A DNA stretch of 64,000 nt, from assembly GCF_901538355.1 (NCBI RefSeq), contig NZ_LR593887.1, forward strand, positions 4,378,920 to 4,442,919, written 5' to 3'. This document shows, piece after piece, positions 1 to 64,000 of the stretch; position 1 is the first letter of the stretch, and each line of letters begins with the position of its first letter. Source of the stretch: Tuwongella immobilis. GTDB taxonomy: Bacteria; Planctomycetota; Planctomycetia; Gemmatales; Gemmataceae. Both the position numbers and the translations under genes were made by a program. The notes under the pieces are model-generated. The model did not search any database, had not been told where the DNA came from, and worked only from the letters and a program-made list of their open reading frames with translations.

Positions 1-332
1 AGATCAGTTGGAACGACTTTGCGAAAGTCGAAATTCGCGTCGGCACCATTCAAGAAGTCGCACCCTTTCCCAACGCTCGCAAGCCCGCCTATCAACTCCT
101 CATCGACTTTGGCCCCGAAATTGGACTGCGACGTTCCAGCGCCCAAATCACCGATCGTTACACACCCGTTACACTCATCGGTCGCCAAATTCTGGCAGTG
201 GTCAACTTCCCAGTGAAACAAATTGCCAACTTTTTCTCGGAAGTGCTCGTACTCGGTCTGCATGACAACGATGGGGCGGTTGTCCTGGTCGGTCCCGATC
301 AGCCGATCCCGAATGGTGTGAAATTAGCCTAG
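1..332 (+). CDS. csaA: CsaA-like tRNA-binding domain protein (5' end cut by window)
   Basis: The window opens inside this gene, reading in frame from base 3, so a few N-terminal residues are missing. The visible 109 residues form a single EMAP-II-like OB fold: the core KVEIRVGTI strand is followed by NARKPAYQLLIDFG, the RRSSAQIT segment, IGRQILAVVNFP and a C-terminal VLVGPDQPIPNG turn, all standard landmarks of the CsaA family, whose members are about 110 residues. CsaA is a dimeric tRNA-binding, chaperone-like protein of the cytoplasm. The chain is complete at the C terminus (TAG). No partner gene is visible because the window edge cuts the context. The alternative would be the tRNA-binding domain of a larger synthetase, but the stop directly after the OB fold favours a free-standing CsaA. 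Confidence 0.85.
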   Translation, partial: ISWNDFAKVEIRVGTIQEVAPFPNARKPAYQLLIDFGPEIGLRRSSAQITDRYTPVTLIGRQILAVVNFPVKQIANFFSEVLVLGLHDNDGAVVLVGPDQPIPNGVKLA

Positions 333-684
333 AATCAGAAGATTTCATAGCGAACATTCTCGACATTTTGAGATTTCGATCCACTGAAAATCTCCAGTGA
401 AATGGATACTCCAACGTTCCTAAAGGCAGCCATTCCGTTTAGTGAAACGCTTTCCATGGATTGACGAAAGTCGATTCATAAATCTGAAAAAAATCTCATT
501 TTTCTCCCCCAATTGCCTTTACATCCCGGTAGATGGGAGGCTATCTTTAGCCATGAAGAAGTGATGAAGTGGGAACTCTCCATTCCTCTACTCGCAAGCA
601 TCCTTCTTGCCATATTCTCTTTTACTCATCGCCGTAACCGTTGATCGGATAGGCTCCCGATCAACTCAGGTAAGGGATCTATTC
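333..684. other. intergenic region, probable leader of the DUF1559 gene
   Basis: No convincing gene is seen on either strand. The stretch is AT-richer than its surroundings, including an A/T-rich run around 484-505. A weak promoter-like pair, TTTACA (518-523) and TATCTT (542-547, 18-nt spacing), lies about 140 bases before the DUF1559 start. A short hairpin CACTG/CAGTG occurs near 382-399. None of these is strong. Confidence 0.4.
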
Positions 685-1608
685 ATGCAGATCACCTCGC
701 TGCGTCGCCGCGCGTTCACGCTCATTGAACTGCTGGTCGTGATCGCAATTATTGCGATTTTGATCGGTCTGCTGCTCCCCGCCGTGCAAAAAGTACGCGA
801 AGCAGCCGCCCGAATGACCTGCCAAAATAACATCAAGCAGCTCGCCATCGCCTCGCACAGCTTCGAAAGCGCCATCGGCACGCTGCCCGAAGGCATGCTC
901 CGCGACGGCTGGGGCCCAATCGCCCAATTGCTGCCGTACATCGAACAAGAAAACCTGTTCCGCCAATTGGTGATTACGCCCAACGCGACCACCAGCTCTC
1001 AGCTGTATTTCTTCAACGGCACCAACCAGACCGCGATGCGGAACTCGATTAAAACGCTCATCTGCCCCTCGACGTTCCCTGGCAGCTCTGCGGAACGTGG
1101 CAATATTGGGATTTACTACGGAACTGCAGGTGTGGATTGGACTCCCGCGAATACGACGTGGGCGAATACGCACCTCGCATTCTCAGGTTCATTTGCTCAA
1201 CAAATGGGCAAAACCAACTACCTGGGTGTCGCCGGTGACTGGCGATATGGCGATGGCTACCGTGGCGTGTTCTACTTCAACCAAAAGCTGATGGTGAACC
1301 AAATCACCGATGGTAGCAGCAACACGATGATGTTCGGTGAAGTTGCTGGCGGTAAGTTCGGTGCGACCACTTCGCCGAACTATTATGCATACAGTTGGGG
1401 TACTAACTCGCTGTTCACAGCCTTTGGTGTGTCGAACGCCATGGATGATTTCGCTGGCGCGGAATTCGCCAGCCGTCACACGCAATTGATTAACTTTGCC
1501 TACGCCGATGGCTCTGTCCGTCCGCTTCGCAACCCGACGAGTGTTGCGTTCCCGCTGCTTGCCGCCATGGCAGGCAAGAGCGACGGCCAGGTCATCAACT
1601 TCGAGTAA
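685..1608 (+). CDS. DUF1559 family protein with type IV pilin-like N terminus
   Basis: This 307-residue protein belongs to the DUF1559 (SBP_bac_10-like) family that is greatly expanded in Planctomycetota. Residues 7-40 are a prepilin-type signal: three arginines, then [10 protein letters not shown] with Glu at position 5 of the expected mature chain, then a long hydrophobic helix ending [15 protein letters not shown]. Prepilin peptidase would cut before Phe11; the residue at -1 is Ala rather than the usual Gly. The C terminus carries the H-x9-DG signature (His265, Asp275-Gly276). The ATG at 685 was chosen because the open frame extends upstream to 607 without a ribosome site, while 685 begins right at the basic signal. 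It is probably exported to the cell surface. The function of the family is unknown. A small lipoprotein gene follows, an arrangement repeated at 8973-10457. Confidence 0.93.
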
Positions 1609-1672
1609 TGCCTCCAAGCCTGGCTCCATGCATATGGATGATCCAGCCTGCGAATTCGGGTTCGATTTCTCG

Positions 1673-1700
1673 TGCGGAACGTGGAAGACCGCGTTCCGCA
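1673..1700 (+). promoter_or_regulatory. intercistronic hairpin between DUF1559 and lipoprotein genes
   Basis: TGCGGAACG (1673-1681) and CGTTCCGCA (1692-1700) are perfect inverted repeats with a 10-base loop. There is no T-run after it, so it is more likely an mRNA-processing or stability hairpin, or a weak attenuator, than a full terminator. It lies 18 bases before the GGGAGAG ribosome site of the next gene. Confidence 0.45.
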
Positions 1701-1730
1701 TTCGCTTGATCTTCATCGGGAGAGTTTTCG

Positions 1731-1916
1731 GTGACAACTTGGATTCGTCGATTGATGGTGGCGATGGTGTTCGCCAGTGTGATGCTCACCGGGTGCGGTG
1801 GTTCGGATGTGGACGAGAAGCAACCGAAACTCGCTGGCCCGCCTGATCCGCGGATCAAAGGGCCGGCTGCGATTGGTGGCACCAAGGGTGGCACCGGTGA
1901 AGCGACCCTGCCCTGA
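1731..1916 (+). CDS. small predicted lipoprotein following a DUF1559 gene
   Basis: This 61-residue protein starts with GTG at 1731, set by a GGGAGAG ribosome site at 1718-1724. Residues 1-22 are a lipoprotein signal: WIRR, a hydrophobic stretch, and the lipobox LTGC with the acylated Cys at residue 22. The mature chain is only about 40 residues, low in complexity and rich in Gly, Pro, Lys and Thr (for example PPDPRIKGP and GGTKGGTGE), with no catalytic motif. Short lipoproteins of this type commonly sit beside DUF1559 genes in planctomycetes and may be anchors or accessories for the surface pseudopilin, but the role is inferred from position only. A very strong terminator follows within 60 bases, closing the unit. 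Confidence 0.75.
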   Translation: MTTWIRRLMVAMVFASVMLTGCGGSDVDEKQPKLAGPPDPRIKGPAAIGGTKGGTGEATLP

Positions 1917-1973
1917 TTCATCCCTCACGGAACGGAATCGTCCGCACCGATTTCGCACATGAGGCTCTCAGTT

Positions 1974-2015
1974 CCGCCCTTCGAAATGACCCACTTCATT
2001 TCGAAGGGCGGTTTT
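1974..2015 (+). terminator. intrinsic terminator after the DUF1559/lipoprotein unit
   Basis: A perfect 16-bp stem (1974-1989 with 1996-2011) with a 6-base loop is followed by TTTT. The stem contains TTCGAA and is one of the longest perfect inverted repeats in the window. It separates the plus-strand unit from the converging minus-strand gene ending at 2030. Confidence 0.85.
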
Positions 2016-2029
2016 CGCATCTCAGAAGA

Positions 2030-4237
2030 CTACTTCCCCAATTCCGGGCTGTTCGCCAAAATCGTCACTGGCTGTTCCGCAAGCACGCGGTTGCCGTTCT
2101 CCTGGATTTCCGCGACCACCACCACCGGCAGCACGGGCTTACTCGACGCATTCGCTAGCAGTTGCACGCGCAATTGCCCCGATTCGTCGCCTGCCGGAAT
2201 CGTGATCGGATCCGCGACAATGCCGGGCACCTCTCGCGGCACCTGCAACCGCACCGTCACCGGCCCCACCAGATCGGAAGCTCGACGCACGCGGATCGGC
2301 AGCGAAATTGTCTCCCCCGCTCGCCCGGTCACCACCGATTGACCAACGTCGACACTCAGCCGATTCGGCTGCACAATCACGATCACTTGTTCGTTGGGCT
2401 GCACCGAAGTGAACGAAACCACGTGCTCACTGCCATCCCAATCTCGGATTGTCGCAATCCCCACAATGCACGATCGACTGGTGCGCCCCATTTCCATCCA
2501 CGGTGGCAGCATCACGCCATAGTCGAATCGCGTCGCACCGGCGGGCACGATCATCGGCTCGCCGGTCACCCCCTGCAAATGGCGGGCTTGTTTCTCCGCC
2601 AACTGCACCGTGATCGGGCCATCGTACCCCGTTCGCTCCAATCGGTAGGAACGACGCACCAACTGTCCGCGCGGTGCCAGCCGCGAATCGAACTCCCCGA
2701 CAATGCGAAAGGGCGTTGGCATCGCAATCGCCAAACGAATATCTTGCGGTGGGCTGACTTCGCCGGGCAACGGCTCGACCTGGGCAATGCGTTCGATCGG
2801 TCGCCGCAGACTGGTGATCGGGCTGATCGGCTGCCAAGCGGTGGCGACGACGCGCACGCGATGCGATTGAATGCGAATGCGCTCGGCGACCGTCAGACGG
2901 ATTTCGCCGCGATCGCCGGTGATGTCCGCAACCCCTGCCGCCACAACGCCTTCCGGCAAGCCGTCGATGCGCACGCGAATCGGCCCGCTCATCCCGGCGA
3001 TGCGTTCGATCCGCACTGGAATCGTGACCGTTCCGCCTCGTGGAAGCGTGACGATACTGCTGGGCAACCAGACGCGATAATCTGGCACGACACGCTCAGC
3101 GATGAACCGATAGCGAAATGCCGATCCGCCGCGAATGCGAAACCGATCGCGCACCTCCACCGCCCACATCTCCGGTCGAGTCGATGGCAGGATTGCCGAG
3201 ACAACGCCATTACGGTCGGGTGGCGTGTCGATGGTCTTCAGAATTTGCCCCTGTGCATCGCGGATGGTCACCACCGGCAGCAACGCCGAGTGCAACCCCG
3301 CCAGCGACACCCCAACCCGCCATTGCTCTGCAGCCGTCACCGCAACGGAATGTGTCCCAATCAGTCCCGGTGTCGCAAGTGCATGCGTGGCATGTAGTTG
3401 CGATCGGTCCGCGGGCTTCTCAGACGAGTGCGCATTGACGGTAACAGTCAACCGATAGACATACTGTGGCCCACCTTGATTCTTCACGTCCCGAATGCGG
3501 ATCCGCACGGTTTCGGCACACTCGGCCTGATATTCGAGAATCGGCGGCCCATTTCCCGGGCTGACTGCCTCCACGGGAGGGCGATCATCGGAATGTAGCA
3601 AATCGACGAGCGGCACCACCGGCGAACCGAACGCGGCGGAATCGGCCTGCACCCGAAGTCGATCGCCTGCCCGCAGCGCGACATCATACCAATCGACGTC
3701 TTCCCGTGGGAAAATTCGACCATTAACGGTCACGGGAGGCCGAATCAGCACCGGGATTGGCTCGCCCGCTTGTTCGGATTCGATGATTTCTGGGAGGTCG
3801 CCGACGATGAATGCGGGGGTCTGCGATCCGCCTTGCGACGTCCAGAGTCGGGCACGTCTCGCACCCAATGGGGCATCGGCGGCAATCGTCACCGTCGCTT
3901 CGTTGGTCAGCGGGTAGTCTTCTTTTTGTTGCGATTCCGGCAGCGGAAGGAGTGGCCCCTCGAACCAAACCGCTTTGACCCGTGTGAGTTGCGGCGAACT
4001 GGTGATGCCCGGGCCAAGCATCTCCCAATCGCAGCGTTCTCGCAGATACAGCCCGCTTACGGTCACGGGCACCTGCGTGCCACGCTGACCACCAGCCGGA
4101 AACAGTACCATCGCCTCCGGTGGATCGGCCCGCAAATGGGGGAGCATTCCAGGCCCAATCATTCCACCCAACGGAATTCCGGACATTCCCAACCAAGTGG
4201 CCAGGAAGATCGTGCGGCGGCGACGGTTGATCGACAT
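2030..4237 (-). CDS. large exported protein with IPT-like and pre-peptidase C-terminal (PPC) domains
   Basis: The protein has 735 residues when started at 4237 (MSINRRRR), where the basic n-region of an export signal begins; an upstream in-frame start at 4270 is possible. After the signal (to about residue 40) comes an IPT/TIG-like strand region with LFPAGGQRGTQVPVTV. Next is a PPC-type beta-sandwich around VNGRIFPREDVDWYDVAL and RLRVQADS, then several immunoglobulin-like sandwich modules to the C terminus. No protease triad or other catalytic signature is visible, so it is probably a structural or binding protein of the envelope. It is the last gene of a minus-strand run (DUF1553, DUF1501, TspO, this gene), 42 bases after the TspO stop. 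Such PPC proteins often accompany DUF1501/DUF1553 genes in planctomycetes. Confidence 0.75.
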   Translation of the reverse strand: MSINRRRRTIFLATWLGMSGIPLGGMIGPGMLPHLRADPPEAMVLFPAGGQRGTQVPVTVSGLYLRERCDWEMLGPGITSSPQLTRVKAVWFEGPLLPLPESQQKEDYPLTNEATVTIAADAPLGARRARLWTSQGGSQTPAFIVGDLPEIIESEQAGEPIPVLIRPPVTVNGRIFPREDVDWYDVALRAGDRLRVQADSAAFGSPVVPLVDLLHSDDRPPVEAVSPGNGPPILEYQAECAETVRIRIRDVKNQGGPQYVYRLTVTVNAHSSEKPADRSQLHATHALATPGLIGTHSVAVTAAEQWRVGVSLAGLHSALLPVVTIRDAQGQILKTIDTPPDRNGVVSAILPSTRPEMWAVEVRDRFRIRGGSAFRYRFIAERVVPDYRVWLPSSIVTLPRGGTVTIPVRIERIAGMSGPIRVRIDGLPEGVVAAGVADITGDRGEIRLTVAERIRIQSHRVRVVATAWQPISPITSLRRPIERIAQVEPLPGEVSPPQDIRLAIAMPTPFRIVGEFDSRLAPRGQLVRRSYRLERTGYDGPITVQLAEKQARHLQGVTGEPMIVPAGATRFDYGVMLPPWMEMGRTSRSCIVGIATIRDWDGSEHVVSFTSVQPNEQVIVIVQPNRLSVDVGQSVVTGRAGETISLPIRVRRASDLVGPVTVRLQVPREVPGIVADPITIPAGDESGQLRVQLLANASSKPVLPVVVVAEIQENGNRVLAEQPVTILANSPELGK

Positions 4238-4279
4238 GAGCAGTCTCCGATCCCGTTGCCACCCGGCCATCGTGATCGA

Positions 4280-4759
4280 TCACGAGAGTGGCAGCAGCGT
4301 ATTGGCGTCCCAAATCCAAGCGTTCAATGCGGTTGCGTAGCTGACCCAGAGCAGATACGGCACAATCAACAGCGCAGCGCGTGGGCGAATTTCGGCAAAG
4401 CAAATCAGCATCGCCACAATTGCGCCCCACAGCGCGACAATATCCACCAGCGCCCAACCAATCAGGTGATAAGCGAAGAACAACCACGACCAAAGGCCAT
4501 TGAGAATGAGTTGGCCGAAGAAGATTCCCAAGGCAACTCGAACATCTCGAACACGCCGCCGTTCCCAAATCAGCCACGCCGCCGTGCCCATCAGAATGTA
4601 CAACGTCGTCCAGGCGATGGGGAACATCCAATTCGGCGGGGTCCACGATGGTTTTTCCAGATCGGCGTACCATTGGCCGGGATTCGTTCCCGCGGCCCCC
4701 ACCCCGCCCACTGCCAAGCACAGCCCGACAAACCCAACCAAGACAAGCCAACGATTCAC
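4280..4759 (-). CDS. tspO: TspO/MBR family tryptophan-rich sensory protein
   Basis: This 159-residue, five-helix membrane protein starts with GTG (4757-4759). It is Trp-rich and shows family hallmarks: KPSWTPPNWMFPIAWT in the first loop and helix 2, GLWSWLFF in helix 3, and YLLWVSYATALN in helix 5. TspO proteins bind tetrapyrroles and cholesterol-like ligands and modulate porphyrin efflux or stress responses in bacterial membranes. The gene starts 15 bases after the DUF1501 gene ends, suggesting co-transcription. That is an unexpected neighbour for a DUF1501 protein and the link is unexplained. Length is normal and no key residue is missing. Confidence 0.9.
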   Translation of the reverse strand: MNRWLVLVGFVGLCLAVGGVGAAGTNPGQWYADLEKPSWTPPNWMFPIAWTTLYILMGTAAWLIWERRRVRDVRVALGIFFGQLILNGLWSWLFFAYHLIGWALVDIVALWGAIVAMLICFAEIRPRAALLIVPYLLWVSYATALNAWIWDANTLLPLS

Positions 4760-4774
4760 GCGATCCCCTTGCGG

Positions 4775-6136
4775 CTAAAGCAGTTGCCGAATTGGCCGTC
4801 CGTTGTTGACAACGGAAACGGGTCGGCCATCCGGTGTGATGAATTCTTCCCGCGGATTCAAGCCAAGGCAAGAGACAATTGTCGCCATGAGATCTTCTGG
4901 CCCAATGGGATCGGTGATGGGCCGCTCGGCACGCGCATCGCTTGCTCCGACGATGGTGCCGCCTGCCAACCCGCCGCCACCCACCAGAACCGTGAACGAC
5001 GGTCCCCAGTGGTCGCGTCCGGCGTTTTTGTTGATTCGCGGCGTGCGACCGAATTCGCCAGTCACCACCACCAATGTCTTGCGGAGCATCCCCCGATCGG
5101 CCAAGTCCCGAAACAGCGCGGCCAATGCGGTATTCAACTGCGGCAACAGCGTCTCTTGCAACACGCGGAAATTGTTATCATGCGTGTCCCAATTACTGTG
5201 GTCAATCGTGACACAGCGAACCCCCGCCTCCACCAGCCGCCGCGCCATCAAGCACGATTGCCCCAAGGAATGCCGCCCATATTCATCGCGCAATTTCGCG
5301 GGTTCCGCGTGAATATCAAACGCTTGCTTGGCCGCAGGCGAGGTCATCAACTCGAATGCCTTCTGCCGAAACACGCCGACCGACTGCGCATGACGATTCG
5401 CCGCCATCTCCGCCGATTTCTGAAAACGATCCACCTGCGTGAGCAATTCACGACGCGCCTGCAGCCGATCTGCCGGCAGTGTCAGCGGTGGCAGCACATC
5501 GCGCACTGCGAAATTGGGCGAATTCGGGTCCGCATCGATGCCAAACGGAGCCGCCGTCGCCCCGAGATAGGCCGCCCCCGTACTCGGATGAATCTGCGGC
5601 AGGCAGACATACGGCGGCACCGACCCACGCGGCCCTTGCAGCTTGGAAAGGATCGATCCAATCGATGGTCGCTGATTGTTCGGAGTCAAATTCGCATTGA
5701 ACCCCGGCTGCGGCAGATACCCCGTGAACATGTAATGATCCGCTGGCCCATGATCCGAATTCGCATGCCGAAACGAGCGGATCAGCGAAAAATGCCGGGA
5801 CTGCGCGGCCAACGCGGGGAGTTGATCGACGATTTGCATGCCGGGCGTGGCCGTTGCCATCGGTTTGAATGGGCCAGCGAATTCGGATGGGGCGTTCGGC
5901 TTCAGATCGAACGTATCAATCGTCGAAAGTCCACCATGCAGAAACAGATAGATCAACGAGACATCGCCGCCGGGCTGCCCGCTTCCACCCGATGACGCTG
6001 ACACTGCGGCACTCGCACTCACTTCCGCGGCCAGCAGCCGATCCATCGACCAGCCCGCGCCGAACAATCCGAAGCTGCCCATTCGCAGCCAATCGCGGCG
6101 GGTCTGTCCCGCACAGTTGGTCCGGGGTGCGGCCAT
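4775..6136 (-). CDS. DUF1501 domain exported protein
   Basis: This 453-residue protein has a twin-arginine-like signal near residues 13-35 (TRRDWLRMGSFGLFGAG) and the DUF1501 body. Recognisable family segments are LFLHGGLSTIDTFDLKP near the start, FSLIRSFRHANSDHGPADHYMFTG, TIDHSNWDTHDNNF, and TGEFGRTPRINKNAGRDHW. The fold is related to sulfatases and alkaline phosphatases. The members' substrate is unknown. In planctomycetes these genes almost always pair with a DUF1549/DUF1553 gene, as here (30-base gap), and the pair is thought to act at the cell surface or periplasm. Length and motifs are complete. Confidence 0.93.
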   Translation of the reverse strand: MAAPRTNCAGQTRRDWLRMGSFGLFGAGWSMDRLLAAEVSASAAVSASSGGSGQPGGDVSLIYLFLHGGLSTIDTFDLKPNAPSEFAGPFKPMATATPGMQIVDQLPALAAQSRHFSLIRSFRHANSDHGPADHYMFTGYLPQPGFNANLTPNNQRPSIGSILSKLQGPRGSVPPYVCLPQIHPSTGAAYLGATAAPFGIDADPNSPNFAVRDVLPPLTLPADRLQARRELLTQVDRFQKSAEMAANRHAQSVGVFRQKAFELMTSPAAKQAFDIHAEPAKLRDEYGRHSLGQSCLMARRLVEAGVRCVTIDHSNWDTHDNNFRVLQETLLPQLNTALAALFRDLADRGMLRKTLVVVTGEFGRTPRINKNAGRDHWGPSFTVLVGGGGLAGGTIVGASDARAERPITDPIGPEDLMATIVSCLGLNPREEFITPDGRPVSVVNNGRPIRQLL

Positions 6137-6166
6137 GGCGATTCCCTCTTGGTGACGATGAGCGGA

Positions 6167-8668
6167 TCAATGATTCAGCACAAATTCCAACGTATTGACC
6201 AATCCCCAGGCAATATCTTCGGCGGCCTGTTGTCGGGATGATTTGCCGGAAGTCGTTCCGGTGGTTGTACTTGCGCGACGCAGATGCCCCACGATCGCCG
6301 CCCGTTCCGTCTCCGTCGGCAGTCGCGCCAGAAATTGCAGCATCAGCGCATCGGCCAAGGCCGCATCCTCCGAATGCTGGCGGACCAACCGCGACACGCT
6401 CCCCTGCGGATGGGACAAACGCTCTTGCAATCGTGGCGAGTTGAGCAGATGCAGCACTTGCGCCACGGTCGGTTCCGTGACACGCTCACACGTACAGACA
6501 CCCGTGCGAGTTGGCCGACCGAACAACTTCAGGAAGTCCGAGGCGACTTTGCTGTCCCAGACCTGCACGGCTCGCGTACCGGCAGGCATTCCCGGATATC
6601 GCTCCTCCACCTCCAACACCCGCGAGAGCGTATCCGCAAGGACTTCCGCTTCCAGACGTTTCAGCAACGCCCGCGAATAGTTTTGCTCATCTCGCGCATT
6701 GGAATCGGTCGGCTCGGTCCCCGTTTGGTAGGTCCGCGATTGCACAATCACCCGCACCATCGCCCGAAGATCGAACTTCGAGTCGATCAGGTAGCGTTCC
6801 AACGCCGCGAGTAGTTCCGGATTCGTCGGCGGATTCGTCGCCCGGTGGTCGTCCACAGGTTCCACCAGACCGCGACCCAACAGATGCGCCCAGACTCGAT
6901 TCGCCCAGTTGCGTGCGAAGTACGGATTCGTCGGCGATGTGACCCAATCCGCCAAGATCGGTCGAGGATCGGTCATGGCTGGCACCGGATTCGGCGTCCC
7001 ACCCAGCGCGGTGGGATCGATCGCAGCCCCGGTGCGCGGATGCTTCGCCGTCGCCGCCCCCTGCACCAACACCGCCTCGACATCGCCCAGATTCGCCGTC
7101 GTCACCGGAGCAAAGAACGCCGCCAGCCCGTGGTAGTCGTCTTGCCCCCAGCGATCGAACGGATGATGATGACACTCCGCACACCCAACCCGCATGCCCA
7201 GCAGCACTTGCATCAACGACGACGCCCGCTCGCCCGGTTTGGTAACCACCTTGTAGAAGTGCGTCGGCCCCGGCTCGCCCAATGGCCCTTCGGCCGTCAG
7301 AATCGCCCGCGCGAGCGCATCCAGCGGCAGATTCTGCCGAACGGAATCCCGAATCCAGCGATGATACGCATAGGCTCGAGCATGCCCCAATGCCGCGCGA
7401 TCGACCCGCAGCAGATCGGCCAACCGCATCGCCCAAAGATCCGCGAATTCCGGTCGATTCAACAGCGATTCGATTTTGCGATTCCGTTTCTGGGGCGATG
7501 GATCCGCGAGAAATTGCCGCACTTCATCCGGCGTTGGCGGCAGCCCGATCAAATCCAACGACAACCGCCGCAAGAATGTTGCATCATCCACCGGTCCCGA
7601 TGGCGCAAGATTCAGCCGTCGCAAGCGCGCATCCACTAGCGGATCGATGAAATTGACCGCCGGTCGAAACGCCGATTCGGGAACCGCCCCCGGTCGAGGG
7701 ACAATCACCCGAATCCAAGCGACTTCGTTCAGGAACGCGGCCATCATCACCGCATCTCCAGGCACCGCTTGGGTTTGGATCGTCCCATCGGCAGAGACCA
7801 CCGCGACGGCATCATTGTTGGATTGAAAGCGGGCCTGATGGGTGACATCGATTTTCCGCCCCGTGGAATCGGTCGCCATCACCCGCAGCGCTTGCCGGGC
7901 GTGGAACCGCATCACCCGTTCGCCTGGCTCAAGTGTCAGCGTTCGCAGGGTTGGGGCATCGGCACTTCCGAACGGTGTGCCCGCCGCGATCCAATCGCGC
8001 AAGGTGCGATAGGATTCGCTATCCGCCGGGATGCGTGCCCCGCCGCCATGCGGAACTTGGCCGCTCGCCTTGGTGAGCAACAAACTGCGTTCGGGCGCAC
8101 TGGGGAGCAGTCGCCGGCCACGCGATTCCTTCAGCAGCGCGGCATAATCGGCGGCGGGGTCGAAGCCGAACACCGACAATTTGAAGCCATTCTGCCCTTC
8201 GGCTTTGCCATGACATCCGGCCCCGGCACAGCCATGCCGACCGAAAATCGGAAGAATATCATTTCCGAAATGGAACTGCCGTTCCTGCTTGGAGTGACGC
8301 ACGGTCACGGGTACCCGAACCGTGGCCCGCACCCGCGATTGCGAAGCGGAATATTCGCGCTCGGCAATCACCGCCGTTTCGCCATCCGAAACCGCGAGAA
8401 TCACGCCACTGGCATCCACTTGCGCAATCGTCGGATTCTCCGATCGGAATTGCAGGGTGAGTGTCGCATCCTCCAGGGCCGCATTCGGCGATTGGGCATT
8501 CACCAACAATCGCAACCGTGCCTGCGGACCGTCGAGCATGACCTGCGCTGGGTCGGCGACCAGGACTGGCACCGGCGTCGAATCGGGTCGTGGTGGATCG
8601 GCGGCGGTACCGATGGAACCAGCGAGCAGTGACGCAACGACAGATCCGAACCAGAAAAGCGAGCGCAT
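6167..8668 (-). CDS. DUF1549/DUF1553 protein with Big_2-like and cytochrome-like domains
   Basis: The protein has 833 residues from the ATG at 8668, chosen for the GGAGG ribosome site just upstream and the signal sequence that begins there (MRSLFWFG); an upstream in-frame codon at 8701 lacks this. In order: signal peptide, a bacterial Ig-like (Big_2) domain at about 30-125, a planctomycete cytochrome-like segment with Cys147, Cys152 and His153 (spacing CX4CH), a second Ig-like stretch, DUF1549 (about 340-550) containing a CAECHHHPFDRW heme-type motif, and DUF1553 (about 580-820). It is probably an exported, possibly heme-bearing surface protein. It is the first gene of the run leading into DUF1501, TspO and the PPC protein. 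Confidence 0.92.
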   Translation of the reverse strand: MRSLFWFGSVVASLLAGSIGTAADPPRPDSTPVPVLVADPAQVMLDGPQARLRLLVNAQSPNAALEDATLTLQFRSENPTIAQVDASGVILAVSDGETAVIAEREYSASQSRVRATVRVPVTVRHSKQERQFHFGNDILPIFGRHGCAGAGCHGKAEGQNGFKLSVFGFDPAADYAALLKESRGRRLLPSAPERSLLLTKASGQVPHGGGARIPADSESYRTLRDWIAAGTPFGSADAPTLRTLTLEPGERVMRFHARQALRVMATDSTGRKIDVTHQARFQSNNDAVAVVSADGTIQTQAVPGDAVMMAAFLNEVAWIRVIVPRPGAVPESAFRPAVNFIDPLVDARLRRLNLAPSGPVDDATFLRRLSLDLIGLPPTPDEVRQFLADPSPQKRNRKIESLLNRPEFADLWAMRLADLLRVDRAALGHARAYAYHRWIRDSVRQNLPLDALARAILTAEGPLGEPGPTHFYKVVTKPGERASSLMQVLLGMRVGCAECHHHPFDRWGQDDYHGLAAFFAPVTTANLGDVEAVLVQGAATAKHPRTGAAIDPTALGGTPNPVPAMTDPRPILADWVTSPTNPYFARNWANRVWAHLLGRGLVEPVDDHRATNPPTNPELLAALERYLIDSKFDLRAMVRVIVQSRTYQTGTEPTDSNARDEQNYSRALLKRLEAEVLADTLSRVLEVEERYPGMPAGTRAVQVWDSKVASDFLKLFGRPTRTGVCTCERVTEPTVAQVLHLLNSPRLQERLSHPQGSVSRLVRQHSEDAALADALMLQFLARLPTETERAAIVGHLRRASTTTGTTSGKSSRQQAAEDIAWGLVNTLEFVLNH

Positions 8669-8882
8669 CGGTGAGCCTCCGCAGCGGGTGGGAGCGACCA
8701 ATCATCAGCGGCAGGACGACGGCGGGAAACGAGCGACGGCGCACTCAGAATCACAAGCGACAGTTAATCCGTATCACACAGCGAAACGGCCCGCAACTGA
8801 TTTCTCAGAATTGAGGAAGAGAAATGCCAAGATCGGGAACTTCCGGCACGGTTCGACATCGCATCGATGCCATGCACGCCCT

Positions 8883-8935
8883 AAAAACGCCACTCCCCCG
8901 TGTCAGCACGCGAATGCGAGCGCGACACGGGGGAG
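8883..8935 (-). terminator. intrinsic terminator after the DUF1559 gene
   Basis: A perfect 12-bp stem (8893-8904 with 8924-8935) with a 19-base loop is followed on the minus strand by a five-T run (the A-run at 8883-8887). It lies 38 bases past the stop of the minus-strand DUF1559 gene. Confidence 0.85.
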
Positions 8936-8972
8936 GGATGCGTTCATCGATGCGTCGGTTGACGATGGCCGA

Positions 8973-9938
8973 TCAAAATTCCGGAGTCACTTCGCCACCG
9001 GAACGGGTGATGATGCGAGCGTAATTGATCGGGCTGATGCTGGCACTGATGCTCCGCACCGACCCATCTCCCAGCAGGCTGACCGCGACGCCGGTGTGGA
9101 ACGAATAGGTTTCGCTGGATCCTTCGGTGCCGAACACAGGATCGGGGTAGCTGGTGTAGTTGAAGCCGTTGGTGCAGTTGATGACGCAGGCTCCAGTGAA
9201 CGGGGTGACACCATCCGCCGAACTGGTGTTCAGCGTGTAGTCCGACGCAGGACGGCACCAGCCACCGGCATTCACCTTCGCCGTCGGCACCGTGCCGAAC
9301 GGTTGACCGCGACGATAAATCTGCGGTCGGCCTGCCGATTCCGTGACCATCAGCGTATTCGACGTGCCATCCGTGATATCAGCGATGCGGACAACGCGGT
9401 TCTTCTCCAGAATCCCCGGCTGAACCGCCCCGGTGGTATTCACCGTCACCGCTTGTGCAGCTACCCCGGTGACTGCTGCATAATCGGTAATGCCAACGAT
9501 ATTCCAAACATTCGTCTGCGGATCACCGTCGAGCCGCGTCGGATTCGGGGCCGATGGGCATTGCAAAATCTTGATCTGCTGCGAGGTGATCGGCAGATTC
9601 GCCGCCGAACTCCAAGTCGTGTTCAGGTCATAGTTTCGGCGGAGATTGTCCTGCTCCAAATACGGCAGCAAAGCAATCGTCCAACTGATTCGCGGCAGCG
9701 GCGTATTTCCGGACGGACGAACGCTCGTCGGGAACGCTTCCATCGCCGAATAGTAGTTGTGGAACGCCAATCCAACTTGCTTGAGATTGTTTTGGCAGCG
9801 CATCCGCGAGGCGGCCTCTCGCACCTTCTGCACAGCCGGCAACAGTAAGCCGATCAAAATGGCGATGATTGCAATCACCACCAGCAGTTCGATGAGGGTA
9901 AACGCCGAGCGCGAGCGACGAACCAACGATCCAGCCAT
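8973..9938 (-). CDS. DUF1559 family protein with type IV pilin-like N terminus (second copy)
   Basis: This 321-residue paralog of the 685-1608 protein has a basic n-region and [11 protein letters not shown] prepilin-type signal at residues 8-35, again with Ala instead of Gly before the cleavage Phe, followed by the conserved [22 protein letters not shown]-terminal H-x9-DG motif is present ([16 protein letters not shown]). The ATG at 9938 has an AAGGAAT ribosome site. It follows a Cys-anchored carboxypeptidase-regulatory-like lipoprotein gene by 60 bases and is closed by a terminator at 8883-8935, so the two form a unit. Expected location is the cell surface; the family's biological role is unknown. 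Confidence 0.93.
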
Positions 9939-9998
9939 GATTATTCCTTATATACCAATCGATTCTTGAATCGGTCGAAAGCAACGGGTGGAAACCAA

Positions 9999-10457
9999 TT
10001 AGCGACTGCGAACTTCGATGGGCGGCAGGTCGGTGCTGCCTGGCCGCACGGTGACACGAACGCCAGATGTTTCGGGATTCGCATAGCGTGGTGGCAGTGT
10101 GTTCCGAGGCGTGACCTCGGCATCGCCGGTAATGCGTCCTTTGGGCAGCACAAATCGCGTCACGGCGACTTGGTATTCCCCGGCGGCGGCCCCATCATCG
10201 GTGGTGCGCGTCGTCAGTTTGAAGCGACCTTGCGCATCGGTCTTGCCGCTGGCAGTCGGTGCATCGGGTTGATTCCCGATCGGTCGAAGGGTGACTTGCA
10301 CATCGGCTGCCGGTTTCTGATCCACCAGCACAACCCCTTGCACGGGAACGAGTTCCGCACTGGCATCGGAGCTGCTACAGGCCGACATCCCCAGCATCGA
10401 GAGCATGCCCAGAGTCGCCGTCCATCGCCGCCATCGTCTGCTTGCCACTGCGTTCAT
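9999..10457 (-). CDS. lipoprotein with carboxypeptidase-regulatory-like domain
   Basis: This 152-residue protein starts at 10457; an open frame runs further upstream but through promoter-like sequence, so the internal Met at the basic signal (MNAVASRRWRRW) is preferred. The hydrophobic segment ends at a lipobox-like MSAC with Cys27. The mature domain reads VQGVVLVDQKPAADVQVTL, then TDAQGRFKLTT, then GEYQVAVTRF, the strand pattern of the transthyretin-like carboxypeptidase regulatory domain found on many planctomycete surface lipoproteins. It has no catalytic site and probably binds or scaffolds at the envelope. It sits 60 bases before the DUF1559 gene and behind a good promoter and a palindromic operator candidate. 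Confidence 0.82.
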   Translation of the reverse strand: MNAVASRRWRRWTATLGMLSMLGMSACSSSDASAELVPVQGVVLVDQKPAADVQVTLRPIGNQPDAPTASGKTDAQGRFKLTTRTTDDGAAAGEYQVAVTRFVLPKGRITGDAEVTPRNTLPPRYANPETSGVRVTVRPGSTDLPPIEVRSR

Positions 10458-10520
10458 GATTCGGTTCCCTGGGTGACTTCGAGTCGATTCCCAATCATTA
10501 CTATCCTTATCGACAAAGGG

Positions 10521-10549
10521 ATCATAACGCTTGAGCCGAAGATTGTCTA
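10521..10549 (-). promoter_or_regulatory. sigma-70-type promoter for the lipoprotein/DUF1559 unit
   Basis: On the minus strand, TAGACA (10549-10544) and TATGAT (10526-10521) each match five of six consensus bases with exactly 17 bases between them. Transcription would start near 10514, about 57 bases before the lipoprotein start codon. Confidence 0.7.
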
Positions 10550-10566
10550 CCGTAAGAATCAAGAAA

Positions 10567-10582
10567 GTCAGGTATACCTGAC
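10567..10582. promoter_or_regulatory. perfect 16-bp palindrome, candidate regulator-binding site
   Basis: GTCAGGTATACCTGAC is a perfect palindrome without a loop, the form expected of a dimeric DNA-binding regulator's operator rather than an RNA hairpin. It lies 17 bases upstream of the -35 box of the promoter at 10521-10549, a position more typical of an activator than of a repressor. No regulator gene is adjacent. Confidence 0.55.
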
Positions 10583-10646
10583 AAAGTACGCTCAGCGCAG
10601 TCCGCCCACGAATTGGTCGGCGGATGGGTCGGTCCCCCGCGGAAAC

Positions 10647-10682
10647 GCTGCTGAAATTGCTGCCGGAATTGCTGCTGGAAAT
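10647..10682. repeat. three imperfect 12-bp tandem repeats
   Basis: Three consecutive copies of the pattern GCTGCTGAAATT occur with one or two changes each. They lie in the intergenic gap downstream of the SMP-30-like gene. The 12-bp period is a multiple of three, but no start codon or ribosome site makes a gene convincing here. Confidence 0.5.
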
Positions 10683-10685
10683 GCC

Positions 10686-10724
10686 GCACGCCGAGGAGTC
10701 CTGGGTGGGACATCCTCGGCGTGC
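10686..10724 (-). terminator. hairpin terminator after the SMP-30-like gene
   Basis: A perfect 12-bp GC-rich stem (10686-10697 with 10713-10724), with a further GTCC/GGAC pairing in the loop, lies about 31 bases past the stop of the minus-strand gene at 10756. No T-run follows, so termination may need a factor. Confidence 0.6.
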
Positions 10725-10755
10725 GCGAGTCACCAACAATCGGCCGAATGCGAAA

Positions 10756-11775
10756 TTATTTCGGAGCACGGGTGAAGGTTTGAATGCGGCACAGGCTCTT
10801 ATCGGCGGTGATGTACAGCACGCTGCCGTCGCCGCCCCAACCGCAATTCGCGGTCGGCACGCCGGTGGCTAAGGTGCCCAGGTGTTTGCCTTCGGGGGTG
10901 AAAATCAGCACGCCGCCCGGTCCGGTGGCGAACAGATTCCCCTTTTCGTCCACCTTCAGGCCGTCGGGCAGACCGGGCTTGCTGCCGACCCACTTGGTGG
11001 CATCAAACAGCACTTTGCCTTCGCCCAGCGTGCCATCTTCCTTCAACGGAAACGCTTTCCAGATCGCCAGTTGCGGATCGGAATTGGCGACGTACAGCGT
11101 CTTTTCATCCGGCGAGAGCGCCACGCCGTTGGGACGAGTCATTTCCTTGGTCAGCAGCGACAGCTTGCCATCGGGCGTGAGCCGATAGACGCCTTGGAAA
11201 TCGAGTTCCTTGTTCGGATCGTCCATCAATTTCGGCAGACCGTATGGCGGATCGGTGAAGAAAATCGTGCCGTCTTTCGCAATCGTCAGATCGTTGGGGC
11301 TATTGAAGCGCTTGCCGTCATACTTGTCGGCCAGCACGGTGACGTTCCCCTTGGGATCGATCTTGACGAGCTGCCGATCCCCGTGCCGACAGGCGATCAG
11401 ATTCCCCTTGGCATCGCGGGCCAACCCGTTGGAGCCGGGTTCCTTGCCGGTGAACGGTTCCTTGCCGGTGTAGCCAGCCGGGCGCAGAAAGAGTTCGATT
11501 CCCTTCTTCGGATTCCACTTCCAAATGGTGTTCTTCGGAATATCCGAAAACAGCAGGTACCCTTCCGGGAACCATACCGGGCCTTCGGACCAATCGAATC
11601 CATCCGCGAGCTTCTCGATGAAGGCTTGTTTGTCGATGAGTTGGTCCAATGCCGGGTCGAGTCGTTCCACGGTGCCTAATGTCGGGACATCGGGCTTCTC
11701 GGCGGATGCCGGTCGCGGCATGCAGGCAACACCGGCGAGCATGGTCAGCGTCGCCAGGCCAATCAGACGTTTCAT
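10756..11775 (-). CDS. SMP-30/gluconolactonase-like exported protein
   Basis: This 339-residue protein starts at the ATG 11773-11775, behind GGAGATGACCTG, at the beginning of a signal peptide (MKRLIGLATL to about residue 25). It has the six-bladed SMP-30/LRE propeller signatures: FDWSEGPVWFPE (metal-binding Glu), SNGLARDAKGNL, NSPNDLTIAKDG with TDPPYG (metal-binding Asn), RPNGVALSPDEKTLYVANS, and GLPDGLKVDEKGNLFATGPGG (catalytic Asp). Such proteins are calcium-dependent lactonases acting on sugar lactones, here probably in the periplasm. The substrate cannot be read from sequence. It lies downstream of the Cache-sensor kinase on the same strand, with a 128-base gap. Confidence 0.9.
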   Translation of the reverse strand: MKRLIGLATLTMLAGVACMPRPASAEKPDVPTLGTVERLDPALDQLIDKQAFIEKLADGFDWSEGPVWFPEGYLLFSDIPKNTIWKWNPKKGIELFLRPAGYTGKEPFTGKEPGSNGLARDAKGNLIACRHGDRQLVKIDPKGNVTVLADKYDGKRFNSPNDLTIAKDGTIFFTDPPYGLPKLMDDPNKELDFQGVYRLTPDGKLSLLTKEMTRPNGVALSPDEKTLYVANSDPQLAIWKAFPLKEDGTLGEGKVLFDATKWVGSKPGLPDGLKVDEKGNLFATGPGGVLIFTPEGKHLGTLATGVPTANCGWGGDGSVLYITADKSLCRIQTFTRAPK

Positions 11776-11903
11776 CAGGTCATCTCCAGCGTGGGAAAGG
11801 GTCGCATGCGGTCGATGGTACCACTCCCGAAAGTGGACACAAGCAATTTCTCGGCGATCGGGCGCAACCGCCATCGTCCCAGCCACCCGGCGATGGTCGC
11901 GAT

Positions 11904-13838
11904 TCAATTCTCGGAAATTGGCAGCGTGTCCAGCCGCAACTCCCACCCGGTGGAAGCCACCACCGCCCGACGCAGCACACGACCGGCGACCGGCTCGAAT
12001 CCCGGCGATTGATAGATTGGTGTGCCACTGGCGGTGCGAATCTGGCAGGTGTCATCCACCCCCGGAATTAGATCGCGGACGATCATCTGGGCGGATCGCA
12101 ACGAGGTCACCGCCAGATCCAACACGACCACCCCGGCGAATTGCCCATGCTTGCGAATTGGCACAACGCGCGATACCAGCAGCGTTTTCGCAACATCCGT
12201 CCCGGCATAGGGTTCCGTCCAGCCGCGTCCCTGTTCCTGGCCGAATCGATACCAATCGCGTTCGGTGTACGGGACACCCGGTTCTTGATCCAATCGCCGC
12301 AATCGCACACGATCGGCTTCTTGATGGGCGAACATGGCCATGCCGCGCCCCGATTCCGGCGGCAAGGCGATGCACAATCCGAACACACGCGGATCATTTT
12401 CGACCGATCGCACGAGCAATTCCGGGGAGATACTCGCCCCTGCTTCAATCATGCTGGCGAGCAATTGCGGCACGGCGGCGAGTTCTCGCAGCTCGGCATC
12501 CAATCGATCGGCGGCCTGTTGCACCAACGATTCCTGCGTGAGTTCCTGCGCGATTCGGGTGCGCTGCAACTCCGCGCCCAATCGGCGATTGACCCAGAAT
12601 CCCGCAATGACCGCCGACATTCCGGTCAGCAGACAGACGGCGATGAGCGCAGCCCGGCTGGGATGCCGCCGACTCCACCGCCAGATCCGCGCCATGGGTC
12701 CCAATCGGCGAGCCAACACCGGCCGGCCGTCCAGAAATCGCCGCAAATCGTCGGCCAATTCCATCGCGTTGGGGTAGCGCTTGGCTGGGGATTTCTCCAA
12801 GCATTTCAGGCAGATTGTCTCCAAATCCAACGGCACATCCGGATTGAGCCGCCGCGGTGGCACCGGCTCATCGATTTGCACTTGTCGCAACGTCTCCAAC
12901 ACGCTGGCGGATAAAAACGGCGGGCGACCGGTGAGCAATTCGTACAGGATGCCGCCGAGTGCGTAGACATCCACGGTGGGGCCAAACTCGCGAATCATTC
13001 CACGGGCCTGTTCGGGAGCCATGTAGCTGGGGGTGCCTCGAACCGTGCCGGTGCGGGTCTGTTGGGAATCGGTGTCGAATTGTCGCGCCAGGCCAAAATC
13101 CGCCAGTTTCGGAATTCCCCGCGCATCCAGCAGCACATTCGCGGGCTTGAGATCGCAGTGAATCACCCCCACTTGATGCATCGCTTGCAATCCCGCCGTC
13201 AATGGCAGCAGCCATTCCACCGCCTCACGCGGGGCAATCGGCCCATCATCCAGCCGATCCGATAACGACCCGCCGGGCATCAATTCCAAGGCAAAATAGG
13301 TCAACCCGCCAACTTCACCGACATCGTAGACTTGCACGACATTGGGATGCGAAAATTGGGCCAACACACTCGCTTCTTGCCGCATTTTCGCGGAGGCATT
13401 CGGCGAGACGATCCCCGCCAGCATCTTCAGCGCCACCAACCGATTGAGCGACTGCTGCCGAGCGAGATAGACCACCCCCATGCCGCCTTCGCCCAACTTG
13501 CGGATGATTTCGTATCCTGGAACCTCGATTGCCGACGGCATCGCCGAATGGTGCGTGGCATCCGCGGGTGTGGAATCGGCACGAATCATCCGCCGGCCCG
13601 CGTCCAGCGCTGCAATCTTTTTCAGCACATCGGGCAGCAAATCCGGGGCATCGGCACACAAGTCCGCAGCCGAGACCGATTCCCCGGCATCGCAGCGACG
13701 CTCGTACTCAGACAATAGCGAATCAATGCGATCGGCACTGCCGCGAAATTCTGTGGTGGCATCGCCATGGTCCCGCGCTTCGCCCATTTTCGCCCCCCCC
13801 ATCGCCCGAGTCGCCCGAGTCGCCCGAGTCGCGTGCAT
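11904..13838 (-). CDS. membrane Ser/Thr protein kinase with C-terminal Cache-like sensor
   Basis: The protein has 644 residues from the ATG at 13838 (AGGA ribosome site 8 bases upstream). The N-terminal 100 residues are variable, beginning with an ATR-ATR-ATR repeat. The Hanks kinase domain spans about 109-370: glycine loop GEGGMGVV 116-123, Lys138, HCDLKPAN 227-234, DFG 247-249, GTPSYMAPEQ 269-278. The catalytic loop reads HCD, not HRD, so this is a non-RD kinase that should not need Arg-mediated activation-loop control. A single membrane helix at 396-416 leads to an external domain (about 420-640) with RDWYRFGQEQGRGWTEPY and TLLVSRVVPIRKHGQFAGVVVLDL, the pattern of Cache/PDC ligand-sensing domains. 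It probably senses a small extracellular ligand and signals inward. Confidence 0.88.
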   Translation of the reverse strand: MHATRATRATRAMGGAKMGEARDHGDATTEFRGSADRIDSLLSEYERRCDAGESVSAADLCADAPDLLPDVLKKIAALDAGRRMIRADSTPADATHHSAMPSAIEVPGYEIIRKLGEGGMGVVYLARQQSLNRLVALKMLAGIVSPNASAKMRQEASVLAQFSHPNVVQVYDVGEVGGLTYFALELMPGGSLSDRLDDGPIAPREAVEWLLPLTAGLQAMHQVGVIHCDLKPANVLLDARGIPKLADFGLARQFDTDSQQTRTGTVRGTPSYMAPEQARGMIREFGPTVDVYALGGILYELLTGRPPFLSASVLETLRQVQIDEPVPPRRLNPDVPLDLETICLKCLEKSPAKRYPNAMELADDLRRFLDGRPVLARRLGPMARIWRWSRRHPSRAALIAVCLLTGMSAVIAGFWVNRRLGAELQRTRIAQELTQESLVQQAADRLDAELRELAAVPQLLASMIEAGASISPELLVRSVENDPRVFGLCIALPPESGRGMAMFAHQEADRVRLRRLDQEPGVPYTERDWYRFGQEQGRGWTEPYAGTDVAKTLLVSRVVPIRKHGQFAGVVVLDLAVTSLRSAQMIVRDLIPGVDDTCQIRTASGTPIYQSPGFEPVAGRVLRRAVVASTGWELRLDTLPISEN

Positions 13839-13861
13839 GTTCCTGATGTGATGGTAAACCG

Positions 13862-13878
13862 TGGCCGACAATCGGCCA
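13862..13878. promoter_or_regulatory. short hairpin in the divergent leader region
   Basis: TGGCCGA/TCGGCCA with a 3-base loop lies 23 bases upstream of the kinase start and next to an A/T-rich run (13879-13887). On the minus strand it would sit in the kinase mRNA leader. There is no following T-run, so it is not a terminator. Confidence 0.35.
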
Positions 13879-13979
13879 AAAAATTTTGCGAAACCGGTGT
13901 CCCGATTTCGCGGCCACCTCCGCTTGTGATGGTGTCTCGATGACGCGAGACGAAACAAACCTCAAACCGGAGCCAAGCC

Positions 13980-14882
13980 ATGAAGAAGCAAGCCATCGCC
14001 CTGAATGTTGCCAACCTGGATGAACGGATTGTTCCCGCTGCCAACCTCGGTCAACACGCTGCTGCCTTCGCCCCGATCGCCGTGATGGATCGAATCGAAG
14101 TCGATGCGCCGCATGCGGATGCGATTTTTGTCGGCCTGGGAGATGCATCGGCGAATCCGCACACCGCCTCGGTGGACTTCCACAACGCACTGTCGAAGAA
14201 TGCAGTCTATGTCGGTCAAGCCGGTGAGAATCTCGAAGGAGGCATTTTTGGTGGAATCGTCGATATTGCCCGCAAGGTGATTCCGTTCATCCCTGGTCCA
14301 AAAGATCCGCTCTCGAATATCCACAACAATTTTGTCAATCTGAAGTCCCTGCAAGTGGGCGACATCCTGCTGTTCCAGTCCAATGGATTCATGTCGGGCA
14401 CCACCAAATTGTTCACCAACGGCTACTACAACCACGCCGCCATGTATGTGGGGGATGGCATGATTGTGCATGCGATTCCCGGTGGCGTGAAGATGGAAAA
14501 ATTGAGCGACTATGTGAGCCGTGATTCGGGTTTGCAACGAATCATGACCATTCGTGTGCCGAACCTCAGCGATTTCGAACGAGGCAAGATGCGCACCTTC
14601 CTGATGGATCAAGTCGGCAAACGATATAACTACGATGGTGCGCTTCGAGTTACCATGAACGATACCCCGGGCATGGCGATCTACAATTGGGCCACCGACG
14701 GCAGCCCGGTGCGGAACGATTACTACTGCTCGCAATTGGTTGCCGCCGCGTTCAAACACATCGGTCGGCCCGTGGGCAAATCGATGGAACAATCGCCCGG
14801 CGATCTGTCCGAACTGGTCAAAGATGGCAAAGCCAACGGCGTCGGCTGCCTGTTCCAAGCCGGCCGACACTCCCTGAGCTGA
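13980..14882 (+). CDS. YiiX/YebB-like permuted papain-fold hydrolase, exported
   Basis: This 300-residue protein belongs to the permuted NlpC/P60-papain superfamily (YiiX/DUF830 type). The catalytic pair is visible: His152 in YYNHAAMYVGDG and Cys250 in NDYYCSQLVAAAF, with the expected order (His before Cys) of the permuted fold. VGDILLFQSNG (126-136) is the conserved first strand of the domain. Residues 13-20, LDERIVPA, resemble the short LEDR-VPA-type tag at the start of many Gemmata exported proteins, and there is no ordinary signal peptide. Residues 20-120 are unassigned. Relatives hydrolyse amide or thioester bonds in lipids or peptidoglycan; the substrate here is unknown. It is transcribed divergently from the Cache-sensor kinase and ends in a hairpin at 14898. 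Confidence 0.82.
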   Translation: MKKQAIALNVANLDERIVPAANLGQHAAAFAPIAVMDRIEVDAPHADAIFVGLGDASANPHTASVDFHNALSKNAVYVGQAGENLEGGIFGGIVDIARKVIPFIPGPKDPLSNIHNNFVNLKSLQVGDILLFQSNGFMSGTTKLFTNGYYNHAAMYVGDGMIVHAIPGGVKMEKLSDYVSRDSGLQRIMTIRVPNLSDFERGKMRTFLMDQVGKRYNYDGALRVTMNDTPGMAIYNWATDGSPVRNDYYCSQLVAAAFKHIGRPVGKSMEQSPGDLSELVKDGKANGVGCLFQAGRHSLS

Positions 14883-14897
14883 GCCGCCGCAACCCAC

Positions 14898-14923
14898 GGG
14901 GGGAACCGAGCATGGTTCCTCCC
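14898..14923 (+). terminator. hairpin after the YiiX-like gene
   Basis: A 10-bp stem with one G-T pair (14898-14907 with 14914-14923) and a 6-base loop lies 15 bases past the stop codon. It has no clear T-run. Confidence 0.5.
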
Positions 14924-15049
14924 GCACTCCCCCGCTCCCGCGACTGCTTCGGATGAGAATTCCGCCCGATGGAATCTGGTTTCGCTTGCAATCGGTTCCG
15001 CGATGCGTTTACACTGGCAAAATCGTCCCGTATTCACGACCTGCCTGGG

Positions 15050-18022
15050 ATGCTGCCAATGGTTCGTCCTGCCTGCCTGCTTGGAATCGCCGGGCTGCTG
15101 CTCGCGATTGTCCCGCCTGCGATGGCCCAAAATCTGACGCCGCAACAAGCGATTGCCCGGATGAAGACGCTTCCGGGGTATGAAGTGCGACTCGTCGCCG
15201 CCGAGCCGGATGTTCGCCAGCCGGTCTCGATCAGTTTCGATTCCCAGGGGCGCATGTGGGTGCTGCAATACCTGCAATATCCCAACCCCGCCGGGCTGAA
15301 AGCGGTCAAGCAGGATCAGTATTTGCGGACCATCTGGGATCGCGTCCCCGAGCCACCACCGCGCGGGCCGAAAGGGGCCGACAAGCTCACCATTCTCAGC
15401 GATCCCGATGAACATGGGCACTATCGCAAAGCCAAGGATTTTCTCACCGGCCTGAATCTGGCCACCGGTTTCGCACTGGGGCGAGACGGCGTCTATGTCG
15501 TGCAGGCTCCCTATCTGCTGTTCTACCCCGACCGCAATCACGACGATCAACCCGATGGCGATCCCGAAGTCCTGCTCACCGGCTTCGGCATGGAAGATTC
15601 GCACGCCTACGCGAATTCCCTGCAATGGGGGCCGGATGGCTGGCTGTACGGGGCACAAGGGTCGACCGTGACGGCGAATATCCGCGGCATCGAATTTCAA
15701 CAGGGGATCTGGCGCTACCATCCGGAAACGAAGGTATTTGAACTCTTTTCCGAAGGTGGCGGCAACACCTACGGCCTCGATTTCGATCGGGCCGGGCGCG
15801 TGATTGCGGGCACCAACTGGGGCGGCAAAGCGATGCTGCACCAAGTCCAAGGTGCCTATTACATCAAGGGTTTCGGCAAACACGGCCCACTGCACAACCC
15901 CCATGCCTATGGATATTTCGATCACGTCCCCCAGGCCAATTTCAAAGGCGGCCACGTCACCTGTGGCGGGGTGCTGGTCATGACCGATCGCTTTCCGCAA
16001 CCCCTTCAGGGGCAGTATGTTGCGGGCAATCTGCTCTCCAACGATGTCTACCTGCACACCCTGCAAGCAGATGGATCGAGTTTCAAGGCGACCCAAGGCG
16101 CGGATTTTCTCGTTTCCAACGATCCCTGGTTCCGCCCGATCGACTGTCTCGTCGGTCCGGATGGTGGAATTTATGTCGTCGATTGGCACGACAAGCGAGC
16201 CGCCCACTTGGACCCGGTCGATACTTGGGACCGCACCAACGGCCGAGTCTATAAAGTTGTGCCAAAGGGCAATCAGGCGGAATGGAAGTCTCCCGATTTG
16301 GCAAAACTCCCCGCGTCGGAACTCCTGAAATGGCTGGGAGATGCGAATATCTGGAAAGCCCGAGAAGCCCGCCGAATTCTCACCGACCGCCGCGACCAAT
16401 CGATTCTGCCGAATTTGCTGCAACTGGTCCGCTCCGGTAGTCCCGAGCAATCGCTGGAAGCGATGTGGACCATTTACGGCATCGGTGGCTTGCCCGCGCT
16501 GCCGTCGCAGGAGATGCTGCAACATCCGAACGAACACATTCGCACCTGGATGATTCGGCTGCTGGGCGACACCCACGCCTTTCCCACCGACCTGCACCCG
16601 TTGTTGCACGCCATCGCCGAGCGCGACCCCAGCCCCACCGTGCGCTCGCAACTGGCCTGCTCGCTGAAGCGCATCTCCGACATCGGCATCCGCAACCGGT
16701 TGCTGGCCAGTCTGTTGCAGCGGAAAGACGATCTGCAAGATCCGTACATCCCGATGCTGTTGTGGTGGGTATTGGAAGATCAATCGATCCGCGAACAATC
16801 CGAAACCTTGGCCGTATTCGCCGACCGCAACCTGTGGACCGCCCCCATCGTGGAGGGGGTGATTCTGGAGCGAATCGCCCGACGCTACTTGGCGGAAGGA
16901 ACCGAATCGGGCTATGCCGCCTGCGCTCGCTTGTTGGAATTGGCCCCATCGCCCGCCGCGACTGATCGCTTGATCGTCGGCATGGAAAAAGCCCTCGACG
17001 GCCGCCGACTTGCGAAAGTTCCCGCCAGCCTGGAACAACCGTTGGCATCGCTGCGCAAGTCCCGACCGAACAACGCGTTGCTGCGATTCGCCGTGCGACT
17101 CGGCAGCCAAAGTGCGCTGCAAGAGGCGACCGACCGATTGCAACACCCATCCTGCCCCGAATCCGAACAAATCGCCCTCTTGGAATTGATCGCCCAAGGT
17201 GGCGATGATTCCGTGTTGCCGATTCTGTTGGGAATCTTGCATCAGGCCAAAACCGACCCGCTTCGGCTCGCCGTCTTGCGGCAAATGCAGGCGTTCAATC
17301 AGCCGGTGGTGCCCGAAACCATGCTGGCAATGTACGATCGATCGTCGCGCGGGTTACGCTCCGCCATCATCACCGCCCTGCTCGCCCGCCCCGCCAGCAC
17401 GATCAGCCTGCTCAAACGCATCGATTCCGGCAAAATCAACAAATCCGACCTCACCCTCGACCAACTGCGACAGGTGATGAGCCGATCCCCCAGCCCGGAA
17501 ATCGTCGCACTCATCGACAAACAATATGGCAAAGTGGGAGCCGAACCGACCGGCGAGAAACAAGCCCGAATTGCCTACCTCGGAATCGCCATGCGACGCA
17601 ACACGCCGAATCTCGCCAACGGTGAAACGCTGTTTCGCAAAAACTGCATGGTCTGCCACCAACTGCACAACGAGGGAAATAAAATCGGTCCCGATCTCAC
17701 CACCGCCGATCGTGGCAACCTCGGATTCCTCCTGCTGCACATCGTCGATCCCAGCGCGTCGATCCGCTCCGAATACGTCGCCTGGAATATCGCCACCGTC
17801 GATGGCCGCCTGCTAACCGGCCTGCTCGTGGATCAATCCCCCGCATCCATCACGCTGCTCGACGCCCAAAATCAACGCACGCTCATCTCCCGCGACAAAA
17901 TCGAGGAAATGACCGCCTCCACCGTGTCACTCATGCCCGAAAAGCTGCTCGACAGCCTCTCCGAACAAGAAGCTGTCGACCTGCTCACCTATGTCCAACA
18001 AGCCAAACCCAAACCGCGCTGA
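15050..18022 (+). CDS. PVC-type heme-binding CxxCH dehydrogenase with HEAT-like repeats
   Basis: The protein has 990 residues from the ATG at 15050 (a second ATG at 15059 is equally possible); the frame is open further upstream but the signal peptide begins here (LLGIAGLLLAIVPPAMA). In order: an N-terminal beta-propeller of the glucose/sorbosone dehydrogenase type (about 30-440; GYEVRLVAAEPDVRQP, LQWGPDGWLYGAQG, NTYGLDFDRAGR, FRPIDCLVGPDGGIYVVDW), an alpha-helical HEAT-like region (about 440-830), and a C-terminal cytochrome c with CMVCHQ at about 866-871 and NKIGPDLT after it. The heme Met ligand was not pinned down. The architecture is the planctomycete-expanded PVC heme dehydrogenase, probably a periplasmic sugar or polyol dehydrogenase. 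Substrate unknown. Confidence 0.92.
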   Translation: MLPMVRPACLLGIAGLLLAIVPPAMAQNLTPQQAIARMKTLPGYEVRLVAAEPDVRQPVSISFDSQGRMWVLQYLQYPNPAGLKAVKQDQYLRTIWDRVPEPPPRGPKGADKLTILSDPDEHGHYRKAKDFLTGLNLATGFALGRDGVYVVQAPYLLFYPDRNHDDQPDGDPEVLLTGFGMEDSHAYANSLQWGPDGWLYGAQGSTVTANIRGIEFQQGIWRYHPETKVFELFSEGGGNTYGLDFDRAGRVIAGTNWGGKAMLHQVQGAYYIKGFGKHGPLHNPHAYGYFDHVPQANFKGGHVTCGGVLVMTDRFPQPLQGQYVAGNLLSNDVYLHTLQADGSSFKATQGADFLVSNDPWFRPIDCLVGPDGGIYVVDWHDKRAAHLDPVDTWDRTNGRVYKVVPKGNQAEWKSPDLAKLPASELLKWLGDANIWKAREARRILTDRRDQSILPNLLQLVRSGSPEQSLEAMWTIYGIGGLPALPSQEMLQHPNEHIRTWMIRLLGDTHAFPTDLHPLLHAIAERDPSPTVRSQLACSLKRISDIGIRNRLLASLLQRKDDLQDPYIPMLLWWVLEDQSIREQSETLAVFADRNLWTAPIVEGVILERIARRYLAEGTESGYAACARLLELAPSPAATDRLIVGMEKALDGRRLAKVPASLEQPLASLRKSRPNNALLRFAVRLGSQSALQEATDRLQHPSCPESEQIALLELIAQGGDDSVLPILLGILHQAKTDPLRLAVLRQMQAFNQPVVPETMLAMYDRSSRGLRSAIITALLARPASTISLLKRIDSGKINKSDLTLDQLRQVMSRSPSPEIVALIDKQYGKVGAEPTGEKQARIAYLGIAMRRNTPNLANGETLFRKNCMVCHQLHNEGNKIGPDLTTADRGNLGFLLLHIVDPSASIRSEYVAWNIATVDGRLLTGLLVDQSPASITLLDAQNQRTLISRDKIEEMTASTVSLMPEKLLDSLSEQEAVDLLTYVQQAKPKPR

Positions 18023-18068
18023 GTGCTCCCCCGCTCGCAAGGTCGCAGGGAGTTGTCGTGAGTGTGAC

Positions 18069-18170
18069 ACCCTGTCCGGGGGCGGTGTGGGACCCTGTCC
18101 GGGGGCGGTGTGGGACCCTGTCCGGGGGCGGTGTGGGACCCTGTCTGGGGGTGGTGTGGGACCCTGTCCC
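18069..18170. repeat. 4.4 tandem copies of a 23-bp GC-rich unit
   Basis: The unit ACCCTGTCCGGGGGCGGTGT plus GGG starts at 18069, 18092, 18115 and 18138, with a partial fifth at 18161. The first three copies are identical; the fourth has two C-to-T/G-to-T changes. The period is not a multiple of three, so it breaks any reading frame and is not coding. There are no spacers, so it is not a CRISPR array. It begins 46 bases after the heme dehydrogenase stop. Confidence 0.9.
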
Positions 18171-18179
18171 ACGCCCTGG

Positions 18180-18277
18180 CCAAGGGACTTGGAAGCCCCT
18201 TGGCGAACCCCGGCTTCGCTCCGGTCATTTTTCGGGGCGATCGGTTGACTACGTCATCCCGCTCACCCCGAAAAATG
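18180..18277. repeat. two successive inverted repeats downstream of the 23-bp array
   Basis: CCAAGGG (18180-18186) pairs with CCCTTGG (18197-18203). Then a perfect 12-bp inverted repeat, CATTTTTCGGGG (18226-18237) and CCCCGAAAAATG (18266-18277), encloses 28 bases. Together with the preceding array this looks like a compound intergenic repeat element; the first hairpin may also end the heme dehydrogenase transcript. Confidence 0.7.
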
Positions 18278-18659
18278 CTCGTCGCGGAGGGCCACTTGAG
18301 CCTTCTGCGATCCACAGACGCTGGCTGACGCCCCGTTTCGGTGGCTCCTCAGCCCGCCGATTTCGCTCGCGGAACGTGCGATTGGGGTGGGTTTATCCAT
18401 TTCTGCGAATTGGCTGCCGACACAATTCCAATCCACAGAATCGACAATCCGCGATTGGAATGGAGTCGAATCGCCCCAATGACCATTCCGCGCCACAATC
18501 ACCGTCCCTCTCAGAAGCATGGCGCAAGGGGCGACAGCCAGCAATAGTCCCCCGCAGAGAAGCCCGAAGTGGCTCCTCGCCAGGCACGAGGGTCCGTTCG
18601 TCGATTGTTTGCCGTGAGTGTGCGTGAATTGGGAGGGTACTCGCGACACCCAAGAACGG
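18278..18659. other. gene-poor stretch without a convincing gene
   Basis: Several short frames are open on both strands, but none has a ribosome site with a sensible protein, and none shows the codon bias of neighbouring genes. Similar phrases such as GTGGCTCCTC occur twice (about 18349 and 18571), suggesting decayed repeat material. Confidence 0.4.
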
Positions 18660-18830
18660 TCAAACTTGGGGCGGCACAGGGCGTCCCAAAGCGATCCTCG
18701 TGATGAGAAGCGACGAATAAACGGCCGGTAAAGCAATGAATGCGGGATGATCGATGAGATAAAACTTCATCAATCGGCACCCAATGATCCCGAGCACAAA
18801 AACAATGATAATCAGAACGATCCGACCCAT
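18660..18830 (-). CDS. 56-residue predicted membrane protein
   Basis: This small gene runs from the ATG at 18828-18830 to TGA at 18660-18662. The first 20 residues form a hydrophobic helix (GRIVLIIIVFVLGIIG) followed by a Cys, then RLMKFYLIDHPAFIALPAVYSSLLIT, a probable second helix, and a basic tail. The ribosome site (GTGGG, 5 bases upstream) is weak. The protein matches no family I recognise. Support is the clean two-helix hydrophobic pattern with positive residues on one side. The neighbouring frameshifted gene at 19075-19433 also encodes a small membrane-anchored protein on the same strand. Confidence 0.5.
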   Translation of the reverse strand: MGRIVLIIIVFVLGIIGCRLMKFYLIDHPAFIALPAVYSSLLITRIALGRPVPPQV

Positions 18831-19074
18831 ATCCCACTTGTCTGTTTGAATTCAATTCAATCCGTGATCACTTTCCAGCAATTGAATTCGATTGCACTCG
18901 ATTGAAGTGGTGGAATCGATCCCCACCCTTCCTCGTCGAACCAATCGCCAGCCCCAGCTGTTCAGAAACTCAGCACACGATTCGACATTTGCACTCAACT
19001 AACCCAGCCAGGTCAATGGCTGCAAGGTAAGTTGAATTACAACTGACAACATCATCGCAACCAATAGATCCTTT

Positions 19075-19433
19075 CTAGAGCTTGTTATTGGAGTAAATCA
19101 CCAGACAATCTCGATGCCAACCGGAACCGATTCTCAGTTCAAGACATTTGTCCTTGTCTAAATCGCCGTGTTTCAACCCAAAGAATCCAATTCCTACGTT
19201 GGTATAGTCACCCAATCCTGACAAACCTGGGATAAAAATGGTAATTGGCTCGATTTGAGGGCTGAGAATCTCCCCGATACAACCAACTGAAAATTGCCCA
19301 TCTCGCCATCACTCATCACACGTTTCGTGGGTGGAAAGACACTCGTATCCACCCAGGACAGGATCACCATCAGGGCAATCCCAAACAAAATTAGAACCAA
19401 CGATAACATTTTCCTCAAAGAAATTTTTCTCAT
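19075..19433 (-). pseudogene. frameshifted gene for a small membrane-anchored protein
   Basis: The first frame starts at the ATG 19431-19433: a basic n-region (RKISLRK), a membrane helix (MLSLVLILFGIALMVILSW), then VFPPTKRVMSDGEMG. After about residue 46 the sensible protein continues in the next frame, shifted by -1, to a TAG at 19075-19077, with segments such as LSGLGDYTNVGIGFFGLKHG and DLDKDKCLELRIGSGWHRDC. The shift falls at or near the TTTT run at 19290-19293; adding one base there would give one 119-residue protein. The uncorrected first frame ends at 19194. This is either an inactivated gene, a sequencing error in the homopolymer, or (less likely) a programmed slip. The family was not recognised. 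Confidence 0.6.
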
Positions 19434-19880
19434 GAATTTCTTCTGATGACACTTCGTGATGGTGATTGATGATGATTGAAATCGAGGCCAGGCACCCGCC
19501 AAATGCGGAATCGCTGCCTCCGACACAGACCGTTCGAACGGCAGTTCCCCAACAGCCGTTCTAGATCCACCATGCGTCTCGATTCCTCAACACGCGCAGA
19601 CCGCCGATCAAAGCGTTTGCAATCGACTCAACGGCCTTCAACTGCGGAAGATGCGTTCTTCGGGTTCACTTTGCGTAAATTGCCTTCGACTGATCCATTA
19701 TCCTGATACCAATTGTCCAACGAGAGGGACAGAGTTCAACTGGATTGTGAACAAACCACCCTTCGATTGCCCCGAAGCATGAATGAATCTGCAAATCGGC
19801 TGCGAATCGCAAGCGACAGCGTGGTTGCGGAATCATTTGGGTGAGGTGCCCCCCAGCGAACGGCTGCGGGAGGGTAGTGG
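19434..19880. other. intergenic region, nothing recognised
   Basis: A 44-codon frame on the plus strand from about 19572 has no ribosome site and no recognisable protein. A minus-strand frame ending near 19666 is equally unsupported. It lies upstream of the frameshifted gene and downstream of queA. Confidence 0.4.
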
Positions 19881-20951
19881 TCAATTGGCGGCGGCGTTGA
19901 GGAGGAGCATGGCGTCGCCGTAGGAGAAGAAGCGGTAGCCTTCGGTGATGGCGGTGTTATAGGCGTGGGCGATGGTGTCGCTGCCGGCGAAGGCGTCTAC
20001 TAGCAACAGCAGCGTGGATTTGGGCAGGTGAAAATTCGTAATCAGGCCATCCAAGACGCGGAACGGGTATGGCGGGTGGATGAATAGGTTGGTTTCGCCT
20101 TGCCAGGGTTGGAGGGTGCCGGATTTTGCGGCGGATTCCAAGGCACGGGTCACGGTGGTTCCCACGGCGATGACTCGTCCACCGGCGGATCGGCAGCGAT
20201 CGATCGCCGCCACGGTCGATTCGGGGACCATGCCCCATTCGTGGTGCATGACATGTTGGGTCGGGTCGTTGGTTTTCATCGGCTGGAATGTGCCAATGCC
20301 AACGTGCAGGGTGATGCGGGCACGGGCGACGCCCATCGCCTCCAAGCGGGTGAATAATTCGGGGGTGAAGTGCAACCCGGCCGTTGGAGCCGCAACCGAA
20401 CCGGCAAGGTTGGCGTACACCGTTTGATAGCGTTCCAGGTCGCTGGCTTGCGATCGCCCTTTGCGGATGTACGGCGGCAGGGGAATGCGGCCGTGGGCGA
20501 TGAGCAGCGTTTCGGGCGATTGCTCCGGCTCGGGACGCATCAACCAGTGCCGATCTTCCGTGCGATCGACGAGAATCAACCGCAATGGGGATTCGGGGGA
20601 TGGTGCGTCTTCGGGCGGGTGGATGGTGAAGGATTCGCCGGGTTGGGCATATCCGCGGGTTTGGGCGAGCATTTCCCAGAGTCCCGCATCGGTTTGACGC
20701 AGGTACAACCCTTCCCAGGCGCCGCCGGTTTGGTCGCGTTTGCCGATGAGTCGGGCGGGGAGCACACGGGTGTCGTTGAGCACCAACAAATCGTTGGGGC
20801 GCAACAGGTTGGGCAGATCGTAAAAGTGATGGTGGGATAGCCCGAGTTGGAATCGGGTGACACGAAGCAATCGGGAAGCATCCCGCCGATCTGCCGGGAA
20901 TTGGGCAATGCGATCGGGCGGGAGTTCGTAGTCAAAAAACGGCTCGTTCAT
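19881..20951 (-). CDS. queA: tRNA preQ1(34) S-adenosylmethionine ribosyltransferase-isomerase
   Basis: This 356-residue enzyme starts at the ATG 20949-20951 (MNEPFFDYELPPDRIAQ), matching the normal QueA N terminus; an in-frame start 27 bases upstream adds unconserved residues. Family segments include DLPNLLRPNDLLVLNDTRVLPARL, GRIPLPPYI, RYQTVYA, GSVAAPTAGLHFTPEL, ITLHVGIGTFQP, and GLITNFHLPKSTLLLLV near the end. QueA transfers and isomerises the ribosyl group of SAM onto preQ1-modified tRNA to form epoxyqueuosine in the cytoplasm. Length and motifs are complete. No other queuosine gene is nearby. Confidence 0.97.
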   Translation of the reverse strand: MNEPFFDYELPPDRIAQFPADRRDASRLLRVTRFQLGLSHHHFYDLPNLLRPNDLLVLNDTRVLPARLIGKRDQTGGAWEGLYLRQTDAGLWEMLAQTRGYAQPGESFTIHPPEDAPSPESPLRLILVDRTEDRHWLMRPEPEQSPETLLIAHGRIPLPPYIRKGRSQASDLERYQTVYANLAGSVAAPTAGLHFTPELFTRLEAMGVARARITLHVGIGTFQPMKTNDPTQHVMHHEWGMVPESTVAAIDRCRSAGGRVIAVGTTVTRALESAAKSGTLQPWQGETNLFIHPPYPFRVLDGLITNFHLPKSTLLLLVDAFAGSDTIAHAYNTAITEGYRFFSYGDAMLLLNAAAN

Positions 20952-21006
20952 AGTCACAGTTCCGGCCCGAATCGGCACAGGCGAGGTCGCTCGGGCCGGG
21001 GGTGAA

Positions 21007-21555
21007 TCACTTGAACTTCTTCAGGAATTCGACGAAATCAGCCTTGTGCTTTTCGACGGTCTTCGCCGGTCCCAACAGCGCCAGGTAGTAGCTGCCGCCT
21101 TCGCCATCAAAGACCACATACAGTTGGCGATAGTTCGGCTTGCGGGTGATCTTCGCGTTGGGGGCGAAGGGGGGGAACTTTTCCAGGAAGGTTCCGGTGA
21201 TGTCTTGGAGCGTGGCATCGCGGGCGCCGACCTTCAGCTTTTCGATCTTCTCGTTCAACTTGCCATCTTCGGGAGCTTCGAATTTGGCTTGTTGGCGCTT
21301 CAGATTGGCGTCCAGGCTGCCGGAACCGCCCTTGAAGAAGAAGACGGCCAGTTCCGCATCTTTGTCATCGCCATCCACTTTGGGGATCTTGAATTGGGTC
21401 AGGCGCATGCTGCTGGAAGGGGCTTCTTCCTTCCAGGCGGCTGGTGCCATCGACTTCATGCCGTCGAGTTCGACTTCGGTGCCTTTGTCGTCGGCCCGCA
21501 ACGATCCAACTGTCAGCCCAGCGATTAGGGCGAGAGAAGCGATCCAGGTGCGCAT
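21007..21555 (-). CDS. small exported protein of unknown function
   Basis: The protein has 182 residues with a clear signal peptide (MRTWIASLALIAGLTVGSLRA, cut near residue 21). The mature part is acidic and Lys-rich, with an alternating strand/helix pattern: MKSMAPAAWKEEAP, MRLTQFKIPKVDGDDKDAELAVFFF, and GGSYYLALLGPAKTVEKHKADF near the C terminus. The arrangement recalls the PsbP-like/DUF1795 fold, where a C-terminal phrase on data quality precedes a helix, but I cannot assign it firmly. No catalytic residues stand out. It lies on the same strand as the serine hydrolase at 21640, 84 bases downstream. Confidence 0.75.
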   Translation of the reverse strand: MRTWIASLALIAGLTVGSLRADDKGTEVELDGMKSMAPAAWKEEAPSSSMRLTQFKIPKVDGDDKDAELAVFFFKGGSGSLDANLKRQQAKFEAPEDGKLNEKIEKLKVGARDATLQDITGTFLEKFPPFAPNAKITRKPNYRQLYVVFDGEGGSYYLALLGPAKTVEKHKADFVEFLKKFK

Positions 21556-21639
21556 CGCGGTGGTCCTTGTCCGGAGGAGTGTGAGGTTACGCTAGCAGCG
21601 TTGCCTTATTGTAGCGGACGTTGTCCCAATAGCCAGCAT

Positions 21640-22845
21640 TCACTTTTGTTGTGCGAGTGCCCAATCGGCGACTCGGGTGGCGATCTGCTTGCGAATCGGG
21701 GTGGCGTTCCCCTTCCCTTCGGGATGCAATCGACTGGCCAGCAGAATCACGGCGGTTTCGCTGGGCGGATCGATCCAGATCGACGTGCCGGTGAATCCGG
21801 TGTGGCCAATCCCGCGTCCTTTGGGGAATCGATCGCCGCGCGGGGCGGAAAATCCGGTATCCACATCCCAGCCCAGCGCACGCTTGCCCATGGGGACGGT
21901 GCGTGCGGTCAGGAATTGCTCCAGGGTGGCAGCTCGCAGCGTTCGGCTGCCATCGAGCGACCCGCCGCCCAACAGCATGCGGGCATAGCGACCCAAATCG
22001 GCGGCGGTGCCGAATAATCCGGCGTGACCGGCGACTCCGCCCAGCAAGGCGGCCCGTGGATCGTGAACAGTGCCGCGGACCATCATGCCGTTTCGCGGTT
22101 CGGTGGGGGCGATGCGCGGAATCAGCTTGGCATCCGGACGGAATCCGGTATCGGTCATTTTCAACGGCTGGAATATCCGCTCCCGCGTCCAAACATCCAA
22201 CGGCTGCCGCCCCAATCGCTCGACCAAGTCGCCCAGCACCAGAAAATTGACATCCGAATAGCGAAAGCGCATTCCGGGCGGGTTGAGCGGCGTGAGCGCG
22301 GCAATTCGCGCGAAGGCTTTCTCGCGGCCGTCCCGATAATCGCGCTCCGGATTGTCGGCAATCAGGCCGCTGGTATGCACCAACAACTGCTCAATCGTGA
22401 TTTCTTTCTTGCCCGATGCGGCAAAGGCGGGCCAATGCTTCGCGACCGGGTCGTTGAGTTGGAACAGCCCCTGCTCCCAGACCTGCATGACGGCGGTTGC
22501 GGTTGCGATTGGCTTGGTGAGCGAGGCGAGATCGAAAATCGTGTCGGTGGTCATTGGCTCACGCGCGGGCAGAATCGCGCGATTGCCATAAGCTTCGTGG
22601 AGAATCGTCTCTTGCCGATGCAGGACCAGCAGCACCGCGCCGGGAATTTCGCCCGCCTGAATGGACGCTTCCAGAATGCGTTTGCAGTCCACCCGCAGTT
22701 GTTGACGGCCAGCCGCCGCCGCATCTCGGGTGGTTTCCCGCGGTGCATCGTCGGCGGTTGCGGGTTGGAACCGGGCGGATGTCCCCAGCGCGAACAGGGC
22801 CGCTGCGCTTTGTCCCCAGAAATCGCGTCGCGTGGTCGGCTGCAT
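21640..22845 (-). CDS. serine hydrolase of the beta-lactamase class C family, Tat-exported
   Basis: This 401-residue protein has a Tat-type signal at residues 5-25 (TRRDFWGQSAAALFAL). The class C beta-lactamase/DD-peptidase core is present: SLTK (Ser108-Lys111, SxxK nucleophile motif) after FDLA, YSDVNF (the YxN-type motif) in the middle, and GHTGFTG (the HTG/KTG motif) in the last third. Such proteins are periplasmic esterases, DD-peptidases or amide hydrolases; true beta-lactamase activity cannot be claimed. It follows the TPR gene by 9 bases, so the two are probably co-transcribed. Confidence 0.92.
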   Translation of the reverse strand: MQPTTRRDFWGQSAAALFALGTSARFQPATADDAPRETTRDAAAAGRQQLRVDCKRILEASIQAGEIPGAVLLVLHRQETILHEAYGNRAILPAREPMTTDTIFDLASLTKPIATATAVMQVWEQGLFQLNDPVAKHWPAFAASGKKEITIEQLLVHTSGLIADNPERDYRDGREKAFARIAALTPLNPPGMRFRYSDVNFLVLGDLVERLGRQPLDVWTRERIFQPLKMTDTGFRPDAKLIPRIAPTEPRNGMMVRGTVHDPRAALLGGVAGHAGLFGTAADLGRYARMLLGGGSLDGSRTLRAATLEQFLTARTVPMGKRALGWDVDTGFSAPRGDRFPKGRGIGHTGFTGTSIWIDPPSETAVILLASRLHPEGKGNATPIRKQIATRVADWALAQQK

Positions 22846-22854
22846 GAGACTGCC

Positions 22855-23172
22855 TTATTCGATGGAGGAAAGCAATCCGCTCATTTCGCTGGCGGCGTGG
22901 TCGTTGCGTTGCAGCCGCGCTTGGCTGATTCCGTCCTTCAGAATCGTGACCGCTTGCGCATCGTCACCCAGGCGAATCAACGCCTGTGCCGCCATCAGAT
23001 ACGCGGGCACATAGGGTTCGCGGGCGATCAGGGTGCGCAGTTGCTCCACGGCGGTGCGGTCATCCCCCTGCGAGATGTATTCCATGGCCAGCCCGTAGCA
23101 CAAGAAGGCATCGTTGGGATCATCCGCCAAGAGGGCTTCAATTTGCTGCATTCGAGGGGTTTTGGCAGCCAT
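22855..23172 (-). CDS. short tetratricopeptide-repeat protein
   Basis: The protein has 105 residues from the ATG at 23170-23172; an open frame continues upstream but without conserved residues. It contains two to three TPR-like helix pairs: DPNDAFLCYGLAMEYISQGD, AVEQLRTLIAREPYVPAYLMAAQALIRLGD, and AVTILKDGISQARLQRND. It has no signal peptide, so is probably a cytoplasmic protein-protein interaction module. It lies 9 bases before the serine hydrolase gene on the same strand. Confidence 0.85.
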   Translation of the reverse strand: MAAKTPRMQQIEALLADDPNDAFLCYGLAMEYISQGDDRTAVEQLRTLIAREPYVPAYLMAAQALIRLGDDAQAVTILKDGISQARLQRNDHAASEMSGLLSSIE

Positions 23173-23487
23173 GGGGCGATTCCTGCACAGGCACGTGGGG
23201 CCGATTTCGGGGCAACTGGGGGACAATGCCTGTTGTAGCAGTCGGGAGATGCGTCGCCAAGTTCGGAAGATTCATCCCAATTTCACCAATCGATACGGCC
23301 TGCAAAACAGACAAGCCAGGCCCGATCGGTACGACCGATGAAAGAACGGCGAAACTAGCGGAGATCGGTGCCTGGTGGAATCCAGGAAATCTGGCGAGTC
23401 GGTCGATGAAACCAGAGTCCCGTGGCGTGTCGCATGGTCGCGGCGCGGGTCGGTTGGAAGGACTAGCTTGCAGATTCGAGGGGCAGT
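23173..23487. other. divergent intergenic region between TPR and htrA genes
   Basis: Starts of oppositely directed genes flank this stretch, so promoters for both are expected. No box pair good enough to report was found. Frames crossing it are extensions of the neighbouring genes or shadows. Confidence 0.4.
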
Positions 23488-24924
23488 ATGCCAACGCATC
23501 CCCAGTCCGAATTGGCTCAACGGGCAACCGGTTGGTTGCGACGTTGGCTTGCTGGCACGCCGCGACGACTCACGCTTTGCGGGTTGTTGTGGGTGTTGCC
23601 GCCGGTGGTGATTGGCACCTCGTTGCCGAACCTCCAGGCGGGGGATAGTTTCCCATTCTTCCCGGTTCGCAAATCGCCGGTGGTGCAAATTTACGATCGC
23701 GTTAAAGACGCGGTCGTCAACATCCAAAGCGAGCGAACCGTTCAGCCCACGGATGATCCGTTCACTCTGACGCAGGCTCCGCAGCGCGTCAACGGCATGG
23801 GCACCGGCATTATCATCGATCCCCGTGGCTACATCGTCACCAACCATCATGTGGTGGATGATGTGACGCTGCTGCGGATTCGCATGGCGGACGGCACTAC
23901 CTACCCATCTCGGGTGATTGCTCGCGATGCGGAAAATGACCTGGCACTGATCAAGATCGATGCCCCCAAGCCGCTGCCGACGATGCCGATTGGCACCTCC
24001 AGCGACCTGATGCGCGGCGAACCGGTCATCGCCATCGGTAACGCCTTTGGCTACGAACACACCGTCAGTTCGGGCATCATTTCCGCGCTCAAGCGAGACG
24101 TGACGCTGAACAAGGAAGTGAGCTACAAATCGCTGATCCAGACGGATGCGGCGATCAATCCGGGGAATTCCGGTGGCCCGCTTCTGAATGTGCGGGGCGA
24201 ACTCATCGGCGTCAACGTCGCCATTCGTGCGGGAGCGCATGGCATTGCCTTCGCCATCCCAGTCGATTCGATGCTGAAAATTTCGGCGGAGATGCTCGCT
24301 CGCACGCGCCGCACGCCGCTGATTCATGGCATGGTCACCCGCGATGTGGTGGTGCCCGACGGCGAACAAGGCCCGGCCAAGCGGCATGTCGTGATTGATG
24401 CCGTGGAGCCGGATAGCCCCGCGGCGAAGGCGGGCATTCAGCCAGGCGACATTCTCTCGCGGGTGTACGAGCAACCGATCACCACGACGATGGATCTCGA
24501 GCGTGCCCTGCTCGACCGCATGGGCGGCGAGAAGATGACCTTCAGCGTGCAACGCGGCCAAGTACAAAAGCCGATGGAATTGGTATTGCTGGGCACCACG
24601 CAACCCGTGGCGACCAACCCGGATATCATCTGGCGGAAACTCGGCGTGCGCCTGCAAACCGTTCAGCCCGACGGCATCACCAAAGTCAACACGCAACTGC
24701 GTGGCGGGCTGAGCGTCGTCGATGTGAACCCCAATAGCACAGCCGCCCGCGCCGGATTCCAGCGTGGCGATGTGCTGATTGGCCTACACCAATGGGAAAC
24801 GCTCAGTCCCGATAACGTCACCTATGTGCTGACGCATCCCGATTTATCGACATTCACCCCGTTGCGATTCTTCATCATTCGCGGCGGTCAAGTGCGTCGT
24901 GGCTGGTTCCAGCAACTCGACTAA
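23488..24924 (+). CDS. HtrA/DegP-type trypsin-like serine protease with two PDZ domains
   Basis: This 478-residue protein has an N-terminal membrane or signal segment at about 27-45. The trypsin-like domain is complete: TNHHVV with catalytic His121, DAENDLALIKI with Asp151, and NPGNSGGPLL with Ser228. PDZ1 spans about 280-380 (DSPAAKAGIQPGDILSRVYEQP) and PDZ2 about 390-478 (NSTAARAGFQRGDVLIGL). HtrA proteases degrade or refold damaged envelope proteins in the periplasm. The ATG at 23488 has a GAGGGG ribosome site. It stands alone, followed by a 466-base gap with a hairpin at 24958. Confidence 0.95.
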   Translation: MPTHPQSELAQRATGWLRRWLAGTPRRLTLCGLLWVLPPVVIGTSLPNLQAGDSFPFFPVRKSPVVQIYDRVKDAVVNIQSERTVQPTDDPFTLTQAPQRVNGMGTGIIIDPRGYIVTNHHVVDDVTLLRIRMADGTTYPSRVIARDAENDLALIKIDAPKPLPTMPIGTSSDLMRGEPVIAIGNAFGYEHTVSSGIISALKRDVTLNKEVSYKSLIQTDAAINPGNSGGPLLNVRGELIGVNVAIRAGAHGIAFAIPVDSMLKISAEMLARTRRTPLIHGMVTRDVVVPDGEQGPAKRHVVIDAVEPDSPAAKAGIQPGDILSRVYEQPITTTMDLERALLDRMGGEKMTFSVQRGQVQKPMELVLLGTTQPVATNPDIIWRKLGVRLQTVQPDGITKVNTQLRGGLSVVDVNPNSTAARAGFQRGDVLIGLHQWETLSPDNVTYVLTHPDLSTFTPLRFFIIRGGQVRRGWFQQLD

Positions 24925-25390
24925 ATGCGTGTGCCCTCCCAACCGTTCCGCCGTCGCCGTGTGACCTGCCCAGTCACGCGGCGATTGCGTTTTCCCACCC
25001 GCATTCGGTCGCCGATCCAACGCTCGATTCAAACTCCCTCACCCCGGTCACATTCCAACCGCTGCCCCGGTACGATCCTGTAGCCTCAGCCAAATCCGCT
25101 TTGCCATCCGCGATCGAATTCGTTGACGTGGCGCTGTTCGCATGTCGAATTTTGCTGCGCTTTCAAAATCAACCCCGTCTATTTTCGTTGAACAAACCCG
25201 ATTCCACCCGGTTTTTCTGAGATTTTCCCGCAACTCCGCGCGCAGGATCTTGCTTCTGAATCTGTTCATGTTTACAGTTATGGTGTCGAGAACGAAATGA
25301 GCAGTTGCAAGGAATCGGAAGCCGAAGGAATTCGCCCGAATCCTTGAAATTCACGAAGATCGACGGGTCACACAGCTAGGAGAGCGGATC
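24925..25390. other. intergenic region with a probable htrA terminator hairpin
   Basis: An 8-bp stem with one G-T pair (24958-24965 with 24973-24980) lies 34 bases past the htrA stop and may end its transcript; GTTTTCCC follows after 9 bases. The remainder is AT-richer toward 25140-25290 and probably carries the promoter of the 25391 gene. No gene is supported. Confidence 0.45.
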
Positions 25391-25891
25391 ATGGAAAGCT
25401 GGAAACTGGTTTGGCGAAAAGGTTTCGCTCCGTGTCTGAGCACCACCGGGCTGATGGCGTTGCGTGAAGCCCTGATTCAAGACGATCACCGACTCACCCA
25501 GGGGACCACGACCACCCCACCGCCCATGATGTGTGTCAGCGAATGGCCCGTCGAAGGAGCATGTGCCCTGGGATACTGCGGCTGGCAGGGCGAAGGGTTG
25601 ACCACCGTTACCGAAGTCGAGGAATTCTTCGCCCGCACCTGCTACGAAGCCGATGTGCGCATGGGCGAACCGGCGGGATGCCGCTACTTCCTCAACTGGT
25701 TCGATGATACGCCACGAGCCGAAATGCTCCGCGATTTGTTGGAAGAAGTCGAACGGACGCTCTCCGAACGAATCACCGGCGAACCGAATCCAGACGCGGT
25801 GAAATCGAGCACCACCACCGAACCGGCACCCAAGCGTGTTGCCAGCAAACGGAAATCGAAGAAGAAATCCGGCAATGATGTCGCGGCATAA
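25391..25891 (+). CDS. conserved-looking unknown protein with basic C-terminal tail
   Basis: The protein has 166 residues with a good ribosome site (TAGGAGAG, 8 bases before the ATG). It has no signal peptide or membrane helix. The body has a mixed pattern with WPVEGACALGYCGWQGEG (two closely spaced Cys), VTEVEEFFARTCYEADVRMG, and RYFLNWFDDTPRAEMLRDLL. The last 35 residues are a low-complexity tail ending KRVASKRKSKKKSGNDVAA, possibly nucleic-acid binding. I do not recognise the family. A gene for a zinc-ribbon-like protein follows 118 bases later on the same strand. Confidence 0.7.
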   Translation: MESWKLVWRKGFAPCLSTTGLMALREALIQDDHRLTQGTTTTPPPMMCVSEWPVEGACALGYCGWQGEGLTTVTEVEEFFARTCYEADVRMGEPAGCRYFLNWFDDTPRAEMLRDLLEEVERTLSERITGEPNPDAVKSSTTTEPAPKRVASKRKSKKKSGNDVAA

Positions 25892-26009
25892 GTCGGCGAA
25901 CCCGTCCAATCAATCTCGAATCTGAGACAACCATCTGATTTTGCGATCCGGAATAGCGGCGAATCCATCTGGGCAATCGTACTCAATGATTTGTTTGGGG
26001 AAGTGAATC

Positions 26010-26318
26010 ATGATCTGCCGACATTGCAACCGTGCGAAGGTGAATCGTCCTCGGGGTCTGTGCTGGAGCTGCTACTACACCCCGGGTGTCAAGGATCTGT
26101 ACCCTTCGACCAGCAAGTACGCTCGCCGTGGATTGGGCAACAAGTGTGGTGATGCCCCGCTGCCGGAATCGCCGACCGATGCCACGCCGGGAAGCGAAGA
26201 CAAAATCGCCATCCTGTGCAAGCGAGTCGAAATGGGACAATCGCTATTCCATCCCGATGATGCGACTCTGGGCCAAGCACGCGGAGAATTCCCCCGAATC
26301 TTCCGGCAATCGGCCTGA
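26010..26318 (+). CDS. small protein with a four-cysteine zinc-ribbon-like N terminus
   Basis: The protein has 102 residues from an ATG behind GGGGAAG. Cys3, Cys6, Cys18 and Cys21 form a CxxC-x11-CxxC arrangement (ICRHC ... RGLCWSCYYTPGV), which should bind one structural zinc. The next segment, KDLYPSTSKYARRG, is basic and aromatic, and the rest looks flexible. It may bind nucleic acid or be a small regulator; there is no catalytic motif. It is followed by a strong bidirectional hairpin at 26410-26451. Confidence 0.75.
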   Translation: MICRHCNRAKVNRPRGLCWSCYYTPGVKDLYPSTSKYARRGLGNKCGDAPLPESPTDATPGSEDKIAILCKRVEMGQSLFHPDDATLGQARGEFPRIFRQSA

Positions 26319-26409
26319 TCGCTCGAATCGGAATCGTTCCCCTCTGGGTGATTCTCACCCGATCCGAAACCGGCTTCCCACCGGTGCAACCTCCCTGCCC
26401 AACGCAAAA

Positions 26410-26451
26410 CCGCCGATGATTCATGGGTTTCCCCACCCGAATCATCGGCGG
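26410..26451 (-). terminator. 13-bp-stem terminator between converging genes
   Basis: A perfect 13-bp stem (26410-26422 with 26439-26451) with a 16-base loop that can itself pair (GGGT/ACCC) lies between the stops of the zinc-ribbon gene (26318) and the minus-strand gene (26490). On the minus strand it is followed by GTTTTG, so it best serves the Bax-inhibitor gene, but the stem could also stop plus-strand transcripts. Confidence 0.8.
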
Positions 26452-26489
26452 CCCGCAAGTAACTGATCCACTAAGGATCGATCGTCGCA

Positions 26490-27221
26490 TTATTCGCTAC
26501 GGTTGCTCTGCAGCAGCAGGCTGAGAATGTAGTAGAACAGCGTGGCGACCGAACCGAACAGCACCACGGCGGCCAGAACGTGTTGTTCCGTGCCGTAATG
26601 ATGCAGAATGTTCGAGGTGTCATACAGAATGTAGCCGCAGGCCAACGCCAGCATCAGGAAGGTGAACCAGATGCCCAGGCTGAGGCCGAAAATGACGGCG
26701 ATCAGCACCATGGCGAAGGCGAGGAACCCGGCAACGGTCAAGCCCATGCCCAGGAACGAGAAATCGCTCTTGGTCACGAACACCGTGACGGTCAACCCAC
26801 CGAAGACCACCAAGGTCATCAGCCCCGCTTGGGTGGCGAGTTTGCCGCCCGGCGATTTCATTTCCGCAATCAACAAAACGGGCAGCAGCACCAACGACCA
26901 CACCAGCACTTCCAACGCCAAACCGGCGTATTGAGCGCCCTTGGAGGTGGACGATGAGGCCAAACCACGAGCGGCCATCCCGCCAAAGACGAACAGTGCC
27001 ATCACACCCAACCACGCGAGTCGGCCCGCGCCGAACAGATTCCGCATCACGAATTCCGTGACGGCGGGCGTGTTGAGGAGAATCGCTTCCAGACCGACGC
27101 ACGCGGCGACGGCCAGGGCTAAGTGCGCATAAGTGCGGCGAATGAAGCCGATTCGCGCATCCGTCGAGGCTTCTGCCGCGGAGCCTCCGTAACCGAAATA
27201 GCGTTCTTCCAAGTATGCCAT
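26490..27221 (-). CDS. Bax inhibitor-1/YccA family membrane protein
   Basis: This 243-residue protein has seven predicted membrane helices from about residue 30 onward. Family features are FIRRTYAHLALAVAACVGLE at the first helix, GLTVTVFVTKSDFSFLG in the middle, and the C-terminal YILYDTSNILHHYGTEQHVLAAVVLFG, where the Asp of YDTSNI is the conserved pH-sensing aspartate of the calcium-leak family. Bacterial members are inner-membrane proteins that interact with FtsH or act as calcium-leak channels. It is transcribed alone, ending at the 26410-26451 terminator. Confidence 0.93.
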   Translation of the reverse strand: MAYLEERYFGYGGSAAEASTDARIGFIRRTYAHLALAVAACVGLEAILLNTPAVTEFVMRNLFGAGRLAWLGVMALFVFGGMAARGLASSSTSKGAQYAGLALEVLVWSLVLLPVLLIAEMKSPGGKLATQAGLMTLVVFGGLTVTVFVTKSDFSFLGMGLTVAGFLAFAMVLIAVIFGLSLGIWFTFLMLALACGYILYDTSNILHHYGTEQHVLAAVVLFGSVATLFYYILSLLLQSNRSE

Positions 27222-27262
27222 CGGTTGAACCCAACTTCTGTTTCAAGGTCAAAATATAATCC

Positions 27263-27279
27263 GGTTGTGTAGAACAACC
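27263..27279. promoter_or_regulatory. short inverted repeat upstream of the Bax-inhibitor gene
   Basis: GGTTGT (27263-27268) and ACAACC (27274-27279) with a 5-base centre lie 42 bases upstream of the start codon, next to the AT-rich motif ATTATATTTT on the minus strand (about 27251-27260), which may be the -10 region. It is a candidate operator. Confidence 0.35.
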
Positions 27280-27327
27280 CCCACCCCAATCGTACGGCAT
27301 GGGGGTGTCCAAAGCAAGCGGTCCCGA

Positions 27328-27346
27328 CGAGGATCACGAATCCTCG
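27328..27346 (-). terminator. hairpin after the ThiS-ThiG gene
   Basis: A perfect 7-bp stem (27328-27334 with 27340-27346) with a 5-base loop lies 23 bases beyond the ThiSG stop on the minus strand. There is no T-run. Confidence 0.45.
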
Positions 27347-27368
27347 CCGGAATGTTCGGGAATCTGGA

Positions 27369-28412
27369 TTAGGAGTGCCGAGAAGTGGGGGCAATCATCC
27401 CATCGATGGGGCTACTGGCAGTCGCATACAGCTTCTTCGGAATCCGCCCGGAGAGCGACGCCATTCGGCCCGCCTCGCAGGCATAGCGCATCGCCCAGGC
27501 CATGCGGACGGGGTCTTTCGCGCTGGCAATGGCCGTGTTGAGCAGCACCCCATCGCACCCGAGTTCCATGGCGGCGGCCACATCGCTGGCTGTCCCCACC
27601 CCCGCATCAATAATCACCGGATAATCGGGATCTCCCGCCTTCAGATATTCCAAAATGATGCGGATATTGTTGGGGTTGAGCACCCCCTGCCCACTTCCGA
27701 TCGGACTGCCCGCCGGCATCACACTCGCAGCCCCGGCATCCTTGAGCCGTTTGGCCAACACCGGATCATCGCTGGTATACACCAACACCTGAAAGCCTTC
27801 TTTCACGAGTTGTTCGGTGGCCTTCAGCGTATCAATCGGGTCGGGCAACAGCGTCTTTTTGTCGGCCAGACATTCCAGCTTCACCCAATCGGCACCGGGA
27901 TTTTCCAGATTCGTCAGCAGTTCGCGGGCTAATCGTGCGTGGCGAATCGCATCTTCGGCGTTGAAGCATCCCGCCGTGTTCGGCAGAATCGTGTACCGCT
28001 TCAGGTCGAGATAATCGAGCAGATTCCGACCTTCGGAATCGATCAAGCGTTCGCGGCGGACGGCCACGGTGGTCACTTCGCATCCGCTGGCGGCGAGGCT
28101 GTCGCGCATCAGATCGAAGGTCGTATATTTGCCGGTGCCCGTGAATAATCGGGAGCGGAACTGGAATTTGCCGACCACCAGCGGCTTGTCTTCTGGGGGC
28201 GATTCCGGCTGCCCGCCGCCAACGAGCGAGACGATTTCGACTCGATCCCCTGTGGTGAGGCGGGTTTGCGCGTGCTGATGGCGCGGAATCACGCTCAGAT
28301 TCACCTCAACGGCAACCCGTTTCGGCTCGTGGCCCAGCACCTGCAATAGCTGTTCAATGGTCAGCGGATCAGGAAATTCGCGGGGCTGGTCGTGCAGGAT
28401 AATTTGCGGCAT
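27369..28412 (-). CDS. thiSG: fused sulfur carrier ThiS and thiazole synthase ThiG
   Basis: This 347-residue protein has two domains. Residues 1-67 are a ThiS ubiquitin-like fold ending VSLVGGG (Gly65-67), the site of the thiocarboxylate in free ThiS. After a short linker ([10 protein letters not shown]), residues 78-347 are Thi[40 protein letters not shown] with the expected Schiff-base Lys177, and [27 protein letters not shown]. ThiG makes the thiazole phosphate of thiamine from deoxyxylulose phosphate, dehydroglycine and ThiS-thiocarboxylate. In the fusion the Gly-Gly is internal, so either the chain is cut after Gly or sulfur is delivered another way. Fusions of this type are known in annotation, but their mechanism is not settled. 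There are no other thi genes nearby. Confidence 0.93.
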
Positions 28413-28602
28413 GGCGGTCTGCGGTGCCTCGGTAGTCGCTCGAAATCTCGGCTATTCCTATCCTACGCAACCCAACGCAACCGGCCAGGAGTTGCCACCG
28501 ATTCCGTCCGAACCGGGCATTCGGATTGCCGACAGTCTCCAACCGCGTTACAACAACCACTCCATCCGATTTCAAGATCCTTGTCGTGGGCTGGGCTTCT
28601 CG

Positions 28603-30462
28603 ATGTCGTCGCATTATGTGCCAAATACCCGTATTCCGACTTTGGTCTTCTCCAGCAGCACCCAAGTCGCTCGCCATGCGGCGTTGATTATCGAAAAGCT
28701 GATTCGGGAAAACAATGCTGCGGGCAAGGCGACCGTTCTGGGCCTGGCGACCGGTTCCACCCCCATGGGGCTGTATCGGGAATTGATCCGCATGCACCGG
28801 GAAGAGGGGCTGGATTTCTCGCGGGTCATCTCGTTCAATCTCGACGAATACTACCCGTTGGCGAAGGAAGATACGCAATCGTATCACACCTTCATGCACG
28901 ACAATTTATTCAAGCATATTAACATCAAGCCGGAAAACATCCACATTCCCAACGGGGAAGTGAAACCGGAAGAAATCGACGATTTCTGCCTGAAGTACGA
29001 ACAAGCGATTCGTCGGGCCGGTGGGCTGGATGTGCAAATTCTGGGCATCGGCCGCACCGGGCACATTGGCTTCAACGAACCCGGCTCAACCCGCACCTGC
29101 CGCACGCGACTGGTGACGCTCGACCCGATCACCCGCCGCGATGCCGCCGCTGGATTCTTTGGCGAAGAAAACGTCCCGCACCGCGCCATCACCATGGGCG
29201 TCGGCACGATCATGGATTCCCGCAAAGTGCTGCTGATGGCCTATGGTGAACACAAGGCCCGCATTGTGCAGCGCACGCTGGAGAACGATCTCACCGAAGC
29301 AGTCCCGGCGAGCTTCTTGCAACGCCATCAAGACGCGACGTTCCTGCTGGATACCGCCGCCGCCGGGGAGTTGACCGCCTATCGCCGCCCCTGGGAAGTC
29401 GGCCCGATCAAATGGACGCCGGAACAAATCCGCCACGCGGTGATCTGGCTATCCCGCAAGGCCAAGAAAGCCTTGCTCAAACTCTCCGAAGATGATTTCC
29501 GCGAGCATCATCTGTACGATCTGCTCCGCGATCATGGCCCCGCCGAGGCGTTGGGCGAACGCATCTTCCTGGATCGCCAAGCGACGATCTGCACGCACCC
29601 CGCCGGACGTGAACGGCAAACCGTATTAGTCTTCAGCCCCCACCCCGACGACGACGTGATTAGCATGGGGGGCACCATGCTGCGGCTGGTCGAACAGGGG
29701 CACGATGTCCGCGTGGCCTACATGACCAGCGGCAATATCGCTGTATTCGATCACGACGCCTGGCGATTCACCGATTTCATGGATGTTTTCAATCGAGCGT
29801 TCGGAATCGACAAGAAAAAGACCGATACCATTCGCAAGCGTGTGCGGTCGTTTCTGGATTCGAAACGGGCGGGTCAACCCGATTCCGAAGATGTGCTGCA
29901 GATCAAGCAGTTGATTCGGGAGACGGAAGCCCGTGCCGCGGCCGCCGCGTGTGGGATTCTCGCCGATCAGTGCGAATTTCTGAATTTGCGATTTTACCGC
30001 ACCGGCACCAAGACGAAAGCGCCGTTGCACCCGGACGACATTGCCGATATTGTCACGCTATTCGAGCGGGTGCAGCCGGCTCAAATCTATGTTGCCGGCG
30101 AAATGTCGGATCCGCATGGCACGCATCGCATGTGTGCGGAGGCGATTTTCCAAGCGGTTCGTCAAGTTCGCACCAAGGGCCAATCGTTCGAAGTCTGGTT
30201 GTATCGGGGTGCCTGGGAAGAATGGGAACCGCACGAGATTGAACGGGTGGTTCCGCTAAGCACCGAAACCCTGGAGAAAAAGAAACTTGCGATTTTTCGG
30301 CATCAATCGCAGAAAGATCGTGCGATGTACCCCGGTAGCAGCGATCCCCGCGAATTTTGGCAACGCGCCGAAGAACGCAACAAAGCCACCGCGGCCATCT
30401 ACGATCAACTCGGATTGCCGGAATTTTTCGCCCTGGAAGGGTTCGTCCGCTGGAAAGAGTGA
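28603..30462 (+). CDS. NagB-like domain fused to PIG-L deacetylase domain
   Basis: The protein has 619 residues from the ATG at 28603; the frame is open upstream to 28357 but that part overlaps the divergent thiSG start and looks non-coding. Residues 10-270 are a glucosamine-6-phosphate deaminase fold: LATGSTPMGLY, SFNLDEYYPL with Asp81 and Glu82, and GIGRTGHIGFNEPGS with His154 and Glu159. The residue before Gly-His is Thr152, where classical NagB has the catalytic Asp of NDGH. Residues about 340-600 are a PIG-L (LmbE-like) zinc deacetylase: SPHPDDD near 345-351 and SDPHGTH near 504-510. The architecture matches the known NagB-like/PIG-L fusion family. It probably acts on an amino-sugar phosphate; which reaction it performs is uncertain. 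Confidence 0.9.
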   Translation: MSSHYVPNTRIPTLVFSSSTQVARHAALIIEKLIRENNAAGKATVLGLATGSTPMGLYRELIRMHREEGLDFSRVISFNLDEYYPLAKEDTQSYHTFMHDNLFKHINIKPENIHIPNGEVKPEEIDDFCLKYEQAIRRAGGLDVQILGIGRTGHIGFNEPGSTRTCRTRLVTLDPITRRDAAAGFFGEENVPHRAITMGVGTIMDSRKVLLMAYGEHKARIVQRTLENDLTEAVPASFLQRHQDATFLLDTAAAGELTAYRRPWEVGPIKWTPEQIRHAVIWLSRKAKKALLKLSEDDFREHHLYDLLRDHGPAEALGERIFLDRQATICTHPAGRERQTVLVFSPHPDDDVISMGGTMLRLVEQGHDVRVAYMTSGNIAVFDHDAWRFTDFMDVFNRAFGIDKKKTDTIRKRVRSFLDSKRAGQPDSEDVLQIKQLIRETEARAAAAACGILADQCEFLNLRFYRTGTKTKAPLHPDDIADIVTLFERVQPAQIYVAGEMSDPHGTHRMCAEAIFQAVRQVRTKGQSFEVWLYRGAWEEWEPHEIERVVPLSTETLEKKKLAIFRHQSQKDRAMYPGSSDPREFWQRAEERNKATAAIYDQLGLPEFFALEGFVRWKE

Positions 30463-30579
30463 TGGTTCGGCGCTGCTGCCGGTTGACTTGCCTGCAAGTT
30501 TACCGTTCCAGGCGACCGAACCCGCAAACTCGTCACGCTGTCTGGTGTGATAAGTCTGTTTCGAGCGTTCTGAAAGGGT

Positions 30580-30601
30580 CCCACCCCCTTGATGGGGTGG
30601 G
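30580..30601 (+). terminator. hairpin downstream of the NagB/PIG-L gene
   Basis: CCCACCCC and GGGGTGGG form a perfect 8-bp stem with a 6-base loop, 118 bases beyond the stop and 63 bases before the DUF2203 gene. There is no T-run, so this is a weak terminator or processing hairpin. Confidence 0.45.
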
Positions 30602-30663
30602 TATGATGGAGTAAAGGGCCGTTGTGTGGTCCTCGTTGCCGTCGCCAACCGGGAGTCCTCGTC

Positions 30664-31143
30664 ATGAATTCCACTCCACGCCGGGCTTTTGGATCGACCG
30701 ATCAACCACGTCGGTCGGATGTCAGTCTGGATTTGACGACTGCTCGCAAAATGTTGCCGCTCGTCCGTCAAATCGTCGGCGATATATTGGCTCATCGGCA
30801 AACGCTCAACCGTCTGCAACCAGAACAGGAAAATCTCGATCGCCATCGACGGGATCTGGTCTGGCAAGAACGCCAACGCCGCTACTATGTCACCGAGACC
30901 ATCGAAGCGACGGAAAAAGCACTCGCCGCCGCTCTGAAGGAACTCCGGGGTCTGGGTGTCAACTTGACCGATAGTGCGACCGGGGAAGTCGAATTCCCCA
31001 CCCGCATCAATGGTAAATCCGCCTCGTTTCAGTGGCGAGCCGGGGAAGACGACCTCCACTATTGGCACTATGCCGATGAAGATGGTCGCCGACCCATCCC
31101 CCAAGACTGGGCCGCTTCCCAGCCGGTGGCTCAACATTCGTGA
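30664..31143 (+). CDS. DUF2203 family protein
   Basis: The protein has 159 residues from the ATG at 30664, set by a GGGAG ribosome site 9 bases upstream. It shows the DUF2203 pattern: LDLTTARKMLPLVRQIVGDIL at the start, a long amphipathic helical stretch with RHRRDLVW-type charged residues, KALAAALKELRGLGVNLTD, GEVEFPTRINGKSASFQWRAG, and the closing LHYWHYADEDGRRPIP. DUF2203 proteins are small cytoplasmic proteins of unknown function present across many bacterial phyla. A sigma-70-like promoter for a separate RNA begins 48 bases after the stop. Confidence 0.88.
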   Translation: MNSTPRRAFGSTDQPRRSDVSLDLTTARKMLPLVRQIVGDILAHRQTLNRLQPEQENLDRHRRDLVWQERQRRYYVTETIEATEKALAAALKELRGLGVNLTDSATGEVEFPTRINGKSASFQWRAGEDDLHYWHYADEDGRRPIPQDWAASQPVAQHS

Positions 31144-31190
31144 CGCGATTAGAGTTCCCGAAAATTTCAAAACTTTTCGGAAGTTTTCTC

Positions 31191-31218
31191 TTGTCTCTTT
31201 TCGGTTCCGTGCTACTAT
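31191..31218 (+). promoter_or_regulatory. promoter of the candidate orphan RNA
   Basis: TTGTCT (31191-31196) and TACTAT (31213-31218) are separated by 16 bases within an AT-rich block (31160-31220) that contrasts with the GC-rich surroundings. Each box matches four of six consensus bases. The start point would be near 31225. Confidence 0.55.
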
Positions 31219-31224
31219 GTCATT

Positions 31225-31435
31225 GGAGTTGGTGAGGAAGACAATCTTACTCTTCCAAACGACATCAACTCCGATGAATTCTCAGACATCCAAAATGTCT
31301 TGGAGTTCAACCCTAGCGGGTTCTTTCTGTACCGAGGGGGGTACAGTTTGAGCTGCCGAGCTACCGAAAGGGATGGACGGGACCCATAAGTATGCTTGGT
31401 ATCCGGAGTGGGCAACCACTCCGGATTATTTTTTT
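31225..31435 (+). ncRNA. candidate stand-alone structured RNA of about 210 nt
   Basis: A promoter at 31191-31218 and a textbook terminator ending at 31435 bound a region with several clear helices: GGAGTTG (31225-31231) with CAACTCC (31266-31272), enclosing GGAAG (31236-31240) with CTTCC (31252-31256); AGACAT (31284-31289) with ATGTCT (31295-31300); and CTGTACC (31327-31333) with GGTACAG (31340-31346). AACTCC (31267-31272) can alternatively pair with GGAGTT (31302-31307), giving two mutually exclusive folds. No plus-strand gene follows, so it is not a leader. I find no RNase P, tmRNA, SRP or tRNA signature; a 6S-like or trans-acting RNA is possible. A 44-codon frame from 31218 to 31351 exists but lacks a ribosome site. 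Confidence 0.55.
31401..31435 (+). terminator. intrinsic terminator of the candidate RNA
   Basis: A perfect 11-bp stem (31401-31411 with 31416-31426) with a GCAA tetraloop is followed by TATTTTTTT. It is the most canonical intrinsic terminator in the window. Confidence 0.92.
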
Positions 31436-31613
31436 CCCCACGAAGAAAAAATCCACTCCGAACTGTTTGCTCTGCCAACCGCAAGCACCGCATTCGCACT
31501 CGCACAACCATTCGACGAATCGTTTTCCGACTCCCCATCAAACAAACACCGCCCAGAAACCGAGGGGGCTGCTGAGCGGTGCGTTGAATTGGATCGGATC
31601 AGGCAGTCGCAAA

Positions 31614-32339
31614 TTACTTCAATTCTTTGATGAAGATATTTTTGAAGTACAGCGGATTGCCGTGATGCTGCAATTCGATCGGCCCCGTCGCGGGCACCGG
31701 TTTGCCGCGTTCCCAGAAGTTCATCAGCGGCTCATTCTCGACCACCAATTCACCGTTGAGATAGACCGTCACCAGCGACTTTTGGACGAGAATGCGAAAC
31801 CGATTCCATTCGCCCACCGGCTTATCCGCATTCTTCAACGGCGTTTTGCCCTTGGAGCCTGCCGGATTATTCCAAAGGCCACCGGAGCCTTTATCCTTAT
31901 CCGGAGCCAGCCCGCCGGTCAGCGCGGTCGAATCCCAAATCTGCACCTGTGGCTGACCACGCAGGTAGATTCCAGAGTCGCCCGCTGGTCCAATTTTCCA
32001 ATCGACGAGCAATTCGAAGTCGCCGTAAAACTTCGTCGTTTGCAGCGAATCGCCTTTGCCATCGTACACCAAAACACCATCGGCATTCACGGTCCAGTGC
32101 GGCAACACCTTGGCATTGGCGGCTTTGATTTTCGCCTCGCGGTCGGCATCGGTTCCTTTGACCAATTCCGGCAACGGCACCACGCCCTGCCAACCGTCTA
32201 AGTTTTTGCCATTGAACAGGGCCGTGAAGCCCGCAGGCGGCACATTTTCCGCAGCGCGAAGTGGGGCCACAAACGTGCCGAGCAGCAACCCGGCCATTGC
32301 GACCGAGCCGACGCGGCGGAGGAATCCGGAACGGATCAT
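31614..32339 (-). CDS. DUF1080 (3-keto-disaccharide hydrolase-like) exported protein
   Basis: The protein has 241 residues from the ATG at 32337-32339, where the signal peptide begins (MIRSGFLRRVGSVAMAGLLLG, cut near residue 29). The DUF1080 beta-sandwich follows: GFTALFNGKNLDGWQG at its start, YGDFELLVDWKIGPAGDSGIYLRG in the middle, EWNRFRILVQKSLVTVYLNGELV, and IELQHHGNPLYFKNIFIKEL at the end, all standard. The family is expanded in planctomycetes and includes 3-keto-glycoside hydrolases; the fold is concanavalin-like. It lies 29 bases after the M2 peptidase gene on the same strand and may be the last gene of that run. Confidence 0.93.
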   Translation of the reverse strand: MIRSGFLRRVGSVAMAGLLLGTFVAPLRAAENVPPAGFTALFNGKNLDGWQGVVPLPELVKGTDADREAKIKAANAKVLPHWTVNADGVLVYDGKGDSLQTTKFYGDFELLVDWKIGPAGDSGIYLRGQPQVQIWDSTALTGGLAPDKDKGSGGLWNNPAGSKGKTPLKNADKPVGEWNRFRILVQKSLVTVYLNGELVVENEPLMNFWERGKPVPATGPIELQHHGNPLYFKNIFIKELK

Positions 32340-32368
32340 GGGGTGGTCTCCAGGGTGGAATGCCGCGA

Positions 32369-34081
32369 TTATTTCCCTTGGAAATCGCGGGCGAAGGCTT
32401 CGGGCGACAGATCCTTGCCGGTTGCGAAGCGGGTCAATCCCCGCCAATCGCGGGTGCGACCGGGGGCAAACACGCGATCCTTCATGAACTGCCCAACGGC
32501 CGGGTTGCCGATGTAAATCACCGTGCTGGGATCGGCCCCGTTGTACAGTTCCTTGGCAATCGTGTGATGCACTTGCGACGCAAACAGTTGGCCCATCATG
32601 TAGTTATGGTAATACACCGGCGCACTACAGATGTGGATCTTCGAGGCATAATCCGGCGCGTTGCGTCCCTCGGGCCGTTTGACTTGCTGATACTGCTCGA
32701 CGAGATCCCACCAGAGTTTGTTCAAATCTTGATCGGGATTTTCATACATCGCTTTTTCGAACCGCAGCATCACTTGGCACCAGCGCGAAAAGATCAGCAG
32801 TTGATTGCGCTGCACCTTCTTGGCGGCGGCTTCGAATTTATCCGCGTCGGGGACCGTCACGCCCATCGTTTCCAGCCAGGCTCGCGATTTCGAGAATCGC
32901 TCGAACTGCATCGCAACCCCTTCTGTGGAAAGGATATGCGCTTCCCCACGCACAACATACGGCAGACTCGCCGGAATGTTCAAACTACTGTAGACGGCAT
33001 GCCCCAGTTCATGCAGCATCGTGCCGGCCCAGTATTCGTTGGGGACGATATTCGCCAGCACGCGAACATCCCCTTCCCGGTCGATGTCGGTGCAGAAGGC
33101 ATGGGGGCTTTTGCCGGGCTTTTCGTACAGATCGCTGCGGGCGATCACGCGCTCAATCGGCAGACCAATGCCCCGGTAAAAATCTTGGCAGAGCTTCAGC
33201 AGATCCGCCTTCTGATATGGCGCATCCAGACTGACATCGAAGACCGCCGGCGATTCTTGGAAGAACGGATCATGATACGACCATGGCCGAAGATCCTCGA
33301 CCTTCACCCCCTGCGCGGCGGCTAACTTCGCATCAATTTCGGCTTTCGCGGCGGCGAACGGTTCCTTGGTCAGCTTGTCCAGGTCATCAAACAGTTGAAT
33401 CAGCGACGGTCCATCTTGCTCGTTCAAATCGAGCATCAGGGCATGGAAATTGGCATACCCCAACTGCTTGGCCGCTTGATTGCGAAGCTTCACCAGCTCC
33501 TTCAGATCCGCTTCCACCGATGCGCCAACGCCCTTGCTCGATTCCCAAACCGCTTTGCGGCGTTCGGGATCGGTCGATGACTTCAGAATATTCCGCACTT
33601 CGGAATCGGCCAATTCTTTGCCATCGACCTTGGCGCGATAGACGTTGAACTTCTGCTCCACCGCATTGGCCTTGGCGACGATCTTTTTCAGCAGTTCCGG
33701 CTCGACCTGCTTTTCGAGATATTGCAGATAGAGCACATCAATGCAGCGGGCGATGAGCGGATCATCGATTTGTCCCGATTGTCGGGCCTGCTTCAAGGCT
33801 TTGAGTTCGGCAAAGGCGTCGGCATTGGCCAGGGCGGCGTCCACCTTGTTCTGGGCGGCTTCCTTCTTGGCGAAATCCTCATCCTTGCCGCTGGTGTTCG
33901 CGTTCCACCAGGCCAGCCCGTTGGCGATTTCCAGCGGGCGGATTCGGGCCTCATGGGCAGCGATGAATTTTTTGGCTTTGTCTGTCATTTCGGGGCTTGC
34001 CTGAGAAGTTCCGGTCCACGAGACCATCGTCACGCAGGCCAGCGACCCCAATTTGGGGAAGAATTCGCGTCGGGTGAGCAT
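32369..34081 (-). CDS. M2 (angiotensin-converting-enzyme-like) family metallopeptidase
   Basis: This 570-residue protein begins with a Tat-like signal (LTRREFFPKLGSLACVTMVS). The zinc site is HELGH within AGTMLHELGHAVYSS, with the downstream Glu in LSTEGVAMQFE as third ligand, the HExxH...E pattern of gluzincins. The helical N-terminal part (AHEARIRPLEIANGLAWWNANTSG) and the C-terminal YYHNYMMGQLFASQV are typical of the M2 dipeptidyl-carboxypeptidase fold. It is a probable periplasmic peptidase acting on short peptides. It is transcribed with UbiA and inositol-3-phosphate synthase upstream (36-base gap) and DUF1080 downstream, though a functional link to them is not evident. Confidence 0.9.
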   Translation of the reverse strand: MLTRREFFPKLGSLACVTMVSWTGTSQASPEMTDKAKKFIAAHEARIRPLEIANGLAWWNANTSGKDEDFAKKEAAQNKVDAALANADAFAELKALKQARQSGQIDDPLIARCIDVLYLQYLEKQVEPELLKKIVAKANAVEQKFNVYRAKVDGKELADSEVRNILKSSTDPERRKAVWESSKGVGASVEADLKELVKLRNQAAKQLGYANFHALMLDLNEQDGPSLIQLFDDLDKLTKEPFAAAKAEIDAKLAAAQGVKVEDLRPWSYHDPFFQESPAVFDVSLDAPYQKADLLKLCQDFYRGIGLPIERVIARSDLYEKPGKSPHAFCTDIDREGDVRVLANIVPNEYWAGTMLHELGHAVYSSLNIPASLPYVVRGEAHILSTEGVAMQFERFSKSRAWLETMGVTVPDADKFEAAAKKVQRNQLLIFSRWCQVMLRFEKAMYENPDQDLNKLWWDLVEQYQQVKRPEGRNAPDYASKIHICSAPVYYHNYMMGQLFASQVHHTIAKELYNGADPSTVIYIGNPAVGQFMKDRVFAPGRTRDWRGLTRFATGKDLSPEAFARDFQGK

Positions 34082-34117
34082 TCCAGTTCCTTCTGTCGAT
34101 TGGGCCTGAATTGGCGA

Positions 34118-35050
34118 TCAGGTCGAGTAGACCCATTTTCCCATCACCAGCGCGGGGGGCAACAAAAAAAGGATCAACAGCCCCGGGACACCGATGAATA
34201 GCCCGGCCAGCACCGCATCCAGCATCACCAGCCCAAGAATGCACCGCTTCACCGCTTGTTGCACCGGCTTGGGTTGCAGCGTTTGCAGCGCCGTGCGAAT
34301 CGGCCCGCCGATGAGAATGATGAACGTCGCCAGGAAATACGGGAACCACCGACTGGACTGCCCCGGTCCCAATTGCAGCGGAATCGTCAGCGCCAGCACC
34401 ATGGCGGCAACCATCACGCCGACGGCCCCCAGCAGTTCCATGCGGTTGCTTTGCGTTGCTTCCGTTCGCGCAAACCATGTCACACCAACGATATACACCC
34501 CAATCACCGACGCCACATGCAACCGAACCGACCAGGGAATTTGCTCGGGAAGCACCAGCGACAATCCGAATAACACATTCAGAAAGCGGCAACTGCCCAT
34601 CGAAATGGGGCCAATCGGGGTGTGCTTCATCCAACGGTCATACAACAGAATGGCGACGACCAACGCCCCTGCCAGCATCAACGGCATCGGCTGGAAGCCG
34701 CCAGTTTCGGGAATCGCCCCGATGCCGACAATTGCCGCAAGTCCAACGCCCGCAAGCATCAGCGTCATCGCCAAGCGCACCGCCACCGCTTTGCGGACCT
34801 GCCCCGACGGCAATGGCCGAAACGGGCGATCCCGGCGATCTTCGGCCAGGTCAAAGATGTCGTTCCAGACCATTCCGGAGCAATAGAGCAACCCCGATGC
34901 AAACATCAGTCCCAGCATCCGCCAGGGGAAGTGATCGATTCCGCTTGTCGGAACCAAGGCGGCAATCATGGCCGCGCCCAAGGCAATATCGGCAAACGCG
35001 GTCCAGACGTTCGGAATCCGCATCAAGCGAGCGAACGGCAGCCAAGCCAT
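34118..35050 (-). CDS. UbiA family prenyltransferase
   Basis: This 310-residue protein has eight to nine membrane helices. The first Asp-rich motif is clear: NDIFDLAEDRRDRPFRPLPSG (NDxxDxxxD type) at about residues 62-82, which binds the prenyl diphosphate through magnesium. The second polar loop reads ARTEATQSNRM rather than a strict DxxxD, as in subgroups near the EboC branch. UbiA enzymes attach prenyl chains to aromatic or polyol acceptors in the inner membrane. The gene lies 30 bases after an inositol-3-phosphate synthase gene on the same strand, which suggests a prenylated inositol-type lipid or a related product; this is inference from position. Confidence 0.9.
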   Translation of the reverse strand: MAWLPFARLMRIPNVWTAFADIALGAAMIAALVPTSGIDHFPWRMLGLMFASGLLYCSGMVWNDIFDLAEDRRDRPFRPLPSGQVRKAVAVRLAMTLMLAGVGLAAIVGIGAIPETGGFQPMPLMLAGALVVAILLYDRWMKHTPIGPISMGSCRFLNVLFGLSLVLPEQIPWSVRLHVASVIGVYIVGVTWFARTEATQSNRMELLGAVGVMVAAMVLALTIPLQLGPGQSSRWFPYFLATFIILIGGPIRTALQTLQPKPVQQAVKRCILGLVMLDAVLAGLFIGVPGLLILFLLPPALVMGKWVYST

Positions 35051-35080
35051 GATGGTGCGATCCTTTTGCAGGCAAGACGA

Positions 35081-36301
35081 TCAAACGCAGCTTGCGAGGT
35101 AGGCTTCCAGCAATTGCCACTGTCGGGCCAACTCATGCACGTTGGAACCCATGGGACTCTTGAAGAAACAGGCGAGATGGCTGAGGATGCCGACTTCGCC
35201 GCGTCGTTGGGCAAACAGCGTCAATCGGGCCAAATCCAACACCAACGGCGCGGCCAAAATCGAATCCGCCCCCTGCCAGGTGAGTTGCATCACCATTTTG
35301 GTGCCCAGAAATCCTTCGAAGTGGATGTGATCCCAGGCCGTTTTCCAATCATCCAGCGATTCGATATATTCGATGGCGACCTGCGATTGGGGCCGATAGC
35401 CGAGAATCGAGGCGAGCACGGCATCCTTGGTCTTCACTTTCGATGCCTTATTCGCCGGATCGTGCAACACTTGGCCATCGCGGTTGCCCAGAATGTTGTA
35501 GCCCACCCAGGAAAGCACCTGCAAATTTCGCTGAGCGAACATCGGTGCCAGCGCGGTCTTCAGGAGGGTTTCGCCGGTCTTGCCATCTTTGCCGGCCACC
35601 ACGGTCTTTCGCAACCGGGTGAGTTCTTCCAATGCGGGGAGCGATGACCCGGTCGATGGGGTGAAATTGACATACGGCATGCCCAAATCAATGGCCGCAT
35701 ACGCATACAGCGAACTGGTCGGCAGAATCACCCGATCGGTCGTATCCAATTGTGCTTGCAGGAGTTCCAGCGACTGATGCATGTCGCCGGCCTCAAACGG
35801 CGGCTCCGTGCTGGCGAGATTCACCACCACGACTTGATCGAGTTGCTGATCGCGTTGAAACGCTTGCAGATCGGCTTGAATCGCCGCGATGGCTTGTCGC
35901 GGAGTCGCCACCGCCTGCACTCGCCGAGAATCCGACATATTCACAATCGTCGGATTCGCTGCGAGAATGACTCCAGGGCGGATATTCGCAGACCACTGTT
36001 CGAGTGTCGGCTGCGATTGCGACAATTGTTGATAGGTGAAGAGGCGGCTGCGTTCATGGAGCAGTAAAACACTGTCAAACAGTGTGCCGGGGCGGATATC
36101 GTGGCCACCGACCGTAAAGCTCGACAGGGAATCGAGTTGTAACGGCGCAAAGGGTGGCATCGCCGTCACCATGCCGGATTGCGTGGACGCATCGGCAAGG
36201 GCCAGCCCCAAGGCGACGGTCCCGCTGACGCTGCCCAAAGCCCCGATAATCCAGATTCCGACACGACGAGGGTTGGGTGCGGTATTGGCAGGAGTAGTCA
36301 T
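35081..36301 (-). CDS. inositol-3-phosphate synthase
   Basis: This 406-residue protein shows myo-inositol-1(3)-phosphate synthase signatures: an N-terminal Rossmann strand (GIWIIGALGSVSGTVALG), MPYVNFTPS in the middle, VAGKDGKTGETLLKT, LSWVGYNILGNRDG, and DHIHFEGFLGTKM near the C terminus. The enzyme converts glucose 6-phosphate to inositol 3-phosphate using bound NAD in the cytoplasm. The glycine loop reads GALGSVSG rather than the more common GxGG, still compatible with NAD binding. It is upstream of and close to the UbiA gene, so inositol phosphate may feed lipid or soluble-product synthesis. Confidence 0.92.
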   Translation of the reverse strand: MTTPANTAPNPRRVGIWIIGALGSVSGTVALGLALADASTQSGMVTAMPPFAPLQLDSLSSFTVGGHDIRPGTLFDSVLLLHERSRLFTYQQLSQSQPTLEQWSANIRPGVILAANPTIVNMSDSRRVQAVATPRQAIAAIQADLQAFQRDQQLDQVVVVNLASTEPPFEAGDMHQSLELLQAQLDTTDRVILPTSSLYAYAAIDLGMPYVNFTPSTGSSLPALEELTRLRKTVVAGKDGKTGETLLKTALAPMFAQRNLQVLSWVGYNILGNRDGQVLHDPANKASKVKTKDAVLASILGYRPQSQVAIEYIESLDDWKTAWDHIHFEGFLGTKMVMQLTWQGADSILAAPLVLDLARLTLFAQRRGEVGILSHLACFFKSPMGSNVHELARQWQLLEAYLASCV

Positions 36302-36430
36302 GGTCGGCAGGCTTTCCAGACAAGCGAGGGTGAATCCAGGCCGATGCCCGACAGTGGCGACGGCACCGCATCCCCATTGCCTTAGTGTAGGAGCTTGTTG
36401 GAACTCTGTCAGCCACCTTTGTCGGGTTGG

Positions 36431-37168
36431 TTATTGGGAAACCGTTTCGACCGAGAGCCCGGCTTCGCGGAGCAATTGCTGGGCGATCTCATCGGTGATG
36501 CCGTGCGTGAGCTTGACTCCGAGCGATTCCACCAGGAAATCCTCGAAACGAATCCACTGGCCTTGATGCCGAACCTTTTTACTCCAGGCACAAATCGTTA
36601 CCACTTTTTCTAGTTTTTCGACCTTCGCTTGTTCCAATCGCAGATGGGTCAAGGATTCAATGACCCGTTTGGAGGCGAGCCGCAGTTCGAGTTCGTCCAT
36701 GACAATCGCGGCAAGGTCGGCCAGCATCGCGGATTGGCTGGGATCAAACGTCCGTGGCTTCTGATCGAAGATGCACATTGACCCGAGCCGAAAGCCTTCA
36801 TGGGTGGTCAGCGGTGCCCCGGCGTAGAACTGCAGCCCGAACTCGGCCGTGACTAACGAGTTGCGTTGACTTCTCGCATCGGTCCGAGCCGATTCCACGA
36901 GATAGACGCCGTCTTGATCGATGACCGATGCGCAAAGTCCGGGTTCCCGAAGCACTTCCGGAACACTCAGCCCAGCTTTCGATTTAAACCAGATTCGATC
37001 ATCATCGATCAACGAGATGACGGCATAGGGAATCTGAAAAATGCGCGTGGCCAGTGAGGTAATGCGATCAAACGCATTTTCCGGGGGAGTGTCCAAGATG
37101 TCGTAACGTCGCAGTGTAGCCAGTCGATCCATTTCCCACGAAGCGGACTTTGGGTGGTCGTTCATCAT
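36431..37168 (-). CDS. GAF domain protein with C-terminal degenerate Cys motif
   Basis: The protein has 245 residues from the ATG at 37168 (an adjacent ATG at 37165 is equally possible). A GAF domain occupies about 15-175: MDRLATLRRYDILDTPPENAFDRIT, PYAVISLIDDDRIWFKSKAG, GLCASVIDQDGVYLVESARTD, and FYAGAPLTTHEGFRLGSMCIFD, the standard form of sensory GAF proteins in bacteria. The tail reads TICAWSKKVRHQGQWIRFEDFL ... LTHGIT. In relatives this tail is usually C(S/A)WCKK(I/V)R ... THGICP-C; here the second and later Cys are replaced. It could be a small-molecule or redox sensor without an output domain. It is followed by the inositol-3-phosphate synthase gene 129 bases downstream. Confidence 0.88.
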   Translation of the reverse strand: MMNDHPKSASWEMDRLATLRRYDILDTPPENAFDRITSLATRIFQIPYAVISLIDDDRIWFKSKAGLSVPEVLREPGLCASVIDQDGVYLVESARTDARSQRNSLVTAEFGLQFYAGAPLTTHEGFRLGSMCIFDQKPRTFDPSQSAMLADLAAIVMDELELRLASKRVIESLTHLRLEQAKVEKLEKVVTICAWSKKVRHQGQWIRFEDFLVESLGVKLTHGITDEIAQQLLREAGLSVETVSQ

Positions 37169-37382
37169 CGGTTCACATGGCGACGAGGCGTTTTTGCACA
37201 AAACGCCGGGGTGGGGGCGATTCGGTGGTTATATCAAAATCATAGAACCGGTTATCCAGCTTTTTCACTTTTTTTCCAAAAGTGAGGAATTCTGGAAAAA
37301 TTTATTCCAATTTCTCACTTTCTCCCCTTCTGCAGAATCTCGAATTCGTCGGAGATTGGCGTTTTCGCGTGATGCGACTGCC

Positions 37383-37388
37383 TACAAT
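37383..37388 (+). promoter_or_regulatory. candidate -10 element for ribBA
   Basis: TACAAT matches five of six consensus bases and lies 40 bases before the ribBA start. The best -35 candidates (TTGGCG at 37356, TTTTCG at 37362) are off-spaced at 21 and 15 bases, so confidence is limited. The upstream 37260-37330 region is AT-rich with a CACTTTT/AAAAGTG hairpin. No FMN-riboswitch sequence is present. Confidence 0.4.
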
Positions 37389-37428
37389 AAGGGTACGCAA
37401 ACTTTATCCGATGAAGGACATCTCTTTC

Positions 37429-38706
37429 ATGAACGAACCGGCAAGCGGATTTTGTAGCATTGAAGAAGCGATCGCGGAACTCAAAGCCGGCCGAATGATT
37501 ATTCTGGTCGATGATGAAAACCGCGAGAACGAAGGCGATCTGGTCTGCGCCGCCGAATGCGTGACGCCGCAGATTGTCAACTTCATGGTTCGCTACGCCT
37601 GCGGTCGCCTCTGTTTGGCGATGTCCAAGCCGATTTGCGAACGTCTGGGCCTCGAATTATTGCCCGGCGTCAATCTCGACCCCACCGCTACCCCATTCAC
37701 GCACAATTTCGATGCCCGATACGGGGTCACCACCGGCATCTCCGCTTTCGATCGCTACCAAACGATCAAAGTGGCGATTGCGGATGAGTCCGGGCCGAAC
37801 GACCTGGTGCGCGACAAGGGGCACCTGGACGGACTCCAAGCCCGCGAAGGCGGCGTGCTGGTGCGGGCCGGCCACACGGAAGGCAGCGTCGATCTGGCCC
37901 GATTGGCCGGATTCAAAGAAGCCGCCGTCATTTGCGAGATTCTCAAAGAAGACGGGCACATGGCCCGCGTGCCGGAACTGCGCGAATACGCCGCCCAGCA
38001 CGGCCTGAAGATGTGTACCATCGCCGACTTAATCAAATATCGCTGGCAACGCGAACGATTGGTCAATCGTCAGATCCAACTCAAACTCCCGACCGACGCG
38101 GGGGAGTTCGATCTGTTCGCATATCAATCGCTGAACTCGACCGAACCGCACCTCGCACTCACACTCGGCGGCATTGGCATCGCCAAAGATGGCTGCGTGC
38201 CCGTCCAAGACGAGCCGGTGTTGGTGCGCGTCCACAGCGAATGCCTGACCGGCGATGTGCTGCATTCCGCGCTGTGCGATTGCGGGTCGCAGTTGCATCA
38301 CGCCTTGCAGCAGATCGTGCAGGCGGGTCGTGGCGTGCTGCTGTACATGCGGCAGGAAGGTCGCGGAATCGGGCTGATGGCCAAACTCAAAGCGTATAAA
38401 CTCCAGCAGGAAGAGGGGTTAGATACCGTCGAGGCCAATCAGCGACTCGGGTTCGCCGCCGATCTGCGTCATTACGGAATCGGGGCGCAAATCCTCTCCG
38501 ATTTGGGCGTTCGGCAGATTCGCCTGCTGACGAACAATCCCAAGAAGGTCATTGGCTTGGATTCTTATGGTCTGCGAATCGTCGAGCGCGTGCCGATCCA
38601 GATTCAACCCAACCCCAATAACCACAAGTATTTGCTGACGAAGAAATCCAAACTCGGCCACCTGCTAGACGTGTTGGAATCCGAGGCACCGGCGATCACC
38701 GATTGA
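37429..38706 (+). CDS. ribBA: bifunctional DHBP synthase / GTP cyclohydrolase II
   Basis: The protein has 425 residues from the ATG at 37429, behind AAGGA with 10-base spacing; earlier in-frame starts add unconserved sequence. Residues 8-205 are RibB: VDDENRENEGDLVCAAE, FMVRYACGRLCLAMS, YGVTTGISAFDR, and HTEGSVDLARLAGF. Residues about 210-420 are RibA: HSECLTGDVLHSALCDCGSQL with the three zinc Cys, YMRQEGRGIGL, and LTNNPKKVIGL. The enzyme makes both early precursors of riboflavin, dihydroxybutanone phosphate and the pyrimidine, in the cytoplasm. Both active sites are complete. It stands alone and converges with LhgO, whose stop is 12 bases away. Confidence 0.97.
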   Translation: MNEPASGFCSIEEAIAELKAGRMIILVDDENRENEGDLVCAAECVTPQIVNFMVRYACGRLCLAMSKPICERLGLELLPGVNLDPTATPFTHNFDARYGVTTGISAFDRYQTIKVAIADESGPNDLVRDKGHLDGLQAREGGVLVRAGHTEGSVDLARLAGFKEAAVICEILKEDGHMARVPELREYAAQHGLKMCTIADLIKYRWQRERLVNRQIQLKLPTDAGEFDLFAYQSLNSTEPHLALTLGGIGIAKDGCVPVQDEPVLVRVHSECLTGDVLHSALCDCGSQLHHALQQIVQAGRGVLLYMRQEGRGIGLMAKLKAYKLQQEEGLDTVEANQRLGFAADLRHYGIGAQILSDLGVRQIRLLTNNPKKVIGLDSYGLRIVERVPIQIQPNPNNHKYLLTKKSKLGHLLDVLESEAPAITD

Positions 38707-38718
38707 TGACCAATCCGG

Positions 38719-39909
38719 TCACAATTGTGCGACAATCTGCTCGGCAATCGCCAGCGATGCGGTTGCTGCCGGGGACGGGGCGTTCAACACATGCACGGCC
38801 CGACCCTGGCGAAGAATCGCAAAGTCGTCAATCAGACGACCATTGCGACCCAATGCCTGAGCGCGAATTCCAGCAGGGGCCACTTCCAAATCGGCGACGG
38901 TGATCGCGGGCACCAATCGCTGCAACGCCCGCACAAACGCCGCACGATTCCAGCTTCGCCAGATTTCGCCCAATCCCATCTGCCAATGCCGCAGTGATAA
39001 TCGCACAAACGACGGATCGCTGATCGTTTCCAGCAAATCCCGAGCGTTCCAATCCGTCTTGAAGTATCCTTCCCGTGCGAAGGCCAACACCGCATTCGGG
39101 CCGCATTCCACACCGCCGGAAATCATCCGCGTGAAATGCACACCGAGGAACGGAAACGCTGGATCGGGCACGGGATAGATCAAATTGCGGCACAACTTCC
39201 ACGCTTCGGGTCGCAACGTGAAGTATTCGCCGCGAAATGGCACGATGCGCACCTTCGGAGCGGCTCCGCTGAGTCGAGCAACGCGATCGCTATGCAGCCC
39301 AGCGCAGTTCACCAGTTGCCGCGCAGCGATGGATTGCCCCTTCCCGGTAATCTCCAGATGCACGGCATCGCTACGGAATTGAATTGCGGTCACGCGGGCT
39401 TGCGTGCGAATGTCACCGCCGCGTTCGCGCACCAGTGCGGCCATCTGTTCGCACACAGCGACGTAATCGACGATTCCTGTCTCGCGCACATGCAGCGCAG
39501 CAATCCCGGCGACGTGCGGCTCCAGGTCGCGCAGTTGGTCGATGGTGATGCGCACACAATCGACGCCGTTGGCCAAGCCGCGTTCGTGCAGTCGGTCCAA
39601 TCGGGGGAGTTCGTCCTCGTGGGTGGCCACGATGACCTTGCCGCAGCGGTCCCAGGGTAAGCCGTATCGATCGCAGAAGGATTCGAGCAAGGCTTTGCCC
39701 GTGCGGCAAGTCGTCGCCTTCAGCGAACCGGGAGCGTAATAGATGCCCGAGTGAATGACCCCAGAATTGCGACCCGTCTGATGGCGGGCCAGCCCGGATT
39801 CTTTCTCCAGGACGACCACCCGACAGCCGGGCCAGCGCTGTGTGGCTTGCAGCGCAGTCGCCAGCCCGACGATTCCGCCGCCCACCACCGCCAGATCCCA
39901 CATCGGCAT
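38719..39909 (-). CDS. lhgO: L-2-hydroxyglutarate oxidase/dehydrogenase
   Basis: The protein has 396 residues from the ATG at 39909, chosen because a GGGAG site lies 5 bases upstream; the ATG at 39921 contains that site. It is a DAO-type FAD oxidoreductase: [17 protein letters not shown] (Rossmann GxGxxG), [57 protein letters not shown], and [14 protein letters not shown]. These match LhgO, which oxidises L-2-hydroxyglutarate to 2-oxoglutarate and passes electrons to the respiratory chain. It overlaps no neighbour; a DUF3500 gene lies 41 bases upstream on the same strand. Confidence 0.94.
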
Positions 39910-39950
39910 CCCCGCTCCCATTCGCTGCGTCGGAACCGTCGATGCCGCAA

Positions 39951-40988
39951 TTACTTGGGCACGCCGCCAAAGTCGCCCGAGATCGTTCGGAACACACTGT
40001 GAATGTGGTTTGCCGGATTCTTGAGCGGATCGGTCTGATTGTTCATGTAATGAATCAAAAAGTCCGCCCCTTGCACTCGGTAGGTATGTTCTTTGAACGG
40101 AATCGGTTCGCCACTGTAGCCAAAAACGACGTTGTCGAATCCCTTCGCTTCAATCTTCGCCCATTCGTGCTTGGCTTGATCGGCGGGCAGTCGCTCCAAA
40201 TAGTGGCGGATCAACTTGCCGAGTTTTTCCTGTTGCGTCGGCGTCAGTTTGCTACCGGGGATGCCCAGCGGCTTGTCATCGGGATAGTGCGCCGTGCGTG
40301 CCTCGACTTCCGGGAAATGCTCGGCTTGATGGGCGAGCTTTTGCTGATCCGGCGACAGCGACAGGAAGAGTTCGCGGCCCAAATCTTCACAGCCACCCAG
40401 CACCCGTTCGCCCTTCGTGGGGCCGTGCTTCATGGTGACGGGATTCATGCCGTAGAAGGCCGGAGTGGCCGAGGTGCAAACGCCCTTGTCGATGGTGAAA
40501 TTCAACGACAAATGATGCCCTTCGATGCGCCAGCCCCATTTGCTGGTCAGCGACGGTTCGCCGAAGATGCTGACAAAGTACCACCCCGGTCGGCGGAACC
40601 ATCGGTTGGCCGGTTCCAATTCGCCGATCACCGCTTCCCGCGAGAAGATCGTCAACACCGTGGCATACTGCTCGGCACTCACCCCGGCTTTGACCAGTTC
40701 CAACGCCAATCCCTTGGCCGCTTCCGGCATATCTTCCAACGGAACGCCCTTGCGGGTGGGTTGCTTCGTCTTCGCATTTTGCAGCGGAATGAAGTGCCAA
40801 TTGAAGCGTTCATCATCCGCAAACGAGAAGGTCGCTTTCTTTTGCAATTCCGGCGGCAGCGCGGCCAACAGCTTGCTCGCCGCCGTCGTCATCGCCGCCC
40901 CGCTGCCCGTCGGCGCATCGGCGGCATGGCCCGTTCGCGGGATGCCCAGCATCACCGAAACCAACAACGCCAAAGAGAGGATTCGCAT
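39951..40988 (-). CDS. DUF3500 family exported protein
   Basis: This 345-residue protein has a signal peptide ([22 protein letters not shown], cut near 22). DUF3500 landmarks are the [15 protein letters not shown] region, [62 protein letters not shown]-type segment, and the C-terminal [18 protein letters not shown] with [14 protein letters not shown]. The family is common in planctomycetes and other environmental bacteria; its function is unknown. It lies between LhgO and the serpin gene on the same strand; the 164-base gap to the serpin suggests a separate transcript. Confidence 0.9.
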
Positions 40989-41119
40989 ACTCTACACCCC
41001 AATCAGAATCATCGAGAGCCAAACCTGCTGTCGATCTTCCAAGCCCGTCGCCAAAAATGCAATCCGCAACTGCGGAATTCTCTCCCACAATTGCGGACGC
41101 TGGACCCGAGTTGGAATCC

Positions 41120-41147
41120 TCGGCGAAATGCGGATCGGCGAAATGCG
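41120..41147. repeat. 13-bp direct repeat
   Basis: TCGGCGAAATGCG occurs at 41120-41132 and 41135-41147, separated by two bases, just past the serpin stop. It may be a recent local duplication or a binding site. Confidence 0.5.
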
Positions 41148-41152
41148 ACGGG

Positions 41153-42364
41153 TTACTTCCCGACTTCCGGGTTCGCCAAGCGACCCAAAAAGACGATTGC
41201 CCCCGTGGCTTGATGGGTAATCATCAGCATTGCCGGGCGATTCACCACCAGTTGCGGCGGCAGGGAGAGCGCAGTGATGCCGATCCCCGTGGCGGCAGTC
41301 GCCACCGTGCCCACTTCATCGACCGCCAGCGTCGCGGCATGCTGCACTTCGCTGATGGTGTCGAATCCGGAGCCGATGCCGGAGAAATCCGCAGTATCCG
41401 AAAACGCGGTCGGCATCCCCAATGCCTTCAGCGCATCGTTGAGTTGGGCCTTGGTTTTCATGGTGAATCGTGGCAGGCCGACATCGATTTTCGTCGGTCG
41501 CAACATCGGTTTCCACAGGGCGTGGCCGTCGAGTTTGGCTTCGATTTTCGCCAAGGTTTGATCTTCGTGCGGCAGAATGATCCGCATCCGAAATTCGGAG
41601 TGATCGTACGGCAACTCGGCGATGGCACAATCGGCCATCCACGCGAACGGAAATCGACCCGATTGCGACATCATCGGCACCGATTTGACCAAGTCCGCCC
41701 CACGCCGAAACTCGGCATTCTGCGTCTGTTTCGGATCAAACGGCGTCTTCCAATTCCCCTTGAAATATAGGGCATTGGCCAGAACCATCGTCGTATCTTG
41801 CGTGATCGAGCCTTCCGGCATCAGATCGGGAATCTGCTTCTTGGTCTGTTCGCTGACCCAATCGTTGATTTGTTTGCGGGCCGCCTCGCTCGCTGTGAAA
41901 TCGATGCCGCGCAGCCCCGCCTCAAAGTGGCGATTCATGACTTGCGCAAACGCGGGCACCACCATCCGATTCTGCTGATGCCAGATCGCATTCGCCAGTC
42001 GGAATTCGCCGACGAATTTCGGCGACACGGTTCGCAGTTGTTTGCTCAGTTCGGCCACAAGTCCGGCCGTCTGTTCGCCGTTGTCGGTGAATCCCAAGAC
42101 CTTGGCCATTTCCTGGGCGGTTTTCCCCCTGGCCCCGACGTAGGGCATTGCCAACGCGGCTTCAATGCTCAACGGACTGAACCAGATATTTTCCGTTGCC
42201 GCGGTCGATTTCGCCAATTGCTGATACATCGCCAGCGCAAAGCGATTATTCGCCTCGACAATGGCTCCAGTCGCGGGAGCGGAGTCGTTCGCAGATGCGT
42301 TCATGGCCAACCGTCCTGCCAACACTGCCAAGCCACTGCCCAGCAGGAATTTCCGTCGATTCAT
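41153..42364 (-). CDS. serpin family protease inhibitor, Tat-type signal
   Basis: This 403-residue protein has a Tat-like signal (MNRRKFLLGSGLAVLAG). The serpin fold is complete: NRFALAMYQQLAKS, NIWFSPLSIEAALAM, NALYFKGNWKTPFDP, MSQSGRFPFAWM, VGLPRFTMKTKAQLNDALKALGM, and the C-terminal GAIVFLGRLANP. The hinge at 350-360 reads EVGTVATAATG, small residues at P14-P9 that allow loop insertion, so it is probably inhibitory. Counting 17 residues from Glu350 puts the scissile bond at Leu366-Ser367, suggesting inhibition of chymotrypsin- or elastase-like proteases. It starts 15 bases after the WD40-kinase gene ends. Confidence 0.92.
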   Translation of the reverse strand: MNRRKFLLGSGLAVLAGRLAMNASANDSAPATGAIVEANNRFALAMYQQLAKSTAATENIWFSPLSIEAALAMPYVGARGKTAQEMAKVLGFTDNGEQTAGLVAELSKQLRTVSPKFVGEFRLANAIWHQQNRMVVPAFAQVMNRHFEAGLRGIDFTASEAARKQINDWVSEQTKKQIPDLMPEGSITQDTTMVLANALYFKGNWKTPFDPKQTQNAEFRRGADLVKSVPMMSQSGRFPFAWMADCAIAELPYDHSEFRMRIILPHEDQTLAKIEAKLDGHALWKPMLRPTKIDVGLPRFTMKTKAQLNDALKALGMPTAFSDTADFSGIGSGFDTISEVQHAATLAVDEVGTVATAATGIGITALSLPPQLVVNRPAMLMITHQATGAIVFLGRLANPEVGK

Positions 42365-42379
42365 GGGATTTTCTCCTCA

Positions 42380-45300
42380 TCATGGAAGCACCACCGGGCC
42401 GGCCATGCCCGTCATTCCCGGCCAAAATCGCAGGCTACCATCCCGTCCCAGGCTGAGTAGCCCCAGCGAGCCATCTGGCATGGGCAGCCAGCCGACGGCC
42501 AGCACCCCCTCCGTGTGCCCGCTGAATTCGCCCCGCTCCAGACCAATCACCAAGTCCCAGCAGCGCACCGTTCGGTCTCGGCTGGCGCTAATCACCGTTT
42601 CACCGTCCAGACTGGGCAACAGTTGCACAATCGCCTCGCCGTGGCCGGTCATCTCCAGCTTCGCCGTGAGTCGATTGGGATTCTCCGCCCACTCCCAGCG
42701 AATCATTTTCCCATCCGCATCGCCGGTGAGAATCTGGTGATGGATCACCGTCAGCGCGGTCAATTCGCCATCGCCCGGCGACAGCGATTCCGTGAGCATT
42801 TCACCGGTGGCGGAATCATGCACGCGAACGCTGCGATCGGTGATGATCGCCAATCGCGGCGTTGGGCCGGGGATGAGTTGCACCCCCTTGACCCGCCCGA
42901 CAATCGGCGTCGCCAGCGGCGTCGGCTGCCACCCGTTGACTTGCCCCCCAACTTTCCAACGAGACACGCCGCCATCGCCCGCCGCCCACAGCCACTCGCC
43001 ATCTTGGGCGAATCGCAAATCGCGGATCACGCCGCCTTCCATACGCAATTGCCGCACCGGTCGCAGCGTGGCGATTCGTTCCGGTGGCCCGGGCTGGAGA
43101 TTCGCCAGATCCCAAATGCGGATCAGTCCATCCTGCCCCGCCGTCGCCGCCCAGCGATGATTCGGATGCACCGCCAACGCATTCACCGGGCCGGTATGTC
43201 CCAGCAACAGCGCTTTCGCATACGGATGCGGCGTGCGCTGCAAACTTCGCCCATCCCAATCGAGTCCCACCAGATCGACCATACCGTTGGGCCGCGCGGT
43301 CATGATCCAGCGTTGCGACCCATCGACGATCGCCACGGTTCGTTCGCCGCCGCCGGGCAGTTGCGTGGGATCGACATCCGACGCCAATGGCTGCCACAAG
43401 CAGATGCGGTGATCCATCCCGCCGGTGACGACTCGATTTTGCTCCGGGGAAAACGCGACACTGCGAAGCCGCTCGCCATGCCCGCGAATCATGCTGCGTT
43501 CGCGGCCGGAATCGACCTCCCAGATTCGCAGCGTGCGATCGAAACTGCCGCTGGCCAGCCACTTCCCCGACCCGGAAAATGACATACTCACAATCGGCCC
43601 GACATGCCCGGTGAGCGTTCGCAATCGCTGTCCATCGGCGGTATTCCACAGCCAAATTGCCGTACTGCCAGACTGCGCGAAGGTGGCGATCGTCTGCCCA
43701 TCAGGGGTGAATGCGGCCCCCTGCACGGGAAATTCATGCATCAACGACCGATGCAAGACAAATCCCTTGGGCACCCGTTGATACACGCGGGCTTGCCGAT
43801 CGTCGCATCCCAGGAGCAACAATTGTCCATCCCGAGATAAATCCATGGCCCATACGCGGGGCAATCCCTGGAGCACGGTCTGAATGGGATGCCATTCCAA
43901 CGGCAGCCGTTGATAGCCGAGCATGCCGGTGACCGCTCCCGCCAGCAGACTCGATTCGCCGAGTTGCGACGATTCCAAATACGCGGGCAATCGCCACAGT
44001 TGCACGGTGCCATCCGCGCCGGTGCTGAGTACCTGCGGCACCTGACGATCGACGACCACCGCCCGCACCATGTCGCGGTGCCCGCGCCCAATCGCCAGCG
44101 GTCGCACGACCGGAATTGCCCCATTCGGGCGGATTCCATCGCGCAGATTCTGCCGCAGCGAGAGGGGAATCGACCACAACATGACCGTGCGATCTTCGCC
44201 GCCGGTGACAAACGACCAGCCGTCCCCACTGACCGCCAGCGCCAGCACCAGCCCATCATGCCCCTGAAAAATCGCGTGACACTGGCCCCGCATGTCCCAC
44301 AATCGGGCGGTGCCATCCCAGCTGATGCTGAGCATGCCGCGCTCGCCGGGCAGAATTTGCACACCGTTGACCGGCCCGGTATGCCCGATGCACTCGGCGA
44401 GTTTGCGTTGACAGCGGGCCTGCCAATAATGCCAGGTGAAATCCCGCAAATCCGGCGGACAGCGTCGCGGATCGTTCAGCCATTCCAGGGCCAATCCCGA
44501 ATCGCGGTCGTGGAGTGCGGCAATCTGCGCCAGTTGCAAGGCAAACAGACTGCGTCTGGATTTGGTCGCTTCTTCGCGGGCAATCTGGGATTGATCCTCG
44601 GCGGCCTTTCGCGCTTGCTCGGCTTCGAGTCGGCGCGATTCCGCCTCGTGAGATGCCCGCACGGCGGCATCTTGCGCTTGCCGGGCTTGATTGGCTCGCG
44701 CCTGCTCCCGGTCGTTGGCCTGCCGCAGCTCCACGTTCACCCACAATGTCAGGGCCAACGCCCCCAGTAGCACCAGCGTCCCCAGCACGGAACTCACCGC
44801 AATCGCTGGGTGCCGCTTCGCCCATTTCATCGTGCGTTCGATGCGGCCAATGGGACGCGCCAGAATCGGCTTACCGGCTTGGAATCTCGCCAAATCGTCG
44901 GCCAACTCCGCTGCCGAGGAATAGCGTTTGCGGGGATCTTTTTGCAGACATTTCAGGCAAATCGTATCCAGATCCCGTGCCAATCGCGGATGCAGCATGC
45001 GCGGCGGTAACGCATCCCCCATCATGACTTGCATGATGGTTTCCACCGCCGATTCCCCTGCGAAGGGGGGCCGACCCGTCAGCAATTCGTACAGAATCGC
45101 GCCCAGCGAATAAATATCCGAATGCGGACCATGTTCCCGGTGGTGCCCCGATGCCTGTTCCGGCGACATGTAGTTCGGCGTGCCCAGCACCGCGCCGGTG
45201 TGCGTGCCCGGTCGCGGCGAATCTTCCAGGGTGGCATCGAACCGCTTGGCCAAACCGAAATCGGTGATTTTGGGCTGATCGTCGAGCGATTTCGCCGACA

Positions 45301-45847
45301 GCGTCACCGACTCTTGCGCACTCCGATTCGCGCTGCCGGGCAGACTCGATTGCAGCAAGATATTCGCGGGCTTCAAATCGCGGTGGACAATCCCTTCTTC
45401 GTGGGCATGGTGCATCGCACGGGCCAATGTCTCAATCAGCTTCGCCGCCGGTTTTGCGGGCCACGGCGTGCCATCCAGCCGATCCGCCAGCGATCCGCCC
45501 TCGACCAATTCGAGCGCGAGATACGGCAGCCCGCTATATTCGCCCACTTCATAGATGCGAATGATGTTCGGATGCGATAACGCCGCCACGGTCATGGCTT
45601 CGCGTTGGAACCGCTCGCGCTGCATCGGCTCGGCATGGGCACCGTTGAGAATCACCTTCAGCGCCACTTGCCGATCCAACTGCACCTGTCGGGCGCGGTA
45701 AACCACCCCCATGCCGCCGCGACCCAGCACATCCAGCAATTCGTAGCCGTCGATATTGGGAGAAGTCGCCGACTCGTACAGCGCCGACTCGCCGAAGCGA
45801 TCCACCGTGGTGGCACCATCCCAGGGATTTTGACGTTTCGCAGTCAT
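42380..45847 (-). CDS. Ser/Thr protein kinase with C-terminal WD40 repeats
   Basis: This 1155-residue protein has a Hanks kinase domain at about 34-325: GRGGMGVVY (42-50), Lys64, HRDLKPAN (155-162), DFG (196-198), and GTPNYMSPEQ (222-231). A membrane helix at about 349-371 is followed by an Ala/Arg/Glu-rich coiled coil to about 435. The rest is a run of WD40 repeats from about 488, with many WD or WS dipeptides and GHTGPVN- or GHGERLRSVAFSP-type units. It is therefore a transmembrane kinase with one or two propellers on the far side of the membrane. The WD40 face probably binds a protein partner. The serpin gene follows by 15 bases. Confidence 0.93.
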   Translation of the reverse strand: MTAKRQNPWDGATTVDRFGESALYESATSPNIDGYELLDVLGRGGMGVVYRARQVQLDRQVALKVILNGAHAEPMQRERFQREAMTVAALSHPNIIRIYEVGEYSGLPYLALELVEGGSLADRLDGTPWPAKPAAKLIETLARAMHHAHEEGIVHRDLKPANILLQSSLPGSANRSAQESVTLSAKSLDDQPKITDFGLAKRFDATLEDSPRPGTHTGAVLGTPNYMSPEQASGHHREHGPHSDIYSLGAILYELLTGRPPFAGESAVETIMQVMMGDALPPRMLHPRLARDLDTICLKCLQKDPRKRYSSAAELADDLARFQAGKPILARPIGRIERTMKWAKRHPAIAVSSVLGTLVLLGALALTLWVNVELRQANDREQARANQARQAQDAAVRASHEAESRRLEAEQARKAAEDQSQIAREEATKSRRSLFALQLAQIAALHDRDSGLALEWLNDPRRCPPDLRDFTWHYWQARCQRKLAECIGHTGPVNGVQILPGERGMLSISWDGTARLWDMRGQCHAIFQGHDGLVLALAVSGDGWSFVTGGEDRTVMLWSIPLSLRQNLRDGIRPNGAIPVVRPLAIGRGHRDMVRAVVVDRQVPQVLSTGADGTVQLWRLPAYLESSQLGESSLLAGAVTGMLGYQRLPLEWHPIQTVLQGLPRVWAMDLSRDGQLLLLGCDDRQARVYQRVPKGFVLHRSLMHEFPVQGAAFTPDGQTIATFAQSGSTAIWLWNTADGQRLRTLTGHVGPIVSMSFSGSGKWLASGSFDRTLRIWEVDSGRERSMIRGHGERLRSVAFSPEQNRVVTGGMDHRICLWQPLASDVDPTQLPGGGERTVAIVDGSQRWIMTARPNGMVDLVGLDWDGRSLQRTPHPYAKALLLGHTGPVNALAVHPNHRWAATAGQDGLIRIWDLANLQPGPPERIATLRPVRQLRMEGGVIRDLRFAQDGEWLWAAGDGGVSRWKVGGQVNGWQPTPLATPIVGRVKGVQLIPGPTPRLAIITDRSVRVHDSATGEMLTESLSPGDGELTALTVIHHQILTGDADGKMIRWEWAENPNRLTAKLEMTGHGEAIVQLLPSLDGETVISASRDRTVRCWDLVIGLERGEFSGHTEGVLAVGWLPMPDGSLGLLSLGRDGSLRFWPGMTGMAGPVVLP

Positions 45848-45947
45848 ACCACCACACCCCTTCTCCGCCCATCTACCGGTTCAGACGAGTGACTGGGATG
45901 AATGGTTGGCATTCCGCGTCGAAATTCAAGCAAAAACTGCCCGCGGT

Positions 45948-46481
45948 TCACGATTCGGAACGCGGAGCGAACTCCCGCACCACTTCGATTTGGCTCACTT
46001 CCAGCCAGAATGCGCCCGGCGATTTGTCGCTGAGCATCCAACCCACGGCCACGGCCTGACTTGCGTTCATCGGACCAAGTTGCGGTTGTTCCCGTCCGAA
46101 GGATGTCGCCACCATTTCCCGCAGCGGAATCTCGACGCTCCCCCACTCCGCCGATGTCGCCACGTGGAATCGATACGAAAATGCCATCGGTGAGGGTTGC
46201 ACATAGACATTCAGCGAGTAGGTCCGCCCATCGCCACGCAATCGCACACGCAGGCGATCGTCCAATCCCAACCCCAACGGCATCGGTAGACTGCGAATCG
46301 ACGAGAATCCTCCGCCCTGCTCCAGCGACAAGCCCCCCTCGAAGCGAATCCCCGCATCGCCTGGCCCAGTTCGAAGGATGCCGGTGGAGATGCCACCCAT
46401 CACGCGATCGGTGACGACTTGCCAATGCACTGGAGCCGTCGAAAGACGCATGACGACTCGCATGTTCGATTCTTGAGACAT
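45948..46481 (-). CDS. CIA30-family protein
   Basis: The protein has 177 residues from the ATG at 46479-46481, with GGGAGTG upstream; the open frame beyond crosses the divergent gene and is not used. It is a jelly-roll of the CIA30 (NADH:ubiquinone oxidoreductase intermediate-associated 30) family: WQVVTDRVMGGISTG near the start (the DxVMGGxS signature), RFEGGLSLEQGGGFSSIRS, RVRLRGDGRTYSLNVY, and VGWMLSDKSPGAFWLEVSQIEVVR at the end. In bacteria, CIA30 proteins are of unclear function and may bind carbohydrates. It is divergent from the OGFr-domain gene. Confidence 0.9.
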   Translation of the reverse strand: MSQESNMRVVMRLSTAPVHWQVVTDRVMGGISTGILRTGPGDAGIRFEGGLSLEQGGGFSSIRSLPMPLGLGLDDRLRVRLRGDGRTYSLNVYVQPSPMAFSYRFHVATSAEWGSVEIPLREMVATSFGREQPQLGPMNASQAVAVGWMLSDKSPGAFWLEVSQIEVVREFAPRSES

Positions 46482-46598
46482 TGTGGACACTCCCGATTGG
46501 CGGATTCCGATTCGATGGCGTATCCTCACTTGTAGTGGCAGCATTGGCCGGCGATCCGAACGCGGCGACTTTTCCCCAATTGGAATGGAGCGGATGCC

Positions 46599-47123
46599 AT
46601 GACCGTGCCCGATCAACCGGGAGCTTTCGCGGAGATGTGGCTGGCATTTTACGGCGAGGCGGGCGGGCCAAATGCCAGCGGCTATTCGCTGGAGCAAATC
46701 CTGGCTTGGTCCAACGATGATTGGGAATTCCAGCACGATTTCATTCAATGGCTGTTTCCCACGAACGAACCTTCCCGATTCAATCCCGATGCGCCCGTAT
46801 TGGACGAGCGGATGATCGCCGAATTCCGTCGCGATGGCACCGCCCAACGCCGCTTCCGCGAGACCTTCCAACGCTGGCTCCGATTCTGTGGCATGGAATC
46901 GACCGAGACGGGAATCGTCTTCGTTCGCAAACCGCGGTATGTTTGGAGCGAGCAAAATCACAATTGGCTGCGGATCAGCCGCGTGCTGCGCTGCCTGCGC
47001 TTGCTCGGATTCCCGAGCGAAGCCGCCGAATTTTTCGCCGCGTTGCAAACCATTCGCAGCCGAATCGACGAGGAGACTTGGGGCTATTGGGAACGCGCGG
47101 CCCAATGCCCCATGCCGGAATAA
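46599..47123 (+). CDS. opioid growth factor receptor (OGFr)-conserved-domain protein
   Basis: The protein has 174 residues with a GGAG ribosome site 8 bases upstream of the ATG. It carries the OGFr_N core: WSNDDWEFQHDFIQWLFPT (the HDFIQWLFP signature), FRRDGTAQRRFRETFQRWLRFCGM, and NHNWLRISRVLRCLRLLGF. The domain is named from a vertebrate receptor but occurs in many bacteria as a small cytoplasmic helical protein of unknown role. There is no signal peptide. It is transcribed away from the CIA30 gene and precedes the winged-helix/ATPase module by 147 bases. Confidence 0.88.
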   Translation: MTVPDQPGAFAEMWLAFYGEAGGPNASGYSLEQILAWSNDDWEFQHDFIQWLFPTNEPSRFNPDAPVLDERMIAEFRRDGTAQRRFRETFQRWLRFCGMESTETGIVFVRKPRYVWSEQNHNWLRISRVLRCLRLLGFPSEAAEFFAALQTIRSRIDEETWGYWERAAQCPMPE

Positions 47124-47179
47124 TCGCAATCACGATCGCCTAACCAAACGAGCGAATCCGGTCGCGTCGGGATCTGGGC

Positions 47180-47209
47180 TTGCAAGTGATCGTCGAGGCT
47201 GCTTACGAT
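47180..47209 (+). promoter_or_regulatory. candidate promoter for the winged-helix/ATPase module
   Basis: TTGCAA (47180-47185) and TACGAT (47204-47209) are 18 bases apart, matching four of six and four of six consensus bases. The start point would be near 47216, about 55 bases before the first gene. Confidence 0.45.
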
Positions 47210-47270
47210 AGACACACCCCGATCGGGACGACCGGGGCACTCGTCATTGGGCCGCACCAGGGAGGGTCGC

Positions 47271-48131
47271 TTGGCCGAGAAATCCGCTTTGCTGATCCTG
47301 GATGCACTGTCACGGGCATTGGTGGAACCGTCAGGGGCACCGTTGTTTGCCAGCAAGGGCGAACCGGGATTGTTCCCCTCTTCGACGGGACCGGCCAAGG
47401 CCGCCGCTCAACGCTGCAAAGACGAGGGCTGGCTGACCACCATCCGCAACGAAACCCGTGGGAAAGTCCACCGCGAGGTTTGCATCCTGACGGAAACGGG
47501 CATGAGTTACTTGATGCAGCAGGCCAATCCTCGGCGACTGCTGGAGGATTTCGTCCGGGTGTTGGAAGCTCGGGAGGAGCAGATTGACCATCTGCTCAAC
47601 GCCGCCAACGCCATGCGCCAAAGCATGGATGCCCTGTATGGGGCCGCTCAGCAGATTTTGCCCAAGTTGCAAGCCGCGGAGACTGCCAGCAAAGCATCTC
47701 CGAACGGGCTGGCTCACGCATCCACATCGGCAAATGCGTCCCATCTCGGGAAACCGCCGGAAGCGGAATCCGCCGTTGCGGTTGCGACGTGTGCTCGCCC
47801 GACGAACGAGCCACCTGCCACTGCGCAGTCGCAAGGCGATTCCGGAGACGATGCCGCCGATCGATTGGCCCACGCGATTTTGGAGCGGCTCGCGGTCTGG
47901 CACGCCTCGGCAGGAGCGTCGCAAGATTGCCCCCTGCCCACGCTGTATCGACGCTTGCACGCCGAGGGATTCGAGCCGACGATTGGTGGATTCCACGATT
48001 GTCTGCGTCGTTTGGTCGAGGAAGACTTGCTGTATTTGCACCCCTGGACGGGGCCGCTCTACGCCCTGCCCGAACCGCCGTTCGCACTGTTGGTCGGACA
48101 CGAGATTGCCTATTACGCCAGTCGTCGTTGA
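47271..48131 (+). CDS. winged-helix / coiled-coil / winged-helix protein, partner of an ATPase
   Basis: The protein has 286 residues with a TTG start at 47271, chosen because GGGAGG sits 5 bases upstream; a TTG at 47247 is the alternative. Residues 2-75 look like a winged helix (LLILDALSRAL, AAAQRCKDEGWLTTI, then an ETG wing). Residues about 80-125 form a coiled coil (LLEDFVRVLEAREEQIDHLL). A low-complexity linker (125-195) leads to a second winged-helix-like domain (LAHAILERLAVWHA, LPTLYRRLHAEGFEPTIGGFHDCLRRLVEEDLLYL). The overall order resembles kleisin-type or DNA-binding adaptor proteins, though no family was recognised. The stop codon shares bases with an ATG in frame with the ATPase gene (TGATG), so the two are translationally linked. 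Confidence 0.8.
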   Translation: MAEKSALLILDALSRALVEPSGAPLFASKGEPGLFPSSTGPAKAAAQRCKDEGWLTTIRNETRGKVHREVCILTETGMSYLMQQANPRRLLEDFVRVLEAREEQIDHLLNAANAMRQSMDALYGAAQQILPKLQAAETASKASPNGLAHASTSANASHLGKPPEAESAVAVATCARPTNEPPATAQSQGDSGDDAADRLAHAILERLAVWHASAGASQDCPLPTLYRRLHAEGFEPTIGGFHDCLRRLVEEDLLYLHPWTGPLYALPEPPFALLVGHEIAYYASRR

Positions 48132-48151
48132 TGTCTTTTGGAGCGATGCCA

Positions 48152-50764
48152 ATGTCTACCACCGCCATGGATCGGCCGCTTTCGGAACGAGTCCAAGATG
48201 TCCTGCGTCGTGCGGGCAATCCGTTTCGCAATTATTTCGCCCGCAATCCCGATGATGAAGTCTGCGCACGCTATCACGTGGCGGAACTCTTTGCCGCCGA
48301 ACGGGATCTGCTGCTCAGCGTCGTCGATCTGTATCGCTATGACCCGACCACGCACTCCGAAATTGTCCCGATTCTGGGCAACAAGGGGGCCGGCAAGACG
48401 CACCTGCTGCATTCGATCAAACACGGCGGCGAGGGTGCTTGGCAACTGCTCGTCACCCCCGGCGTGTATCAGAAAGATTCCGATTTCCTCGAATATCTGC
48501 TGTTCCAAATCATCGACACGCTGCTGGGCGGTGGCCGACAGAAGGGCGTGCGTCCGCTCGATTATGTGGGCGATCAACTCACGCGGCGATTGCTCAGCGC
48601 AGCACTCAAGGACATGAGCCCCGATCAGAAGATCGACCTGTTCCCGCCTCCTGGCCTGGGTCGCTGGGCCAAGCGATTGGGGCTGGGCGGCACGCAAGCC
48701 ACGGAACGCTGCGACTGGCTGGCGGAACAATTGGCCGGGTACAACACCTTTGGCCGCGCCCCGATGCCGCTGACCAACGCGCTCAACGAATCCGGCATTG
48801 GCATCGAACAAGCCGTTGCCCTGATTGCCGCTTACGTCGAAAAGACCGAAGCCCACAATACCGCCGGGCTGATGCGCCGCACCATCTATCAAGGATTCGT
48901 GCGAGCAACGCTGCTCCGCGATGAATCCGCGCTGGCGGGCTTCCTCACCTACGGATTCGCCGAACTCGATTTCAAGGTCCGCCCCACCCGGCAAGATCTC
49001 GTGCTGGCACTGTTCAAGGTGCTGATGGAAGTGTTCCGCACCTTGAAAACGCCCGTGGTCGTCGCCTTCGATCAGTTGGAAGATTTGCTGCTGGCCCGCC
49101 GAAGCGATGACGCCCATAAGATTGCCGAAGCATTCTTCGCTGGCATCGTGCAGGTGATGCACCAGATTGACGGCCTCTGCTTCCTGATCTTCGCCGAGCG
49201 CGGCCTGTGGAATCGATTCGTCCCATCGTTGGATGGTTACATCCAAGACCGGCTTAATAATCCGATCCATGTTCCCCGTCACGGAACAGTCAAAGCCTTG
49301 CGATTGGAAGCGCCGTCGCCCGAACTCACCCGTCGAGTGGTGGAAGCGCGCTTGCGACCGGCCTTGGACGAACTCGGGATGTCTGGCGAACTGTCGAGCA
49401 TCTATCCCTTTACCGACGATCAGGTGGTGCGCATCGCCCGCACCGAACCGACCTTGCGGGATATGCTGCAACAATTCCGGCATTTGTTCGATCATCTGGT
49501 GTATGGATCGGAGAGCGAGCTCCGCCCTTCGACCGCTGCGACGGCCCCGCTCGCCCCTGCACGCAGCGAAGTCTCCAACCCGCGCTTCGACTTGCCGACC
49601 TCCTCGCCAACGATGACTCCGACGATGGCCGGGATGCCGATGCCCGCAGCGCCGGCGAGCATGCCGACTCCGACGAGTTACGAAAAATCGTCGATTCACG
49701 AGAAATCGTCGATTCACGAAATCCCGTCGATTTACGAGAAATCGTCGATTCACGAAATCCCGTCGATGCCGAGCGGCAGCAACGTCCCCGTGCCGCCCGA
49801 GATGAACTTGCCGAGCGCATCCGCCGATTGGGTTGCGCCATCGATGCCCGAAGCCGCGGCCCCGGCAAGCCTTCCGGCGGAACCGGCTGAACTGCCGCCC
49901 ACGATTGCCGCCATCACCGATGCCGCATCTTCCGAAATGGAAGCCGATCGCCCGCCGGTTGATGAATTCGCGGATGGTGAGCCGACCGCCCCGGCCAATC
50001 GCATCGCCGAGATGCTGCCGCCGCCGGTGGAGTTGCCCAGCGTCAAATCGGTGATGCTGGTCGAATCGCCGACACCGGAAACGCCCGCGATTCTGCCGAT
50101 GCCGCACATCGCCAGCACCCCCGCTCGCAGTTCCCAATTGACGCAGGAGATGCTCGTCGAAATGTGGGAACAAGAGCAACGGGCCGCGTATCGCAAGTTG
50201 GAACCGGAAGGTGCCTTGCCGGGCGCAACTCGTGAACTGCAAGCGGGTTTGGGCGCATTCTTGCAGTTGTGCCACGAACACGGCGTCAAGCTCGGCCCGT
50301 GGCGATTGCAGCATGTGGTCAGCGAATACACCTTCGGCGAACACCCCACCTACGGGGCCATCACCCTGGCACATTGGGCCTGCAAGGATGGCCAACCGTG
50401 GAAGGTCGGCATCGGTCTGTTCCTGGCCAAGGGGGCGGGCAAGCCGAAGGATCTCGAAGTCAAACTCTCGTCGATGAGTGTGAATCCGACCGTCGTCGAT
50501 CACCTGATTCTGTTGCGGCCCGAAGATGACCTGTCGCTGACGGGCAAATCGAAGACGCTGTGGCAAGATTCGGAGCGTCGCGGTCAGCATGCCCGGCTGG
50601 AACCCGTGTCGCTGGAAGGCTTTGCGATGCTGTACAGCTTCCCGCGTTGGCTGGCGAGCGTGACCGATGCCCTGCCAGACGGTCAACCGCTGCCCAACTT
50701 GGGCGACCTGATCCAAGAACACTGCGAAAAATTGTTGGAACAGGTCTGCATGCCGATTCAGTGA
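48152..50764 (+). CDS. P-loop ATPase with C-terminal uncharacterised domain
   Basis: The protein has 870 residues from the ATG at 48152 (GGAG site 8 bases upstream); an ATG at 48131 overlapping the previous stop is also possible. The ATPase domain spans about 20-430: Walker A GNKGAGKT at 76-83, a Walker B-type VVVAFDQLEDLL near 300-311, and RDMLQQFRHLFDHLVYG ending the lid. The DQxE form of Walker B resembles ORC/Cdc6 or TnsC-like AAA+ proteins. A Pro/Ala-rich linker (430-660) includes five 6-residue repeats (511-540). The C-terminal domain (about 665-870) has HWACKDGQPWKVGIGLFLAKG followed by VDHLILLRPEDD, reminiscent of a restriction-enzyme-like core but without a proven metal site. Together with the preceding gene it forms a two-gene module. 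Confidence 0.82.
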   Translation: MSTTAMDRPLSERVQDVLRRAGNPFRNYFARNPDDEVCARYHVAELFAAERDLLLSVVDLYRYDPTTHSEIVPILGNKGAGKTHLLHSIKHGGEGAWQLLVTPGVYQKDSDFLEYLLFQIIDTLLGGGRQKGVRPLDYVGDQLTRRLLSAALKDMSPDQKIDLFPPPGLGRWAKRLGLGGTQATERCDWLAEQLAGYNTFGRAPMPLTNALNESGIGIEQAVALIAAYVEKTEAHNTAGLMRRTIYQGFVRATLLRDESALAGFLTYGFAELDFKVRPTRQDLVLALFKVLMEVFRTLKTPVVVAFDQLEDLLLARRSDDAHKIAEAFFAGIVQVMHQIDGLCFLIFAERGLWNRFVPSLDGYIQDRLNNPIHVPRHGTVKALRLEAPSPELTRRVVEARLRPALDELGMSGELSSIYPFTDDQVVRIARTEPTLRDMLQQFRHLFDHLVYGSESELRPSTAATAPLAPARSEVSNPRFDLPTSSPTMTPTMAGMPMPAAPASMPTPTSYEKSSIHEKSSIHEIPSIYEKSSIHEIPSMPSGSNVPVPPEMNLPSASADWVAPSMPEAAAPASLPAEPAELPPTIAAITDAASSEMEADRPPVDEFADGEPTAPANRIAEMLPPPVELPSVKSVMLVESPTPETPAILPMPHIASTPARSSQLTQEMLVEMWEQEQRAAYRKLEPEGALPGATRELQAGLGAFLQLCHEHGVKLGPWRLQHVVSEYTFGEHPTYGAITLAHWACKDGQPWKVGIGLFLAKGAGKPKDLEVKLSSMSVNPTVVDHLILLRPEDDLSLTGKSKTLWQDSERRGQHARLEPVSLEGFAMLYSFPRWLASVTDALPDGQPLPNLGDLIQEHCEKLLEQVCMPIQ
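49682..49771 (+). repeat. five 18-bp tandem repeats inside the ATPase gene
   Basis: The unit encodes six residues, EKSSIH or EIPSIY/EIPSM, in the order EKSSIH, EKSSIH, EIPSIY, EKSSIH, EIPSMP, at residues 511-540 of the ATPase. It keeps the frame and lies in the linker between the ATPase and C-terminal domains. Confidence 0.9.
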
Positions 50765-50783
50765 GAAGATTGTGGTACACTCT

Positions 50784-50836
50784 GACCACCGCAGCCGTTG
50801 GGCAATCGTGCCGAACGGGTCTGCGGTGGTCTTTTT
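50784..50836 (+). terminator. strong hairpin with T-run between ATPase and rph
   Basis: GACCACCGCAG (50784-50794) and CTGCGGTGGTC (50821-50831) form a perfect 11-bp stem, with an inner CCGTT/AACGG helix, followed by TTTTT. It lies 20 bases past the ATPase stop and 29 bases before rph. It is probably the terminator of the ATPase module, or a leader attenuator of rph; an extended -10-like TGGTACACT lies at 50773-50781. Confidence 0.75.
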
Positions 50837-50864
50837 GCTTCCTCGACCGCGCAGGATGATTCCG

Positions 50865-51599
50865 ATGAGTGATGCGATCGTGAGTAATCGCCCCAACCAA
50901 CGCTGCAATAACGAGTTGCGACCGCTGACCTTCGAAAAAGGCTTCACCCGACAAGCCTCGGGGAGTGTGTTGGTGCGGTCGGGTCGAACGGTGGTCCTCT
51001 GCACCTGCACGCTCGAAGCCAACGTGCCGCCGTTTCTGGTGGGCAAAAACAAAGGGTGGCTAACTGCGGAATACAGCATGCTGCCCGGTTCCACTCAGGG
51101 TCGCAAGCCGCGCGACAAAGCCGGCAAAGTCGATGGGCGATCGGTCGAGATTCAGCGACTCATCGGTCGCAGTCTGCGGGCCATTGTCAATCTGAATGCG
51201 CTGGGCGAGCGCACTCTGTGGCTGGATTGCGATGTGCTGGATGCCGATGGGGGCACCCGCACAGCCAGCATTAACGGCGCGTATGTGGCCATGATGCTGG
51301 CGCTCACCAAGCACGCCGCCGAGTTGGGGCCAATCGAATCGATCGTCACCGATTCCGTCGCGGCCATCAGCGTCGGCATCGTCGATGGCGAGCCACGGCT
51401 TGACCTGGAATATGTCGAAGACCGAGACGCGGAAGTCGATATGAATTTGGTCATGACCGGCAGCGGCCGATTCATCGAAGTGCAAGGTTCGGGCGAAGAG
51501 GCGACATTCAGCCGAGCGCAACTCCAAGACTTGATTGCACTTGGGGAACAGGGCATCGCCGAGATTACCCAGTTGCAACAAGCGGCCCTGCAGAGCTGA
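50865..51599 (+). CDS. rph: ribonuclease PH
   Basis: The protein has 244 residues from the ATG at 50865 (AGGA 8 bases upstream); the open frame upstream crosses the hairpin and is not used. Family signatures: NELRPLTFEKGFTRQASGSVLV, RTVVLCTCTLEANVPPF, WLTAEYSMLPGSTQGR, RSVEIQRLIGRSLRAIV, LWLDCDVLDADGGTRTASI, DLEYVEDRDAEVDMNLVMTG, and FIEVQGSGEEATFSR. RNase PH trims tRNA 3' ends by phosphorolysis in the cytoplasm. The length is normal. The phosphate-binding residues (R-x6-GR region, GTR) are present. Confidence 0.96.
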   Translation: MSDAIVSNRPNQRCNNELRPLTFEKGFTRQASGSVLVRSGRTVVLCTCTLEANVPPFLVGKNKGWLTAEYSMLPGSTQGRKPRDKAGKVDGRSVEIQRLIGRSLRAIVNLNALGERTLWLDCDVLDADGGTRTASINGAYVAMMLALTKHAAELGPIESIVTDSVAAISVGIVDGEPRLDLEYVEDRDAEVDMNLVMTGSGRFIEVQGSGEEATFSRAQLQDLIALGEQGIAEITQLQQAALQS

Positions 51600-51696
51600 C
51601 GGCTCGACTAGACAGGCTTCCGACGACCTGCTAAGAGACCGCCCATCAGTCATCAATCGGGGCAGCCCCGAAGCAAGACGCATGGGAGGCACACAC

Positions 51697-52731
51697 ATGG
51701 ATCGTCGGAATTTTCTGCTGACGGCCGGTCTGACCTGGTTGGGCAGCAATGGCGTCGCTTGGGCACAAGACGTGCCATCGCTCAGTTCCATCGCACCGGC
51801 ACCGCATCCCTATGCGATCACACCCGCCGCTGGCAAGTGGATGGTACTCATCAATTCGTACATGGGTCCGAAAGCGCCCATGATGGCCGAAGAATTCTGC
51901 ACGGTGTTGCGCCGCGATTATCGCCTCCCCGCATACTTGTACAACCGTGGCGGAGAAGAACGCGAACGCGAAAAAGCCCGCATTGCCGCCTTGCGTGCCC
52001 AACAAGAAGCCTTCTTCAAGCAGTTGAATACCGAAGTCGTGCCGGGGCGCATCCGCACCGTGCGAATCGAAGAACAATACGCCGTGCTGGTGGGCGGATT
52101 CCCCGACATGGAAGCGGCCCGCAAAGCCCTCGACCAGATCCGCAAACTGCCCCCGCCGAAGCAAACCCACTTGCTCGATTCGACGATGATCGCCACCAAT
52201 GCAGACGAAAAGACCAAAGGCGAAGTCCTGCAAACGGCCTACCTGAATCCGTTCTTATCCGGATTTGTGGTGCCCAACCCGACGGCACCGAAAGATGTCG
52301 ATCCCGACGCCGGCAAGCCCGATCCGATTCTGAAGGATCTCAACCGCGGCGAACGCTATAGCGTGCTCAATTGCAAAAAAGAATGGACGATGGTCGTAAA
52401 GGTGTACCATGCACCGGCCGTGGTTCAGTCACGCGGCACGAGCGGCGATTTCGTGAAGAAGCTGTTCGGCGGCAAGTCCAACGAAACGCTCAACGCCATC
52501 GCCAAACAAGCGGTCAGCCTCGCCGAATTCCTACGCGGCTTCAAGCCGCAGGGCTACGAAGCCTATGTGCTGCACACGGCCTATTCCAGCATCGTCTGCG
52601 TCGGCCAATACGACTCCCCGCAAGACGCCCAATTCGCCCAAACCGCCAAAACCCTCGGTGGCATGAAACTTGGCTCCATCGATCAACTGATGATTAATCC
52701 GTTGCCGATGCGCGTGCCCCGATTCGAGTGA
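51697..52731 (+). CDS. Tat-exported protein with two SPOR-like halves
   Basis: The protein has 344 residues from the ATG at 51697, with GGGAGG 7 bases upstream. The signal is Tat-like (DRRNFLLTAGLTWLGSNGVAWA). The first half contains KWMVLINSYMGPKAPMMAEEFC ... LPAYLYN ... QYAVLVGGFPDMEAARKALDQI. The second half contains EWTMVVKVYHAP ... AYVLHTAYSSIVCVGQYDSPQDAQFAQTAKTL. Both have the order strand, helix, strand, strand, helix of a SPOR-type domain, so the protein looks like an internal duplication. SPOR domains bind denuded glycan of peptidoglycan at division sites; that role here is inferred only from pattern. It lies 97 bases after rph. Confidence 0.75.
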   Translation: MDRRNFLLTAGLTWLGSNGVAWAQDVPSLSSIAPAPHPYAITPAAGKWMVLINSYMGPKAPMMAEEFCTVLRRDYRLPAYLYNRGGEEREREKARIAALRAQQEAFFKQLNTEVVPGRIRTVRIEEQYAVLVGGFPDMEAARKALDQIRKLPPPKQTHLLDSTMIATNADEKTKGEVLQTAYLNPFLSGFVVPNPTAPKDVDPDAGKPDPILKDLNRGERYSVLNCKKEWTMVVKVYHAPAVVQSRGTSGDFVKKLFGGKSNETLNAIAKQAVSLAEFLRGFKPQGYEAYVLHTAYSSIVCVGQYDSPQDAQFAQTAKTLGGMKLGSIDQLMINPLPMRVPRFE

Positions 52732-52745
52732 TGCGTGGTTGCACC

Positions 52746-52763
52746 GGGCCAATCTTGTGGCCC
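52746..52763 (+). terminator. hairpin after the SPOR-like gene
   Basis: GGGCCA and TGGCCC form a 6-bp stem with a 6-base loop, 15 bases past the stop. There is no T-run. Confidence 0.4.
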
Positions 52764-52805
52764 AGCACACGGGGAGGAGTTGCCAGAATTTTTACCGACC
52801 TCCCC

Positions 52806-52834
52806 TTGTGAAGCCACGAATCGGCTGGTATAAA
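52806..52834 (+). promoter_or_regulatory. promoter of tRNA-Lys
   Basis: TTGTGA (52806-52811) and TATAAA (52829-52834) are 17 bases apart, with TGG directly before the -10 (extended -10). Start near 52841, six bases before the tRNA. Confidence 0.8.
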
Positions 52835-52846
52835 GAGAGTGTTGTT

Positions 52847-52919
<73 letters not shown>

Positions 52920-52934
52920 CTTAATCCAACGCGA

Positions 52935-52966
52935 ACGACCAGCGAATCCAATCGCTGGTCGTTTTT
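52935..52966 (+). terminator. intrinsic terminator after tRNA-Lys
   Basis: An 11-bp stem (52935-52945 with 52952-52962) with a 6-base loop runs into TTTTTCGTTTT. It ends the tRNA transcript 16 bases past the tRNA. Confidence 0.9.
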
Positions 52967-53126
52967 CGTTTTCCGCTCGCAGTCATCAATCCCGCGCGAA
53001 TCCCATCCATTTCGCCGCTGCAACTTTCATAAACGGCTCGGCATATCGATCAACCGCCAAAATCCACAAGAATCTTACGCCAATCAGATCTATCTCATGT
53101 ATCGAAATCCTGGTGCTTTTGGACGC

Positions 53127-53594
53127 TCATCGGCCGATGAGTTTCTGGAGTGCCTGATAGATTTCGCGATGATGCACAACCAGATATCGCTGAGGTGCGT
53201 CCAGCGACGGGAACACACGCGGAATGGGAATCCATTCAACGACACGGTGATGCGTTGCGAATCGGATCCGAATCCTCGTGGAAGCACCGTCGTCGAAAGC
53301 CACCACCACCGAAACGGGTGTCGAGGAGCAGGTATAGTCAAATTCTCCCGATGCGAGCAGCTCGGATACGGACTTTGACTGAATGAACATCTGTTGAAAC
53401 AAATTTAGAATACGCGGATTGGTCTCGATTCGGCCATCGGGGAATCGAACCGAGGTGACTCGCACATCGGGATCGCCCGGAACAAACGGCGTCACCGCAT
53501 TCACAATCCACGGCTGATGCATCAAGATCGATAAATCGACGAAGAGTGCAGTCGCGATGATCGCAATCTTTGTCTGAGTCTTTGTCAATCTCAT
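53127..53594 (-). CDS. small membrane-anchored protein of unknown function
   Basis: The protein has 155 residues from the ATG at 53592-53594 (AGGA 8 bases upstream). Residues 8-26 are one membrane helix or uncleaved signal (KIAIIATALFVDLSILMH). The rest is a soluble domain probably outside the cytoplasm: VRVTSVRFPDGRIETNPRI, FDYTCSSTPVSVVVAFDDGAS, RIRIRFATHHRVVEWIPIPRVFP, and a C-terminal helix. No family was recognised and no catalytic residues stand out. It lies downstream of tRNA-Lys on the opposite strand. Confidence 0.65.
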   Translation of the reverse strand: MRLTKTQTKIAIIATALFVDLSILMHQPWIVNAVTPFVPGDPDVRVTSVRFPDGRIETNPRILNLFQQMFIQSKSVSELLASGEFDYTCSSTPVSVVVAFDDGASTRIRIRFATHHRVVEWIPIPRVFPSLDAPQRYLVVHHREIYQALQKLIGR

Positions 53595-53801
53595 CAGCCA
53601 TCCTGGTATGAGGAGATTCAGCGATCGTGGGAATTGTCCTGCCCCAAATCGGGGAGTTTGGGAACGGAGAAATCGATTCCCACAGCGGTGGTCTTTCCAC
53701 AACGATTCCACGAATCGGAAGGGTCACTGAAAAGACAGCCTCGCCAAAACGGTGATTCGACGCGAAAGATCATGACCGGGAATCTCGGTCAATGTTGAGA
53801 T

Positions 53802-53824
53802 CCCCCGTCATGCTTCAACGGGGG
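53802..53824 (-). terminator. hairpin after the BshC-like gene
   Basis: CCCCCGT (53802-53808) and ACGGGGG (53818-53824) form a 7-bp stem with a 9-base loop, 70 bases past the minus-strand stop at 53894. There is no T-run. Confidence 0.4.
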
Positions 53825-53893
53825 ACAGTTTACACACGCGATTCTTCATCCGTCAATTGCGAAGTGGGGTTCCCAATCGACGGGCGGCGGAAC

Positions 53894-55528
53894 TCATTGG
53901 CGAGCCGACAGTACCGATTGGGCGGCGAGTGATTGCATGAACGGGCGGAGGGTTGATTCGGGATACAATGCCAGGGGGAAATCGCGGCGTTCGAGGCGGC
54001 CATTGGCGGCGGCTTCGGACTTGGCGATTTCGAGTTGCTCGGCAGAATGCTTGAGTGGCTGCTCAACCGCTGGTCGGATGGTTTCCGTCAGAGTCTGCAA
54101 GGTCTGGAACCACTGTCGGCGTTCCGCGCGACCCGTGGGCGCATCGCGGACCAGCGCCGCTTTTTGAGCGATGGCAGCGGATTCCGAATCGCTTAGCGCA
54201 GTATCAGCGGAGAGGTGACGCTGCGGATTCCAGAACAGATCACGCTGATATTGGTGAGCATGTCGAACTTCGCGGGCATGGCTGGCAAAGCCCGGCAGCG
54301 GTAGATGCAGCGTCGCGGAGAGCACCGCAAACTGCGGAACCGGCAGCGCAAAGGCTTGCGAAATCAGCACATCGGTCACTTCGTCGTATTTCCCGCCACC
54401 GATGCCGTGAATGAAGAACTCGCTAAGAATCAAGCGGGCGTACAAAGTTGTCGTGAGCGCCTTCGTGCGGATGCGGATGCCGGTGGCAATCATCGTCTGC
54501 CAGCGATCGATCCAATGATCGTCAATTTGCGGGGGCAGCGTGGCCAGCAGTTGGTCGCCGTTGAAGAGTTGCAATCCGGCCGCGCTCGTGGAAACGAACA
54601 TTCGTCCACGACGGGGATCACCGTGTCGCCAAATCCAAAACGGGGCTTCGACTCGGTCGCCACTGACTTCCAGATCCGGCACCGGATGGTTGCGACTACG
54701 GATTCCGTGGAGACGGCGATAGTCGTGAACCGCCGAATTGTAGCGATCTCGGAACAACGGCAAATCGGTAAGAATGTGTCCCACGAAGCGGGCGAAACTC
54801 GGCAGCGTCGCCAACCGGGACATGGGCAATTCGAGATTCACGCAACCCCATTGTCGCTCGAAGCTGCGACGGGCTCGCACGATGCGCTCGCCGAGCAGGT
54901 CGGTCATGGTGGCGCGGGCGGTCATCGTGCGCCAGAATTCTTCGGCCAATGGCAGATAGCCCCAGTTGCGGGTGCGTTCTGCCAATCGTTCGGGAAAGCT
55001 GGCAAACAGAGCTTCGTCTTGGACGCGGCGTTCCTCGTAGGGCGTTTCACCCGCGTAGCTGTCATAGGCCAGCGATGCGAGTTGGACATCCTCGGGGGAT
55101 TGTGGCGGAGATTCGCCGGACCACACGGGCAAATGCATCGACGCGGATTTCAACGTATCGTGATCGACAATTAAATTGAGCGCGACGGCTTGCTGGGCGG
55201 CGGCGAATCCGGCGAGGGCAAAATTTTTCGCCCACACTCCGGGATGGAACAACTCGGGCTGATGGCCTGCGGCAATAATCCGGCACGGATCGCGCCCATG
55301 CAGCGACGGCACGGGCTCGCCCGCTTCGCGATGGTAGGCTTGGGCGGCGGCAATTGCTTCGCGGGCGGCATCGGCGCGGAGTTGTCGCAATGACATTCCG
55401 CCGATTTGCAGATCGTCGAGGAGCCCTTGGCGATTCTGCCGAGCCGCCTCCGCCCAAGTCGCGGGAGCAGGCTCAGCCAGAATCGCACGATTCGCCTTGG
55501 GAGCTTGAAAACGTCGGCCAGCGATCAA
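53894..55528 (-). CDS. large cytoplasmic protein with weak BshC-like features
   Basis: The protein has 544 residues with a TTG start (55526-55528) set by GGAG 8 bases upstream. The start overlaps the glycosyltransferase stop as TTGA, so translation is coupled. Residues about 85-130 read AAGHQPELFHPGVWAKNFAL ... LNLIVDHDTLKS, resembling the TGQQPGLF...K segment at the start of BshC, the cysteine-adding enzyme of bacillithiol synthesis. Later, FFIHGIGGGKYDEVTD recalls the BshC GPGE-type loop. The rest is alpha-helical without clear landmarks. No signal peptide or membrane helix is present. The assignment to the BshC superfamily is tentative; its coupling to a glycosyltransferase suggests a shared small-molecule pathway. 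Confidence 0.55.
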   Translation of the reverse strand: MIAGRRFQAPKANRAILAEPAPATWAEAARQNRQGLLDDLQIGGMSLRQLRADAAREAIAAAQAYHREAGEPVPSLHGRDPCRIIAAGHQPELFHPGVWAKNFALAGFAAAQQAVALNLIVDHDTLKSASMHLPVWSGESPPQSPEDVQLASLAYDSYAGETPYEERRVQDEALFASFPERLAERTRNWGYLPLAEEFWRTMTARATMTDLLGERIVRARRSFERQWGCVNLELPMSRLATLPSFARFVGHILTDLPLFRDRYNSAVHDYRRLHGIRSRNHPVPDLEVSGDRVEAPFWIWRHGDPRRGRMFVSTSAAGLQLFNGDQLLATLPPQIDDHWIDRWQTMIATGIRIRTKALTTTLYARLILSEFFIHGIGGGKYDEVTDVLISQAFALPVPQFAVLSATLHLPLPGFASHAREVRHAHQYQRDLFWNPQRHLSADTALSDSESAAIAQKAALVRDAPTGRAERRQWFQTLQTLTETIRPAVEQPLKHSAEQLEIAKSEAAANGRLERRDFPLALYPESTLRPFMQSLAAQSVLSARQ

Positions 55529-56325
55529 GAAACCATCTCCGAAAAATTCACCGGCTCAACCGGCCGACCACACTGACACGCCGACGCGGTGGGTACGCCC
55601 GCCGAGCAGCGACAACGGACCGACGCGATGGGAAGCGGATCCCGTTCGGCGGCTTCGATGACGCGATGATAGTACGCCAATCGCTCCTCGGCATCGTTGA
55701 GCACACCACCGAAGGCACGATTCGGGTCCAAATAGAGTCGCGGGACGGCAATTTCGTGGATCCGCAACCCCAACCGGGCTGCCTGCACCCACAATTGCAA
55801 CGGCATGCCCCAACTGGTTTCGGTGATTCGCAGCCCCGCGACGGCCTCGCGTCGATAGGCTTTGAAGCCGCAGAACGCATCGGTGATATTCAATCCGTAG
55901 CGTTCGTTGATTTCTTCGGTAATCTGCCGATTGATAAATCGACGATCCGTGGGCGCGGGCGTATCTTGGCGAAAATCGCGCAAGTACCGACTGCTGGAGA
56001 CGATATCGATATCCGAGTGCATCGCTTCAAGCAGCACCGGAATCCGATTCGGCTCATGCTGACCATCACAGTCCATCGTTACCAGCACGTCGTAATCGTG
56101 CTGCAACAGATAGTCAAATGCCGTGATGAGGGCGGCACCATACCCCCGATTTTTCGGGTGATGCACCAGGTGAATCCCAGTTTGCCGCTCGAGAATGTCG
56201 GCTGTGCCATCGCTCGATCCGTCGTTGATGCACAGAATATCCGGGCTGTATTTCTTGACTTCGGCCAGGACGCGTTCCACCGTCTTGGCTTCGTTGTAAA
56301 CAGGAATCGCCGTCAGCCAGCGCAT
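55525..56325 (-). CDS. family 2 glycosyltransferase
   Basis: The protein has 266 residues from the ATG at 56323-56325, with AGGAG 10 bases upstream; the upstream ATG at 56352 adds unconserved residues. The GT-A fold is clear: MRWLTAIPVYNEAKTVERVL, ILCINDGSSDGTADI, LVHHPKNRGYGAALITAFDYL, DVLVTMDCDGQHEPNRIP (the DxD-type metal site), SSRYLRDF, and DAFCGFKAYRREAV. It resembles dolichol-phosphate mannosyltransferase-type enzymes but has no C-terminal membrane helices. The last 30 residues carry a Cys cluster (CRC and CQC) that is unusual for the family. Its stop overlaps the start of the BshC-like gene. Confidence 0.9.
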   Translation of the reverse strand: MRWLTAIPVYNEAKTVERVLAEVKKYSPDILCINDGSSDGTADILERQTGIHLVHHPKNRGYGAALITAFDYLLQHDYDVLVTMDCDGQHEPNRIPVLLEAMHSDIDIVSSSRYLRDFRQDTPAPTDRRFINRQITEEINERYGLNITDAFCGFKAYRREAVAGLRITETSWGMPLQLWVQAARLGLRIHEIAVPRLYLDPNRAFGGVLNDAEERLAYYHRVIEAAERDPLPIASVRCRCSAGVPTASACQCGRPVEPVNFSEMVS

Positions 56326-56493
56326 GTCCGGAACTCTCCTGGCAAGATGCAAGTCGGGAAGCTATGCTCATTTTAGACATCGTCGCAGGCGATATCAAAA
56401 CCGCGATTGCGAGTCGGCCCATGAATTCGCACAATACCCATCAGGCTTGCGAGATGGTTAACGATTGGATGCCGTCTCAGGCCGGGGAGATTC

Positions 56494-57531
56494 ATGCCCA
56501 TGCGAAACGGATTGCTTAGCCTATTGATGCTCGGCATCGTGACGGCTCCCGGATTCGGGCAGATCATCACGCAATCAACCTTCGGCGTTCAATCCGGGAT
56601 TGGATTCTCGGTTCAACGTCGGAATTTTTCGCTCTCCGGTTATCTGGGACGTCGCAACCAAACGACGATTACCGTTGCGGGCGGATATACCCCCGTATAC
56701 TATCCGCCCCCGGCGTTTGTCCCCGGCCTGCTCCCGGTGGTTCCCGGGTATGGGCCGGTTCTTGGACCAGTGGGCGGATTCTACCCGAATCCCGGGTGGA
56801 TTGCCCCCGTGATTGTTCCCCCGCCGGTGGTGGTTGTGCCTCCACCGGTGATCGTTTTTGCGGGTCATAACGATCGTGCCGAACGATTCGAGCCGCGAAT
56901 CGACGATCCGGTGGTTCCGAAGGTCGATCCGGCGAAATTCGATGTCATCATGCCTCGCAAAAAACCGGCCAATCCGCCGGGCGCACTCGCGGGGATGGAA
57001 CCGGGGTTTCAGAAACGCCCCGCCCCGGCGTTGGCCATCGAACCCGCCCCGAATGCCAACCCGCGATTGGAAGCCGAGCGCCAATTGCAACTGGCCCGCG
57101 CTGCGTTCCAGGAACAAATGTACGGCCGCGCCGCCGAACGGGCGAACCGGGCACTGCAATTGGATCCAGAATTAGCGGAAGCGCAATTCCTGGTCGGCCA
57201 AGCCCAATTTGCGCTGGGCGATTTTACCGAGGCCACGCGGACACTCGCCGATGGTGCCACCCGATTTGCCAATTGGCCAAATCGCGCCGAATCGCTGGCG
57301 AAACTGTTTCAAGCGGCCCCGGATCGGCTCGAAGTCCGCATGCGCGACTTACGCACCGATTTGGAACGCGATTTGGCGAATCCGGCGTTGAACTTCCTGC
57401 TGGCCCATCAACAATGGTTCCAGGGCGACCGCGAGGCCGCGACAGCCCGATTTCGTCGATTGATGCCCCTGGTGGACGATTCCACCGGCATCCAACGCTT
57501 TCTGGAGGCGATGCCACCGGTGATTCGCTAA
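56494..57531 (+). CDS. exported tetratricopeptide-repeat protein
   Basis: The protein has 345 residues, ATG at 56494 with GGGGAG upstream. The signal peptide covers residues 1-22 (RNGLLSLLMLGIVTAPGFG). A Pro/Gly/Val-rich segment (about 55-130, with PPPVVVVPPP-type runs) is followed by a short linker and, from about 185, TPR units: RLEAERQLQLARAAFQEQMYGRAAERANRAL, PELAEAQFLVGQAQFALGDFTEAT, and a C-terminal LNFLLAHQQWFQGDREAATARF. Probably a periplasmic or surface scaffolding protein; the Pro-rich segment may span the wall or be exposed. It is followed by the ABC-F gene 80 bases later. Confidence 0.85.
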   Translation: MPMRNGLLSLLMLGIVTAPGFGQIITQSTFGVQSGIGFSVQRRNFSLSGYLGRRNQTTITVAGGYTPVYYPPPAFVPGLLPVVPGYGPVLGPVGGFYPNPGWIAPVIVPPPVVVVPPPVIVFAGHNDRAERFEPRIDDPVVPKVDPAKFDVIMPRKKPANPPGALAGMEPGFQKRPAPALAIEPAPNANPRLEAERQLQLARAAFQEQMYGRAAERANRALQLDPELAEAQFLVGQAQFALGDFTEATRTLADGATRFANWPNRAESLAKLFQAAPDRLEVRMRDLRTDLERDLANPALNFLLAHQQWFQGDREAATARFRRLMPLVDDSTGIQRFLEAMPPVIR

Positions 57532-57611
57532 ATCATCGGTAGCGGAGCAATCCGAATGCGGCCCGATGCCGGCTGGTCCGGCGTTTCGATTGCGGAGGCG
57601 AGAGCGACTTC

Positions 57612-59528
57612 ATGCTGGTGATGAGCTGCAAGGATTTGTCCCGTGCGTATGACAAAGGCCCCCTCTTCGAGGGATTGTCGTTTGAACTCTTTCATGGCGA
57701 ACGGGTCGGATTAGTCGGTCCAAACGGCGCGGGCAAAACGACGTTGATGCGCATTCTCGCGGGTCAGGATCAATCCGACACCGGAGAAGTGAAGTTGCAT
57801 GCCGGCGCACGCCTGCGCATTCTCGATCAACAGGCGGAATTCGCCCCCGGTCGCACGCTCATTGAAGAGGCCCGCAGCGCATTCGATGAGTTGCTCGCCG
57901 CTCAAGACGAACTCATCCGCGTGGGCGAAGCACTCGCCGAGGCCAAAACCGAAATCGAACAGAAATCGTTGTTCGCCCGCTTTGAACGGCTCAACGAATT
58001 GCTGTCGCATAACGACGCCTACACGCTGGATCACAAAATCGAACAGGTGCTCGCCGGCCTGAATTTCAAGAAAGCCGATTTCGATCGCGAAGTCCGCTCC
58101 TTCTCCGGGGGCCAACAGCGGCGATTGCTGCTGGCCAAACTGCTGCTCGCCGGGCCGGATGTCATGCTGCTGGACGAGCCGAGCAACCACCTGGATATTG
58201 ACACGGTTCGCTGGCTGGAAGGCTACCTGATCGCGCAATCGCAGGCGATGATTATCGTCAGCCACGATCGGTATTTCCTGAACAAAGTCACCACCAAAAC
58301 CTTCGAGCTGCACAACCGCCGAATCAGCAGTTACCCCGGCAATTACGATGCCTACGTGAAACTGCGAGCGGAACGCTACGAGCAGGAACTGAAAGCCTAC
58401 GAATCGCAGCGCGAATACATCGAAAAGCAAGAAGAATACATCCGCCGCGTCAATTACGGGCAGTTGGCCAAACAAGCGCAATCCCGCCAGAAGCAGCTCG
58501 ACAAATTGGAAATTGTCGAAAAGCCGACCCTGGTTTCCGGGCCGAATATCTCGTTTGGCGAGGTGATGCGGACCGGCGATGTCGTCTTCGAGGCGATCGA
58601 TCTCACCAAGCGATACGGCGATCGCACGCTGTTTGAGCGGCTCAGTTTCGCCATGCAGCGCGGCAAGCGACTGGGCATCATGGGCCCCAACGGTTGCGGC
58701 AAAACCACCCTGCTGAAAATCATGCTCGGCAAAGAGCAACCGACCTCCGGCACCATCAAGCGCGGCCACCTCGTCACGCCGGGATATCTCGATCAGCATT
58801 TGAAGCTGCTGGACGAAGAAAAATCCGTCATTCGCGCCGTCTGGCCGATTCCCGACCCCGATCTGACTGAACAGAAGATGCGCGATCTGCTGGGGCGATT
58901 CGGACTCTCTGGGCCGATCGTCGAGCAGAAAATCGGCGAACTTTCCGGCGGGGAACGCAGCCGCGCCGCACTCGCCCGATTGGTCGTCGAAGAGGCGAAT
59001 GTGCTGATTCTCGATGAACCAACCAACCATCTGGATATTTGGGCGTGCGATTCGCTGGAAGAAGCACTGCGCAATTTCGAGGGGTCCGTCATCGTCGTCA
59101 GCCATGATCGCTACTTCCTGAATCGGGTGTGCGATCTGCTGATCGTCTTCGAGCCGAATAAAGCGCAGCTCGTGTACGGGAATTACGACACCTACGAACT
59201 GCTGCGGGCAGCGCAAGAAGCGGCAGCGGCGGAAGAAGCTCGCCGACAAGCGGCCAAGGCTACGCCCGAATCGTCGAGCAACTCCGCCCCCACGAATGCG
59301 AAACCAGCCAAGCGCAAGCGAAAATTCCCGTATCGCAAAGTCGAAGACATTGAAGCCGACATTGCCACCCAGGAAACCGAAGTGATCCGCTTGGAAGCGC
59401 TGCTCGCCGATACGGATATCTACCGCGACCCCAATAAACTCACCGCGACGATGCAAGCCGTCGAAACGACCAAAAATAAACTCGCCGAGCTGTATCTCCA
59501 TTGGGAAGAAGCCAGCGAATTGAACTAA
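57612..59528 (+). CDS. ABC-F family ATP-binding protein
   Basis: This 638-residue protein has two ABC cassettes and no membrane helix. NBD1 is GPNGAGKTT (Walker A, about 37-45), SFSGGQQRRLLLAKLLL signature, and MLLDEPSNHLDI Walker B. NBD2 is GPNGCGKTT, LSGGERSRAALARLV, and LILDEPTNHLDI. The linker between them has the KQEEYIRRVNYGQLAKQAQSR helical pair typical of ABC-F proteins, and the C terminus is a coiled coil (VEDIEADIATQETEVIRLEALL). ABC-F proteins act on ribosomes; this one is closest in plan to Uup-like members. An earlier ATG at 57612 and one at 57621 are both usable. Confidence 0.95.
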   Translation: MLVMSCKDLSRAYDKGPLFEGLSFELFHGERVGLVGPNGAGKTTLMRILAGQDQSDTGEVKLHAGARLRILDQQAEFAPGRTLIEEARSAFDELLAAQDELIRVGEALAEAKTEIEQKSLFARFERLNELLSHNDAYTLDHKIEQVLAGLNFKKADFDREVRSFSGGQQRRLLLAKLLLAGPDVMLLDEPSNHLDIDTVRWLEGYLIAQSQAMIIVSHDRYFLNKVTTKTFELHNRRISSYPGNYDAYVKLRAERYEQELKAYESQREYIEKQEEYIRRVNYGQLAKQAQSRQKQLDKLEIVEKPTLVSGPNISFGEVMRTGDVVFEAIDLTKRYGDRTLFERLSFAMQRGKRLGIMGPNGCGKTTLLKIMLGKEQPTSGTIKRGHLVTPGYLDQHLKLLDEEKSVIRAVWPIPDPDLTEQKMRDLLGRFGLSGPIVEQKIGELSGGERSRAALARLVVEEANVLILDEPTNHLDIWACDSLEEALRNFEGSVIVVSHDRYFLNRVCDLLIVFEPNKAQLVYGNYDTYELLRAAQEAAAAEEARRQAAKATPESSSNSAPTNAKPAKRKRKFPYRKVEDIEADIATQETEVIRLEALLADTDIYRDPNKLTATMQAVETTKNKLAELYLHWEEASELN

Positions 59529-59543
59529 CCCCGAGGGTGCCCC

Positions 59544-60632
59544 ATGTCGGAATTTCAGCACGCGTTGGATTCGCTGCTGGCGATCGTCTCGGACTCGTCG
59601 CGGATCGCCCAAGAACTGCGGCCGGCGGCGGTCACGCTCTGCCAGAAGCTCGAACATGCGACCATGGACGAAAAGAACGATGGCATCCGTCGCATCGCCG
59701 GGCATCTGCTCGAATCCGACCTCAACACGAGTAGTTTGTTGACCGTCTGCTGTGGTGCGATCATCGAGAACGGGGGCGATCCGCTGCCGTTGGCGGAACC
59801 ACTGACTACCCGGCTGCCCGGTGTGCTATCGCAAGCAGCGAATTTCGCCGAACAGTGCGAACAGCTCGCGGAATCGCAAGACGCCGACCAAGCCGAGCCT
59901 TCCGATGAGAACCCGGTGAAGCGATTCGGCGACGATGTTGCCCAGAAACTGCCGCAGGCCGCGAAAGCCTGGGCGGTGACGGAATCGTATGGCATGGGTG
60001 CGATTGCGGCGTTGGCCCATTCCAAGGCGGTTCGCAAACAGTTCCAGGAATCGGACTTGCTGGGTGCCGTGGCGGCCCTGGCCCGATTCCATCCCGAGAT
60101 GCACTATGTGAATATGCTGCTAGATGTGCTCGACGATGAGCCGCTGCTGGTGTTGCATCCCGAATCCGGCAAAGGCTTTCGGTTACGGATGTCCGGCATC
60201 GCGGATAATTTCCAACTGCACACGCTGCTGGCGGATCTGCTGATCGGCCCGGAAAGCGTGGGGCAATTGCCGGGGGAACGACCGCCACAACCGGCGATTG
60301 ATGCCGCGCGGGATCAGCCCGTGAATCCGGAATATGACACCGTTTATGGGCCGTTCAATCTGTCCAATTGGCCCGCGCTCAATCCGGATGGGACGCTGGG
60401 ACCGGCAGGCGATCATTCGGGATTGTGGATCTGGAACGAAGGTCGCCCGGCGGATATTCTGCCGTTTGAAGGAACGCGGGTGGTGCTGCTCGAAGCGCCT
60501 CCGTATGAACGCGGGTGGCAGGCCGGTCGGGTGTTTCCCGGCATGGTCGCGGAATTGGTCCACGAAGCGACGTTGAGCCGCGAAGAAGTCGCCGACTTGC
60601 TCACCCGCATGGGTCAGGCTCCCCGGCCATGA
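59544..60632 (+). CDS. unknown protein, first of two tandem paralogs
   Basis: The protein has 362 residues, starting 16 bases after the ABC-F stop. It has no signal peptide. Residues 1-110 are mostly helical; the middle has KAWAVTESYGMGAIAALAHSKAVRKQF and then the key segment LLDVLDDEPLLVLHPESGKGFRLRMSGIADNFQLHTLLADLL. The C-terminal part has LWIWNEGRPADILPFEG and VVLLEAPPYERGW. These segments align with the next protein (LLAVLDDAEILLIDPRERLGWHLQVAGIDRIRDLH and the FWLWHP / VALIGPPPF part), so the two are paralogs. The family is unknown to me. The gene overlaps the next one by ATGA. Confidence 0.8.
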   Translation: MSEFQHALDSLLAIVSDSSRIAQELRPAAVTLCQKLEHATMDEKNDGIRRIAGHLLESDLNTSSLLTVCCGAIIENGGDPLPLAEPLTTRLPGVLSQAANFAEQCEQLAESQDADQAEPSDENPVKRFGDDVAQKLPQAAKAWAVTESYGMGAIAALAHSKAVRKQFQESDLLGAVAALARFHPEMHYVNMLLDVLDDEPLLVLHPESGKGFRLRMSGIADNFQLHTLLADLLIGPESVGQLPGERPPQPAIDAARDQPVNPEYDTVYGPFNLSNWPALNPDGTLGPAGDHSGLWIWNEGRPADILPFEGTRVVLLEAPPYERGWQAGRVFPGMVAELVHEATLSREEVADLLTRMGQAPRP

Positions 60633-61453
60633 GCGCCGATTGGTCCCATCACCTGGAATCGCTGCTGCCGCTCAGCGATTCCATCGCCCAACTGCTGGAA
60701 GTGTGCGAGCGACTGGCCAACACGCTCGCCAACCAACGCTCCTCGCAAACGCGGGTCGAACTCAACAGCATTCTCACCCCCGAGGAACGCCGCGAGCCGC
60801 CCGCTGTCGAGCGATTTCGTCGCTATGTCGGCAAGCACGCGCCGGAACTCCTCGCGGCATGGGCCACATTCGAACAGCATCTCCCGCCACTTCTGCGACA
60901 GATGGCCGCCGACCGGGAAGTCCGGCAGTACGTCCGCGCATCCGCCCTGGCCCGCGCGGCGTGGTTGGCCTTTGTCGGCAGCGATGACCGCATCCGCGAT
61001 TTTGCCCAACTCCTGGCCGTGCTGGATGATGCGGAAATCCTGCTGATCGATCCACGGGAACGCCTCGGTTGGCATCTGCAAGTCGCCGGGATCGATCGAA
61101 TCCGGGACTTGCACCTCGCCTGGCAATGGAAGGCCGGGACCGACCAAGCCAAACCGGAATCGCTCACGCCGCAATTCTGGTTGTGGCATCCGCGCGTGTT
61201 GCAGCGCTGGCCGGAACTTCCGCCGGGATTGGCCGGTAGCGACGATTGGCTGTGGGAGCATCGCTCCGCCGCCACGTTGCCGCGCATCGATTCCCGATTC
61301 GTCGCCCTGATCGGCCCGCCGCCATTTCTCCCGGTGTGGGAAACCTCCACACGTCACCCCGGACTGCTGCCGATTCTTCAGCAGATCACCCCACTCCCAT
61401 CTACCAATATCGATTCCTGGATCAAATTCTTCACATATCGAATTACCGCTTGA
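60629..61453 (+). CDS. unknown protein, second of two tandem paralogs
   Basis: The protein has 274 residues; its ATG overlaps the previous stop (ATGA at 60629-60632), a classic coupled start. It is shorter than its neighbour, lacking the C-terminal 60-90 residues, but shares the central AEILLIDPRERLGWHLQVAGIDRIRD segment and the later FWLWHPRVLQRWPELP / FVALIGPPPFLPVWE segment. It has no signal peptide, metal site or catalytic motif. Tandem paralogs with coupled translation suggest subunits of one complex, perhaps a heterodimer. Confidence 0.8.
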   Translation: MSADWSHHLESLLPLSDSIAQLLEVCERLANTLANQRSSQTRVELNSILTPEERREPPAVERFRRYVGKHAPELLAAWATFEQHLPPLLRQMAADREVRQYVRASALARAAWLAFVGSDDRIRDFAQLLAVLDDAEILLIDPRERLGWHLQVAGIDRIRDLHLAWQWKAGTDQAKPESLTPQFWLWHPRVLQRWPELPPGLAGSDDWLWEHRSAATLPRIDSRFVALIGPPPFLPVWETSTRHPGLLPILQQITPLPSTNIDSWIKFFTYRITA

Positions 61454-61502
61454 CTTCAAATCGAGAGAAAGATATTCAAGCGGCCCAAGGAGGGGAGCCG
61501 AT

Positions 61503-62744
61503 ATGAACCAATTGCGCATCGTCGGGGTACTGCTGGTGATCGGGATGCTGCCCAGTCTGTTACCTGGCGCGCTGTTCGCGCAGCCGGAAGGCGTGCCGCT
61601 TGATCCCGGGCCGATCCCCGCTGCGCCGATTCTTCCGGCTTCGTTTCCGACACAGAATCCGACTCTGCCTCCTGAAGTCGGACCAATGCCGACTCAGAAT
61701 CCAGTAAATCAGCCCGATCCGACTCCTGCGCCGATCGTGCTGACTCCGATGCCGACTAATCCGGATCCTCAATCCACGCCGACACCGTCCGCGACACCGG
61801 CGACGCCCGCGGTTGCCCCCGCGACACCGCCAGCGACACCGGCGCCAGCAGTCCCTGCAACGCCGACTGCGACGCCGGGTGCGGCTCCGGTGGTGCCGGT
61901 TCCGCTCATCAATCCCCCGCCGCCATCGGCTGGAGGTGGAAATAGCACGATTCCCCCGGTGATGAACTACACGCTGCCATCGGGATCGACAGTGACCTTT
62001 GGCATTCCCAATGGCGATGGCGGGTTCAATCCCAATGCGGTGCTTGGCCCGCCGCAGGTGCTCAAGAAAACGGCAACGGAACAGGGCGAACCACGACTGT
62101 GGATGGGGGGCGTGGAATTCGGGTTGAATGGCAGTGAGGGGAACAGCCAGATTCTCAAGATTCGCTTTGGCGCGAATGCCACCCGCAAGTCGCAAACCAA
62201 TTTGCTGGCAGCGGATCTGTTCTACGGCTTCTCGACGCAGAACAGCGAACGGAACGAGAACAAAATGCTGCTCTCGGTGCGGGATGAAATTCTGCTGGCC
62301 GGTACGCAGTGGAGCCCGTTCTTAGCCGGGACGACCGAATACGACGAATTCCGGGATTACGAATTTCGCTACGCCAGCCACGCGGGGTTGAGTTATCTAT
62401 TCTGGAAAACGGAGAAATCGCTGTTCAAAGGGCGATTTGGCGTGGGGACATCGGTGGAAGTGAGTCCGGAAGATACGCGGTACAACCCCGAAGGGATGTT
62501 GGGGTACGATTTCAATTGGCGATTCACCGATCGGCAGCGATTTGTGACCTCGGCCGACTTCTTTCAGGATTTGGGCAATCTGGAACGGCAGCGCGTGCGG
62601 GTCCGGGGTGCGTATGAAATCTTGGTCGATCCCGAATCGAATCTCACGCTCCGACTCGGGATTCAAGAGCGGTACGATAGCCAGCCCGGGAATGCGAAGC
62701 CGAACGACCTCGACTTTTTCGCCACGCTGATGTTCCGATTTTGA
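61503..62744 (+). CDS. exported protein with Pro/Thr-rich linker and outer-membrane-barrel-like C terminus
   Basis: The protein has 413 residues, ATG at 61503 with a strong AGGAGGGGAG site. A signal peptide covers residues 1-22. Residues 30-145 are low-complexity, dominated by Pro, Thr, Ala (ATPATPAVAPATPPATPAPAV-type). From about 185 to the end there is a strand-rich DUF481-like barrel: SQILKIRFGANATRKSQTNL, LFYGFSTQNSERNENKMLLSVRDE, KSLFKGRFGVGTSVEVSPED, and a C-terminal FFATLMFRF ending in Phe, as outer-membrane barrels do. It is probably an outer-membrane protein of the YdiY/DUF481 type with an extended periplasmic linker. The stop is 8 bases from the next, converging gene. Confidence 0.78.
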   Translation: MNQLRIVGVLLVIGMLPSLLPGALFAQPEGVPLDPGPIPAAPILPASFPTQNPTLPPEVGPMPTQNPVNQPDPTPAPIVLTPMPTNPDPQSTPTPSATPATPAVAPATPPATPAPAVPATPTATPGAAPVVPVPLINPPPPSAGGGNSTIPPVMNYTLPSGSTVTFGIPNGDGGFNPNAVLGPPQVLKKTATEQGEPRLWMGGVEFGLNGSEGNSQILKIRFGANATRKSQTNLLAADLFYGFSTQNSERNENKMLLSVRDEILLAGTQWSPFLAGTTEYDEFRDYEFRYASHAGLSYLFWKTEKSLFKGRFGVGTSVEVSPEDTRYNPEGMLGYDFNWRFTDRQRFVTSADFFQDLGNLERQRVRVRGAYEILVDPESNLTLRLGIQERYDSQPGNAKPNDLDFFATLMFRF

Positions 62745-62752
62745 CAATCGGA

Positions 62753-62854
62753 TTACTTCTTGTACTTCTTGGTGCTTCGCAGCTTGTGCTTGCGGTTCTT
62801 CCGCAGTCGCTTGGCGAGAGTCCGCATGCTCTTGGAACGATGTTGAATGCCCAT
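62753..62854 (-). CDS. 33-residue very basic protein
   Basis: The gene runs from the ATG at 62852-62854 (AGGAG 8 bases upstream) to TAA at 62753-62755. The product is almost entirely Lys, Arg, His, Ser and Thr, beginning MGIQHRSKSMRTLAKRLRKN and ending with a KKYKK tail; fourteen of 33 residues are Lys or Arg. It has the look of a small ribosome-associated or nucleic-acid-binding protein such as THX/bS22-type proteins, but does not match the sequences I know. It would be missed by standard gene callers with a length cut-off. It is convergent with the DUF481-like gene and upstream of nothing on its own strand within the window. Confidence 0.7.
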   Translation of the reverse strand: MGIQHRSKSMRTLAKRLRKNRKHKLRSTKKYKK

Positions 62855-62935
62855 TCCGATCACTCCTAACGAGTCCACCAACCAAATCCGAGGAACGGGC
62901 ATTATAGCAGGCCGCCTTCGAATCGGCAGGGGGAA

Positions 62936-64000
62936 TTAAGGCTTGCTCATGCCCACAAAACTGCCGTCGTTTTCTCGGGAGAGTGCCCAAAGAAAGGCTC
63001 CCACCGCGGGATTCTCGAAGAAAAAGCCGATGGAATTGATTCGGACTCGCGGCGCATTCGCCCGGAACCCGTTCCAACTTTGCTGCATTTTTTGCCGGAC
63101 GTAGCGTGCCAGAATATCCGACTTCTCCGCCTCGGGAAGATTCGTGCCCAATGCTTGCTGGGCAATCGTTAATCCCGGTCCGCTGGTCGGCAGACCATCC
63201 GAGAACAGATATAGCGTATCCATCCCTTGATCGCGCATGCCAAAGGCCGCCTCGAAGCCATCGTAGAGATTCGTGTCGCCCTTGGGGGTGAAGTTCATCA
63301 GCGTACGCTTGACCAGATCGAGCGTGGTATTCCCCTCAAAGCGAATCCAGCGCCCGCGCTGCCCCAAAGGATGTTGCACCTGATCGGAGAACAACACCAG
63401 TTGGAATTGTTCCATTTGCGGAATACTCCGCATCACTTTCACGATCGTCTCCACGACAATCGGCCACTTGGTCAGATCGTCGGTTTCTTTGTCCCGCATC
63501 ATCATGCTGCCCGAGACATCGACCAGAAACACGACCGAGCGGCCCGACATGGCGATGCCGGCGAAGCGCGTCTCCTCATCGGCTTTGGCCTGCTTGAGTT
63601 GCACATCCATCGATTTGATCTGTCCCTGAAGATCGATGATGTTCTTGCGATAATCTTCGGTGGTTTCCGAGCTGGCTTGCAGCTTGCGTTCCAACCCGGC
63701 GATTTGTCGCAGCAATCGGGCCATATCGTCGGTTTGCGTTTTGGTTTTGGCGTCGGATTTCTCGTTCATCGCCAGCAAGTCGCGGATTTGCAGCGTGGCG
63801 GTGGCATACGCCTTTTCGGATGCGGTCAATTTGGCCTGCATCGCGGCCATCTCGGTCCGCAGGGACGCCAATTCCGTGCGGGTCGCCAGCAATTGCGCTT
63901 GGATGGAGTCGCGTTCGCGGGTGCGGGTGGCGGTCAGGGCTTTCTCGTCCGAAAGCAAGCCGGTCAGCCGTTTTTGCTCGGTTTTGAGATCGACAATATT
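62936..64000 (-). CDS. VWA-domain protein with coiled coil (5' end beyond the window)
   Basis: The frame stays open to the window edge, so the N terminus is missing; at least 354 residues are visible. The visible N-terminal part is a long coiled coil (RDSIQAQLLATRTELASLRTEMAAMQ, LQGQIKSMDVQLKQAKADE). The C-terminal half is a von Willebrand A domain: VVFLVDVSGSM (MIDAS DxSxS), the Thr region in TKWPIVVETIV, NLYDGFEAAFG, and TLYLFSDGLPTSGPG. VWA domains bind ligands through a metal; planctomycete coiled-coil VWA proteins are typically surface or periplasmic and of unknown role. It is the last feature of the window. Confidence 0.85.
   Translation of the reverse strand, partial: NIVDLKTEQKRLTGLLSDEKALTATRTRERDSIQAQLLATRTELASLRTEMAAMQAKLTASEKAYATATLQIRDLLAMNEKSDAKTKTQTDDMARLLRQIAGLERKLQASSETTEDYRKNIIDLQGQIKSMDVQLKQAKADEETRFAGIAMSGRSVVFLVDVSGSMMMRDKETDDLTKWPIVVETIVKVMRSIPQMEQFQLVLFSDQVQHPLGQRGRWIRFEGNTTLDLVKRTLMNFTPKGDTNLYDGFEAAFGMRDQGMDTLYLFSDGLPTSGPGLTIAQQALGTNLPEAEKSDILARYVRQKMQQSWNGFRANAPRVRINSIGFFFENPAVGAFLWALSRENDGSFVGMSKP

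Follow-up and report, generated by a model that had tools for sequence, protein, structure and literature searches.

The stretch analyzed here (the window, 64,000 nucleotides of the Tuwongella immobilis genome) contains a small RNA gene, RNA A, that represents what we regard as a well-supported new family of free-standing Gemmatales RNAs, one that appears to share a common origin with an orphan riboswitch class and of which the window holds the aptamer-less form. At the DUF2203 locus where RNA A lies, its orthologues in other genomes include RNAs with a complete c-di-GMP-I-GGC aptamer (RF03167), the 5′ half of which is absent here. Judged from sequence comparison, this identity and the kinship with the c-di-GMP-I-GGC riboswitch are very probably correct. 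The best overall explanation, to which we give about an even chance, is that A is a riboswitch-related, trans-acting small RNA that pairs with a ligand-sensing relative, RNA B. The features of the locus are the following.

30622 to 31143, plus strand: gene for a DUF2203 protein (PF09969, from Pfam), the upstream neighbor, which precedes the RNA in the same orientation at 44 of 65 loci.
31191 to 31218, plus strand: promoter read from the sequence, with −35 TTGTCT (31191-31196), 16 nt, TGC (31210-31212), and −10 TACTAT (31213-31218).
31225 to 31435, plus strand: RNA gene of class A, aptamer-less form, its start placed from the promoter and its end from the terminator.
31225 to 31272, plus strand: 5′ hairpin of the minimum free energy (MFE) fold, with no counterpart in the relatives read.
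31275 to 31309, plus strand: second 5′ hairpin of the MFE fold, unconserved.
31320 to 31353, plus strand: H1, with an outer helix (31320-31323 with 31350-31353) and the hairpin CUGUACC-GAGGGG-GGUACAG (31327-31346).
31355 to 31400, plus strand: H2, GCCGAGC (31355-31361) with GCUUGGU (31394-31400).
31370 to 31385, plus strand: H3, hairpin GGG-AUGGACGGGA-CCC, with the 12-mer GGGAUGGACGGG (31370-31381) as the segment proposed to pair with RNA B.
31401 to 31435, plus strand: intrinsic terminator, an 11-bp stem (31401-31411 with 31416-31426) followed by a T-run.
31392 to 32201, plus strand: mechanical open reading frame that overlaps a Pfam-supported minus-strand gene and is taken as spurious.

By its sequence signals, RNA A is a free-standing RNA of about 210 nt with its own promoter and its own terminator, as expected of a trans-encoded base-pairing small RNA, and to that extent the reading of the segment in an earlier note, as an independent structured RNA gene, is supported. 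The promoter elements TTGTCT and TACTAT described there are present. Because a strict sigma-70 scan of positions 28000 to 35000 returned no sites, the window promoter included, the promoter call rests on comparison across loci: at 55 of 64 loci the core is preceded by the pattern TTGCNN-N(15-18)-TAnnn[TAG], compared with 10% of shuffled upstream sequences, and the window −35, with TTGT, does not itself fit this pattern. The textbook terminator of the earlier note was detected by a scan (11 pairs in the stem at 31401-31426, 7 of them G-C, and the T-run), and 63 of 64 loci have an equivalent 3′ of the core. No same-strand gene follows it, as had also been noted; the Pfam-supported gene there lies on the minus strand, and the overlapping plus-strand frame was judged spurious.

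The predicted fold of the window RNA (−87.3 kcal/mol) is far more stable than that of shuffled sequences (−60.7 kcal/mol; z = −6.05), none of 200 shuffles being as stable. The conserved part is a 3′ core (31318-31400), which a covariance model built from 26 sequences (R1) detects in 67 of 102 Gemmatales genomes and 30 of 44 genera. Among 297 genomes of the class, 64 carry the core, of which 61 fall inside the order and three outside it. Likewise, BLASTN of positions 31170 to 31440 against 59 genomes, the source genome included, gave matches at E values up to 1 in 44, and the strong matches fall in the 3′ part. The 5′ hairpin at 31225-31272 occupies the place that other 5′ sequence and the 5′ half of the aptamer take in the orthologues that carry it. 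The earlier note had proposed a switch between two pairings that share AACUCC at 31267-31272; this segment is pairable with GGAGTT at either 31225-31230 or 31302-31307. In the predicted fold, however, its partner is the former, in a 10-bp helix, and the 5′ region is unconserved in the relatives read, so that we do not retain the switch.

Synteny accompanies conservation of the core: the syntenic, covarying copy that the earlier note suggested seeking in related Gemmatales was found, with the DUF2203 gene upstream of both forms of A, aptamer-less and aptamer-bearing (hereafter, fused). At nine of the 21 loci without it, the sequence on that side was shorter than 600 bases; at the other 12 it was 1.4 kb or more, and at these the gene is therefore not adjacent. 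The genes downstream of A in the window have no match at any other core locus.

Because RNAalifold found almost no structure on the MAFFT alignment of 32 sequences (A1), the helices were positioned manually and their pairs counted on alignment A2. This is A1 without L005, L008, L017, L028, L037, and L038, which comprise sequences with odd H1 loops, one near-duplicate, and three that are distant. Across the 26 sequences of A2, 94.1% of the cells of the four helices are paired, compared with 86.6% when the 3′ letters are shuffled, and the covariation score is 0.352 versus 0.202. For all 32 sequences, the corresponding values are 89.4% versus 81.1% and 0.336 versus 0.187, and none of 500 shuffles matched the pairing or covariation values in either set. 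Slid controls pair in 30 to 54% of cells, a comparison that favors the structure in that it was derived from the same sequences. The compensating helices reported in the earlier note thus reappear as compensating variation across relatives, clearest in H1, where six of the seven pairs of the inner stem show changes on both sides and the GAGGGG loop is kept in 56 of 65 loci. In H2, 94.4% of cells (26 sequences) or 91.5% (32 sequences) are paired, with mainly one-sided changes. The segment GGGAUGGACGGGACC is unchanged at 60 of 66 loci.

Additional loci came from an exact DNA pattern search of genome contigs, which gave many matches in unrelated phyla among the matches listed; those without GAGGGG nearby were removed by script. 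Of the leftovers, two (L142 and L187) were set aside as false and two more (L122 and L189) as a second copy or duplicate, and L200 is a truncated locus; L126 and L165 were included in A2. Later counts leave out L333 and L334 (contig edge), L335 to L338, an edge copy in G029, and, in some cases, L332. L335 to L338 (genomes G116, G062, and G063) are additional A-like copies that have diverged and whose H1 stems are altered.

At gathering scores, Rfam detects nothing but a tRNA in the 64-kb window. Three low-score matches in 31100 to 31500 (E values up to 10) were taken as chance: snoR12, mir-6129, and BTnc005, the last on the minus strand with E = 0.008 and a score of 21.6 bits where the cutoff is 174.8. 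None of them is 6S RNA, tmRNA, RNase P, or SRP RNA, which we reject for lack of Rfam support, and with them the 6S-like role suggested in the earlier note. The relationship to a known class emerged from the relatives. Rfam scans of 30 loci found by BLASTN, the window's own among them, gave 17 RF03167 matches in 16 loci, 16 of them above the 59-bit cutoff. Two matches, both at locus L030, are cis copies in front of a Flp pilin gene, and the other 15 overlap the core. Within the larger set of 65 core loci, 21 carry the aptamer 5′ half, GGCAAACC...GACGCAAAGC, and 44, the window copy included, do not (the tag of one genome, G084, was set by eye). Because this half is missing, the window copy is not matched by RF03167, even when E values up to 10 are allowed. 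The earlier note had found that the RNA fits neither a riboswitch leader nor a familiar RNA signature; this holds for the RNA in the window, which has no Rfam match, but not for the locus, where orthologues hold the c-di-GMP-I-GGC aptamer. The novelty that it offered as an inference fares similarly, in that the window copy is without a match and yet A is not without a family.

A and RF03167, homologous at the same locus, have in common the 3′ half of P3 together with the GCCGAAG-GGAUGG stretch that follows, H1 being the counterpart of the apical part of P3. Fused orthologues comprise the complete aptamer, whereas the window copy lacks the 5′ half, is free-standing with its own terminator, and leads no gene. 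In fused copies, the sequence GCCAGGC is common to the P3 3′ strand of the aptamer and the 5′ strand of H2; aptamer and H2 would therefore be alternative, mutually exclusive folds in those orthologues, and the window copy would be left with H2 alone. On a tree of 35 DUF2203 proteins (6 from fused loci), the aptamer label is clustered, requiring two changes compared with 5.7 when shuffled.

Across 59 genomes, there are 102 RF03167 matches, which a script assigns to A (17, or 18 if one copy at a contig end is counted), to B (23), and to others (62). The others are followed by motifs of Flp pilins (28), protease-like proteins (11), or LEdRlvPS surface proteins (7), or by none of these (16); loci L032, L034, L035, L062, and L030 are examples of copies with such downstream motifs. 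One downstream pilin was confirmed by Pfam, and a protease fragment that was tested had no match. The same motifs follow none of the 17 fused A copies and none of the 23 B copies, versus 46 of the 62 other GGC copies. Thus, A does not lead a coding gene in cis, as the Rfam type (Cis-reg) would have it, and a terminator comes next instead. We know of no ligand for RF03167.

RNA B is a free-standing relative that keeps the aptamer, and in this genome it is the source of the single RF03167 match (C1:2556963-2557062).

G000:C1:2556932-2557062 (locus L039, about 3840 to 4150, minus strand): RNA B of this genome, free-standing, with the GGC aptamer kept.

This copy (near 2556900-2557200) is closed by a 14-bp long-range helix and then a T-run, and such a helix precedes a T-run in 23 of 51 B copies, compared with 8% when upstream sequences are shuffled. 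The segment CCUUUCAUCC or a close form lies 5′ of the aptamer in 20 of 23 copies. A hairpin 3′ of the aptamer contains CCYGUYCRUCCC in its 3′ strand. The genes downstream differ among the 23 copies, as far as they were read, and within the six B RNAs scanned Rfam finds nothing but the aptamer. A model of B scores at least 97 bits in 47 of 102 genomes; three with weaker scores (G027, G035, and G088) were added by hand to give 50, and G098 also carries B, with an insertion that lowers its score. A weak match in G080 was rejected because it reads like an ordinary GGC copy. By eye, some A and B copies (L003, L007, L043, and L040) have in common a 5′ hairpin with the loop AGUUUUUGU or AGUUUUGGU, which was not seen in the window copy.

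The observation that links the two RNAs is complementarity between the A 12-mer and the 3′ strand of the B hairpin. Of the 43 genomes examined with both, 39 show it over all 12 bases and four over 11, and the B hairpin itself pairs only 4 to 11 of these bases, such that pairing in trans exceeds pairing in cis in 43 of 43 genomes. Full 12/12 complementarity to A is found for 47 of 51 B platforms (the first 23 of which were chosen with a motif covering most of the 12-mer), compared with none of 2,550 shuffled platforms. None of 60 other GGC copies has it either, although four of these reach 11/12. Because of that choice, the count was repeated for B picked by a loose 5′ marker alone: at least 11 bases are complementary in 20 of 25, the remaining five seem on visual inspection to be spurious matches to the marker, and three more 12/12 copies are without the marker. 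The A 12-mer is altered in 1 of 45 genomes with B and in 5 of 21 without it (P = 0.011; 1 of 44 and 5 of 22, P = 0.014, before G098 was reassigned). With phylogeny ignored, as in the counts above, 46 of the 102 genomes have both RNAs, 21 have A only, 5 have B only, and 30 have neither (45, 22, 5, and 30 before the reassignment, P = 3 × 10−7).

Other results temper this picture. Cofolding of A with B predicts intermolecular pairing for nine or more of the 12 bases in just 17 of 43 genomes, and the mean gain of −8.9 kcal/mol is the same as with shuffled B (−9.0 kcal/mol), although nested folding cannot show kissing loops. A second search of 20 A-only genomes with laxer filters found no B, the matches being A itself, known GGC copies, and the G080 sequence. 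Because A occurs in genomes in which B was not found, either A has another role there or B was missed. Part of the complementarity may be inherited, since the A 12-mer resembles the 5′ hairpin strand of B itself. A possible second contact involves the P3 loop of B, which contains a run of C (CCCC and one further base, or CUCCUC, a motif chosen after looking) in 25 of the 27 genomes whose A is aptamer-less versus 2 of the 16 whose A is fused, phylogeny again being ignored; the genome-by-genome match of this loop to the A GAGGGG loop is weak when compared with shuffled loops. Taken together, we consider pairing of A with B plausible but somewhat short of probable. The trans-acting role proposed in the earlier note remains the best guess, and it has gained a candidate partner, although not the support of cofolding.

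Several other readings of A deserve weighing against its proposed pairing with B. A could be a base-pairing small RNA with mRNA targets, its match to B being inherited from a common ancestor, a reading that we consider unlikely. It draws on the position of the A 12-mer, which is that of the B 5′ platform strand, with which it looks homologous, and on the retention of A in the 21 genomes without detected B, 16 of which keep the 12-mer intact. However, A pairs with the B 3′ strand better than does B's own 5′ strand in all 43 genomes examined, and a search of this genome with the complement pattern gave seven matches compared with four for a control: B, the antisense strand of A, and five inside reading frames (four listed ORFs and one lipoprotein-like frame). 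A protein-binding function, such as that of a CsrA decoy in which the H3 loop presents ANGGA cores, seems improbable to us. ANGGA is the CsrA binding motif, and CsrA (PF02599) is encoded in all 102 genomes of the order (with seven matches in this genome). One varying base of the 12-mer (U, with C in three loci and A in two genomes of the class) falls at the N of ANGGA, which occurs 2.36 times per A RNA versus 1.03 in shuffled sequences. CsrA decoys, however, are multi-site RNAs with many ANGGA motifs, and in A the enrichment is limited to one 3′ hairpin, with 0.47 outside it versus 0.68 in shuffled sequences. Moreover, two A copies read GUGGA, and CsrA sites leave unexplained both the constancy of CGGGACC and the match to B.

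We hold it very unlikely that A is a cis element or 3′ untranslated region, either the end of the DUF2203 transcript or an attenuator of a downstream gene. Although A begins 82 nt after the DUF2203 stop codon and ends in a terminator, the promoter found at 55 of 64 loci, the unmatched downstream genes of the window, and the absence behind fused A of the gene motifs usual for other GGC copies all speak against such a role, and a covarying core would be superfluous for a bare terminator. It is extremely improbable that the conserved AUGGACGGGACC is the start of a short reading frame: an AUG is present in most A copies, but it is changed to ACG, GUG, or AAG in some, every codon position is equally constant, and copies read by eye show differing frames or a stop after about six codons. 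A short peptide from AUGGACGGG was likewise rejected, as the coding signature is absent.

Under pairing of A with B, the alternative folds would provide a means of control. In aptamer-bearing orthologues, GCCAGGC would reside in either P3 or H2, and the ligand would set the fold. With the aptamer 5′ half absent from the window copy, H2 and H3 alone would be possible, and the loop would therefore be displayed all the time. The displayed loop would pair with the CCYGUYCRUCCC segment of RNA B, perhaps with a second contact between the GAGGGG loop of A and the C-rich P3 loop of B, and this pairing would open the B platform hairpin and so modulate or sponge the ligand-sensing RNA. As a tentative model, A and B may thus form a two-RNA, trans-encoded sensing pair of Gemmatales in which B reads the ligand with its GGC aptamer and its paralogue A, often aptamer-less, sets the output of B by a loop-loop contact.

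Precedents exist for parts of this scheme. According to a section of PMC8079631, SreA and SreB of Listeria are terminated SAM riboswitches that act in trans; A would resemble them as a riboswitch-related RNA with a proposed action by base pairing, whereas SreA, in that account, keeps its aptamer and also works in cis, and A has no downstream gene and, in the window copy, no aptamer. EutX/Rli55, as portrayed in portions of PMC5821096 and PMC8079631, is an AdoCbl-riboswitch RNA that resembles A in holding a riboswitch within a noncoding RNA with its own promoter and acting in trans, but it sequesters the protein EutV, whereas the proposed partner of A is an RNA. No description of RNA A or B was found in the portions consulted of the open literature on c-di-GMP-I-GGC, variant riboswitches, and small RNAs of Planctomycetes and Gemmata, including PMC12452182, PMC9943018, PMC7266159, and PMC10043782.

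Although the Rfam type of RF03167 is cis-regulatory, the free-standing RNAs A and B account for 40 of its 102 matches in the 59 genomes. An orphan riboswitch class would thereby gain an output of a kind new to it and, in the aptamer-less form, a control supplied by nature, as well as better access to its ligand, at whose physiology the Flp pilin, protease-like, and surface-protein motifs behind the other GGC copies may hint. The family also suggests a route by which a riboswitch may become a trans-acting RNA; if the two-RNA pair is real, it would represent a riboswitch turned into its own antisense regulator.
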